From: Gordius sp. MW1 | Lineage: Eukaryota > Nematomorpha > Gordioida > Gordea > Gordiidae | Reading direction: 5' to 3' | Length of the DNA: 64,000 nt | Assembly: GCA_964036665.1 (NCBI GenBank) | Contig: OZ038527.1 | Coordinates: 19,242,221-19,306,220 of the forward strand | Shown: in pieces, positions 1 through 64,000 of the stretch | Layout: the number at the start of each line of letters is the position of its first letter | How positions within the stretch are numbered: the first letter of the stretch is position 1 | The notes under the pieces: model-generated | What the model saw: the letters and a program-made list of their open reading frames with translations, nothing else | Databases searched by the model: none | What the model was told of the DNA's origin: nothing | Position numbers and translations under genes: made by a program

Positions 1-355
1 TTACCTCAATAATGTTCTAATTTAAATTTTCACGAAGCAAATTTTTTTAAGTCAAATTTACCTATAATCAAAAAAAAATATCGCGCCTGGCCTTTATGAT
101 AAAATATAAAAAAAAGGAGGAGGATACGGATACGCATATAGTTTATTTAACGAAAAATAACAAATAATTGATATTTTAAGGGTGGTTAAAAACACAAAAT
201 TTTACCTCAATAATGTTCGAATTTAAATTTTCATGAAGCATATTTTTTAAAGTCATATTTACCTATAATCAAAAAAAAAATATTGCGCCTGGTCTTTATG
301 ATAAAATATAACAAAAGGCGGATACGGATACGCATATAGTTTATTTAACGAAAAA
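1..355. repeat. Tandem direct repeat, period about 202 bp
   Basis: The block starting at base 1 (TTACCTCAATAATGTTC) restarts at base 203 with few changes and runs through GGATACGGATACGCATATAG to about 355. Two copies are seen, the second slightly shorter. The repeat may extend left of the window. Confidence 0.85.
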
Positions 356-403
356 TCAAACGTTGTTTTGCCATTTACCCGGGTGTATTAGCAGAATATA
401 TAT

Positions 404-1028
404 CATGGGCGTACCCAGGTTTTGAATTAGGGGGGGGGAACAGATTATTGAAATTTTTAAAAATTTTAAACAAATAGTTAAAGAGGGTCCAAGGCCCAGG
501 CCCACCCAAGAGAGAAAACCTGGCTCCATGGCCCCCCCCCCCAAGGAAAAAATCTTTGGCCCCCTGGCCCTTCAAGCAATTTTTTTTATTTTTATGTAAT
601 TAAGAAACAATATCATAATCATGGGCGTAGCCAGAGGGGAGGCTGCCCCCCCCCTAATTAGCCAGGGGGAAGCAAGGGGCGCGGCTGCCCCCTTCCTAAA
701 GGATTTCAATACAAAAACCCTTAAAAATTAAAAAAATTATGTTTTACCCCCCCCCCCTTAATTAGCCAGGCGGGGGCAGGGGGCGCGGCTGCCCCCCCCC
801 CCCCCCCCCCTATTTGAACTTAACTCAAAATAATACAGATGCGTATTAGCGAATTTACACATAAATATAAATTATTTTGGTAAAATGAAATTTAAATTAC
901 GGTCGCAGGAAAATTTTGGATAGTCGAGACCTTTTTTTATTTTTTTTGCTCAGGAAAATTTTTGGGTAGTCAAGACCTTTTTTTTAATCTGCCCCCCTCC
1001 CCTAATTCAAAACCTGGGTTCGCCCATG
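404..1028. mobile_element. Short inverted-repeat DNA element, CATGGGCG termini
   Basis: The left end (CATGGGCGTACCCAGG, 404) and right end (CCTGGGTTCGCCCATG, to 1028) are near-perfect inverted repeats of about 25 bp, both followed inward by TTTTGAATTA on the matching strand. ATATAT lies just outside both ends, a possible target duplication. The interior has long G and C runs and at least one further GGGCGTAGCCAG copy near 623, so insertions of one family may be nested. There is no transposase frame. Related copies lie near 5.2, 10.4, 12.4, 29.7, 39.2, 39.6 and 50.3 kb. Confidence 0.6.
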
Positions 1029-1994
1029 GATATATCAACATTTATTGGCACTTTGTTAAAAGTATTTTCATTTTTCTCCTTATTTAACGTGCAAAAAATG
1101 ACAAAATTAGATTTTTTAATTTATTTAGCCACGCAGGAGGGGGGGGGGACACGACCGTCCTATAATAATAAAATTAATTGACGTGAAAAATAAGCAAAAA
1201 ATGGCTTTGATATGTTTCAAAGTGCGTATAAAGTTTTCATTTTCCGCAACACATGCCTACTGCATTTATCACACTACCTACACGATAGATAAGATACGCA
1301 GCAGTACGTGATGAGGGCAGGGCGTTTGATTGACGTTCGATACAACGTCAAAACGCATAAAACCCAATATCTCGAAAACTACTCGACCGATTTGGCTGGA
1401 ACATATATTAAAACACGCTCCGTAGTGTGGGGAATAAACTGTGAAATTTTGAGCCAAATCGGTCCGGTAGTTCTCCAAAATTGGTGGCAGCATACATACA
1501 CACATAGTTTCATTTTTATATATAAGATTTATTATGTAATTTGTGGTATGTGGATTTAGATACACAGTATGCAATACAGGGTTTTAAAACAAAGGCGTCA
1601 TGCGATATTCACACAGTGTTAAATTTAATCCTAATTCATTTAATTTTTTTAACAAATAAAATTTGGGTTAACAAAGATTCCCCATTTTGTAATTCGCCTT
1701 TTTTATTCCCTAATCTACGCTATTACTTATTTCTAAATAATTAATTTCCATATGATTCTTCTTTTGCCCCATTTCGCAATTCACCCTTTTTATTCCCTTA
1801 TCTATGCTATTACTTATTTTTAAATACATAATTAATTCCGATACCATTCTTTTTTTGCTTCAAATAAAAATTTTCTCCGTTATATTCAATAGCAAGAAGG
1901 TAATTTATTGATAAATAGTTTTTTTTATCAAAAAAAGTTTATTAACCTAGATGCATTAGCAATTAATCTATTAAAATTTTGTGACCTATTAATC
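1029..1994. other. Intergenic; one imperfect palindrome at 1373-1477
   Basis: No gene is seen. About 1373-1398 and 1451-1477 form inverted arms (core CGACCGATTTGGCT against AGCCAAATCGGTCC) around a 50-base spacer. Short open frames on both strands here reflect the symmetry, not two genes. The rest is AT-rich sequence without a recognisable feature. Confidence 0.5.
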
Positions 1995-2300
1995 GGGCCG
2001 GGCAGCTCTAATGGTTCGAACATGGCCTAGCTGACACTTAGAAGGGTTCATGCGGGCAATTTAGTTAAAAATTTGGACCAGGCAGGGTTCGGGCCGAAAA
2101 ATTTAAACACATCTAACCTATGGAATCGCATAAATTCGGGCCTAACGGGCAAATTTGGGCCGGGCGATATAGGCAGCTTTAACGATTTGGGAGGGCCGAG
2201 CAGACACTTAAAAGGGTTCGAGCGGGCAAGGAAGTTAAAATATTGAATCGGGCCGAGTTCGGGCAGAAAATTTCAAACAAATCTGACCTCTGGTAAACAT
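1995..2300. repeat. Two diverged copies of a GC-rich repeat
   Basis: Two related units (about 1995-2115 and 2158-2300) share GGGCCGGGC, GACACTTA.AAGGGTTC, GCGGGCAA, TTCGGGC..AAAA and AAA.ATCT.ACCT. Related GC-rich tracts occur near 14.56-14.64, 16.62-16.78 and 47.62-47.70 kb, so this is a dispersed family. No coding potential is visible. Confidence 0.55.
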
Positions 2301-2329
2301 CGCGTACGCAGTATGTACTCTAATCGACT

Positions 2330-2965
2330 CCGTTTTCCAACCATAGTGGAATGAATTTTAATAAGGGGAAGGGGTACACGTAAACGGGAATAATTCTAAA
2401 TATAAGGATGAAACTTAAAAAAAAGGGGACAACAATAAATTAGTATTTTTTAGCAAAAATTAAAAATGCCATGGCTTTAGAGCCTCAAAAAAGGTCAAAA
2501 ACGGTATTTTATGCACCTTCAACCTCGTTTATATAAAAATTGCATAGCAATTAAAACGGGAAGCTTTGGTGAAAAAACTAAAAACAGATTATTGTTCAGC
2601 GCAAAATTATTCATCAAAATACGCGTTTACGTGAACCCCTTCCCCTTATCAAAATTCGTACCACAACGTCTGGAAAAAGGAGTACATTAGAGTTCATACT
2701 TCATACTACACACGCGCTGTTTACTAACACATATCTCTCTCCCTTCACATACTCTCCTCTCTTTCTCCCACTCCCGCCCCCCTTCATGTGTGCTTGGATA
2801 GATATGGGGGCGGGAGTGGAAGAGATGGAGAAAGATAGAGATGTGTTAGTAAACAGCGCGTGTGTAGTATGAAGAGAAGATGATATGAACTCTAATGAAC
2901 TCCTTTTTTCAGACATAGTGGGACGAATTTTGATAAGGGGAAGGGGTTCACGTAAACGCGTATAA
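2330..2965. repeat. Large foldback/palindrome
   Basis: Bases 2620-2795 and about 2803-2965 are inverted copies of each other: CGCGTTTACGTGAACCCC at the left outer end, GGGGTTCACGTAAACGCG at the right, and inside them ACACACGCGCTGTTTACTAA against TTAGTAAACAGCGCGTGTGT. A further copy of the outer arm in the right-hand orientation lies at about 2335-2385. As single-stranded DNA or RNA, about 340 bases could fold into one hairpin. Another outer-arm copy occurs at 37.85 kb. This fits a foldback-type transposon. Confidence 0.75.
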
Positions 2966-3530
2966 ATTTAAATATAGAGATGAAATGAAAAAAATAAATT
3001 AATACAAGGGGAGATGAGACTTAAATTTACACAGAAACACTAATTTTTTTCAATATAAATTTAAAATGGCGTTGGTATTCTACTTCAAATACCCCAAAAA
3101 CGCCATTTTTTACACCTATAACATTATTTATCTCAAAAACTAGAGGTTTTGAAAAAACTAAAAACATATTTGTGATCAGCGCAAAATTCTTTATCAGGAT
3201 TATTGGTCTGATTGCAGGATGGAATCACAAAGTCAAAATTTGTAGACTAGTGTAATTTAAATATAGAGGTGAAATAAAAAAAATAAATTAACAAGGGGAG
3301 ATGAGACTTAAGTTTACACAAAAACACTAATTTTTTTCAATAAAAATTTAAAATGGCGTTGGTATTCTACTTCAAAATACCCCCAAAACGCCATTTTTTA
3401 CACCTATAACATTATTTATCTCAAAAACTAGAGGTTTTGAGAAAAAACTAAAAACATATTTGTGATCAGAGCAAAATTCTCTATCAGGATTATTGGTCCG
3501 ATTGCAGGATGGTTTTTTTTGTAGACTAGT
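2966..3530. repeat. Tandem duplication, unit about 290 bp
   Basis: The segment from about 2968 (AAATATAGAGATGAAAT) repeats from about 3250 (AAATATAGAGGTGAAAT) with about 95 percent agreement by eye, through AAAATGGCGTTGGTATTCTA and TCAGGATTATTGGTC. A more diverged third copy lies at 2395-2600 and a fourth at about 37.9-38.15 kb. The unit adjoins the foldback arm each time, so arm and unit appear to form one element. Confidence 0.75.
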
Positions 3531-4349
3531 GTTATCGGTCTTGCAGGATGGCTATTTTTGTGGACCTGTGTTATTAAAGTATCTTAAGCAAGGTAAGAAA
3601 CCATGTACGAGTGCCATAATTTAATTATGTTGACTATAATTACTGCCATCTAGGGGCGATTTTATTTTATAAATCTAGCTCTTTAGCACTTTATCAGGTT
3701 AAAGGTATCTGTTTAAAATTTTTGTTCGATACCGGTGAAGTGAAAAAAATATATAATTTAGATAGTTAAATGCCAGCATTGAGTTTATATAGGCTTTTAG
3801 AGGTAATTTTAAAGTTATAATTATATGTAATTAATAATAATGTAACTAATATGGGTTGGGTTGGTTCGGATTTGGGTTGTAAATCCTAGTGCGGGTTGAT
3901 GAGGTATTTGTAAACAAGCTAAATGTAATAAATGTAAAAAGATTTTGGTGTATTTTGCGATATAGGCCTGAAAAAGAGTTGAATATCGACACTCCTACGT
4001 CCTCTAATAAGGGAGATTTATGGCTGAGTACCAATATCCTCTGTTTTTGAGGCAATAAACTCGGTAAATAGGTCAACCTCGGTACTTGAAGAGTGGATGT
4101 TGTTTAATAGCCCTAGAGTAAATACACGGTTCAACAAGAAAAATCAACCGCCCAACTGCAGATTATTGTAGAGGTTTTCGCAGACACGAATATATATATA
4201 ATTTTTCCTATACGTCAAGTTTTTGAAATAATTACTGTCAAATTTGCTAAAAATAGCGATTTTGGCATTTTTAAGCGTCAATAAATTGCAAATTAATGGA
4301 AAAATTTTAATCTAACAAATTTGATTTAAAAGTAAAAGGGAGAGAATCC
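3531..4349. other. Intergenic, nothing recognised
   Basis: AT-rich sequence with short chance frames only. No repeat, RNA gene or exon could be supported. Confidence 0.5.
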
Positions 4350-4600
4350 ATTAAAAAAATTTCCAATAGCTGTTTGTCACACTAAGGTGGTCAGCTTCTT
4401 TATATATTTGGATGAGGGGTGATGCTCGGCTATTCAGGCCTGACAGCCGTGTTGACGAAGCGATATATTTTACATCTTTTGAAAGAAAGTGCACTAAGTG
4501 GAATTTGAACCCGCAATCTTGTTCAAAGGCAAAGCCTATATCAAATAAGCCCCCACGCGCACGCCCCAGAGAAATCCATAAAATCTTTGTTAATTTAATA
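4350..4600 (-). repeat. Possible tRNA-derived SINE
   Basis: Read on the minus strand, GCGGGTTCAAATTCCACTT (about 4498-4516) resembles a tRNA T-arm and the RNA polymerase III B box. It is followed by GC-containing unique-looking sequence ending near ATATATAAAGAAGCTGACC. No convincing A box or full cloverleaf was found, so a SINE remnant is preferred over a tRNA gene. Confidence 0.35.
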
Positions 4601-4913
4601 AACATCAAATATAATTATAAGCTGAAACATCGCAAAAGCATACCTTTGCTTATACTTTATAAAACACAAATAAAAATCAAGTTGTTTTGTAACGGGCTTT
4701 AGCAGGTTTTACGTATATCTACGCCCTAGCTCGTTAGGTTATATCACGGCCCGTCCAGCCCCGTTTTTTTATTTTAAAGAATCATGTTCCCTCTTAATTA
4801 GTATGTCCCAATTTTGACCACATTTTAACTAGTGCTACGTACCTCTCCACTGCTTGTTTGAACTGGGATGGTAGGGTAGTGTAAAAATATGAAGCATTCC
4901 AGCTATTACAAAA

Positions 4914-5085
4914 TTATTTAAAATCGAGACTCGTAACAGCCATCCCGTTATCAGTTAATATAAATTTAGAAAAACTGCATGAACCGATATTTCTTTTTAA
5001 AATATTATTGGCAAATATATTGTGCTCAAGCTTAAATTCACTCCAAACCCAATGATCCACAACCAATACATACCTTTTTATTAAA
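4914..5085 (-). CDS. Candidate C-terminal exon (TRAPPC10?), unproven
   Basis: An open minus-strand frame follows an AG and encodes about 55 residues (…VLVVDHWVWSEF…GMAVTSLDFK) before a stop. It lies downstream of the TRAPPC10 exon ending at 5351, in the same direction, and could supply part of the missing C-terminus. However, its frame does not join that exon directly without an intermediate exon, and I recognise no family motif in it. Confidence 0.2.
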
Positions 5086-5159
5086 TTGAAATAAATCGAC
5101 AAAAAACAACTAATCCCTCTTTTATTAACATGAGCCTAGCTAAAATTCATTTCGCGGGA

Positions 5160-5290
5160 AGGGGGATGGCGCGTATAATGATGTTTTTTCCAAACTTTTA
5201 ACAATAATTTTATCAAATATGGGGAGAATTTTTGAATTAGAAGGGGGAGGGGTAGACCCCACCTGCCTCTTACCTGTTTCGCCCATGTTA
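5160..5290. mobile_element. Remnant of the CATGGGCG inverted-repeat family
   Basis: Contains TTGAATTAGAAGGGGGAGG at 5233 and ends TTCGCCCATG near 5287, matching the right end of the 404-1028 element. The left end is not recognisable, so this is a truncated copy. Confidence 0.4.
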
Positions 5291-5350
5291 ATTTATGTAT
5301 AAATGTTAAATCTTAATCAACTTTGTTTAGGGAAAAATTATGAAACCTAC

Positions 5351-8300
5351 CAAGAAATTGATTTGATAATCTTTCTGGCCCAGCACAATTTTCGCGCAGC
5401 TTTCCAAATATGTTCTTGCTGTGATAGCATCGTCATTTTTAGGTATTTCGTAAGTGTAGAGAGAATTAGATGCTGGCAAACGAGGGTTTTGATTGTATGC
5501 TGGAGGCGAATACATCGAAGAAATAACTTCACCTAAGTGTATAGTTTCAAAAACAAATTAATTCTTCTTTTATACGGGACATGTATTTATAAACTTCCAC
5601 AAAAATTGACCATTTCACCTGTGATTGCGCATGTAAAATTATTAATTAGAAGCTCGCCCAAGACACTTAACAATGATGGGGCGGGTGCATTCTTTTTAAT
5701 GATAATTTTTACTATTTTTAATGATTTACAGCTATCTCAAGGTACGTGTGTCCAGTGTTAAATAATTAAAAAAGGTATATTAGATAAAAAACGAAACCTT
5801 TGAGCTTATTTACAAACAATCAAAAGCATCTTATTAAAACAAATACATAAGTTTTGTTATATGTAAAGGGAAAGATTGCTTGAGACTATAGTAGTCATTA
5901 CTATTAGTAAAACAAATCGTTTACTTATCCAACTTATTTTTTCCTACAATAGGATTAGAAAATATCTTAATGCGAATAAAGTAATCATAAAGTTCAAGTC
6001 TTTTATAAAATTTTATTCCCTCAGCTTTAAATGTATTAGACAAGACTTTTAAAACACAATATTTATATGAGAACGCGAAAAATTTACCCTTGTTTTCGCA
6101 ACGTATCCCATGTATTTCACTGATAATTTGGCGTTGATTGAAAGGGCTGGGCGCTGGATCTTTTCTATATCGTGGCAGCGTAAATTCTTTCAACGATATC
6201 GCAATACAACTTTTTTGGCCCCTGAAAAATTTATAAAAAAACTTTAACATTTTAATCGAAAACTTAATTACATGTGTTCATATATACTTGTGCTTTACAA
6301 TAAGAAAACTTTATCTTCCGGCCGAAAATTTCGTAACCTTTTAGTAAAACAAAGATTTGGTATTCTAATAACCAAATACAATTTTTAATCGCTTGCCGAT
6401 TCTTGGCCACTTTTACGAGATCCTCTCAATAATTTTAACATAAACATAGTTTATTTTACTATTAAGCGCATTTCGTTATGCGTTATAATTTATTATAATT
6501 GTCAAATATCCCGATTTTGAAATAAACATTTTAAACAAAAAATTACTATTAAACGTTACATTTTAGAGAGATGTGTAGTGGGTGAAGTTCCTTGTTTTGA
6601 ATTGCGAAAACTCTCCTCGGTGCAAAAATAGAGGCGAATTTTGACATCTACATCAAGTGGAAAATCAGACTGAAAGCCAAATCTCAGACTTATTACCAGT
6701 GTATCGTTTTGAATGTTTTGTAAAACGGACACTACATTAACTATATCTTGAGAAACCACAATATCTCGGTCGATCCACAGTAACGTGCCCCATTCACTCA
6801 AATTCCTCTCTATGTGTAAATCTAAGCAAAACGATTTAAATTAATATTGATAATTTTAAAAATGGGAAATATATTTTAAAACTCTAATAAAATAAAAACT
6901 AAACTGAAAGATGATTTGAAAGAGCAGTCAGCGATGTCTGCAGCTTTTTCAGCATATTGCTTTCGTTCTTGGGTATTTCCATGGGTATTTGTTGCCAACG
7001 CCATGTACAAAGGAAAGATTTTTGTTAATTGATAATGGAGACCCTGATCTAAATCAAACATAAAACTATATTTTTTGTAAATGTATAAAGCGTTACTTAA
7101 ATGTACATTATTACTTGTGACTTTTAGCCTCATTCAAAACCAAAGCCTTTAATTACTTATAAATCAGTATATATATATATAACATTTTATAATTTTGATA
7201 AAAAAGAGGCTTAAAAGCGCCAATAAAATAATTTTTAAGTTTTTGAAACAGCCAAATTATTGTGGAATTACATCATAAAAAATTACAATTTATTCCATTA
7301 CCTAGGGCAAAACATTTTAGAGTTATATTGTTTTAGTTAGCGAGAGTAATTATTAAGAGTACAATTTAAGGCATCAAATTAATAAAGAATAAGCAAAGTA
7401 AATAATCAATATCCAAACCTGTTTCGAAATAATAATAAACTCATTAAAATTTTGATTTATATGAAAAGCTAACCTAGACCCAACTAGAAGGCATTGTTTA
7501 ACACATACTGCCTCCCCCCCCCACACCTACACCACACAATCCCTTGCGCTTACCCGACAAACGTTTAGCTAAGTTTTGTGTAATTATTTGGTGAAAGTAT
7601 AGTATTTTCCACCACCCCTTACCCAAACAATTTTATAAAAGTTATAAATTTATCTTTTTATAAGCGTTGTAAAAATGAGGGATCCTAAAATAATTGATAA
7701 ATACTCATAATTTTTAAATGTTTCCGTTTAAATTTGACATAAAACAGCGATGCCATAGGACACCTTGTCGTAACAATGCTGAAGAGTGTAATAGCTAAAT
7801 CGACGATTAAATTTTCCGATAAAATATTGGTTTCGAAAAGTAAAAACACCTAGAAATTAAAAATAATCAACCAACCAATTTATGATAAATATTTAAAAGC
7901 AGCATTAAAGACTTTTCATAATATAAGGACTTATAAAAAATGTAACGCGTAATAGCTTTAGCTGCGGCTACAGCAAAACACTCCTTAAAAGCATAAATTA
8001 AATAAATTATACCAGACAATGTTACCTTCTTCATCAGGCACCTGACTTAAGCCGCGTAACCTGCATTGCAGCAGCTCTTCCAAAAGATTCAGGGCTATAA
8101 GCGACCAGCCCTCTGCTTGGGTCGTCTTTAAAAAGTCTTGATAAAATGTTTCAGCCTTCTCATAGTCACCCATTCGCCTATATATAAATTTAATTAAAAA
8201 ACATGTCTACACCAAGTTCAATATCAATTAGTTTTCCTCGAGCCTTAAAGTTTTGACAAAACTATTTTAATCGGCTATTAAGAGAGGTTTTATATAAGAA

Positions 8301-11300
8301 GCGCTAGAAATTGCTTCTATTATAATTCAAATAACTAAAAAAAATGTTTTTCTTTTCTTAAAAATGACCAAAGAAATAGTGTTCGTCTTTTAGAAAAATG
8401 CTAAGAGATGCGCATAAAGTCGTGCTTGAATAAATAAGGTTGGTAGGGTTTATAAAAGTTACTCAACTAAACATATCCAAACATCCAATTACTAACAAAT
8501 TCAATTTTATCCATTATCATGTCTATAAAAAAGCATACATACCTTGATAAAAAATATTAGCAAATTTTATAAAAACATAATATACATTTCTACAAAACGT
8601 AACGAATGAATGATGAATAAAATCCCAAAAATTTGCAAAAACAAATTGACAAAAAGCTTTAAATAGGAAAAAAATTACAGGTAAAACTTGGCAATATCTT
8701 GCCCAACTAGCTTAGCGCTCCGTACCCTTCCTACGTGTTTTAGGCTGATAAGCGAAAGTTCTGCCACTTCCTAAACATAATTCTTTTATAAAAAATTCTA
8801 AAGTAACCCATTTAAAATTTAAATTACAAAAAACATATAAAATATTATTTAAAAAAATATCTATCAGTGTTATGTCGATAAAGTTCAAGAGATTTTAAAT
8901 CTTATATAGAAAATTAAAACATTGCGATTTTAGAGTTAAAAGTCAAAGCAGGCAAATTAAAAAACAAGCAAATCCATTGATCGTATAAATTAAAAATCAT
9001 AGGGGGGAGGACAGATACAATTATAAAATAAATTCTTATTTCAATTTAGCCCTTTAATTATATGTAACTTGGCATCCACAAAACTTAAAAATAAACTAAT
9101 TCAAATTTATGAACCAGATATAATGTTTTGTAGTATTCTTTTGATTCCAAACAATTTCGCAGTTTTATCAGAGGCGAGTAATGTTTATCAACGTATTGTC
9201 CGAGTCCCGAAAGAAGATTAATCGCTGGTGATAACTTTTCTGGCGTAGATTCAGAGTCTGGCATCAGCCCACAAACTTCTCCAATTTCCTAAATTTTATC
9301 AATTTGCTTTAGAAATATTGTAGATTTTAGATTTCAAAAGTTTATTATATGCAATTATTTTCAATAATATATTTTTTTTCATTAATGTATTTCGGGGCAA
9401 GGGGGGGGGGGGGAGTAGTGGAACAAGAGATTCAAGTATATGACAAGAAAATTATTATCAATTTAAACAGCAAAAATTTATAATCTTAATTTTGAGAATA
9501 CCTTGAACTCACCTAAATTTGAAAGGTTATTTCAACTTGGCTACATCCTACTTTTATAGCGATAAAACTGTGCTACCGTTAAAATTAACGCTTAATTAAG
9601 AGGACAAATCATTAATGCAACGCATTTCTGATAAATCAGGCTGTGAATTCTTATAAAAATGTTTTTTTTCAATTCACATAGTTTCTTAAAAAGCCCAAAA
9701 AAATCCTACACCCCCCTGTCTCTTAAACAAAACATCATAATTATATATCATAAAGAAAAAATTCTTTTATCCTGCCAAATAATAAATTAGGAACTAACCT
9801 TTAAACATCGCCTGATGTAACCGTACAAGCTAGCTTTGCTTTCCAACTCATTCCTTTCTCCCGCCTCCACATTCACCACAACTTCCTGGCTGCTGCCTAT
9901 AGTCCCCTTAGCTGTTGTGGGTACTAAAGGTGTGGGATTTGTTTGTGGATTTGCCTGATGCTGGACATCTTGAAGTGCATCCAAAACGTGGCTTAGTGTG
10001 CAAAATGCCCAAGCACTAACGCTACCCGTCGGATAGGGTATCTATGATAGCATTGGCGATAGGTGGAAAGAAGTTTAATTTAATACGACCAGGAATACAA
10101 AAAACTTCAATATTATTAACTTAAATTTTATAAAAATTGTGATCAATTTTAGAGCAGGATAGGTGATAAGTTTATAGGCCCCCTTAAAATCAATAATTAA
10201 CGTAATAAGTGTTAACATTTAAAATAATAATCTTTAAAACCGTCCTTAAATCATTACTAAACTCTTAGTCAACTAGTCAGCCCCTCCCTAAATAGATCCT
10301 ACTTATATGCCCATAATTTGGATGAATTAAGCAATATATGTATCTTTTAATGGGCTGCTACCATAGGCCTCCAAGGGGGGCAGGGAGGGGCGGCTGCCCC
10401 TCTCTAAATTCAAAAAATTGCTGAAATTAATTAAAATTATGGCTAAAATCTCAAAAAATGTTCATTTGCCCCCTCTAATTCCAATGCTGGCTACGCCCAT
10501 GGCTGCTCCTAATAAATAAAGTATGCATTCGGATGAGCAGTCCATAGAATAAAAATTCCCAAAGATAGCTGTATTACATTACAAAAAAACGTATTTAAAA
10601 TAAATATTTTACTAAAAATTGATTAGTGGGAGATTTATGCCATAGATAATTTAAAGTTGCTAGGCCGCTCACACTCTTTAGTAAGGCCCAGCCAGGCTAG
10701 GGCTATCAAGTGTCAAATAATTTTTGACGACAAATAAATGTGCTATATTAAGCTTAATTGCAAGGTTCTAAACTAAAATTAAATTTCATCATTTAGCCAT
10801 TAACAGTATGTCCAGCCCAATTTCATAAAGTCTAGAAGCAACTCTTTAATATGAAATCAAAGTTTGTGTAACTTAGGTAAGACTTGGGTAATAATAAATC
10901 TATTGTTATATAAATGATAAAATTTATTTTACCCTTATATTTGAATCTAATAGCACGAGCTTAGCCAATAGATTTAAATCATACAGGCGCAAAGAAGAAA
11001 AATTTTGAATCAAAAATTTATTAAAATTATAATTTTTTCCAATAATAAAATGAATATTTAATAATAATATTAAATAATATTAATAATAAAATATCATTAA
11101 AGAAATTATGACAAATTTAACCTTAAGATATAAGATGGCATCCGTGACTTTTTGTACAAATAGCAACGTTAGATGCCCAATGTCTTTGAATTTTGCATGC
11201 TCCACGTTCTTAGATTCGGCCGTCGATGTATCATTATCTTGCAAAAGGAGTAGCCAAGAGACGAACATCATGTTACACAACTCTAAAAAAGGAAATTTAT

Positions 11301-12954
11301 ATTCGAACCTCTTCGTAGCTGAATTGTCACCACTAACATTTAGCAGGACATTTTGGAGATGTGAAACGTATGTTTGGGATATTTGAAAGCCATCCCAGTT
11401 TTTGGGAATCTCAAAATCTTTGGTAAAAAAAATAGCAGGAGTGCCTTTTATCAACTTGAAAAAAGTGTCTATAGTGTTTTCACAACAAGCCAAAGTGTAC
11501 CCGTACAATCCAACCAATTTTGTCAATTTACACAATTCATCCTAAATAATTTAACAATGTTTTATGTACAAGTTTTTTAATTGAGCATTTACCTTACGTA
11601 TTAGATATCTCTTAAATAAATCCCTCTCCCTATAAGGATTATCCAATTTGTTTTCGCATTTTAAGTTTATTTGATTGAGTAAACAATCTATATGTAATTC
11701 AGAGCTATTAATTTTTTGGGATAAAGACTGCAATAGCATTTCTTTGATAGTTGATATCAATTTTATCCATGACACGTTGAATGCATCGAGGGATTTGTAA
11801 AAATCATCTGTTTTGGGATTATTATAATGATTTGTATAATTTTTTTCAAAAGATAAAGATGGAATAATTGCTTCTAAATACCCACTTTGAGTATGATTGA
11901 GGTATAGTGTTGCTATTCTTATTAATTATTAGTTAATATACGTTTCAATTAAAACATACCTAACATTTCCATGACCAAAATCTTCTTTTAATTTTTCAAT
12001 CACCAATATTTTGTCATAATAATTTGTTAAGCTGGAGGATATGGAATGGGTTGATAGACCATTGCCCTTTGTTTTTGATTGCTGCTCCATTTTATTAAGA
12101 TTTATAGCATTTTTCTTTACAGCATTAAATGCTGATTTAGAGAGTACTCCAATCTTTTTGCTTTTCTTATTACCAGATTCTGTTTCACCATTTGAAATGC
12201 ATGAATCAATCATAGAAGCAGAACATCTTAATATAACTGAAACAATTAAGTTGCTATGATTTTCTTTGGTAACAATATCATAATCGGATAAATTAGGATT
12301 GGTTGTCATTTTCTGAATAGTGTCAAGCCATTTGAAAATGGTGGGTTTTACCAACCTCGTATAGTTTTCCAAATCCTATTTGAATAGAAAAAATATACAA
12401 TAATATTTATGAGTGTAGCCAAGAGCTTGCCTCCCGTCCCCTTTAAATAAGTTTAAAAAAATTATGGTTATAATGCTATATTTTTCACCAACCAACTTTT
12501 GTGGCTATGCCCATGAACACATTTAAATAATATATATATGAATTATGAATTTAGTCTATTATTAATTTAAGATAATATACATTGTGCAATGAAAACATTT
12601 CCTGATTAAATATAATTGGCATCAATGTTTAAGTAAGACCAATAATCAATTTAAAATTAAAGCATTATTTTTATGAATGATTATATTCTATAAAATTTAA
12701 GCTTACTAATAAAAATATCCACAAAATGTTCAATACAATCTTGTCCCCATCAAGTATTATATCAAACGACTTATAATTTACATTTATTTGATAAAGGTTT
12801 TCATAGTCACCACTATTAATAAAATAAACAATAAACTAAATTACTAATAAAATTTGCTAATATCTTTTGCTAACTCTTCTTTAATTTTTGGACTAAAAGT
12901 TTCGAAGATATCTTTAAGCCCAGAAAACGTTATTATCGGGCTGAAAATAACCAT
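5351..12954 (-). CDS. TRAPPC10: TRAPPC10, trafficking protein particle (TRAPPII) subunit 10, partial at C-terminus
   Basis: Subunit of the TRAPPII tethering complex, which acts at the Golgi and in Rab activation. Thirteen exons with agreeing phases: 12954-12845, 12812-12707, 12375-11960, 11917-11593, 11541-11122, 10041-9799, 9288-9115, 8770-8679, 8177-8026, 7048-6905, 6809-6560, 6221-6088, 5532-5351; 916 codons so far. Matches to the remembered animal protein run in order: an N-terminal ITFSGLKDIFETFSP segment; a KILVIEKL segment; PKNWDGFQI (family SWNG); TGSVSAWAF..L..VL (family CWVFLSCLEVL); GRVRSAKLVGQDIAKFY (family GRIRSAKFVGKDLAEFY); the EKAE…AEGW motif; and the C-terminal beta-rich region PLDVDVKIRLYF. 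The start Met at 12954 was chosen because family similarity begins just after it; an in-frame Met lies upstream. A Ser/Lys-rich insertion of about 50 residues sits in exon 3. The human protein is about 1,259 residues, so terminal exons below 5351 are missing or unrecognised. Confidence 0.85.
10362..10503. mobile_element. Short inverted-repeat element of the GGGCGTAGCC family
   Basis: Lies in the TRAPPC10 intron between 11122 and 10041. It begins near CCATAGGCCTCCAAGGGGGG and ends CTGGCTACGCCCATGG, with GGCGGCTGCCCCTC inside. A second, more decayed copy (GTGTAGCCAAGAG … GTGGCTATGCCCATG) lies at about 12412-12513 in the intron between exons 2 and 3. No coding capacity. Confidence 0.55.
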
Positions 12955-13041
12955 CAGCTGAACGCCATATGAATTAAGCTTGAATGAACTGCTAGTTAAT
13001 ACCAAACTCAGAGAAAATTTAAGATGTTTGACGGCATACAT

Positions 13042-15000
13042 TGAAAAGTCCCATATTTAAATATAAAAGCTCTAATTGCTTTCAAATAACTTTCTATAGA
13101 TTTAATAAAATGAACCTTATGTTGGCCAGTAATTTAAATATACAAAAAAACGATAGAACGGCATAGATCATCTTCCTATATTTCTTAATCATTTCAAACA
13201 ATGTATATGCAAACGAGAGTGTTTTAAACGTTTATATTTGGTCAATGCATAGAGTCTTATATGCCGGAGTAGCGATTTTAAAAGACAATATCCGAGTTCA
13301 TCTTTCCCTTCTTCAAAATAATACGAGTTAAGTTCAATATTCCTTCTATCTCAATTTGAACAAATTTAAGTTCTTTTTATAAATAAATTTACAAAACAAT
13401 TATATTTAATACTCGTAATGTGCTTAAATTTTAATTTTCAAGAAACCTTTTTGTGTTTTTTATTAAGAATGCCTCTTTGTTTTAAAGTTACTATTAAATT
13501 ACGCCTATTTATAATCAATTAAATTAAAAATATCTTCTTAACCAAACTATGCAAAGGAAATTATTTTAAACCCGACCTCAGTCCAGCCAGAAACTGCTCA
13601 TTTTCCCAATCCGAATTACAATTTTGACCATTGTCTGTCCTAGCCGCTAGAAAACTATTTTGGCACATAATCAGTTCGAAAAATCGTCTATAATTTTAAA
13701 ATACCAAACAATAAATACATTTATTTCAATCTCAAAAAGATATAATGATTCTCATTTGAATAATAGAATAAAAAAATACATAATTTATAAAATCGAGGGG
13801 TCATCGTTACAAGTTTCAATAGTATCTCGGGTCAAGTTTTAAATGTGTTCACCTGAGAAGCTAAATTATTTAAACGAGTGTTATCGATTTGACCCAATTA
13901 ATTGTTTATATTAAAATTTGAAGCCTTTGGCTATACTTAATTTAAGGCATGAATTAATATTTGATGATGCAAATTAATATACTATTAATTTGCTAAGGAT
14001 GTTTCTAAGTTTGAAAGCAGGAATTAAACAATTTCAAAATAATTCGTAACTGGAACTTAGCGCTTTGAACTCGTTCCTTTCACAACTCTACCCATATAGC
14101 AAGTTTAACATGGCGGTCAAATTGTGCAACATTTTTTTGAGAGACTTAACAGATTTAAGATTTTCTAAATACGATTATAAGATCAAATATACTGGCATAG
14201 TTAATACAATCTTTACCTTGTTTTATTTATCGTTATTTAAACAAAATTTATCAGATTGTTTATAAAATTACCGATGAAAGTTGGGAGATAGTGATGGTCT
14301 TACTAATTATCCAACCGTATGGAGCACTTAATTTTTTTATTCCCTGTAATATGATTCTAAAGCATTTCAACGTAGTCTGGTTAAAAAATTTCGTATATAC
14401 AGCAAATTAAAGATATAAATATTATTAACATAAATAGTTATCAAATTCGTAATCAAAGTATATATTTAAATTTCATAATTTCAATAGGACATTTGCTATA
14501 TTATATACACATCTAAGCTAAACCGACGACACAGGTATTAGAAACCTGCAGAATAAAATTTTTTAGACTCGAGACCGACCCGAGCCCAACGTCTTAATTT
14601 TTAATTTGTCAGAGCTTGACCCAAGCCAAATATGTTTTTTTTAAGTTTGCCCTCGATTTATTTTAATAAAAACATTTAGGCAATCTTTAAATTTGAAAAT
14701 TATTTTAGCATATATATATAATAGTATAGAATAAATTTGATTGTTATTATACGTAGTTTATAACGACGATAATTTTGAATAAGAATTCTATTATTCTTGC
14801 TTAATTCATTCAATTAATAACTTTAACGCCAAACGAACTTTATAAAAATAAATTCTTTTAAAGAGTTTACAAAAACACCTTTTTTATTTTTAAATTTGTA
14901 ATAGCTACAATAGATGTATAGAAATACTTTGATCACAAATTTTATAGACAGGAGGAGCGGCACGAGTTTGAAAGCGAAATTATGTAGACCTTATGAACAA
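13042..15000. other. Intergenic, nothing recognised
   Basis: AT-rich sequence upstream of TRAPPC10. It should hold that gene's promoter and 5' UTR, but no element can be pointed to. A short GC-richer tract at 14.56-14.64 kb resembles the GC-rich dispersed repeat at 2 kb. Confidence 0.5.
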
Positions 15001-15002
15001 CT

Positions 15003-16125
15003 TTTAATTGCTATGCAATTTATGGGCTCGTTTTTTGGTGTCCGTCCGTCCGTCCGTTGTATCCTCCCTATCTATTTGCATTGGGTATATTAGGTTATCG
15101 CTTTTTTAAATTAATGCATGAGAAAGAGGTGCCCCACCCCTCATCTCTATCTCCCTCGCTGTGTTATTTTTTAAATTAATGCATAAGAGGTGCCCCACCC
15201 CTCGTCTCTATCTCCCTCGGTGTGTTATATATAAGATTTGTTAAATTATCTATTATATAATAAACATAAATAAAAGTTGTTTACTTTTAATTGCTATGCA
15301 ATTTAACTAGTTATATAATAAACATAAATAAAAGTTGTTTACTTTTAATTGCTATGCAATTAAACTAGTTTTTTAGTTCGAATCCCGGAGTTTTTTTGAC
15401 TCTTATGATTGTTCTTGTTACTATCATTGATAATAAGAATTTTTGGCCGTCCGCTGGCTCCTGACCGAAGGAAAAAATGACCATTGGCCGAAATGTGAAT
15501 CGAAATTATTTTTTTCGTTTTTTTTTACTATTATGATTGTTCCTGTTCCTACCATTGCTATTATGACTTTTTGGCCGTCCGCTGGCTGCTGACCAATGTT
15601 ATATAATAAACATAAATAAAAGTTGTTTACTTTTAATTGCTATGCAATTTAACTAGTTTTTGGGTTAGAATTCCGGAGTTTTTTTTGACTCTTATGATTG
15701 TTCTTATTACTATCAATGATAATAAGAATTTTTGGCCGTCCGCTGGCTCCTGACCGATGGAAAAAATGACCATTAAATGTGATTCGAAAATTTTTTTTCG
15801 TTTTTTTTGACTATTATGATTGTTCCTGTTCCTACCATTGCTATTATGACTTTTTGGCCGTCCGCTGGCTGCTGACCAATGGAATAAAATGACCATTGGC
15901 CAAAATGTGATTCGAAAATTTTTTTTCTCGTTTTTTTTGACTATTATGAATTTATATCCACTTTTACCGTGTCCTGGCTGCTGACCAATGGAAAAAAATG
16001 ACCATTGGCCAAAATGTGCATCAAAAGTTTTTTCCCGTTTTTTTGGCTATCATTGACTTATAGAGTATCTGTTGGTACTGACCAATGGAGAAAAAATGAC
16101 CATTGGCTAAATTTTTGATTTTTTT
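15003..16125. repeat. Clustered repeat array with B-box-like GTTCGAATCCCGG
   Basis: Recurring modules are TTTAATTGCTATGCAATTTA (near 15003, 15285, 15347 and 15632), TTTTGGCCGTCCGCTGGCT followed by TGACCAATGGAAAAAA and ATGACCATTGGCC (at least five times to 16105), and GTTCGAATCCCGGAG. Two 60-bp direct copies of GAGGTGCCCCACCCCTC.TCTC lie at 15126-15230. The same modules build the cluster at 53.86-55.35 kb. CCAATGG…CCATTGG is itself a short palindrome. No coding frame; the many short frames are shadows of the repeat. Confidence 0.75.
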
Positions 16126-17524
16126 AATTAAAAATTGTTCAAATTCAACAAAAAATTTCTCCCAACAATTCTGCAAATTCTTAACATTGTGATGTTTTAT
16201 AATATAATGTTTGTTAGACCCATAATCACTAAAGGCCATAAAAACTAATGTAATACGCAACAGATGCAAACACTAAATCTAACCATAACCCTTGCCTATA
16301 TTACATTTTGCCTATATTAAATTTTGCCTATAAATGGAAAATTTGTATAAATAATTAATTAATCATTAGGCATTTAATACAACCCTATAGGCATTCTCGC
16401 CCCTTCCCACCTTTCTCGCCCATAAATTGCATAGCAAATATGATACATTTATACGAAGTACAGATGAGTCGTCCCCCCTTCCCTTCCCCTCTTCCCCTTC
16501 CCCTTCCCCTTCCCCTTCCCTTCTCCCCCTTCCCACGAGGGCCGAAGGCCCGAGTATATTATATATCGAGTTAGGTTTATTAAATCGTATTTTATAAATG
16601 GTTAGTTTCCTTTGAATTTAATTTGGGCTCGAGCCTCGGGTCGGGCTGCCACATCAGGCCTGACCCCCCCCACAAGGCCCGGTTATTTTATTAAATTTTG
16701 CCAAGCCTACCCCAATACTCTGTTGGGCTGGGCCAGGCTCATACCGGACTCTAGAAGGCCCGTGCAGGGCTCTACCTAGTATGGAAATTAGGTTTAATTC
16801 AACGATTTCCATTTTTCGCTCAATGAAAATTTATATTAATATATTTTCCAAAATTATTTAAACCTTAGACAAATGGAAATCTTTTAGTTTAAAGAATGAC
16901 ATGCATTCTATGCATTAATAACAAAATTTGAGTTTATAGCAATTAAATATTTAATAATTTTTTATCTTAAAACAGTTTATATTAAAGTCACAAACGACCA
17001 TTTTAAGCCTATTATAGCTATTCCTACAAATTTAGTTGCATTTGATAAAAGCTTCAAAAATTTGTAACACCTTTTAAAAAATTATTAATTATATTTTTAT
17101 TGTATTAATGTTGTTAAAACAAAATAAACACAACTATAAATTAAGAAACAAATTAAATTTATTACCATATAAAATTTTTTTTAATATTTTGGGGTTTAAC
17201 ATTATAGGAGTTCAATTTCGAATGTGCATAAACATTAGTTTTATGTGCGGTAGTTGTTGCTTGTCCTACTTTAGCATGGCCGACCGCACAGGCCTGTTTT
17301 ATATACGCTTTGAATTTTTAATTACATATTCCACTTATTTAAACACCCTAAAGGTATTTTAAGCTTTTTAGGAGTGGTGTCATTGATAGTGCGCGTAGTG
17401 AACATATAAGTGAAAATTCCGTTTAGAATCTACATTATGAAACATTCAAATATCTTTCCAAATTGGTTCTATATGATACCAATGAATTTAAAATCCCCTT
17501 AAAATACTTATGATACTTGTTTAA
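16126..17524. other. Intergenic with three low-complexity or dispersed repeats
   Basis: About 16276-16335 carries AATCTAACC…CCTTGCCTATATTACATTTTG, also found at about 43.88-43.95 kb. About 16480-16535 is a (TTCCCC)n tract. About 16620-16780 is GC-rich sequence of the GGGCTCGGGC type. An 84-codon open frame at 17108 has no family feature and poor composition, and I do not call it. The promoter of the LHFPL gene probably lies in the last few hundred bases. Confidence 0.5.
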
Positions 17525-19258
17525 ATGAAATTGAAATCTCCTCCACTTAGGACAGCATATCATGATTTTGGGCTCACTAGAGATCATTCAAGAATGAAAG
17601 ACAATTATAAAAGAGACAATTCTGAATTCACAAAGATTGACGCTAAGACTAATTTCACACCAGAAAATATGTATAATATAAATGAGAATAATATATATGG
17701 ACAATTATATGTTGATTCAACTTTACCCGCAAGGCCTGTTAATCAAAACCCTCTTTACAAACCACATGATATGACTGGTACTTTAATGCAATTCAATCAT
17801 GGAGGCAGTTTAGCTAAACTTGAAGATAGTCATTATGCCATGACGACCGACTTAGATGATGTAAACGATTACGGAAATAACCGAAGCAGTTCGGAATTAT
17901 TACCTTGGTGGTCAGATCATGGGGGAACTTTGCCTTCTCGGACTCTAAATCAACAGCAAATTATAGGGGGACCAATTAGTGACGACATCAATCCTATACT
18001 TAATTCAGCTAGAAGCGCACTTGGGGATAGCCAAGATATCAAACATCCAACAAAAGTACATAGGGAAGCTTCCATATTTATTTGGCTAGTTAGTTGGTTA
18101 GCACAATGCATGCTACTGTTCACGGTTTTAGTGACGAGCATTACTCCGATGCCTTGGCTAGTGGGTGATAATATCTTAAGTCCGGGGTCTGTAATTGGTG
18201 GTTTATGGGGATTTTGCACATCTGGATTCAGAATAAACGACATCGGAGCCAATCTGGCATTGTCTAAACCTCACTGCTTCGTATTCAATCGCGAAAATGA
18301 GGCTAACTCCCTATCGATGCCTTCATTTTGGACTTGGGTTATAACCATATTTAACTTCCCTTTCTTAGTAGTCTCCCATTATCACATGCTCGGAGCTTGG
18401 TTGTGGTGCATAGCATTAACATTAAATGCTTGTGGATTTATAATCTTTGTGCTCGTGTACTTAGGCGCACTGTGGTCGCTACCTAAACTTATGCAAAATT
18501 ACATAAATTTTAAGGCACGACCCAATCAACCGGTACAAAATAATAACACAAAAAATCCTAATCAATGGCACCTAGAGCAAAAAATTGGTATAAACCTTAA
18601 AATTTCAATGCAAAGTATTCCATTTCGCGTCAATAAATATCTTGTTGTTTTTGCTGGATATTTTAACTTAATAACAGGTAAAGTTTTCCTAAAAATTTCA
18701 ATCCCCAATTTAAAGACTATTTATATGGCTATTATTAACTTTTATTTCAATGAAAGTTTAAACATAAATAAATTTTAGCAATTCCTATGACCTTCTCATG
18801 TTTACTCTATCCATTGAGTTGGAACAATGAGGCATTGAAGATAGTTTGTGGGAAGAGGATGAAAGCTTATAGTTTAGGAGATTGCTCAATGGGGCTTGGA
18901 TTTTACCTAGCTCTTTTGTGTATACTAAATGCTATTGCTCTCGGATCGCTAGGGATATGTTTAGCAAACAAAATTCCTCAATATCAAAGTGCTACTAAAT
19001 TTAGGCTGTCCAAAAAATATACAAGTAATTATATCGTTATTTACTATTTAAGGTTATAAAATGTTTGTTATAGACAGCAAGAAATACTGGAAAACCGAAA
19101 ACGAAATTTTGTCATACAATTTTAGCGATGAAGTCGTTTACCGGAAACCTCAGATAAATGGATCTAAATCGATATTTGACAATGATAAATCTATATATTC
19201 CTATCTACCTTCTAGTTTTAAAAACGACAAAAATGGATACAGCTTAAAAACCTCTTAA
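17525..19258 (+). CDS. LHFPL-family tetraspan membrane protein with long N-terminal extension
   Basis: Three exons with agreeing phases: 17525-18677, 18779-19024, 19074-19258, giving 527 residues; the second intron is only 49 nt. Four membrane segments are visible: about 183-206, about 285-318, about 370-395 and one ending near ICLANK. The first extracellular loop has GGLWGFC (Cys 231) and PHC (Cys 251). The best family match spans the second loop and last helix: YPLSWNNEALKIVCG and YSLGDCSMGLGFYLALL against FPDGWDADTVRDMCG and YSLGDCSVRWAYILAI of LHFPL3/4/5. In vertebrates these proteins serve the hair-cell mechanotransduction channel (LHFPL5) and inhibitory synapses (LHFPL4). Members are usually about 220-250 residues. 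Here a hydrophilic N-terminus of about 180 residues, a longer loop (about 319-369) between helices 2 and 3, and a C-terminal tail are added. A stop codon lies directly before the start Met. Confidence 0.85.
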
Positions 19259-20148
19259 TTGTTTTTTTTATATTTTTGTTACTTGGCTTGAAAAAATAAA
19301 ATTTTCTACACAAATTATATATATAGGCAAAATGTTATTGACATATTTAAGTAATTAGACGGAGAAAATTAACAGTAATATTTAGGGTTGTCTATAAATT
19401 ATAATTAAGTATTTGGCATACGTTTTGATAATTTTTAATATAAATTGTTTAAGTCTTTTTACTTACTAATACTTAATATTATAGTCGTTTTATGTGGAAA
19501 TGCCGTTGACAGCATTGATTTTTGACTTTTTATATTACAGTTTTAAAGATCCAACTTTTCAAAGCATTATTGTATTGAATACCCATGTTTAAAGATTAAT
19601 AGTGATTTTCAAGATTGCATTAAAATAATTACTACATTTAATTAAATTAATTAGATGTAACTAAATGTAATTGATTCTAAGAACTGTAATTATTAGCTAG
19701 ATGTCATTGTAGGTATCGATAGCATTCTTTTGTCTAGTCAAGTTGGTTTCGACTGGCACTCTCCTCAAATTAATAGTTAATTCACCGGTAATCCAAGCAC
19801 TAGCATATATTATATTAATTTTTATGCCTTTTTGAGGGACAGTGAATGTTTAAGTACTTAAAACAACCTTTAAGAGACGAAATAATTTTGACTATTTTAT
19901 GCTTTAAAGAGTACACAAATAGGCAGGTATTAATTAAATAAACTTTCGTGTAAAAAAACATAATAATCTATGTCAAATTATTAATAATGATAATAAAAAC
20001 ATTTATTTAGGCAAATATAACTATACTCTAAAAACATTACCACAGTATTTCTAAATTTTTGATAGAAAAGTTGTGGGATTTGTGGCATAAATTTAATTTA
20101 TACACCTAAAAAAACTTTCTATTAATTTATACACTTAAAAAGAACTTT
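19259..20148. other. Intergenic, nothing recognised
   Basis: AT-rich sequence, probably the 3' UTR of the LHFPL gene followed by intergenic DNA. AATAAA at 19293-19300 could be its polyadenylation signal. No other feature. Confidence 0.45.
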
Positions 20149-21457
20149 CTAAACACTACCTACGACGGTCCCAAGTCAGTGTGCAAAAAGTAAAGGGTCG
20201 TGTCAGGTCGGAAACCAGATGTATAAACTTCCCCTTATGACAGTATAAATTACACTTAACAATTGAGCTAGGGCGTCCTCTACAAATGACGCGCACTACA
20301 TATTCCGCCCGTACAATGTAAGGATACACTAGAGTTATCGTTTGACTCACAACAAAGGGGTTAAGGAATTTAGCTGTGGATAGAATGAGAATATCATGTT
20401 GGAATTTGGACGCGTTGACTGGAAAGAGCATCGAGGTCGCAAAAATGCTAAAAATATGAAATTTACACATCGCCTTCCTACAAGAGACTATGTGGAACGG
20501 AGCCAAAGCTCGGGAGTTAGGAGAGGGATACAAGTTAATCTACAATGGGTCACCAAATCGTAGAAACGGGGACGGTATCGTTCTAAGCGAGGCGTTCAAT
20601 GACAAGGTTGTAAAAGTCAAGCGTTGGGCCGATGGGTTAGTGTGGGTAAAGATTGCAGATTATGGGGGCCTCCTAATTGTGATGTGCGCTCATGCTTCCC
20701 AAATTGGGTGTATGGTAGGGCAATATGAAAAGGTAATTAAGGGGGCGGATTTCAACGCCCGCACAGGGAAAAATCGTCTCGGGTATGAACGAAATCATCA
20801 AGGCTCTGGGCATGGCCTGAACAACTATTAAAAGAAAAAAATTCTTTAAGTATTCCAATACGAAATGGCCGTCGATTGCACGTATAAAACGGGTAGCGCA
20901 TATTACGAAACGATTTATGGAGAATCAAAGATTACAAAGTAAAAAATATTCGGAAAGAAGAAAGGTTTATGAACCTCGAATTCGATACAAAAGACTAAAG
21001 GATATGTCAACGAACGAAAAATACCTCAGAAAGCCTCCACACTCTTGGGTGGCAGGAAGTTTGAAAAATAGGTAGACGATGTGTGGGAGTCGCTTCCAGC
21101 GGAACTAAAGGTAATACGTATTTTAAGGCAGACCAAAAGAGGAAAAGCTATGAATAGGGAACTATGGTGGTGGCATAAATAGGTTAGGGATATATCGAAA
21201 GAAAGAAAAATCTCTAAAGACGATGGCATAAATCAAAAAAGTCGGAGGAGTATCAATAATATATAGAAGGCAAAGAGAGTCGCGAAGAAGGACTATAGCG
21301 AAGAATGCTGCGTAGACTGAGCTGGTGAACATGTATGATTATAAAGAGGGCGACAGGCTCATGTACAAATTGGCTAAGATAAGGATCGGAGTCCTTAAAC
21401 TAGTAAAAAACGTTAAGGTTCAAACCTTATTCAAGCAAAGGAAGTGATGGAAAGGAT

Positions 21458-22610
21458 TAGTGTTTCGATCTCGTCTCGGTCTCGAAAACAAAATCTCGTC
21501 TCGTCTCGGGAGCGATTAAGAAAATCTCGTCTCGTCTCGGTCTAGAAAAATCTCGGTCTCGTCTCGTCTCGACGAGAATTCTCGTCTCGTCTCGACTTTT
21601 AAATAAAAATATATTCGGAATAAAAATTTCTCCTGTTTTATTAAAAATATAAATAAGTGTTCAAAAATCCAAATGGCAAATTTTATATTTTTCGAAAAAC
21701 TTTAATATACAAACTTTTTAAAGATTTAGCGGGACACGACATCTCATTGACAATATAAAGATATGATACACTCATAAAGATAACATTTTCTATAAAAAGT
21801 GCAGACTAAAAAAACTATAAATAAATTTGAAATATAAAAAATTAAATTTTATTGTTCTAGCAAATTATAATATTTGTATTAAATTCACTGTGTCTGTCAA
21901 CTATAAATGGACTTCGAAAATTATAAGTTCGCTTATAGTTGATTTAGTTGCATAATTGAGCAAAATGAGACCCTTTATTAACCTTTGCTAATGCTTCAAA
22001 GTAGACCTTAACATATTTAAGGCAAATGTTTAAGTCCATTAATATAACCATCATTAATTATAGCCCATAGTGTTTATTGCATGTTTACTATAGCGCTATA
22101 AACCACAAAGTGCGAGTGACATTTAATGATATTATTATTATTTACAGAATTGATAACTAGTTGCACAAATTAAAACGTTGTAAAAACAACAATAAAAGCA
22201 GCATTATTATAGAATTAAGAACATAAGGTTTAAACTTTAAATTATTGAGTACGTATTTAAATGTATGACAAAAATCAATCATACTTAGGTAAATAATTGC
22301 CAAATTTTAATTTTTTTGCAAAAATATATAATATTAACTACACTTGGGATTTTTTTTAATATCAAATATATTCCATACATATTGATTTACACTTAATAAC
22401 TTAAATGTAAATTAAAATACACAATAATTTACTAAAATCTAACGTTCAATAAAAAGTCGAGATCTCGCCGAGAAACTCTCGTATCGTCTCGTTCGACCTC
22501 AAAATTCTCGTCTCGATCTCTACTCCATTTTTCAAATTCTCGTCTCGTCGCGTCTCGGTTTTTCGAGACGAGACGAGACCGAGATTTTTCTCGGTTTTTC
22601 CTCATCACTA
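21458..22610. mobile_element. Non-autonomous hAT-like transposon, 1,153 bp
   Basis: The ends are TAGTGTTTCG on the left and, reverse-complemented, TAGTGATGAG on the right, fitting the hAT terminal consensus. GAAAGGAT is duplicated perfectly at 21450-21457 and 22611-22618, the 8-bp target duplication expected of hAT. Subterminal arrays of CTCGTCTCG-type motifs (21470-21598 and 22456-22600) could be transposase binding sites. The AT-rich interior holds no transposase frame. It sits inside the RTE copy, so it is younger than that copy. Confidence 0.9.
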
Positions 22611-23244
22611 GAAAGGATACTTCAAAGAACTTATGAATGTTACAAATGACAAAAATTCCTTACCTGATAATCTTTCTGAAGGATAAATTTAGAACACAAA
22701 TGAACAAGATCCAAAAAGAAAAAGCCAATTTCCCAGATGGAACTTATGGAAGCATGGGTTGGATCCCGAGAAGAAGTTACCACCATAACGAACCTCTTTA
22801 AGACCATAATGGTGGAAGAGCGAACTCCTAATCCATAGAGAGCAAACACGATTATATCCATATTACAAGGCAAATGAGTCTCGCAGGACTGTGGCAATTA
22901 CAGAGTTATCAGGCTAACTTGCCATTCTTTAAAACTTTTAGAAGGGATCTTAGTAACAAGGCTTAAAAACTAGGTGGAAATATCGGCTATGGATAGCTTG
23001 CAAATCCACAATCTACCTGAAGACAAATGATGAATAAATATAAGGAAAAGATATAAATGACTTTATCGACTTGGAGAAAGCCATAGTTGTTTGAGAAAAC
23101 AAAATATTTCTGACGCATAAGTAAGGCTTATGAAATATATTTATGAAGACTCCTATTTGTGGTCAGAACGACAGTTAAAAATTCTAAACGTATTCGAGGT
23201 GAAATTGGATTACATCAAGGATCTGCTGTCTTCTTTTATTTAAC

Positions 23245-23700
23245 CATATACTAGATAGACTGCTCATGCCATATGTTACATATGGTTAATTGTGTGTCAA
23301 ATTTTGCTCCATTTTAAAGAGGGCATCTGGTGTATTTTAACAATGTAATTTTGGCTATAACAGTCAATTTACCTTCCTCACTAGTTTATAAATTAAAACG
23401 AACTTCAATAAATTAATATTATACAAATAGCAATTAATATTGATGGCGCTATATTATTAAACAAACTTTAATCGCATTTTTTACATTTTTAATTTTTATG
23501 TATTTTTTAAATGATTTTTATTCTCAAATGCTGTTTTTGATATCTACCCAATTCAATATTTTTTATTTACCTTTTTAATATTATTTAATTTGCGAAAAAT
23601 ACGAATTTCTATATGATCACCACTTTGAAATGTGCCTTTTAAAATGGTGGGAAAAAGGGTACACATTTTGTGCGTTAATGAGCAGTCTATCTAGTCTATG
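23245..23700. mobile_element. MITE, 456 bp, 23-bp terminal inverted repeats
   Basis: Left end CATATACTAGATAGACTGC and right end (reverse complement) CATAGACTAGATAGACTGC match over 23 bp with one mismatch. The flanks 23237-23244 and 23701-23708 are both TATTTAAC, an 8-bp target duplication. The interior is AT-rich and non-coding. The element splits the reverse transcriptase of the older RTE between its LHQGSA and VMEQE stretches. An 8-bp duplication fits hAT, though the ends are not typical hAT termini. Confidence 0.85.
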
Positions 23701-24099
23701 TATTTAACATAGTTATGGAACAAGAGACATTCATAAGGCATCTCCTTAATATATGCTACATACCGACCGACGATATAGTACTATGCGAGGAGACTAAGGA
23801 TAAAGTATTTGAAGAAGCAGAAAAGTAGTTAAGGCGCTTAGCTAAATATTGTTTAAAGGCCAACAATCGAACAACGTTATACACGGGGACGAAGTTTGAA
23901 ACCCAATCGCTAGATGAGCAATACCCAAATGTAGACAGGTTTACATACCTCGGCTCGAAGCTACATCAAGAGGGAAGTTGCGCAAAAGAATGTACGGATC
24001 CAAAAGGGAGGGCTGAAATGGCGAAGAATCTGTGTAATAAGAAGCCAATATGGTTGAAGAACAACGCATGCAAATCCATCCTAAGACAAGGGTTACATT

Positions 24100-25120
24100 C
24101 TTCTTCTTCTTTATCGTGTTGAAAATCCCACAGACGTGGGGTAGGTTTTCAGTAGCCTCTTCCATCTGAGTCGCGTACATGCCATGCCAATTTCCATCTG
24201 TTTGACGTCCATATCCTTTTCGACCAGTCGTTTCCAGGTGGCACGTGGTCTGCCCCTTCCTCTTCTTCCAGGCACGTCCATCTCCAGCGTTCGCCGTGTG
24301 ACATCGTCCTCGTCTCTTCGTAATACATGGCCGTACCACCGCAGTCGATTTTCTCTTAAGAAGTCCTTCGTCGCTTGTATACCCATCTTTGTCATCAAGG
24401 ATTCGTTCGTCATGCGATCCAGCTTGGTGTAGCCTAAGCTCCATCGCACCATTCTCATTTCCGTGGCTTGCAAGAGTTTCTCCTCCGCGGTGGTTACAGC
24501 CCATGTTTCGCTCCTTTAAAGCAAGACCGGTCGCACGATGGTTTTGTACGCCTTGCTTTTCAACCAAATTGGTATCTTTTTGTCACACATGACACCGGAG
24601 ATGCTGCGCCACTTGAGCCATGCTTTCTTGATCCGAGAATGGACTTCGGCGGTACATCCTCCCTCTTGATGTAATAGCGAGCCAAGATATGTGAACTTAT
24701 CAACCTCCGTGTACATTGGACCGTCATTTTTGTGCATTTGCGGACTACCGCCCATCATTTGCATGTAAACCGTTTTCTTCTCGCTGACCTTTAGACCGAA
24801 TTCCGAAAAACGTTCTGACCATTTTTTCGCCTGATGAAAAACCCCTTCTCTTGTTTCATCGCATAGGACAATATCATCGGCATATAGCATAGTCCAAGGG
24901 GCTGGCTTGTGCAAGTCCTTTGTTATTGTATCCATAATTAGATTAAACAAGAATGGGCTTAACGCTGACCCTTGATGTAGTCCAATCATTATTCGGAAGG
25001 GTTTCGTTTCTCCTATGGTAGTCCTAACAGATGCAACCGCGCCATTATACATTTCCTTGATAAGTCGAACATATCCTTCGGGTATATTTCTGGCTCTAAG
25101 GGACCACCATATTAAGTCTC
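24100..25120 (-). mobile_element. 5'-truncated RTE-type LINE, younger copy
   Basis: A minus-strand reverse transcriptase fragment begins within NVTRDLIWWSLRARNIPEGY (near 25117) and carries GLHQGSALSPFLFNLIMD, motif C YADDIVLC, and the C-terminal RLRWYGHVLRRDED and GRRGRGRPRATW segments typical of RTE elements. One stop codon follows RPVLL (near 24516) where relatives read on into SETW. The 3' tail is GATAAAGAAGAAGAAG. GGGTTACATT is duplicated exactly at 24090-24099 and 25121-25130. The copy is far less decayed than its host element and was truncated at its 5' end on insertion. Confidence 0.9.
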
Positions 25121-25515
25121 GGGTTACATTAAGGAAGTGAAATATAGGAATTTAGGTCCACTAAAGAAAAACTATTACATGCCACGGAGATGATAATTAT
25201 GCGGTGTAGAGTATACCAAGCTTGACCATTTGACAAATGACAGTCTCAGTGCAAAACTGGTAATTCAACCTATGGCGGACTTAATTAACGAAAATCGGCT
25301 AAAATGGTATGGTCACTAAAAAGAGAGACGGATATAAAACGAAAAGAATTAGAAATGGAGGAGCTGGGGAAGAGAGAAGAGGACGACCTCGTGTATTTAG
25401 GAAAGGGCATGTACACAAAATTATAAAAACCTAAGAAGATAAAGGACTTGGCCTTTACCCAATCAAAATAAACGCTAGGGATGTGGTACTTAATATATGA
25501 TAAAGAAGAAGAGAA

Positions 25516-28117
25516 TGAACGGTATATACATAAATTGAGGATACCAGACATTATTCTAACTTCCCCACAGGTTGCACTAATTCTATCATCTCACCTCTTA
25601 ATATGTTAGCAGCTCTTCAATCTGGTGTTTTTCTGAATTATTTCTTCTAACTTTCTCTTAACATTTTCTCCCACACGTTTAGATGCCTTCTCCATAATTT
25701 TGTGTAAATGTTTAATTTTAGCTCTCTATGAAAATGGTATTGAGGTTTAAATCTAAAACGAGAACTGATGTAAGGTAGGTTCATAGCGTCTACACATACT
25801 AAATCACACTCTAAGAGTGCAATAGACTATTTGACTTCTACAAAATATTGTTTGTGGTAGGCAATAGTTGCACTTATGTCCCATGTTCTGGGGAAGCTAA
25901 ATATCTGAAAATGGCTGCCGAAATTCGAACTCTGAAGGTTTACCAAAACATTCTTTCAGGGGTAATATTTCTATCCTATCGATGGCTATGAGTTTCTTTT
26001 AAACAAATAAAACGGGGAAAATATTTCTTGAATAGTCTGAAACAATTCTTTAGTTTAAAATAGATGAGGTCTGCATCTGCAATAAGTTTTTAACTATAGC
26101 CAAATAACTCTCAAGGCTATTTGTTGCGTCACCAACAGAAATCTGCTCGTATGAGTTATTTAGATCGTCCCTTATCCTATAGAGTGAATCCTCATATTCA
26201 GATTGGTGTCAACTCTGCAAGATTTCTTCAAATTAATTCTAAAATGTGGATTTTTTAAAATTTAAAATAATTTTACTGCTATATGACACAATTAAACCAT
26301 ACACCTTTATTTTTTAAAAATAATTTCTGAATTTTGCGTGGAATGTCTTTGGTTGAGTTTAGACTTAGTTTAGCATTTGCTGCGCAATGCGCCTTGACAT
26401 GTTGTGTAGGATTATGCGTTTTTCACTTGAAAATTAAAAAAATCATTAAATTAATAATATGATAACTTCCTCAATAAAATGGAATAAATTTTGAGTTCAC
26501 CACTTTATCTCAAATTCAATTAATCTTGCCACTCGTCAATAATCGGAAATTTATAGAATCACTGACAAATTTATTCAGAATTACATGATTTAAATTTTAG
26601 CATAATTAAAATACCAAACTCTAATTAAATATTTAAAACTCATATATAAGCAAGAAACACCATTTTAGTATTTTAGCACTATAAAAAACCGCTTTATATA
26701 ACTTATATCTCTAAACGTCTAGACACAAAAATTAAAGCAATTATATTTCAAGGATAAAATATGTTTTTCTTTCAAAAATTCGCTGTCTACTTATTAGCTA
26801 TATTATAATAGCTTATATCAAGCAGGCCCGTAGATTTGTAAATACTCAAATACCGTTTATGATTAAATTAGTTTTTTCAATAGATTTATTAATAACTATG
26901 AGCCATTTATAATAATTAGGTCTAAAGTGGAAATATAGGCATCTACCGGACTAAAAAGACAAATTTTAATTAATTTAATCCATTAAAAGCATTAACATAT
27001 AAGAGAGATACTTCATAACTTAAATAAAATTATTTTTTTTTTTTTATAATTTAAAGTTTAATGTATAAACAATTGGTATTTTTATAAAAAGAATTACATA
27101 TTTTGTGAAGGTGAGATAAATAAATTAAAAATTTAAGAATCGTTTTTTTGTATAAAAAAAATTCAGATCTTATTTAATTTATAGCTTTTAAATCCATATG
27201 GGATACGAAGTAAATAAAAATACAATACAATCATATGCAATGCAGAGTATAATAAAAATGCAATAACTTTAAACCGTGTGTCTATGACATATTTTCATTC
27301 ATCAATAAAAAAGCTGTCTAAAAAATAAGATCAACTTCATCAATTTAATAACAAATTATTATTTATTTAAATAGCAATTTTATTCAGTATAGGACGATAA
27401 CTTCTTAATCTTAAGAAACTAACCAATTTTTCATGTTAACCTATAAATTTTTTAATTTGGTAAAAAATATAAAAAGCTCCAGCAGGCTAGCGCCGTGACA
27501 AAAAATCCCCATTTTCAACCATTGTAAAATTCGATATATCAAATCCAGCATTGTTATTGTTTGCTTTGCACCATTATTAATTTATAAGTCTCTGTCACTT
27601 TCATACCTCCGAATTACCCCATTTAATATTACTTCAGCAGACTGCTCAGATATTATTTTTATTTTTTTTTACCAATTAAGGATACCCCTCACTTAGTCTT
27701 CCCTCGCGTATAATATTGGCATTTTAGTTAAAATCCTTTTTACCTCTTCAATTTGGCTTTATTTCCTTTTCGCGATCAGTCGATAATTGAAATTGTTACG
27801 ATTTCGTTCAAATTCAGCGTAAAATGCCCATATATTATTAATCAAGTGCCGGGGGTCTGTAAAAATGTTATTCGGAAATTGTGACATGTCGCGCTTTGTA
27901 TTTCGCGTTCAAAAAAATTATTGAGCCTACGGGCTTACTTGCCTAATTAAAGGGCTAACTTAGTACAACAATAATCACTACATTGAAGTCTACCTATCTT
28001 ATTCGCCAATTTCTTCCACCCTAAATGATTGTTTTAGTTCGTATTTAATATTGTCGCACAAATTTTAATTGAAATTTGATTCTTAAATATTATCAATACT
28101 TTTATATTTTACCTGTA
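25516..28117. other. Intergenic; possible degenerate coding stretch at 25600-26220 (minus)
   Basis: Minus-strand translation shows protein-like but broken stretches, e.g. EYEDSLYRIRDDLNNSYEQ (about 26200-26140) and WDISATIAYHKQYFVEVK followed by a stop (about 25900-25830). I could not assign a family, and no phase-consistent splice model was found, so this is at most a pseudogene or decayed transposon. From about 26.4 kb to 28.1 kb the sequence is AT-rich with nothing recognisable; the promoter of the next gene should lie at its end. Confidence 0.3.
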
Positions 28118-31100
28118 ATGGGTTGTGGACAATCTAAAAGCAATCATTATCAAATTGCACAGCCAGGTATTTTTCAATCGTGAAATTGTTATAAATCAAA
28201 CTTTTATATTAAAATATGTTTTTCATTAATCAATAATAGTGAGTGACATTTAATATCAGAACGATTAAGATAAGTACCCATTTGTACACCAATTTTTGTT
28301 TATAAATTATTTATATTGTAATAAAAAAAATTTTAAACAAAAAAACAAAAACTGTTATTAATAATTAAAAAGAACAGGTTGTATTTTGATTTTATAAAAC
28401 GATCACACATTTTAAACTTATTTTTATCGATTTTTAATGTAACTCGTCAGAGATTTTTGGGACTTTAATTATTTTGCTAATCCTTAGCGGTAACCTGTAT
28501 AAGGCCGGGAGACACTCACCCTTATATGGATGATTTGCAAAACATAAAGGGCTGATACCATTCAGTAACATTTTTTAAATAAAATCTCAGGTTTAAAATA
28601 TTAGTTTATTAATTTGAAATTCTCAACATATTGACAACTTGGTACCATTTTAATTTAATCAAACTTTGGCTTTATTCAACCAATAACAAACGCGATTTTA
28701 ATAACATCTGGACTGGACCTTGGGCTGAGATGAATCAAATTGCTAATGGATCCAGTAAAAGGTGGCATACAAATATATAAGCTTAAAGGGGGGGGGAAAC
28801 TAAGGTCCTAAATTATCACCAAGGTGTGCATGGACGCGCTTGACATTTATCGATTTTAAGCTAATGAGGCCACCCAATCAGGTCAAAATGCATCTCAAGC
28901 CCCACCTTCTCCCATTCTATAATTATAAAAAGAATTTTAATTAGTAGAGAAAATCTATTGAACAGAGGAGGAAGAGAAGATTTTGTGAATCTACCTTTTG
29001 GTCTAAAAGTATCACAATACTTAGCTAAATACTTAGCTCTACACGTGTAACACTTAGTAAGGAGGGTAGCAGAGATGTATATTAAGGGGGAGGGGAGGAA
29101 AGAAAAGATGAAATATAGGGGACAAAATGATGCTTTTCACAATTTTAATTATTTTTTTAGGGGGGGGGGGGCTAACTGAGCCGCGGCGCATGCTTAGAGG
29201 TAACGATGTATGGCCCTCGGGATTAATCGTTATGCAGTATAAATATTGATTAAAAATTGTAGAAAGTTTAAAACTCATTTATTATATTCATAGATATTTT
29301 AACATAAACTAAAGATTAAAAAAAGCAGCTATTAAGGTAAGGCTTTTGTAAAATTATCTAACCATTGATTCGTGAAGCTAGCGAATTAAAAGAAATTACA
29401 ATGTTTTAGATGCAGTTTTTAGCTCTAGTAATTACATTTTGGAAATTAAATTTAATTGGAGTAAGAGGGGTGTAGTTTTGTCGATACACAATTAAATTAA
29501 TTTATCGCAAAAAACTATTTTTGCAGAGGTTTTATGAATAATTTTTAAAATGGGGGATTTTGATTAAATTACCACATTAAAGTGTAATATGTTAGTAGAG
29601 AGATCAATTTATTTTATTTAAATAAGATACTGATTCCGACATGGTTCAATATTTTCGCACTCATCATTATCATGATATAACTGTAATGAATAATGCGAGA
29701 CAGTGGCGTAAATACGGGACCCCCCCCCCCCCCCCCCGATTTTTTATGAAAAAAAATATTTTAGTTCTAAAGTTTATATTTTATAGTTGTGCAAAGTAAC
29801 TGGCCAAGTTAATTATTTATAATGACTTTCTTTATGTTTTATACCAGATTTTATAATTTTGATGTTGAAATAAAAATGTTATAATTTTTTTTTGGAAATT
29901 CCCCCCCCCCCGGGAGAAAATCCTGGCTACGCGCCTGATGCGAGATAATAACGCTTAAATTGCTTTGAAACAGGTAAGCCACAAGCAAAAGTCACAAATG
30001 GGTTGTAATTTTCTTAAATTGGTTGATAGAAATATGTCTTTGAAATTAATAAAATTCAATGCACACAAATTTTCCTTTGTACAATCTGACCAACCATTAA
30101 TGATGTCATAATTTGATGTTAATAATATACATAAGGGGATTCTCACCAAATTTGCTTAATAAATTAGTAGGTATTTAAGATTAAGAACAGGCGATAAACC
30201 GTTTCAAATTCTAATTTCAACGGCACTTATTTTTCATAAAACATTGAATTTAAATTAGTGCCATTGGATTATAATAAAAACTATGTTATTTAAGAACAAA
30301 TGATGCTTTTGTTTCCTCGAAGCAGTTATTTATCACGTAAATTGTTTATTCCAGGTAACCAGGGAGTTCCTAATGATCTACCTCCAAGAACAAAAACCGA
30401 CAACTCGTAATAAAATTAAAATCTTCTAAATGCTTCTAAACTTTTATATTTTATATTACTTCATATATTCTTACATCCTATGTTTTGAATAGTCCTCCGG
30501 ATGGGGATGAAAATGTGCTGACAGAAGATAAAAATGGTGACACGGTTAAGAAGGGGAATGTATTTTGTGGCGAGCCAAAGATAGAAGGGGATACTTGCTC
30601 GCTCCAACTACACAGAGAGGAAATGAGGGCATCTCGAAAAAGATCAAAACAGAGAGGCTCAACTCTTTCTAACGATATTAATAAAGCACCAGATGGAAAT
30701 TCTATTGGTGAATTAGCTAAGACTGCAATAATTGAAAAACCAGAAAAATTATTGAACCAAACAAAACAATCTGAACATGAATTGACTAGCAAAGAAGACT
30801 CTAATGACAAAGGTATTATAGTGGATGAGGTTGACATGAGTTTAAATGGTATCAAGGCAGAGCAATCCACGATGCCAAAGCCTGCGACCTCTGAAGTTTT
30901 TAAAGAAGGCGCCATTGAAGAAAAATTGGATGAACGCGATTTTATTACCGGACTTGAGACGGTTAGAGCCGTACAAGCTATAAATTCTAAAATTAGACGT
31001 AAAGCTTCCAAAGAGTTAAATAACAGGGTTAATACCGAAATGATAACACCCAAAGAAGAAATATTGGACGAAGAATTGGGCTTAGAATCTAATACTGACA

Positions 31101-31258
31101 GTAACATGCGCATGAAAAATGGTGGTGATAAAAACTTTCTCGATGTTGAAAGAACTTTCCAAACGTCTAGAGGTAGTGTAAGTATAAAACGCAACTCAGC
31201 GCGCAATTCGATTTTCATTGAAAGAGATGATGGAATTGAAAGAGAAATTTATGAGTAA
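28118..31258 (+). CDS. Putative dually acylated (Met-Gly-Cys) acidic, disordered protein
   Basis: Three exons with agreeing phases: 28118-28166, 30355-30406, 30493-31258, giving 288 residues. The protein starts MGCGQSKSNHYQIAQP. Gly2 fits N-myristoylation and Cys3 palmitoylation, as in many membrane-tethered signalling or scaffold proteins. The rest is strongly hydrophilic, Glu/Lys/Ser/Asn-rich, without membrane spans or a recognised domain. A basic patch (QLHREEMRASRKRSKQRG) and a short helix-like stretch (AVQAINSKIRRKASKEL) stand out. The composition recalls GAP-43/MARCKS-type proteins, but no homology is claimed. The 49-nt first exon is easily missed because long-frame searches see only exon 3, whose first ATG is far inside. 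Intron 1 holds a transposon copy at 29.7 kb. Confidence 0.65.
29158..29945. mobile_element. G/C-run and GCGTAGCCAGG element copies in an intron
   Basis: About 29700-29940 runs from AGTGGCGTAAATACGGG and a long C run to GGGAGAAAATCCTGGCTACGCGCCTGATG. Its interior (GATGTTGAAATAAAAATGTTATAA) matches the reverse complement of the copy at 50.3-50.45 kb. A separate ten-base G run lies at 29160-29170. Both are in intron 1 of the Met-Gly-Cys protein gene. Confidence 0.55.
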
Positions 31259-31456
31259 TTAAAATATTTTTAATGAGTTTTAATATGTTAAATTTATTTT
31301 TTAACTTGTACACAACAGAATTACCAACAGTCCAAGCAAAAATTCCCAATTAGACACAAAAGACGACAGACAATCAAAGTAGTACCATTCTTATTTAAAC
31401 ATAATTTTGCAATAATTGATATTCGTTACAACACAATTTCGAAAAATTGCTTAATA

Positions 31457-32494
31457 CTAGTCTATTGTCTTGGAGTTACATTTCTGCTTCTGCATACGAT
31501 GTTTTAGCCTATAACATAAAAAGGTTAAAAAAGACTTAGGAAAAAGTTAAGTAGATTTAAAATTTAAGCTTTTAATTATTAATACCTTATAAAAAAATTA
31601 AAAAAAAACGAATTAAACGTTTTTGCTATACTACCTTATATTTTCTTTTTCTAATTGGTCATTGATCTTATTGAGAAGAGAAATCGTGAGCTCATAGTCG
31701 TATTTTTGTGCTCTTAACATATCTACTTCTTCCTGTAAAAGCTTTGATCTCGAATTTAGCATAGTAATTGCAATGCAATTATCAAAAAGCACTTTATCTT
31801 TCGCCTCTTTTAGTATTAAGACTTTGTTCAATTCTTGCCTAGTTTTATTTAGGGTACTACTCTCATTCGATAAAATGTTCTCGAGTTCTTTTATTTTACC
31901 ATCTTTTGCATTTAACATTGTGTTCAACACATCTAACCTACTTTGAATGTTTAGGTCGTCATTGAATTTTGGGATTTGATCAGAATCTTTAATTCGAGAT
32001 TCAAATTCATTAAATATAGTTTCCTGACGCTGAATAAATTGGTTAATTAAGCTTATACCCGGTGAAGAGTCTTTAACTTTATATTTATCCTTGAGTCTTT
32101 CATGCTTGACAATTATTTTCTTTATAGCCACTACTGTATAAAATTCTAAGCGTGAATTATTAAGGGTTTTTTCAATCTCACCTATGGTATTTTCGTTTAG
32201 CATCAAATAAGTAATAAGATCCCGTACTTTCACATGTAAACATTTCCTCGATTTTTCAACGAAGTCAGCAAGCTGATCTTTTGAGGTTGATTGGATACTT
32301 TTCTCCCTCCCTGATAGGCTTTGTATTGATGAATAACATGAAGACTTATTTATAAATGAACTACTAAACGATAAGTTAGACAAGCTATTAGTCAAGGCAG
32401 GTTCCATATAAGTTTCAATGTCATATGATGCAATTAGAATGTAAATAAGGCGTTCTAATTTTAAAGTATCAAACTCACATTTATCATTAAACAT
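31457..32494 (-). CDS. Coiled-coil protein of unknown function
   Basis: Two exons, 32494-31635 and 31508-31457, joined in phase (AG|G), give 303 residues. The N-terminal 60 residues are mixed and Ser-rich (NSLSNLSFSSSF). From about residue 75 the protein is helical with heptad-like leucines, clearest from about 195 (RLDVLNTMLNAKDGKIKELE) to the C-terminus (LEKENIRLKHRMQKQK). No catalytic motif, signal peptide or membrane span is seen, and I do not recognise the family. Its start codon is 63 bp from that of the divergently transcribed creatine-kinase-like gene, so the two may be co-expressed; if that gene is sperm- or cilium-related, this one may be too (inference). Confidence 0.7.
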
Positions 32495-32557
32495 AGCTTA
32501 AGTCAGATTTCACAGTAAATGTAGTTTTGTCAGAATAAATAATCGATCAACTTTAAT
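32495..32557. promoter_or_regulatory. Probable bidirectional promoter, 63 bp between start codons
   Basis: The interval between the ATG of the coiled-coil gene (minus, 32494) and the predicted ATG of the creatine-kinase-like gene (plus, 32558) must hold, or overlap, both 5' UTRs and core promoters. No TATA box or other motif is convincing. If the plus-strand micro-exon is wrong, the gap extends only to about 32628. Confidence 0.5.
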
Positions 32558-35500
32558 ATGACACCCTCCTTGTTTCCGTAAAACTATAAGAGTAAATTAT
32601 AATTAATTTAATTCACTTATAGTAATAGTAAAGTTCAGACCCCAAGGATCAAATTTACGTTTCCACTCCCAGATGGCGCCGATAACGTCTTAAGCAAGGT
32701 GCTAAATCCTACCTTATACTCCAAATATTGTGATTCTATGACTAAAAATGGGCATACTTTAGATTGCTGCATACAAACTGGTGTAGATTATCCACATATC
32801 AAAGACCAAAGACTTCCATGTATATCTAGTTACTAACGAAATATAATTTAATAACTACCTTTAAAATTTAGGTATACTGGCTTATGAGAGAGATTGTTAC
32901 TACAAGTTTTCCGAAATTTTTGATGCCATGATAAAATGCTATCAGCCAAACTTCCAACCAAATTTGGATAATAGACCCAATTTAAACCCTACTCCCTTTA
33001 GTGCAATTGAGGATTTAAACAGTGACAAATTTAGTAATACAAGATTGTACGCTTACAGAAATATAAGCGGTTTTCAATTTTTGCCTGGCTGCACTAGGAA
33101 AGCCCGACGCGAGATTGAAAGCATAATTACGCATGCTCTTAACAAGTTGGGGTCACCATATGAAGGTAATCAGATATTGGATGCCTAATTTTTACTTTGT
33201 TGCAAATGTCTATATCGTGGGTATAAAACAAAACTATCAATTTCGTTGTTAATTTTAAAGGAGGTGCATTTTTATTGATCATGTATGTTTGCTTATTATT
33301 TAAATGGCATAGGAATAATAGTTAATGCGCCGGTTATATCTCAAATTAATTTCAAATAATAAAATCAAAAAAGCTATTTATTGGCTAAATCCTGTTAAAT
33401 TACTATATTTGAATTAGTATTTAGGTGTTATTATCTAATCTAAATGTTTGCAATAAATAACAATACGCGAAGGTACATATTATTCGATGTTGGGGCTAAC
33501 GAGTGAAAATGAAAATCTATTGGAAAGCTGCGATGTGCTCATAACACGACCACCATACGTGTATGACAAATGTCTCACATCAGCAGACTGGCCAGAATCG
33601 CGTGGTATATGGCTAACCAACGACAAAACCATTGCTGTATTAGTTAATGAACTGGAGCACCTTAAAATCGTATCTCTTAAAGGAGGTACTATATATAATT
33701 TAAGATTTAACCAAATTCCTTAGCACAGATCATATAATTTATTTGCATAAAAGTCCGGTAAGGCCCAAATATTATTTAAAATATATAAAAATTCCCAATT
33801 TTTTTTAAAATTATGATGCATATAACAACCTTGCATTAAAAAACTCCCCGACAGACCCCTTATTCTCAACTCATTTAATGCAGCCTTACAATAATATTAA
33901 TGAGTTAAATTGAAAGGTCATTTCAAGAAGCCTAAATAAGCTCTGCACGAACAACCTATATTAGGTTTAAGTAAACGTTATGTCGGGAATAATTGATACT
34001 GATCAAAAAAGATAAGTTGAAATGCTATACCTTAAATATACTCTACACAATTGGCAAAAATTAAATATTTGTTTTGCTAATATAGAAAAAAAAATTATTT
34101 TTGCTTCCATACAAAGTTCGCTGCTAAAAATGGAGTTTTAAGAATTATAATTTAAATATTAATTTAGAAAGCAAATTAAATTTGTTGGTTTTGTTCTTTA
34201 CTTGGTCTAAGGGTTAATAGAAACTTGCTAAAATTTAGAGTAAAGATTGCCGGTATTTTACTTTGTCAAACCTCGCCTAATTAAAATGAATCTATCTTGT
34301 TCCAATTATAGCCATCTATATCCGCCATGATATGTATAATTAAGGTTTTTGTTAGTCTGTGTTTTTTTTAGTGATTTAGAGTTCCTTCTTGTAATTTATA
34401 ATAATAAAAGTCTATATACAACAAACATCGCAAAATACTTTTTATAACTCATTATATCTATTTAGAGTTAAGGTTTCAGGATATGTTTCGGAACCTGTGC
34501 AACTTTTTGAAGCAGCTTGAAAATAGCCTATTGGAATTAGGGCATTGTTACGTATGGAGTTTTTCCCGCGGTTTTATGGTATCCAATCCTTGCTACATAG
34601 GGAATGCCTTTGTGTGTGAAACATTGTTTAACCAAGACTCCCTGCCTCAAATGGAGGTGGAAGATTTGGAATCTATCTATATTTCCAACATAGATACTGA
34701 CAAATACAAATTAGTTTTCGATACTTACGACCAAAAAATTCGTATTCAAAGCTTACCGGTTTTTGGGGTAGGTGAGGTGGAACAATTTTTCCAATTTCTT
34801 AAGTTTTTGGTCCAAATATCACAAGCGGATACCAATGTGTCTAATACCTCCAACGTTAAAATAAAGCTAAACGAAAACAATGTTTTGGAATTTCCGCTAA
34901 TGGTTCGTCAAAAATGTATTCTGTCTAAAATACTGACTCCAACACATTGTTTAAGCCTCTACGAACGAGGTTCTGATCTCTATGACGAATTACTTACCAT
35001 GATTGATATAGGTATAAAAGACATTGAAAATCTTTCTTTATACCCTGATGGATTGATATGTGTCAACCATCAGTCTTACGAGAAGTTTGATTCCATCCTA
35101 AATGCTATTCGCAGCGAAAATGATCGTACTAGTTATAGATTTTGGAAAAGTCATGAAACATTGACCAATTTTGATACGCCTAAATTCCCGTTTGACGAAT
35201 TCATTTCTGATTTTTTCATCATGACAGCACTTAATATAACAACAAAGAACTTCGTTCCTTTTTGTAACCTGCCCGACATTTCATCAATACTACAAATCAA
35301 CAAAGTCGCATTTGCTACTATGGAGCCAAAATTTAAGGGAGAATTTTATGATTTCAATTCACGCCAGGTGCCAGAAATTAACGATGCGCGAGTCATGTCG
35401 CTGCTATATCCATCTTGGGATTCTTCAAAATCATTTTTTAGGCATTGGCCAAACGGCAGAGCTTTTTGGATTTCCAAAGATCGATCTTTTTTGTGTTGGA

Positions 35501-37263
35501 TTAATGAAACAGATCACATGAAATTTTTCGCTTTCGCAAATGACGCCGGAATCCTCACTTTGTGGGACAAGTATATAGTTTTCATTGAAGCATATAGAGA
35601 TGCTATGGTAACCGCTGGTATAGAATACACGGACCGTACTACTTTCACTACTCTTCTCCGTCCAATAAATCCATTCCATTTGGGAGCAGTCATAAGTACT
35701 AAAAATGAAAACTTAAATTACCTCAAAAATTTATTAACCCTTACCGGGTTCCAAATAGTCAATTTGCGCATTACCGAATCATCTGTAGAATTATGGGTAA
35801 TCCATATAAAGGATAGCACCGCAGACATTATAGGTGAGCATAAAGCGTCGGAATCTGTGGGTGATATTATGCGAGAAACCTTTTTAAACGAAATCAAAAT
35901 TTTGATGTCCAAAATGTCATATTTGCGGTTTCTCATCAAGCATAGTCATGAAGATATTGTTTTAGACGACGCCTTTAAGGAGCTAAAAATATTGGTTGGG
36001 AAAGAGGACTACAATTATCATGATTCAGGGGGCCAAGGTTCACCATCAATGATTAAATCGATCGTCTCTCAAACTTTTACAAATTACCCATTTTTTTTAA
36101 AAACAGCAAATGTCAATATAGCCTCATGTTTAACACCTGATATGTATGCCATATTGTCCGAATACCGAACGGCTCAAGGGTTTACTTTAGATGATTGTAT
36201 TCGAGTAGGATGCGATAATCAGGATAAACACATAGCCGGAATGATAGCTTTGGATGAGGAGTGCTATGACCTTTATGGTGATTTAGTCGATTGCCTCATT
36301 CGCATGAGAAGCAAATCGCGCTCTCTCCATCACGTGATTCACGAAATTTCATACTTCCCTGAAATAGCTGTTAGCCTCGATGATCAATACGTTTACCATT
36401 TAGAACTAGGACTGTTCCGAAATTTGCAAGGTTTTCCATTGGTGGCTGGTTGCAATTTGCGACATTTAACCCAGGTAGAAGATCTATTTCTAAAAGCCCT
36501 AAATAACACAAGACTCTTGACGGGACAGCCGAATAACGATTATCGTATTAATAAAAATTATACAAGTTTAGAATTGATTTCGGAAGAAGAGGAAACCAAC
36601 ATTCTAAGTGAATTTTATGAGGCACCTAATTCAATTATATATTTTTGTCCGCAACTCAAACTATATTGGCCTCGTTTTCGTGGAAAATGGCAGCAAAATG
36701 AACAATTATCGCCTACAGCCGTTACAGATAATGGTTGTGAAGTAAATAATTATCCAAATAGACGCTGTGGAACTTATTTTTTGAATGTAATTGATCATTT
36801 CCAAGCTTTTTGGACACTGGACAATAATAACGTGTGGTGTCAATTTCATGAAATATACACCACTTTGCAAGAATTGGAAAGATCTTTGGCCACATTAAAT
36901 CATTCATTCATGAAACATCCTAAATATGGGTATGTTACCACTTGTCCAATTAACCTAGGGTCAGGGGTGAGCATCAAGATACGTTATAAATTGCCAAATC
37001 TTTTGGGCACTGCCAACCTTAACGGATCAAACAATAATACATCAGCTTTTGTATCGGCAAAACAAATTATAAACAATTATAATTTACGCATTATAAGTTA
37101 TGACGATGTAACCTTAGAAGTCGTAACCTCATCTTGTTATGGTTACTCCGAAATAGAGTTATTGCAGCAAGTTATCGATTGCACCAAAGATCTCATTAGA
37201 AAAGAAATAGAATTAAAACTTGCATCTCAAAATAATATTAATACGGTCAAAAATGACGAGTGA
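32558..37263 (+). CDS. Three-domain creatine-kinase-like protein, flagellar type, catalytic residues eroded
   Basis: Exons 32558-32577, 32629-32819, 32872-33165, 33473-33685 and 34466-37263 agree in phase and encode 1,171 residues, close to the size of sea urchin flagellar creatine kinase (three fused kinase domains, about 1,174). Domain 1 (about 7-360) shows VLNPTLYSKY, CCIQTGVD, CTRKARREIE, DWPESRGIW and NELEHLKIVSLKGG, all typical of creatine kinase. Domain 2 (about 361-750) has KILTP, HWPNGRAFW and NETDHMKFF. Domain 3 (about 780-1171) has LTPDMYAILSEYRTAQGFTL and GYVTTCPINLGSGVSIKI. Creatine kinase needs Cys in CPSNLGTGLR and several nucleotide-binding arginines. Domain 1 reads NPCYIG and domain 2 FHLGAV there. 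Domain 3 keeps the Cys (about 1066) but has Ser for the Arg, and YHLELGLFRNL replaces the STRVRTGRS-type motif. All three look inactive as phosphotransferases. The 20-nt first exon is the least certain part. Confidence 0.85.
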
Positions 37264-39165
37264 CATTTAAATACACTTTTGTATATATATTAAAGTTGTT
37301 TTAATATTTATCTATGTAATACTTGCAAATTAAAATTTAAACTACAATCATTTATTATAAAGTTATTCACACGGCTCTTATCATAGGAATGACATCTACC
37401 TTTTGTTATATACTATTTTATCTTTGTTTACAAAGGTCTACACGAAAAAATACTCCGCAACCGGATTAATTTCCTTTTAATGAATTTTATGCTAAACAAC
37501 AACATGTTTTTAGTTTTTCCTCGGTTGTCCTGATTTTGTGATAAATGAGGTTAAAGGGCGAAAAATGACCTTTTTGACGTTTTTTTAGGCTATATTCTCA
37601 CGTTATTTCAAATTTCTTTTTAATCATAATTATATAATTCTATAGACCATTTATTGATCAATAGGATCATTTTATTTTCTTTTATCAACTCTACTTTAAG
37701 CTTTATCTTAGTTTAGCTGAACACCCTCCTCGGCTTAAAATTCCTCCCATTATATCCATTGACGTATCCTTCTTGTGTGCTTGGCTAAATATGGGGGCGA
37801 TTAGAAAAGATGGAGAAAGATCCATGTACTCTAACATGTATTCTCTTTTACCAAACATAGTGGGACGAATTTTAATGCGGGGAGGGGGTTCAGACAAACG
37901 GGTGGAAAACTAAAAGTAGAGATGAACCAAGAAAAATAGAATTATCATGTAAGATTATATTTATTAAAAATAGATTTAAAATGGGAGGGGATATAGCATT
38001 AAAACGTTAAAAAGGCCATTTTTACATCTTCTATATCAATAATAAAATCTGGACGACCCAACTAAAAACATATTATTGTTCAGCCTAAATTATTTTAAAA
38101 TTATTGATTAGATCACGGGATGTAATCACAAAGTTATTATTTATAGACCTGAGTTATTTATATAAGTTTATTAGGTTTCACGTAAACATATTAATAAGAG
38201 TAATAGTCTATCTAGGGCCCTGGAAATATCAACTTAGTTATTTTTTGAGGTCAAAATTAGTGATTTAAGATCTTGATTTTCATCTATAGAAAAATGTGGG
38301 ATTGGATTATGTTCAAAGTTAAATTGTTTAAAATGAATCTAGAACTAATCCCATCACAGTCTTTGATTATTTCGATTAATTAATGTTTTAATAATACAGA
38401 ACCTTTAATAAGTATAAACGAAATTGTAGACGCGATCAAATCGTACATGACAACGGAAGCGTTCTAATATTTGTACGAATTATATCATTAGTGTTCAATC
38501 AAATGTAAAAATTATCGAAAGTTATGGTTATTCTGGTTAAAGATTATTCAAGATCTAAAAATATTGGTGGTAACTTAAAAAGTAATCTAAGATGTATGAT
38601 AAATCGCTTTATGAAACCTGTAATTGTTAGTTTGCTTTGTAAAATAGATTCCTTAAAATATTGAAGTGCAATTTTGCAATATGACTAAATGCTATAATGG
38701 CATAAAAAGAAGGTTACACATAAAAAATTTATTAAAAAAGGTACATAGATTACATCGGAAATTAAAAATCTATTACCATTACTTTGTATCTGGATTAGAA
38801 ATGATGAGTAAATCCTTAAATAAGTAAATTCTTACAAATTTTGGTTTCATATGAGTAGATAGGGTAATGAATTAATAAGCCCAGGCAGCATTGCTGGATA
38901 TTAAAATCGATAAAAGGGAATGAAATTTATATAATTAAACATTAAACTAAGTAGGAGTGTATTAGAAAATCGTAATTATTTGAGTATTTAACAACAAACA
39001 GTGAATTTTATGATAAAATTGATATTTATAATAATCAGTGTCAAGGAAAACTGTTGTCGCAATTTATTAGAGAAATAATAATATAAATTACCATAATATG
39101 AAAAAATCTGGGTACTAAATTTTATAAAAGATGGATTTATTAAGTAAACAAAAAGAGGAATAAAG
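37264..39165. repeat. Intergenic, with a copy of the 2.3-3.5 kb repeat at about 37.7-38.16 kb
   Basis: About 37770-37910 (TTGTGTGCTTGGCTAAATATGGGGGCG … ACATAGTGGGACGAATTTTAAT) matches 2785-2950, and 37915-38160 matches the adjoining tandem unit (AAAACTAAAAACATATT.TTGT.CAG). So the foldback arm and the unit moved together. The rest, to 39165, is AT-rich with nothing recognised. Confidence 0.6.
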
Positions 39166-39765
39166 TACATGGGCGCCAGGATTGGAATGAGAGGGAGGCA
39201 ATAATGCTTTAGGGAGGCGCAAAATGATAATTTTTTGAAAAACCGGAGGGCGGGGGCAGCCGTCTCTCCTCGCTACCCCCTGATTACGCCTATGATAAAG
39301 TCTTAAAAGTTCTTATTTGAATAATAAACATGCTCGATCTGCCTGCATGTGTTAATAAGTGGAATATAATCCCATTCTGTGCCTCCTTAACCATAATTAG
39401 ATATGCATTAATCTATTAGATTTAAACATAGGGCTATAACATTAATGAGCACAGAAAAAAACTCATCTCACACTAATCCTAGTATGAAGATGATGTCTAA
39501 AAGATGGGATTATCTTTACAAAAGGCAGTCCAATAATAATGTGTTTAGATTTATATTCCCGTATAAGAAGGGGAGATTATGTTATCTTGAATATTTCGAT
39601 GCATGGAAGGAACCAGCATTGGAATTAGAGGGAGGCAATAATTATTTTGGGAGGGGTATGATCAATTTTTAAAATTTTAACCATTGTTTTAATAAATTTG
39701 AACAAATTTTTACATTTAGAGGGGGCAGCCACCCCTCTCTGCCCCCCTTGGCTACGCCCATGTTT
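39166..39765. mobile_element. Two GGGCGTAGCC-family inverted-repeat elements
   Basis: Copy 1, about 39169-39295, runs from CATGGGCGCCAGGATTGGAA to TGATTACGCCTATG. Copy 2, about 39600-39760, runs from GCATGGAAGGAACCAGCATTGGAATTAG to CTTGGCTACGCCCATG. Both have a TTGGAAT.AGAGGGAGGCAATAAT left subterminal region and GGGGGCAGCC near the right end. Between them an open frame at 39445 (about 50 residues before it runs into copy 2) is not supported as a gene. Confidence 0.6.
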
Positions 39766-39769
39766 GAAT

Positions 39770-39815
39770 ATAGACTAATAAAACCATAGACTGCCGAACA
39801 GCTGATTTTTACCAT
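39770..39815. repeat. Dispersed repeat end, shared with 63.1 kb
   Basis: ATAGACTAATAAAACCATAG followed by ACTGCCGAACAGC recurs at about 63102-63134 with one change. Further similarity after it is patchy (GCTGCCATCTT against GCCGCCATTTT). This suggests the end of an undescribed dispersed element abutting the microsatellite. Confidence 0.5.
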
Positions 39816-39861
39816 TAAAATCATTCATGCACCCATATAGCTGCCATCTTAAAGGAAAAAC

Positions 39862-40614
39862 TATGTATGTATGTATGTATGTATGTATGTATGTATGTAT
39901 GTATGTATGTATGTATGTATGTATGTATGTATGTATGTATGTATGTATGTATGTATGTATGTATGTATGTATGTATGTATGTATGTATGTATGTATGTAT
40001 GTATGTATGTATGTATGTATGTATGTATGTATGTATGTATGTATGTATGTATGTATGTATGTATGTATGTATGTATGTATGTATGTATGTATGTATGTAT
40101 GTATGTATGTATGTATGTATGTATGTATGTATGTATGTATGTATGTATGTATGTATGTATGTATGTATGTATGTATGTATGTATGTATGTATGTATGTAT
40201 GTATGTATGTATGTATGTATGTATGTATGTATGTATGTATGTATGTATGTATGTATGTATGTATGTATGTATGTATGTATGTATGTATGTATGTATGTAT
40301 GTATGTATGTATGTATGTATGTATGTATGTATGTATGTATGTATGTATGTATGTATGTATGTATGTATGTATGTATGTATGTATGTATGTATGTATGTAT
40401 GTATGTATGTATGTATGTATGTATGTATGTATGTATGTATGTATGTATGTATGTATGTATGTATGTATGTATGTATGTATGTATGTATGTATGTATGTAT
40501 GTATGTATGTATGTATGTATGTATGTATGTATGTATGTATGTATGTATGTATGTATGTATGTATGTATGTATGTATGTATGTATGTATGTATGTATGTAT
40601 GTATGTATGTATGA
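39862..40614. repeat. (TATG)n microsatellite, about 188 uninterrupted copies
   Basis: About 753 bp of perfect tetranucleotide with no visible interruption. All three plus-strand frames and some minus-strand frames are open through it, giving chance frames of 250-350 codons (MYVC or IHTY repeats). These are artefacts. The assembled length may differ from the true length. Confidence 0.98.
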
Positions 40615-41039
40615 TTGCCACGAAGACGCCCAAGAGTTTAGTAAGTGCAATCTAAGGTTGGGACCCTTCTTAAGCCAAAAGGCGCATAAGGCCACGTTGA
40701 TGACAACGTGTGTAATGTTCCTGTAACAAATTTGATTAATATGCAGTGTAATTATAGCATGTTTATATGTATTACCCAAATCTATAAGAATTAAAGAGAA
40801 CATTCTGGGTGAGCTTTTAATACGAATGAGATGTACGCGCACTTGTAGTTGAAAGACAAGATAGTTGGTTCTTCGAGAACTCTATCAATAGTTTCCTATC
40901 TTGCATTATTGTAAAAATTGAATCCCAGTCCTGACCTAATAATTGAATTTCATGAAAAGTCTTGTGAAGGCAACTGCCGTTGCACTTCAAGCCCCCTAGT
41001 GAAAGAGGATACCAGAACAGGGAAGACAGGCAATAGTTT

Positions 41040-43650
41040 GTACCTTTCCTTCGGGCCTGATGTGCTAAAAAATTCCATTTCCTTGTTAACTTAATATTTT
41101 TAACTGGAGGATCTTACAACGCATCCACAGATTTTCGTTTGTTATCGTTGCCGGATAAAAGATTCGACATACAATTCGTAGCATTTTGTTGATGTTAACT
41201 TCAAGTTTTTTAATGCCGGGGGCACGCAACGACCAAGATTCATACCCATAAAGAAGTGTCGGTACATAACTTTAAAGATCCTCAGGCGGGTGTTGAGGAA
41301 CAGTTGGCGCGAGGCCAGATTGCCGAACAAGAGTAAAATTTTACAAGGGTTCGCCGGAGCTTTAATTCCAAGTCTCCGTCAGCGTAAGTATCCTCTGTTA
41401 GTTCTACTCCTAGATATTTTACTCTGTGGAATGCTTGTATTGGGTTATTTTCAATAATTAACTCCTCCTCTGATTGATTATTTATTACAAGCATAGAGCA
41501 CTTACCAGCATTTATAAACACCCCTGCTTGTTTCGCCTGAGTAGCAAATCTATCAACCGTAAATTGAGCCTGTGATACAGACGAAGCTATAAGGCATATA
41601 TCATCCCCGAAAAGTATTGATGATATGTTGATACCGTTTACATTGATGCCATCGTAGCCAAGTAAAGACCGCTTTACGATCAAGTCCATCGCTATTATAA
41701 AAAGAAGAGGGTACAGTGGACAGCCCTGTCTAACTCCCATTGTCACTGGGATCGGGTCTGATTTGTGTTGTATATGCGTTACTATTATTTTCATGACTTT
41801 GTAGATCAGGAAGATCATGAGGATCAATTTTTTGGGGATTCCCAATAGACATAGTTACTCCCAAATGTAAAGATGGAAAAGGGAGTCAAACGCTTTCGAA
41901 ATGTCTAGGAAGACTAAACCAAAGGGTCCCCACTGGAACGCGACACATCTATCATGTTTCTCATGGGATGATGTGTTCCGTTGTGGTCCGACATTTCCTG
42001 AACCCTGCTTGATTATGTTTGAGGATGCCCTCAACCTCATTATATAATCTGTTGTAGATTATTTTTATGAATATTTTGGACTCAAGATTTATAATTGTGA
42101 TTCCCCTGTAATTGTTAAGATCTGATGGGTCTCCTTTCTTAAAAGCTTGATAAGACGCCCTTGTGACCAGGATTACGGTGCCTCTTCTTTCGCCCAGACT
42201 TTACAAAAGAGTAGATGTAGCAAAGTACCAGAGACGTACTAATCCGCTCTCAGTGCCTCTGAGGTAGTTCCAATCAAGTCAGCCGCTTTGTGGGTTTTAA
42301 GTGATTTGATTGCTCTGTTGATGCCGATGGTGGGTCAGTTAATATTAGGAGTTCCAGAGGTCCTTTAAAATTTATTTAAAATCTCTGAAGATGTCCAATA
42401 CCGGCACTTTAAACTGGGGGGACAAAATAGATCTAAAGTTAAGCTCCCATGTTTTGGTTTGCACCAAGGAATCATTTGACTCACTAACTGTTTTTATGTT
42501 GTAGTATGCCCTTTGTGAAAACGAGCTACGATTCAGGCTTTTTATTATGCTGAATAGTTGGTGGGTATTATTTGGCCGCCGCCTCTGCTTCGCTAGTTCG
42601 CGAATCAATATAAGCTATTTTATCCTGTCTTATGCTTGACTTGATGCGCTTGCTGAGGACCAACAGGCAAGAGGATTTGTAGGGGAAATTTTTAGCATCG
42701 GAAAAAGGTTAATTTCTTGGTTTTTGTCTTCATTCGATTCTGGCACTTGGGGCTTTAGCAAATATAGCTGATATTTTCAGACTCAACTCATTGATGGGTA
42801 AAGTAGAAAAATTTATATTTCTAAATTTGGAGCGTAGATAATCCCTGAATTCGGTTGTACCTGATAAAACTTGTGGCCTTATCGTTGAATTATTGCGCAA
42901 TGATGGTATTTTTAAGGTGGCTGATTTCACTATACCAGCTCAGCTGCTATGGCGCCGTGATCCGCCTTTCAATTATTGTGTCCTGTATAACACAAAAGTT
43001 TTTAACAATTTTATAATGCCGTGATCTGCACAGCAGTTGATCTATTAAATGTAGCCAGCTAATCTGTGGGTAGCTTGGAAAAAGTAGAGGCAAAACGCCA
43101 CTTTAACACTCTACACCATTTTTTCAGAAAATCCCACTTCTATTGTTTGTGCCCAAAGATCTAGGGCCAACCAAGCCAGGGTCATCACGATCAGTGTACT
43201 TAACAGAAGAGTTGAAGTCGCCAATGATAACGGGCAATGATCTGCGATTTAGAGTTTTGATCTTTCGTGAAAGGAGAGTGAAGAAATCTTTCAATATTTA
43301 AAGTTTATATGACGACGTGGGGACATAGACGTTTATCAATAAAAGAGTGCGTGACCCAAATGTGACATTGAGGATGAAGATTCTGTCATTAACCCAATCG
43401 ATACTCGACATTGAGAGACGTTTATTTATAATTGTGGACATTCCTGCGGCTGAGTTCTTATTGATACCCGCATAATATCATGTGTAGTCTGGGTATGCAC
43501 TATCAACTCTGGAGAAGGGGATCCGGGTTTTTTGTAAGCACAGAACGTCCAGTTTATATTTTCTAGAGAATGTTATTATACATTGTTGATTCCCTTCCAC
43601 CATTAAGGTATTAATGTTTAATGATGCAATCTTAATCCGCATGATTGCTT
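41040..43650 (-). mobile_element. Degenerate non-LTR retrotransposon (endonuclease and reverse transcriptase remnants)
   Basis: The minus strand reads, 5' to 3': an APE-type endonuclease remnant near 43410-43300 (IDWVNDRIFILNVTFGSRTL then NVYVPTS); linker remnants at 42930-42370; reverse transcriptase motif A near 41915 (FLDISKAFDSLFH); then a 187-codon frame at 41845-41282 with MGVRQGCPLYPLLF and motif C FGDDICLIAS in place of the usual FADD; then YLGVELTED. Several frames are needed, so it is inactive. It is not the RTE element of 20-25 kb. No target duplication was found. Confidence 0.75.
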
Positions 43651-44271
43651 ATATTTTGTCCGGAATATTCTTATGAAAGCGCTTCCACTGATATTATTAG
43701 TTAAGATTTGGGCGAGGGGTTAGTGTTAGTTTAACTATGGATAATGACAAGATTTTTTACATTTAGGCGACTTTGAATTCGTATCAGCGCAAAGTTAATG
43801 TAAATTACAGCTGGTCGCTTTTTAATCGTTACGAATCTGGTTCAATTGACAAAAGTTCATTTGTAAAAATCTCTAAATATCTAAATCTAACCCTATATCT
43901 AAATCTAACCCTTGCCCTTGCCTATATTACATTTTGCCTATATACATTTTGCACAGAAGTGAAATTTACAAAATAAATGATAATAATATTGGAAGACTTA
44001 CCAAACGCAGAGGGTTTTAAGTCACACTTATAACTGCGCATGCGCATAAGCAATTATTGCCTGTATTAGATTTTGTGGAGTTAAAAACATAAAAAAGTTA
44101 TTAAACTAGCATGCGCATAAGCAATTATTGTCTATATTAAATTTTGACTATGTTAGATTTTGCACAGAAGCGATTTTTTTAAAGAACGGGAGTTTAGAGA
44201 TTTAGAGATTTTTACAAATGAACTTTTGTCAATTGAAACGATACCAATCGTTACACGTAAGTTTAGAGAAA
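43651..44271. repeat. Foldback element directly upstream of UBE2J1
   Basis: Bases 43841-43877 and 44201-44237 are perfect 37-bp inverted repeats (starting TTCAATTGACAAAAGTTC and ending GAACTTTTGTCAATTGAA). Between them are two direct copies of GCATGCGCATAAGCAATTAT (about 44037 and 44109) and the AATCTAACCC…TATATTACATTTTG repeat also seen at 16.28 kb. The right arm ends 34 bp before the UBE2J1 start codon, so the promoter or 5' UTR lies in or next to the element. An open frame at 43773 lies wholly in this repeat and is not called. Confidence 0.8.
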
Positions 44272-46517
44272 ATGAGTAACCCTCAATACAACCTAAGAAG
44301 TTCAGGTAACAAATAGTTATATCTTGGCATAAATTATTTAGCTGTAAAACGGCTAATGAAGGAAGCTGAAGAGTTGCGGGATGCGACGAAGCTTTTTTTT
44401 GCTCAACCTTTAGAAGTATAGAAATTGTTGTTTAAATCTTATGCAATTTAGGATAATTTATTTGAATGGCATTTTACGGTACGCGGTCCCAGGGATTCGG
44501 ATTTTGAAAATGGTCTTTATCATGGACGCATAATCCTGCCTTCAGACTATCCAATGAAGCCCCCTAACATTATACTTCTCACAGTGAATTATTGGATTGT
44601 TAATGTTGATAACATATTAGCCATTTCTTTTTTTTCTTTAATATAATTGCTTAAAAAATAACTACTTTGCATTTATATGCCATTTAAGATATTATATTAC
44701 TGTGTACTGCTATATATTAAATTAATAAGGTTTTACCATAACTAATTTGTTCATTTCTTTAGCTTTTTTGTTTCTTCAATCAACATTCTTGATAACAATT
44801 CTATACTCTAACATTGTGCTATAAATTTAAATTTTGCCAAAAGTTATTTAAAAATAATAATGCTTAATTATAAACATATTTATTTTTTGCATAATATTAA
44901 CAATTGTAAATAATAATAAATTTTACTATAAGGCCCATTTTAACAATAGTGATTAAATGTAAGTTGATAAAATTTATTTTGTTTTGCATGCTGATAAATT
45001 TTATCATTCAGTGGCTACTCTTGATTATCCTATTAGATAAATACCAACAAAATTTTCCACCTTTCATTTCCCAAATACAAAAGCCTATCTTTTTCATTCA
45101 ACTTTTATTACATGCCTTTTTGCATATAGCCTAATGGTAGGTTTGAAATAAACAAAAAGATTTGCCTTAGTATATCAGGCTATCACCCAGAATCTTGGCA
45201 ACCATCCTGGTCAAGTATTATTATAAAGTTGAATAAAAATGCAACAAGTATTGTTGTTAGTTCGAACAGCTTTGTTGGCTATTATTGGTTTTATGCCAAC
45301 ACATGGGGGTGGCTCTATTGGTTCCTTAGAATATCCTTCAGAAGAGAGGAAAAAATTAGCCATTAAGTAAGTCAATACTATCTATTTATGGGGTTTTGAA
45401 TTTAGTCATTTGTTGAAGAATATGTTTTGTTTTTTACATTATAAAATAATTTTAATGAAGATGAATAGCCTTTAAGTTTATATAAATACCTTTAATTTTT
45501 ATAATCTTTTATTGGAATGATCAATAATATAATAACTTTTACAACATGTATTTTAGAATTGTAACCACAACTTTTAAGACTGATGGATCTTAGTAATTTA
45601 TTTATTTTTTTTTAATGTAATTATATCATCTAGATCAAGAGACTGGTTATGTCCTACTTGTGGAAGCATAAAAAATAAGTTAGTGGAAGAAGACGTTAAC
45701 TCGACGCCCGATTCCATGCATCAGGAAGCAAAAAATTTAGCCAATCAAATCAGTTTTAAAGTGAGAACACGAACTTTTTTGAAGTTCTTTCATTTTACAT
45801 ATTTGATAATTTTTAAAATTTGGAGAATATACAACAATATTTTGACTTAAAGCTTTACTAAACCAAAAAGAAAGTTATTATTAACACCGCCGTTTCACCT
45901 AAACTAATCTAACTTCCATTTTTTTATTTCGTTCAATAGAATTTTACGCTTTTTTTTGCAAAACTTAACTTTTTGGATGCATGGCTTATATTTAAATTAT
46001 TTATTATATAACATTGTAGCATTTTAAAGGTATCGTTATAATTTTATGCGTTACTCGTTAGGGAGAAGGAGAAAAAAATGGGACGCCCCCTAAAGAAGAT
46101 GAGCAGTCGGGGCAAAATGGTCATACAGCACCCGAGCCCGGCGACAGACCTCCTCAATCATCACCCATAACCCCCGAAGAAACGCTGATTGAAAAGGGGA
46201 ACGCGTTGCTTAATACCCTCCCCTCCACTAGTCCCGGCCGAGAAATGCTTAATCGTAGGATGGAAATGTTACAACGCCAAAAAGGAGCACACCAGACCAC
46301 AGCAAAAAATGGAGCCGAACCTAGTTCCAATGAGCACAACCATGGGCAAAACCAGGGGGCCGAAACATCGCCTGGCGATAGTTTGATTTGTTTCAACTTG
46401 TTGATCGGAATCATAGCACTCCTGCTAGCCCTGTTGATAGGGCGCAGACTTTACGTGGCTAATGCTTGGCGTTTTTATTCCGACAATTCGGGTGGTGGGA
46501 ATCGAGATGAATTTTGA
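44272..46517 (+). CDS. UBE2J1: UBE2J1, ER-membrane ubiquitin-conjugating enzyme E2 J1
   Basis: A tail-anchored E2 that works in ER-associated degradation with ER ubiquitin ligases. Seven exons with agreeing phases: 44272-44305, 44342-44415, 44452-44583, 45130-45214, 45261-45366, 45634-45760, 46062-46517; 337 residues (human 318). It follows the family nearly end to end: AVKRLMKEAEELRDAT, DNLFEWHFTVRGPRDSDFE, GLYHGRIILPSDYPMKPPNI, NGRFEINKKICLSISGYHPE with the catalytic Cys at residue 92, then SIRTALLAIIGFMPT and IGSLEYPSEERKKLA. The linker after about 187 is Pro/Gly/Gln-rich and poorly conserved. A hydrophobic C-terminal anchor (about 294-312, FNLLIGIIALLLALLIG) is followed by RRLYVAN, as in the vertebrate enzyme. 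SIRTALLA and the anchor separate it from UBE2J2. The gene looks intact. Confidence 0.97.
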
Positions 46518-48691
46518 AGTAAAATCACCTCCTTCCCCCCTTCACACGTTTGACAATACTCCCTCCCACACAAACACGTACGGTTTCCTTTGAATTAAGA
46601 TTGAACATCTTTCGACATGGGTCGCACAGTTTAGCCAAATGTTAAACTACCAATAAAATGTATATTGTGGCCATTTATACTACATCCTTGGACAGGCCTT
46701 ACTAAAATATAATTCTACGATCACATGAATCCACTATTGTAATATGGCATGTCTTAAAGCAAGTGAACTCTTATACTGCTGTGCGTTGTATTGTCTGAAA
46801 TGTTCGATTTTTATGAAAAATTCCGTTATATATATACATAATTTTGCCTCGTTATGATATTTTATCATCTTCCCTGATACCCGAATTCTTTCCACGTCAT
46901 ATTAAGCTAATATTGTAAATATTTACAAATTATTTATCAAATTTTTAAATCTTTTATGATGAATTTATTTTGGATATGAAATATCGCGATTTTTGAAATT
47001 ACATAAAATGTTATATATATCAAATTGCGTGGGGATCGTCATTGTATTTACCGATTTTTGGGCGACAATACATCAATCGTTTATGACATCAATTATATTT
47101 AATACATTGCATGGAATTTATATGCGATTAATTGTTTTTAAAAAGTTTTGTTATGTTTGAAATAAAATTTTAATCGTTTTTAAGTAACAACTCTCATTCT
47201 AGGCTTGCTCTAAAATTGGGGAATTATTGTCAATAATTGAAATTAGCACTATCAAATAGCGGTAAATTTAGAATAAATTAACTTTTGTAGGCTGCAAGAA
47301 AGTTCGAACTTCTTTTTATATAACCTTACTAGAGTAGGAATATAGCAGTAGGTTTGAAAGCGTTCCCATTTATTTTGCGTGTTTAACCTCATAAAGCTAA
47401 ATCTAGTATTGTCAATAATAATAATTTAATTTGTGCGTTCAACGCAAATTATTATTTATTCTAACTTTAAATAACATTGTTGTTAAGCCGAACTCATAAG
47501 ACTGATCTATTAAAAATCCAAGTTTATATAAGTCAATTTTTTAAAAGGCGCCTAAAAAATTAATTGATAAAACTTTAAAAAATTGAAAATTAAACAATGT
47601 GTTATCCATTTTTCTAAAGCACGGCTCGGGCCCAAAATTTCTAATTATAAAATTAGGAGCTAGGCCCGCGCGCCAAATTTTTTTTATATGCAGGGTTCTG
47701 GTCAGGTCCAGTCCAAAATTTCAACAACTAGAGAAATGTAAAAATAACTATAACAAAACATATTTTTGGTAAAGTTTTTTATGAACAATTTGACGCATAA
47801 AATATAATTAAAAACTATAAAAAGAATTATTAAAGTATTACATGTCTACCTTCAACTGAACAAGTGTTGGAAATATCATTAATCATTTGTGATATATAAA
47901 CCTTCAAGAACTAAATTTTTTAAAATTCAAACCAGTTTAACATATGCATGCTTTTAAATTTGGGCATAAGAATCTTGATATTTTATGATTAATGTCTAAA
48001 CTCAGATCGTAAAACTCTAGACATCTAAAAGCGAGACTTTTCAATTCTGTATTTTTAATCATGGAAATCACTAAATGATGTTTCAATTATAGGAATATAA
48101 AACCATCAAATGCAAAGTTAGTTTTAAGTCTGCTTCTAACTCAACACTTGCAATCTTAAAAACCTTAAGAAGGTAATAAACTCCTTAATATTTTGGTGAT
48201 CTTGTCGAGCCTTCATTTAGCTTTTTATTCCACTATAAATGATCACGTTTTTTAAGACAGCTACGCCATCTGGTACCAACCTAATCGGTATAAAATTCCT
48301 TTTATATCCTTTCACCGAAAATTAGTCGGGTTCATTTTTGATCCATTTCTAACATAATTTTTATTAACTTTTACCTAATAAATTTTATAATGTGATATAT
48401 TGCCTTTAATAGACAAGACTATTTGTTTTTAAATATTTTAAATTTAAAGCCTCTGATATTTAAGGCTCAGCAGCCCGTGCAAGTCTAGTTATAGGGTACA
48501 AAACATGTATGAATTAAATGTAAAACCATTCCTAATTAATTTTAATTCTTTAAAAATCATTGACACTATTTTACTAAATTTAACTTGATTTAATTTGACA
48601 ATATTTATAAATATTAAAATAATTTATTAAACAGTTTATATACATATGATCCGGTTAGACAACAATACTCTAAGTGGGATAAAACAGATTT
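46518..48691. other. Intergenic between convergent UBE2J1 and RAD54L2 genes
   Basis: Contains the 3' UTRs of both genes and AT-rich DNA. About 47620-47700 has GC-rich GGCTCGGGCCCAAAATTTC tracts related to the 2.0-2.3 kb repeat. Nothing else is recognised. Confidence 0.5.
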
Positions 48692-51600
48692 TTAAGGGAT
48701 TAAATTGTTATGGGACCAAGGTCGATTAAATTGCGAATTATTATTATTGATTATCGGAATCGGCCTTATAGAGGTCGGGTTTTTTTTGTTATTGCATTTG
48801 TAAGAATCCAATAAACGCCGCGCTATGTAGAGTTCTTGCTGCGTTAAGGCTACCTTCTGAGCCGGCACATATTGACATTTGTCATTGGAATTGTGGGCAA
48901 TGATGCTTTGTTTAACGACCGAATTTTGAAGCATATCGTCGGGCTTGAGCCAAGGGGCTAGGGCTAACCATGTTTTACCGACATCTCCGGGCTGGCTGCA
49001 AATGGCTGTTAGGATATCGTCTTCGAATTGTAAGGGGAAATCGTTGTTTTGTGGATGTGGCGATTGTTTCGTTTTATCACTGATACTCGGTTTGTTTACG
49101 CTAAGCGATCGTAAAAAGCAAAGGAAAACACTTTAATTTATTATAAAATCAACACGTGTCTGCCATATATACACCCAAACGAGTGTCAAAATTTTTATAA
49201 AAACGTTATAAATAGAATTCTTATTGAGGATGGAGCGCCATAGACAATGAGTATTTACGCAAGCTACGTTTATGGTAGTGTTGTAAAAACGGCTGGGTTT
49301 TATCTGGTCGACTTTTGGTCAAACTAAGACTAAGGGTGGTCTGTTTTTCAGATTCCAACTAAGCCTAGAGGTCGATTAAGAAAAACAGACCAAATGTTTA
49401 GTCGACTAAAACCAACTGTCGACCAAACATAACCCAGCCGTTTTCACAACACTAGTTTAAAAATAATGTTTGCTTTTAAGAAACATCTAAAATATTTAGA
49501 AAAATACATTTTACGTTTTTTGTAATCCCATGAATACGAAGGGATTATTAACGATCTATCGTCTTATTTATATTAATTCTAATCTAAAGACGCGACGAGA
49601 AAAAATACACGAAAATAAGTTTAGAGACATATTTTACTTTTCTACATTTTTCCTTCTTTTATTATTATCGACACACCAAAAATATAATAATCATAATATC
49701 GTAACAATTTCGCTTTTTAACTACGCGAAAAATAATGATAATATGACTGCGCTTTTTAAAAGATAAAAATAAAATAATAACAAGCGATTGCAAACTCATG
49801 TTAATAAAATACGATTTTAATTCTATACTAATATAACGCGATGGCCATAAAAAGCGCTCGATCGCGATGGGTAATAAAATCTATTTTTATCCTAGTGGTA
49901 AAAGCCAATCGAAAAGATAATTAAAACAAGTAAGCGGGGGGGGGAACAAATAACGAAAAACAAATCAGCTAATAAAACCAATGTGGAACACCACACGTTT
50001 AAACAGACAAAAATTTAATATTATATTTTACATAAAGTAAAAAAATTGTTTAGCACCCTTTTAATTTTCTTTTTAATTTAAAAACGTCACTAAAAAAGAA
50101 ATGTTATTTATTTGGGGCTATTGAAGACTAACTTTTTTTCGCAATAATTAGGAGCCCCCCTCTAAGCAACCATTAAAACTTTAGTCAAATTCTGTCCTTA
50201 TATTTTAAAAAGTTTTAGAAAGAACATAAATAAATACGATGATAATTTTATATAAGCCCAACTTTGAAAAATGACTGGTTGCTGGCGAACATATTAATAT
50301 CCAGGCGCGTAGCCAGGATATTCTCCCGGGGGGGGGGAATTTCCAAATTTTTTTTGTAACATTATTATTTCAACATCAAAAAAATCTAAACATTAAATAC
50401 TTTTTTTTTTTGGGGGGGGGGGAGGTCCCCCCGCTGGCTACGCCACTGTTAATATAAGATCCTAAATTTGCGCAACTCTAATCAATTTGTTCAAGCTTAA
50501 AATGCCTAGTTTATATGTACAATATAAAGGAGCTATATGAGGCCTTGTTTTATCTAAATGTTCAAATAAAATATAGACTTAACATAAGGATCTTTTAAAA
50601 CAAATATAAACATGACCAGCGCCTATCTAAACTCCTCAATGTAAGCCCCCCCCCCTTCAAAAAGATATAACACAGATGATAACTTTCAAAGTAAGGTTAA
50701 ACCAAAATTTAATAAAATCGTAATAATCAAAACAATAAAAAAAATATAATTTTGGGTACTCTGTACAATATAAATTAATGTTTAGTCTTTAATAACATAA
50801 GTGTCCTGTTAAAATAGCAATGTTAACGTTGCTTCGAAATAAATAGCGCGCAATAACAAAATAAAAGCGTGCTGTTTAACAGCACTTACGTAGAGAAACA
50901 AAGGTACATATTAAAATTGAAAAAACATGTTATGCAATTTAAATATAACCCCACCTTACCCAGTTTTAACCTTTTTGCATTTAAAAATCCCTAATTAGCT
51001 TCAAATTTGAAATTAAGTACTGCAAACATACCTGATATTTTTTGTCGCAATCACACCCACAGGCTGGTTGAAATTTCTAAATGATGTAGGACGAGCTGTA
51101 AAAACAATTAAAATCGTAATATTATAAGTAATCAAAATTTTTCTTTTTATATTTGGGCTCAAATATGTACTACAAATTTTTATAAAACAGCAATAGGTTT
51201 TGAGCTCGATTTTCAAGACGTGATTATTTTTTAACTCCATCCGATACTATGAAGTTTTTCGTAAAGGATTAAAAAATAGAATAGTACACCTTTTTCGACA
51301 ATTTTTAATTACACTTAGCTACCATTTTTCTAATTTAAGTATTTCTCATAGTCCTTAAGAAAGAAAAGTTAATTTTTTACCAGGGATTGAGGGATGGTCT
51401 ATAACTTTAACACAATCAGAATCGGAATCCATTTCTGTGAGAAGATCTAACACAATTTCCTCATTTTCGCTCGACGACGATAGCAAGGTTATAAGTTCAG
51501 TTGGTTTGTTGAGCTTGATATTACCCGTCGAGGCAGGATAACTACCTAAAAATGCAATTGCGTTCAAAATATAAATAGATCGTATTATCGCACAAAATTC

Positions 51601-54600
51601 AAGTTATAGTAAATAAAAATGTATCAAGATGTTAATATATAAAAGACGATTTGTTTAATCATTATACCTTTTATTATATTAATCTACTTATTAATATCGG
51701 TTTTATATTATTGCAACAATTAATTGTATATTTTAATATTGTGAATCAAAATCGAATTGGTAAAATCATATGTTTTAATTAAACTTTTTGTATCTTCTAT
51801 TATTTATATTATGGCCCCTCTATATAATTTATCAATAAAGATGTTATGCTCTTCTTATTATTTTCCTATTCCTCTCTTCATTATTCATTTTCAACTCATT
51901 ATTATTATTAGTCACCTAAGTAAAAGGATATTATAAATTAAAATTATTACACTATTAAATCCTATATAGAAATTTTATAGAAAAGAAATACAAAACGTAA
52001 CAAACTCCAAACATTCTTAGATGAACATATTAGTTACCCATAAAAATCATAGTATTTTATACAACAAAATTAGTGCTAAAACCGAAGGGTTGAGGCTGGT
52101 TATTGTACGGTGCTCCAACGTCGCCGGTAACCTTTAATTGCGTGGTGACAACTGAGTTGATTTGCTATAAATGTATAAATTCAAAAACATTATATAACTG
52201 TTATCAAAACATATAATTGTAAAGAAATTCGTTTTTAAATATGTACTTTTTGTCACGCGTTTCGTATGAATTAAATAGGCACTGGTGAGGCAGAGTCGCG
52301 CTGGACTCAATTTAAATAAAAACACTAATAAGCGTTTGGCTTAATATTTAAAAATAAAGATAATTGCGCGATGAATAGGTAGTTTGACATTTGTAAATGC
52401 TAATTTCATACTTTATTTTCTAAATTCAGCAAAACTGATTAAGCATCTGCATCGCAAGAATTTGGTTTTTTAATATTAATTACAAATGTAAAAAGCTTTA
52501 GGTAAATCATACATTGACATTGAATAAAGCGACTTAAAATTGAATGCTTATCTAAATTTAATAAAAACATTCTCCACAATCTCTCAGCACGCAAAACTAA
52601 CATTGGCTCTTGGGAGCATCTTTCACTCAAGTAAACTGGCAGGTTAATACCAAAACAATAATATCTTCAATAACATTTCTTAGATGCGGTAATTGACTGC
52701 CGTGACCTCTAATATATATCTTATGGACCTAACTTGCCCTGCCAGACTAATAAATCGAGGCCGGGCACAAGCAGCCTTCTAACACTCACATCATGTTAAT
52801 TTCGCACTTTGAACACAATATGGATCAAATATAAAATCTGCGGCTATAGTTTCTACTTAAGTTAACACTTTAAATCGGGTTAATTGCGTGTATATACAAA
52901 AACCTCATCGAAAGGGCCTTGAGTGCCAGGCATATTATCTTCATCATTGGAGCCACTACTCTCCTTGAAACCCTTCAGTCTGTGGTGCTTGTGGGAAGAA
53001 GTTTCGGTCTTATCCACCACCACGTTGGAAAGGCCTATAAAAAGCACATGTTTAGGGTCAAAAGTTGAAACGATTTGTTAAATTTAATGACATCCCATTC
53101 TTATTTTACGCTTTTGTCCTGCCAAGCGTGTCCTATTATTGGGGAACATATTATTTAAAGGAAAATTTCCATTACATAACATCCTTGATTGTTAAAAATT
53201 ATTTTATGATTTTTTGTAAGGAGTTATGAGTAAAATATACAAGACTTCAGACCTATTATACTTTACCATTTTTGTGAAAAATACTTAACTCAAAATCGTT
53301 GTTGTAAAAAATAAAATTTAATTTTAAATGCTGTAATAAACAATTAACATTATTAAAACAACTCCATTTATAACTCAGAAAATTATCAACATTTTTTCAT
53401 GAAAATTTGTTAAAATTTTCTTTTAAACGATAATTTAAACCACGTACACACATACATTTATGGCCTTTTTTCGTCATACCAAAAATTATTATTTTTAAGG
53501 AAAAAAATCTAAAAACACTATTTAGACATTCAAACAAAAAGATTTATATATCTGTTAAGTTTAAACAAATATATACCTTTCAGTCATACATATTTTTGTA
53601 GCTTAAATAACATTTTTCTCACATACAAGTTCATTTTAATTAAATTATATACGAACCAAATAATTGCACCTAGGTGGTATATAAAGTTTCAAACATTGCA
53701 ATAGGACTTAAATGGAACAGATTTAAAACAAGTATGTTTAAAATATGTAACCCTAGGTGATGGCGCAAAAATCAAGGTTTCTTTCAATCGACCAAAAATC
53801 GAAAATTATATTGTTTAACAAAGGTAAAAATCAACTGTCATTTTCATATTCAAGTATTAATTGCTATGCAATTTATGGGCTCGTTTTTGGTTGTCCGTCC
53901 ACCAAGTTATTGGCGCCAGCTTTGTTACCTGGATAACCCGGGTTCAAGCCAGGGAGAGGACGAATTTTTTTTTAAATTAAATTAATATTTTGTTCTTGTT
54001 AATACCATTGATAATATGAATTTTTGACCATCCGCTGGCTAACTGACCAATGAATAAAATGACTATTGGCCAAATAAAGCGAAATTTTTAATTGCTATAT
54101 GCAATTTATGGTATTTTTTCGTTTTGAATAGGTTAACATTGATAATTACCCTATGCCCTTTCCTACAAGGGCCTACGCCTCTACTGATATGGGTCCCTGT
54201 GCTCCTTACCAAAGCCTATGCCTTTACTGATATGGGTCCCTGTGCCCCTTACCAAACCCTATGTCTTTACTAAAGTGGGTTCGAATCCCTGAGAGGGCAA
54301 AATTTTTATTTATTTTTTAAATTTAATTAATATATTGTTCTTGTTAATACCATTGATAATGTGACCTTTTGGCCGTCCGCTGGCTCCTGACAATGAAAAA
54401 AATGACCATTGGCCAAAGTATAAATCGAAATTTTTTTTTCGTTTTTGAATTGGTTAACATTGATAAGTACCCTATGCCCTCCCCTACAAGGGTCTATGTT
54501 TCATTATCTATATATTGTCACACTCTTCGGTGTCTTGCACCGAATGTCTTGTCACGCATCGAATGTCTTCTCACGCTGTTTACTTTTAATTTTAATTAAT

Positions 54601-57600
54601 TTAACTAGTTTGTGGGTTCGAATCCCGGAGTTTTTTTTACTATTATGATTGTTCCTGTTACTACCATTGCTATTATGACTTTTTGGCCGTCCGCTGGCTG
54701 CTGACCGATGGAAAAAATGACCTTTGGCAAAAATGTGAATCAAAATTATTTTTTTCGTTTTTTTTGGCTAACATTGACAATTACCCTAAGCCCTCCCCTA
54801 GCAGAGCCTATGCCTCTACTGATATGGTTCCCTGTGCCCCCCCCCCTACAAAAGCCTATGCCTCTCCTGATGTGGGTTCGAATCCCGGAGAGGCCAAATT
54901 TTTATTTATTTTTTTTTGTTTAAATTAATATATTGTTCTTGTTAATACCATTGATAAGACTTTTTGGCCGTCCGTTGGCTGCTGACCGATGGAAAAAATG
55001 ACCATTGGCCAAATAAATCGAAATTTTTTTTTCGTTTTTTTGACTCTTATGAATTTATATCCACTTTTACCGTGTCCTGGCTGCTGACCAATGGAAAAAA
55101 ATGACCATTGGCCAAATTGTGAATCGAAATTTTTTCCATTTTTTTTACTCTTATGATTGTTCCTGTTAATACCATTGATAATATGACTTTTTGGCCGTCC
55201 GCTGGCTGCTGACCAATGGAAAAAAATGACCATTGGCCAAAGTGAGCATCAAAAATTTTTTTCCGTTTTTTTTGGCTATCATTGACTTCTAGAGTATCTG
55301 TTGGTACTGACCAATGAAAAAAAATGACCATTGGCCAAATTTTATATATAACCTAAAAATTTATTATAGATGGTCTAACAAACAGCCAACTATGTAATAT
55401 ATATTTTTAACCTTATAAATGCATATATATTTTTTTATTGGGTTAATATATTTCATTTAATTAGATTGTAATTTCATAGAAAACCTGAAAAGTAATAGTT
55501 AAAAAAATATAGGTATTAGATTCTAATTTACGATACAATATATTGATAGAAACTAACACAAAATTCGAAACCAAGGCCCGTTCTTTCTAATTAAATTCAA
55601 TCTACTATTAAACTATTAAAACACGAATTGTACTTTATTAGATGGCGCGCGTAAGTTTAAATAATTAGTAAAATTTTCTACGTGTTATAGATATTACACC
55701 GCACGTGTGGCCGGGAAATGTCCGATATTTTTAAAACGAAAAGGTATTTTAGGAATCTGAAAAGGCTATTTTACCCCTGGCCGCCCTGGGCACCTACGGG
55801 TAAAGTTTCGAGCGAAGGTGCTAAGTGCAAACCTAAATGTCTTGTTTCTAGCAACACTAAACTACTAAAATGAGCGGGCTAACGTGCGCTAACTTTGTTT
55901 GTGGAGTTGCTTCTTGAAAACGCGACTTTCCAGGGTTTTGTGCCCTATGAATCGGTAAACGGTACAGGGCCGGGTTTGGCCCATCCTGTAAACCCTAGAT
56001 AGGGCTTGTACGTCGTGACAAGGATTCCAACTAGCGTCGAATATTATTACTCTGCTAGCCGCCGTTAAATTAATACCCAAGGAGCCGGCCCGGGTAGATA
56101 GTAGGAAGAGGTGATAGCCTTTCATTCTATGGTCGTCTAGGAGCTCCATTCCAGATTCTTCTAGGCTAGTACAAGGTTTTTCACCTAAGGATGAGGTAAA
56201 TGACTAAAGAGCTTTCATTTAAGTTTCTTTAATTACTATGAAGGGCGAAGGAGGGAAAAGCAAAGCGCATTTCGTATTGCAAATATGTTAAAGCATTGCG
56301 AACGATCTGCATTCATAGAACATTATATATAAGATACACTCACCAATTTCAATTTTTTAGCCATCGCGCAAAAAATATAAATTCCATCTATCATAAACTT
56401 TTTACCGCGGGCCATTTAAATCTTTTGCGTTCTCAATATTTGCGCAAAATAAACCTTATCGTTGCATAGCCACATTTCATAGCAGAGCCTGTAAGAATTA
56501 AAACTGTTTGGCAGTATCTTGATTGTAATTCGTTAGAACACAGGACTGCATACATTTATGCGAAACAATTCTTTTAAACTTTGAAGTAACATTCATCTAT
56601 GATTAGCAGATTAAGACGAATTAAATCAAATCAGAAATTAAGCATGGAACAAGTTGCCAATATATAACACTCAATATCAAGTTTAAGGTGGCAGTTAAAA
56701 TTTGAGGCGAATCTCTGATTCGATTAGATGAAAAACTAGATTAGACCATGTTTGTATGATGAGTTAATTTTAAAAAAATTTGATAAATATTGCTCTTTTC
56801 TTAGTTATTTGAAACTTTATTAAAAAATTAGGCGAAATCAATTATTGAAGTATTTGGACAACAATAAGCAATACTAAATCCGATCACGTTGTATTATCTT
56901 ATTACCAGGGCTAGGTGGGTCGGGGCGAAGGGGGGAGAGACAGAGGGTTTCGTCTGAAGATATTACATTGTCGGTGGAGGCATCGGAATCTGACGAAATG
57001 CGACGATGTTTTTTTCGTTTGCCCCCGAGTGAAAGGGGCTGGTAAATATCATTATTATTCAAAATTATTTATTTTTGTTAAATAAGGTCTTATAATTCAT
57101 AATATAAAACTATTTAAATAAGAAAAACGATTTTAAATTGCTACGATATCCTCCTCAATGCTTAATCTATAGTTATCCTTATTTTTAAAAAACTGTATGG
57201 AAAAAGATAGTTTTCAACAAATATTAATTGATAGATATTTGTGAAAAAATTAAACCGGGGTAAGTAAAGTCATTGTGTCAAAAAGCGAAATACCGTGAAA
57301 GGATCGATTCCACCATTTTCATCTGCTTTCATGGAATGGACATCGAGAAAATCTATATCGTTTGTGTCAAGGGAATTAGGGTCCTGGGGAGGTTTAGGGG
57401 CACTTTCCTAGGATAATTTACAAAATATATTAAATGCGTTTTTATTATAGATTCTACAATTTTTATAGAAATAAAATAATAAATCACCTCAACGACTCGA
57501 TTTTTTGGACTTTTCTTTTTGGCATTGAATAGTCGAATAGATGATTCTCGGTCGCTGTAGGGCGTACTACCATCCAACCTGAAATAATTCACGTTTTTCA

Positions 57601-60600
57601 CCATCTTAAGTTTCTTGACACAATGGCCATCTGAAAGCAATCGAAAAAAATCTATTTTATGGTCATAAGGGTGTGCAAATAATTTGTGGATTAAATTGCA
57701 AATCTATTAAGCGACATATTTTTCAAAACAACTAAAAGTGCCCATAGAAACAAAACTTGGTGAATAAAATTGTAGTACATGAAACAACTTTTTTCATCTA
57801 AAACGCGCTCCTAAGATTAAATCGTAAGGCATTACATGGCAATAGAAAGAGCTTAAGATTTGAAAACTCTTATAATAAAGTGAAAAGAGTTTCATACGGA
57901 AGAATACAATTGAAATCGCATATGGTAGAAACTTAAACAAATCACTAATTATTATTTTAACTTATCAATTCTTTGCCATCATATCACAGCTTAATTATAG
58001 TAAGTAAATAATATACTAGTTTGGCCAGACGTTTCGTTCGAAGATAACACGGGTGCCGATTTGATGTTTAATTCGGTGCGAGCCAGCACTTTTTCCAAAT
58101 AATCCAGCGTTAAGACGCTTTGAGAAAAGAGTAATAACTTTTCGCCCCTGGCCACGGTTTCTTCCAGGATGCGCAAGAATAATTCTACTTTTCCGCTCTG
58201 TCCTTGCCCAAAACCTGCAACTTCTTTGATCGACTTACATTCTAAACGTAAAAGCACAATAGGTACAAGGCATATTTATCTGGCATACATTCCTTATTAT
58301 GCGGCTTTCAAATACAATAAATAAAAAAGGATTATTAATAAAGAAATTTTACGGAAATATTAATGCAATATTGTTAAACGCGATTGTAAGATAGAGATTT
58401 TTTAAACACCTGATTTTAATAAGAGCGTAGGCTTCCTATTTTATATAAATATAACCTCACGTAATAATTAACTTTCCTTGGTATTCAAGTACCCCATAAG
58501 TCAAGCTGCTCATACAAGTACTCGTAATTAAAAACCAAATCATAAACAATTCCCTATAATGCAGCACCAAAAACTTTAGGATTTTAAATTAAATTAAGTT
58601 TTTGTCAGTTATTTCTGATGTTTACCTTTTGCCATGGCAGGATACATTTCCGATATGTGTGGGTGGTTCAATATCTTTAGAGCGGCCGCGAAAAAGGCTA
58701 AATGACCAGCGCAGTTGCGTTTAATGTGCGAGCCTGGGCCCAGTAAATCGTTTAAGTCGAGCCCTAATAGATAACGCCAAACAATAAAAAATTTAATCAA
58801 CTCAAAATTCGCTAATCCATGCTCCAGGTGTTTTGTATCTTGCCTCTGCAAGTAATCTAATATACTAGTAAATTCCAAATCTCTCTCACTCCACTAATAT
58901 ACCACATTAAGGATTCTTTAAAATTTTTAAATAATTAAGTTTAATAGTCTTCACAAATGGTTTAAAATGTATTTATTTATATCGAGCAAAATGTCTATTT
59001 TGCGATAAAATTGACGTTGAAAGTCAAACCAAATAATGATGGCAAATTTTTAATCTGATTAAGTTATCGATACTTTGCCAAATACACGTTGTAATTAAAT
59101 CTAAAAGACTATAGCTAAGATGTTAACCTTAGTTACTTATCCGTGTCAAAATAAACTCCTACCAGATCTACCATTTAACCTCCCCCCAAAAGGCGTATTA
59201 ATATCACCAACTGTCAAAGTGAATTATAAGTTATTATGACTATCAAGCACGTCATGTATAGAATATTGAGGACACTTTCTTTAAAAAGCGTTGAATATTT
59301 TGGGTTTATCTATATGCTATGCAATAGGGTAAAAAAAAACATTAAACCAGATGAATCCTTCAGCTGTCGAGCTCTAGTTTTCAGTCGCCTGTACATGATT
59401 CTCTGGGCAGAGCTCAATTTAACGCTCAGTATGTATTCGCGTTTGGGTGGCAAACTTTGGGCTAGCAGAGTGGCATCTCTCCTTTGAACGACACCCTCCA
59501 ACAGGGTATGTAGGACGTGCGATTTTATGCGGCCCACGCGAGCCTCTAAGGCCGTAGCCTTCGGTTTTTGCCCTTGGGTGATGGGCCGTTCGAAGCTAGC
59601 TTTAAAATCGGAGAGGGAACCCAAGAAACCCGGTCTCACGAAATCTATCATAGACCTAGAGTAGAGGTGTTGGTGACGGATTGTAAGATTTAAAGTGATA
59701 ATGACGAAAGTTAATGCAACGTTGTCAATTCAATTTTATCTATATCATCGATTCCAGATTTAAAACTAAGAATAGTTATCATATATTTTTTCATTATCTA
59801 AAATCTATTTAATATCAAGAGGAAAAATAGCCTTTATTTAAGTCTGGATGCGCTAGCACAGGAAAGACAAGTCTTGGTGATTCGTTGCTTTGTAAACTAG
59901 ATGTCACTCTCGAACGACTTATAAAGTGTACGACTACGAGGACTTGTGCTGCTATGCATAATTCTATAATAAATTTGCGATTAAAAATTTTTCAAAAACT
60001 TGGCACCCATTAATACCTGTAGACCAAAATTTCGCACGTTACACCATGATCCTCAGCATAAATAATAGCTTCAACTAAGTCAACACCAGTCTTTTAAAAT
60101 AGTTTTCAAAAAAACTAACGATAATAAACCAAATCTATAGATAAATGAATGACAAAAAGGTGATGATATTGAGATCCAAAAATATCTAGTTGACTACACT
60201 ATACTCTTTAGTTTTCGCCAAAAAATAAAAATTAATTGAAAGTTCGGGCAAAATGTATAATTTTGTCGAGAGTATATTTAACCAATATTCGATGAGGTTG
60301 TTTTGCAGTGGGTAGCCGGTTAGGACGACCCTCCTCAGAGTTTTAATCTTCTTCAACACTTTGCTCAGGCTGGCGTATTGACTCTTTATCCTGTGCCCTT
60401 CGTCGCATATAATCAAGTCGGGACCGGGATCGATTAGGTAATTCCAAAACTCTATCCGTCAAAAATTTAACTTTAAAAATGTTAATTTCATGCGTATGTT
60501 CTTCATAAATATTATAATTGATCCATTTTTTTACTTTAAATAAGATACAGAACAGCATGAAATATTATATTACTGTCATAAACATAAAAGTTATTGTGGC

Positions 60601-63052
60601 AAATTTCAAAGAGACTTCAATTTAACATATTCTAGTATGGGGTTTTAATTTGCTTGGTTTAGTGGAAATTAGTTAAAGTTAAACAAATTTAATAAAAAAT
60701 ATATTATTTTAGATAGGAGATGAATTAAAAATTTTATAATCAGTATAGTCATATTATTCAAATATATTGCTCAAAGGCCAAAAAGGCTATAATTTTGGGG
60801 GTAACTATTATAATATATTTTCTCGTAAGTCAAACAACCATTTACCCTATAATTAAGTCAATTTAGTATAAATAAAATATGTGTTCATATCTTTAATTGT
60901 TCATAAAGCTCAATATAAAAAGTTATGAAAATAGTATATTAAAAAGAATTAATCCTAAATCAAATGCCAAAATTGTTCCAATGTTCCAACAACTAAACCT
61001 GAAGCTATCTAACATTTTCAACTTTCGGTTATAATTCTAACTAAAACTAATATTTTTTTGCAAATACTAAAAAAATAGAGCCGACATTTAACGATGAACC
61101 TGATTTAGGCTGTGGTTCGCCGTGATCTATTTCGTCCTTATCGTAGCTATCTTTAAATCTTTTAGCGTTGTGGCTGGAGGATATTTGAGAATTTTTACGC
61201 GTAACCAAAGATCGAAATAGTTCATAACCCATTATGAGAACCCCACCTTTGCGTTTCCAAGTACCTTTCATAAACATACACACATATTTTTGGTGAGCTA
61301 AAAAATAGTGTTGTAAAAACGGCTGGGTTTTGTTTGGCCGGCCTGTGGGTACCAAAAAAATTTTGGTCTCCCTTTCTTAGTCGACCACTAGGCTCAGTCG
61401 AAATTTGAAAAACAGACGAGAGTTGACCATAAGTCTTAGTAAAACCAAAAATTGAACAAACAAAATCCAGCCGTTTTTATCACACCACTAAAAGTATGAG
61501 AAAATTGTGTAAGACAAGCAAACAGCTTATAAAAAAAACATTAATATATTGGCAAACTGCTATTCATTTTGTTGAATAATTAAATGTTAACTTAGGTACA
61601 TGGAAAGAAATTCCTTTAGTGTTCGAGTTATCCTTTCTTCCATAACTTTAGTATTTTTTCACTGCACAAGTGCGCACAAGGAAAAAAACTTACCCAAGAT
61701 GGGTCTAAGTTGCTTAATTTAATTAATATGCAAAAATCTTCTGCTCGCCAGCCCAGTTCATTATTAGTCGTATAATAATTTCTGATACAAATAACGCATA
61801 CAAAAAATATCATGTGAAACTATGCCAGTCGGGTTTTGCTGAAATATTTAAAATAAAAAGATATGTTATCTCTACAAAACGTATCAATTTTATTAAATTT
61901 GTATTGCAAAATTAATTAAACTAAGGTGTGAAATATTTTTTATTACAAGTGGAGTTTGGGAAAGAAATAATTAAATTAACCATTAAACTTAGGGATTCTT
62001 AGCCTTATTCAGCAGTTATAAACAATATTATTATAATTTAGAGGAACAAAGGTTTTTAAAAATTGCCGTCCACTGTTGAGTGAGGGGCAATATATCTAAT
62101 ATCATATAAATCTGCAATAACTAGCAATTAAAATATAAAATCAAATTTAAAAACAAAGTTTAAATATTTTTTATGCTCAAAATTGCAACTAAATACCAAG
62201 TATTTGAAGTTTGGAATTTGCAGTTTTATGTTCACTATCAATTAGGTAAGAGACTTTAATCTTTTCCTTGGTAGCATTATTATTATCAGCAATAAAAGTA
62301 GTTTGTCTATTTGGGGATAATAACCAATTATCAAATTCTTTGAGCCAATTTGGTATTGTACTCGTAGGTGCCAAGCAAAGTACACTTTTTCCAGGTGTAT
62401 GGTGCAAAAAAATATCTGAAAAGGTGATTGCCTAAAAAATAATAACATTTATTCAATACATAGTTCATACCTTTTATTAAATTTTCTTAATACAAAGTAA
62501 ATATTTTAATTTTATTATATAATAAATGTATATTAAAACCAAAAATTTAAATACATGCAAATTGTCTAAATTAACTATTAAGCAGTATATTGAATAAATT
62601 TAAAATATACTATACCTGTAAAGTTTTTCCTAAGCCCATACAATGAGCTATTAAACAACCTTGACCATTTTTCAAATTAAAATCATGTATTGATTTGATA
62701 CAATTCTGAAACATAAAACGAATTCCACTAATCTATTTTAAACAAATGTATGGCTTTATAATGTTAAGTATGAAATTACCTGGTGATGTTTAAGAATCGA
62801 CACAATATCGGTATTGAAATATATGTCAGGATCCTTTTTCGAATGCCCAACATTAAGAAATATTTTACTATCAATATCGAATTTTGTGCATTCAAGCTTG
62901 ACCGTTTCAGCATATTCTTTCAAGTCCAATATCATAATTTCATCATGTGAATCCTTTTTATTAATTTTTTCTATTTTATCTTGATTGGAGAGTTGTAAGC
63001 AACTACGATCGTTCTCACTATCGCTCGAAGATAACGTAATTTCTTCAAACAT
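48692..63052 (-). CDS. RAD54L2: RAD54L2/ARIP4, SNF2-family chromatin-remodelling ATPase
   Basis: Nuclear DNA-dependent ATPase close to ATRX. Eighteen phase-consistent exons: 63052-62780, 62732-62616, 62431-62197, 61264-61100, 60451-60283, 59655-59348, 58880-58626, 58241-58017, 57630-57488, 57407-57294, 57038-56906, 56184-55894, 53034-52904, 52606-52513, 52151-52083, 51545-51381, 51095-51032, 49100-48692; 1,119 residues (human about 1,467). Motifs in order: Walker A MGLGKT (about 123-128), MGYELF, DEGH box in [15 protein letters not shown] (280-283), [66 protein letters not shown] (741-753) and [11 protein letters not shown] (772-782), then [18 protein letters not shown] and ERPITQGQ point to ARIP4, not ATRX. 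Exons 10-11 add a Ser/Asp-rich insertion in the second ATPase lobe. The N-terminus is short. Exons 14-18 are poorly conserved; the last encodes an unrecognised region ([18 protein letters not shown]). Confidence 0.9.
49276..49454. mobile_element. hAT-like MITE, 179 bp, in a RAD54L2 intron
   Basis: The ends TAGTGTTGTAAAAACGGCTG and, on the other strand, TAGTGTTGTGAAAACGGCTG match, continuing GGTT and GTCGAC; the whole element is almost palindromic (GGTCTGTTTTTC against GAAAAACAGACC). The flanks GTTTATGG and GTTTAAAA agree only in their first five bases. Sister copy at 61306-61490. Confidence 0.8.
50295..50452. mobile_element. GCGTAGCCAGG-family element in a RAD54L2 intron
   Basis: Runs from CAGGCGCGTAGCCAGGATATT through a G run to GGTCCCCCCGCTGGCTACGCC. 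The internal TTATTTCAACATC matches the reverse strand of the 29.7-29.94 kb copy. Non-coding. Confidence 0.6.
53860..55345. repeat. Repeat cluster in the RAD54L2 intron between exons 12 and 13
   Basis: Built of the same modules as 15.0-16.1 kb: AATTGCTATGCAATTTATGG at the left edge, repeated TTTTGGCCGTCCGCTGGCT, TGACCAATGGAAAAAA and ATGACCATTGGCC, and several GGGTTCGAATCCC.GAGAGG blocks (near 54283, 54614 and 54875). Short ACTGATATGG and CTATGCC(T/C)CTAC units repeat from 54170. GGTTCGAATCC equals the RNA polymerase III B box, suggesting a tRNA-derived ancestor, but no complete tRNA or A box is seen. Confidence 0.7.
61306..61490. mobile_element. hAT-like MITE, 185 bp, in a RAD54L2 intron
   Basis: Second copy of the family at 49276: TAGTGTTGTAAAAACGGCTG on the left and AAAATCCAGCCGTTTTTATC then ACTA on the right. 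Internally palindromic but more diverged. It lies just upstream of exon 4 of RAD54L2, 42 bp before the splice acceptor. Confidence 0.75.
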
Positions 63053-63094
63053 TTAAAATTTCAATACGGCGCTAATAAGTTACATTACGTATGG

Positions 63095-63175
63095 TGTGGG
63101 CATAGACTATTAAAACCATAGACTGCCGAACAGCGGATAATTTTTCAGCAAGTATAGAAGCCGCCATTTTGTGGG
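63095..63175. repeat. Second copy of the CCATAGACTGCCGAACAGC repeat
   Basis: About 63102-63134 matches 39773-39802 (TAAAACCATAGACTGCCG). It lies just outside the RAD54L2 start codon, in that gene's upstream region. The rest, to 63421, is AT-rich with no recognised feature. Confidence 0.5.
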
Positions 63176-63421
63176 AAATTATATCCAAACAGTAGAAGTC
63201 AACATAATTTATTCTTTTATTTTACTTATTTTTTTTAACTTTATAAATTTAGCTAATAGTTTTATTTATTTTCTTAAATATGATATGGTGGAGAGGCATA
63301 AATATACCTGTGGTTGAGTTTTTCCAACAAGATAGCAGTTATAATGGTGTATATGAGTGTGACTTTCAAATCTTTCGCGCTTACTATATGGCGAATTTAT
63401 TGTATTGATTGAGATACTATA

Positions 63422-64000
63422 AAACACTACCTACGACGGTCCCAAGTCCATGCGCAAAACGTGAAGGGTTGGTTTGAGAACGGAAACCGCTGTGTTAACC
63501 AACTCCAACTCAACAGTATGCAAGGGCGTCGTCCACAATTGACTTGCACTGCATCTCCCGCCTGTGCAATGTGAAATATACACTAGGATTATTGCATGAC
63601 TCACAACGAAGGCTGTTAAGGAAATTAGATGTGGAAAGGCGATTAACGAATTGGAATGTGGGCACGTTGACGGGAAAGATCATCGGGATCGCTCAAACAC
63701 TAGAAAGAAGAAAGGTACATATCGCCTGCCTAGACGATGTGAAACGGAATCAAAGTTCGAGTGTTGGCAGAAGAATTTTAAAGTGGGACATCAAATCGTT
63801 GAAACGGGGACGGTATCGTTTTAAGCGAATCGTTTGAGGACAAAGTGGTGGAAATCTAGCGTTGGTCATAAGATTAATGTCAGCGAATATTGTAAATCAA
63901 GGGGGCCTCCAAACCGTTAAATTGGCGTATAAAATTAGAGAAAGGCATATTCTTTAAATCGTTGGAAAAGTAAATACAAGGAATAGGATAGAAAGAAAGG
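63422..64000 (+). mobile_element. RTE-type LINE, 5' part of a second copy, cut by the window end
   Basis: Begins AAACACTACCTACGACGG exactly as the copy at 20149 and then matches its leader. The endonuclease start is visible as LTNWNVGTLTGKIIGIAQTL near 63640, the family WNVGTLTGKS motif. Frame breaks follow, e.g. around GTTGAAACGGGGACGGTATCG. The shared start point suggests that both copies are complete at the 5' end. Confidence 0.8.

Follow-up and report, generated by a model that had tools for sequence, protein, structure and literature searches.

A conserved hairworm protein, probably descended from three-domain creatine kinase, in which all three active sites are broken

A five-exon gene of the hairworm Gordius sp. 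MW1 encodes three tandem domains resembling creatine kinase (CK), none of which carries the full set of CK catalytic residues, and a protein of a second hairworm, Gordionus sp. (P0001), is broken at the same catalytic places. We judge it reasonably likely that the encoded protein descends from a three-domain CK, is catalytically dead, and was kept in hairworms after its activity was lost. The gene lies at positions 32558-37263 of the window, by which we mean the whole 64,000-nucleotide stretch analyzed (C1:19242221-19306220, on contig C1), and the genome searched for related loci comprises 211.8 Mb in 12 contigs.

The gene model, on the plus strand as are all of its parts given below, has 1165 codons and a single terminal stop, and its four introns (69, 52, 307, and 780 nt) are all GT-AG. 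Exon 1 (32558..32577), taken from the gene model alone, contributes the start codon and MTPSLFP and ends at a GT donor, with its frame joining the acceptor at 32646. Bounded by splice sites, exon 2 (32647..32819) encodes the N-terminal part of domain 1, with a guanidino-specificity stretch of CK length, and matches PF02807 at C1:19274901-19275017 (window 32681-32797). Domain 1 continues through exon 3 (32872..33165), where the R130 position is kept (NTR) and R132 is Tyr, and exon 4 (33473..33685), which matches PF00217 and includes NELEHLK. Exon 5 (34466..37263), which lies in an open frame of 951 codons, completes domain 1 and encodes domains 2 and 3 in full, up to the stop codon. Within it, domain 2 (residues 363-749; 34852..36012) taken alone matched PF00217 (ATP-gua_Ptrans), at 34.5 bits, and gave no match to PF02807 (ATP-gua_PtransN), while domain 3 (residues 750-1165; 36013..37260), which keeps C283, has lost the nucleotide-binding arginines, and is modeled with a CK fold, matched both by itself. 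Over the long frame, both Pfam domains score above their curated cut-offs. An Rfam scan of the window returned nothing at the gathering threshold. The first-pass annotation had described three CK-like domains of flagellar-CK length, a start at 32558, and a 926-codon open frame, and each description held up: the protein has 1165 aa, compared with 1116-1233 aa in 19 three-domain CKs, position 32558 is an ATG in frame with the rest by way of the 69-nt GT-AG intron, and the frame runs from the ATG at 34483 to the stop at 37263.

Other features of the window are set down here for completeness. Head to head with the gene, about 60 bases from its modeled start, is a 288-codon coiled-coil-like open frame on the minus strand (31631-32497), and the two possibly share a promoter. 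A perfect TATG tandem array of 188 copies (39862-40613) gives spurious long open frames on both strands. Elsewhere in the window are a reverse transcriptase fragment on the minus strand (RVT_1, 62 bits; 24516-25151), which is a retroelement remnant, a 417-codon open frame on the plus strand (17525-18778) that has no Pfam match but in which several stretches look hydrophobic by eye, and overlapping tandem repeats with periods of 58, 61, 122, and 289 bp (15102-15949).

Eight catalytic residues were scored in each domain, in rabbit CK numbering: R130, R132, E231, E232, R236, C283, R292, and R320. These residues serve catalysis in CK; for the arginines named there, the roles follow PMC12467219. 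Domain 1 retains only R130 and E231, the latter being Asp in Gordionus; R132 has become Tyr (Ser in Gordionus), E232 Leu (Val in Gordionus), R236 Lys, C283 Asn, and R292 Val. The replacements of E232 and R236 fall in NELEHLK (33646-33666), and NPCYIG (34585..34602) occupies the place of the CK motif CPSNLG, with Asn for C283 and, further on, Val for R292. Domain 2 retains E231 alone and has no CPSN block; R130 is replaced by Phe, R132 by Met, E232 by Thr, R236 by Lys, C283 by Asn (Lys in Gordionus), and R292 by Ser (Asn in Gordionus). In domain 3 of both species only C283 survives, in the window protein as part of CPINLG (36943..36960), the sole retained CK cysteine block, which is followed by GSGVS with Ser at R292 (Gln in Gordionus). 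At the place of the CK motif SRVRTGRS this domain has ELGLFRNL (36403..36426), with Glu for R130 and Gly for R132 (Ser in Gordionus), and its other changes are E231 to Val, E232 to Ile (Gln in Gordionus), and R236 to Gln. No domain has an Arg counterpart of R320 in either of two alignment modes, nor an alignable RGTGG, and the positions assigned to R130 through R292 are identical in both modes. Each domain has lost four or all five of the nucleotide-binding arginines together with E232, in both species. Across the six domain copies of the two hairworms, the NEEDH motif retains its His without exception and its Asp in five copies. NELEHLK, NPCYIG, ELGLFRNL, and CPINLG followed by Ser all lie where they had been reported, and the earlier assertions that domain 2 lacks the cysteine block and that every active site is broken are borne out by the alignment, which shows no CPSN block in domain 2 and restores the full residue set in none of the three domains. 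From the missing residues we infer that activity has been lost.

How common such losses are can be gauged from relatives, with the reservation that these were the best 120 of 358 matches, a sample tilted for that reason to intact proteins: all eight residues are kept in 323 of 333 domain copies. The copies counted come from 347 that were aligned, 14 under 300 residues, P0001's own among them to judge by their absence from the count, having been left out. The ten altered copies belong to P0017 (four), P0120 (two), P0063, P0080, P0101, and P0119. Like the window protein, P0063, P0120, and P0017 are multi-domain CK-like proteins missing catalytic residues in some domains; the alterations affect just the third domain of P0063 and both the second and the third of P0120. 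The nearest parallel among the relatives compared is P0017, in which all four listed copies are altered, each keeping four or five of the eight residues, whether really or by artifact. These three proteins raise the prospect that dead domains are commoner in multi-domain CKs than thought.

The gene might also encode a phosphagen kinase that remains active with altered chemistry, using a rebuilt site in domain 3 or domain 1. Weak or altered activity is conceivable because C283 persists in domain 3 in the two hairworms alike, and this reading can further draw on R130 and E231 in domain 1, on the retained His and Asp of NEEDH, and on the CK-like model of domain 3. It is nonetheless improbable in view of the loss of nucleotide-binding arginines and E232 from each domain in both species, the want of any alignable RGTGG counterpart, and the retention of all eight residues by nearly every copy among the best 120 relatives.

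Support for retention of the dead protein comes from Gordionus. When the 926-aa frame was used as a query against 5.8 billion proteins (8000 candidates scored), one match was found, the 1106-aa P0001, which carries no name in its source, and domain 3 of that protein found itself alone among 1223 candidates; both searches require shared 5-residue words, so that distant relatives can escape. P0001 has the same three-domain architecture, and 513 of 1069 aligned residues are identical (48% identity) and 725 similar. By exon, identity is 59% for exon 3 (P0001 residues 3-103), 43% for exon 4 (residues 102-173), and 47% for exon 5 (residues 176-1091). The predicted start of P0001 lies about 60 residues later than that of the window protein, perhaps reflecting a truncated gene model. 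Domains 1, 2, and 3 share 158/302, 172/383, and 183/384 residues with their Gordionus counterparts, whereas sister domains within the hairworm protein are only 12.5-20.2% identical, as against 64.8-83.5% in 12 intact three-domain CKs. Because counterpart identity is far above sister-domain identity, the domains appear to have diverged before the two hairworms split and to have been held since, and the best reading of the sequences is that the pseudoenzyme itself predates that split.

The active-site positions point the same way, if modestly. At 26 of 39, both worms have one and the same residue, which in 16 cases differs from the CK state; one domain 2 position differs in the second alignment mode, giving 25 identical and 15 shared non-CK. 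Compared with the whole-protein rate of identity, this amounts to P = 0.014 or 0.032. The earlier view that the frame is under selection gains support from a counterpart at 48% identity with the same broken sites, the open frame being conserved and the catalytic loss common to a second species. A decaying pseudogene, open by chance in this assembly, would be expected to show both broken sites, here three of three, and strong divergence, and the window domains have a mean identity of 16-28% and a best of 31% to 36 CK domains. We regard a pseudogene as very improbable, however, given a Gordionus counterpart of the same architecture, derived states at the dead sites common to both hairworms, and a 1165-codon model with no internal stop; the 926 codons of the long exon have 0 in-frame stops, against about 56 expected (minimum 36) in 300 first-order Markov simulations of that exon.

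In the whole-protein structural model, pLDDT is 62-64 and falls below 50 in the C-terminal third of domain 2. Domain 3 is predicted to have a CK-like fold, within the fold shared by CK and arginine kinase (AK), and it is this domain that filled the lists of PDB fold matches. The calculated mass is 134 kDa, and the highest 19-residue hydropathy is 1.0; as there is no long hydrophobic stretch, the protein would be of soluble type.

Knowledge of three-domain flagellar CK goes back to the enzyme of sea urchin (Wothe et al. 1990, cited in PMC5473427). The window protein resembles the flagellar CKs of sea urchin, Chaetopterus, Ciona, Nematostella, and others in its three tandem domains, total length, and possession of both Pfam domains, and flagellar CK is its nearest family by profile score. 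It departs from them in the dissimilarity of its sister domains, in lacking the full catalytic residue set in three of three domains, and in its host genome, which gave no match for four ciliary families. CK profiles combined 19 three-domain CKs whose animal of origin is named (17 are labeled flagellar); these were drawn from the best 120 of 358 matches of a separate search, the only one to yield creatine kinases. At best, they scored 168.7, 58.2, and 125.8 bits with window domains 1, 2, and 3, compared with 109.8, 42.2, and 69.1 bits for a nine-row arginine/taurocyamine kinase (AK/TK) profile, five rows of which are without the N-terminus, and with 112.5, 36.9, and 86.9 bits for a five-row profile of the same kind that includes four full-length krill rows. 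For the Gordionus domains, the corresponding values were 156.3, 53.3, and 128.8 (CK), 123.8, 34.8, and 86.0 (nine rows), and 117.1, 32.5, and 92.9 bits (five rows). Among PDB structures, the best CK reached 147, 53, and 102 bits and the best ordinary AK 80, 34, and 41 bits; the dimeric sea cucumber AK 3ju5 came nearer the CK values with 114, 31, and 70 bits. By summed score, the two-domain AK/TK chains 4rf6 (Anthopleura) and 4wo8 (Schistosoma) top the PDB lists for all three domains. They share the contiguous-domain design but, unlike the window protein, have two domains and intact motifs in the stretches shown, and per domain copy they match domains 1 and 3 more weakly than CK does.

Phylogenetic trees are compatible with either origin. 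A free maximum-likelihood tree of 61 domains, including the 36 from 12 of the 19 three-domain CKs, put the six hairworm domains together, adjoining AK, on stem branches of 1.3, 4.3, and 1.9 substitutions per site. Constrained placements within CK, within AK, and between them were all inside the AU confidence set, the tests having used fast, poorly optimized trees for three domains and a slower run for domains 1 and 3. At 14 CK/AK diagnostic columns, the six hairworm copies have 18 CK and 9 AK states. In domains 1 and 2 the specificity stretch is as long as that of CK; in domain 3 it falls short by three residues, close to the shortening of four in AK. Across the 19 proteins, CK positions 1, 2, and 3 matched best 6, 6, and 7 times for hairworm domain 1, 3, 8, and 8 times for domain 2, and 7, 3, and 9 times for domain 3. 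The three Nematostella domains group together in the free tree; reference domains are often homogenized within species in this way, and this, like the spread of best matches, obscures domain-by-domain orthology with flagellar CK.

These results bear on whether the domains were instead triplicated independently within the hairworm lineage, starting from a CK or the animal's own AK, with activity lost afterward. The union of the three hairworm domains near AK, the lack of a domain-specific best-matching position, and the shortened stretch of domain 3 are what such a history would leave, though the grouping is also to be expected from the long stem branches. We think this history unlikely, since CK outscores ordinary AK for each domain, the stretch is of CK length in domains 1 and 2, and the three-domain layout and total length agree with flagellar CK. 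Origin from a CK, probably flagellar CK, seems fairly probable on balance.

Scans of the genome with both Pfam families, in which best candidates only are scored, gave two loci above cut-off: the window gene and an arginine kinase at C1:27432419-27437021 with all eight catalytic residues intact. A further match at C1:22289967 (19.7 bits) was below cut-off. When P0001 was compared with the genome (four candidates scored), no second copy of the window gene was found, the matches being three stretches of the window gene and, at 20.8 bits, one exon of the arginine kinase locus that matched weakly. Two N-terminal-domain exons at that locus, at C1:27432419 and C1:27434197, match the same part of the profile, a pattern that would fit either alternative use of first exons or the presence of a second domain.

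The ciliary role that had been suggested for the protein found no support. PACRG, IFT46, and radial spoke families had no match in the genome and equally none in 14 control genomes, none of them ciliated; tektin also had no match, with sub-threshold matches only in controls, and tubulin gave 15 matches in the same genome. The absences fit lost cilia and are not proof of it, because the controls included no ciliated genome, and exon-split genes can be missed by such scans. Most ciliary genes are reportedly absent from hairworms, as Cunha et al. are said to have found in 2023. A role in cilia is therefore unlikely, and one in sperm may be considered. AGAT makes the creatine precursor, and the ADI/AGAT family (PF02274, to which AGAT belongs) was without a match in this genome, its control matching in three prokaryotes.

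For the dead descendant of a three-domain CK that we favor, the ancestor would have been the flagellar CK of an animal that still had cilia and creatine, even though neither the creatine system nor cilia left any sign in the few genome searches made. Both would then have been lost and the protein retained for binding, with its domains, released from catalysis, diverging into separate binding surfaces. Its present function may be one of binding, in the form of a scaffold with three lobes or of a regulatory subunit, while the ordinary arginine kinase would carry out phosphagen turnover; that kinase and muscle are candidate partners.

While the three-domain CK is known, its pseudoenzyme form appears to be new. 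A literature search found no work joining Nematomorpha and creatine kinase and, among the papers listed and judged by title and abstract start or by the word pseudoenzyme, no fully dead, conserved phosphagen kinase. From arthropods and nematodes, arginine kinase but no CK is known, and the window gene hints at an ecdysozoan ancestor that had flagellar CK. Phosphagen kinases are strongly conserved, and a three-domain member with every domain dead, retained in a phylum reported to be without cilia, tests what the enzyme is worth without its chemistry. Tentatively, and with slightly less than even confidence, we propose a phylum-wide pseudoenzyme: an ecdysozoan lineage would have kept flagellar CK once its cilia and creatine phosphorylation were gone, and the three dead domains may each have become a distinct binding module in a new protein of structural or regulatory function.
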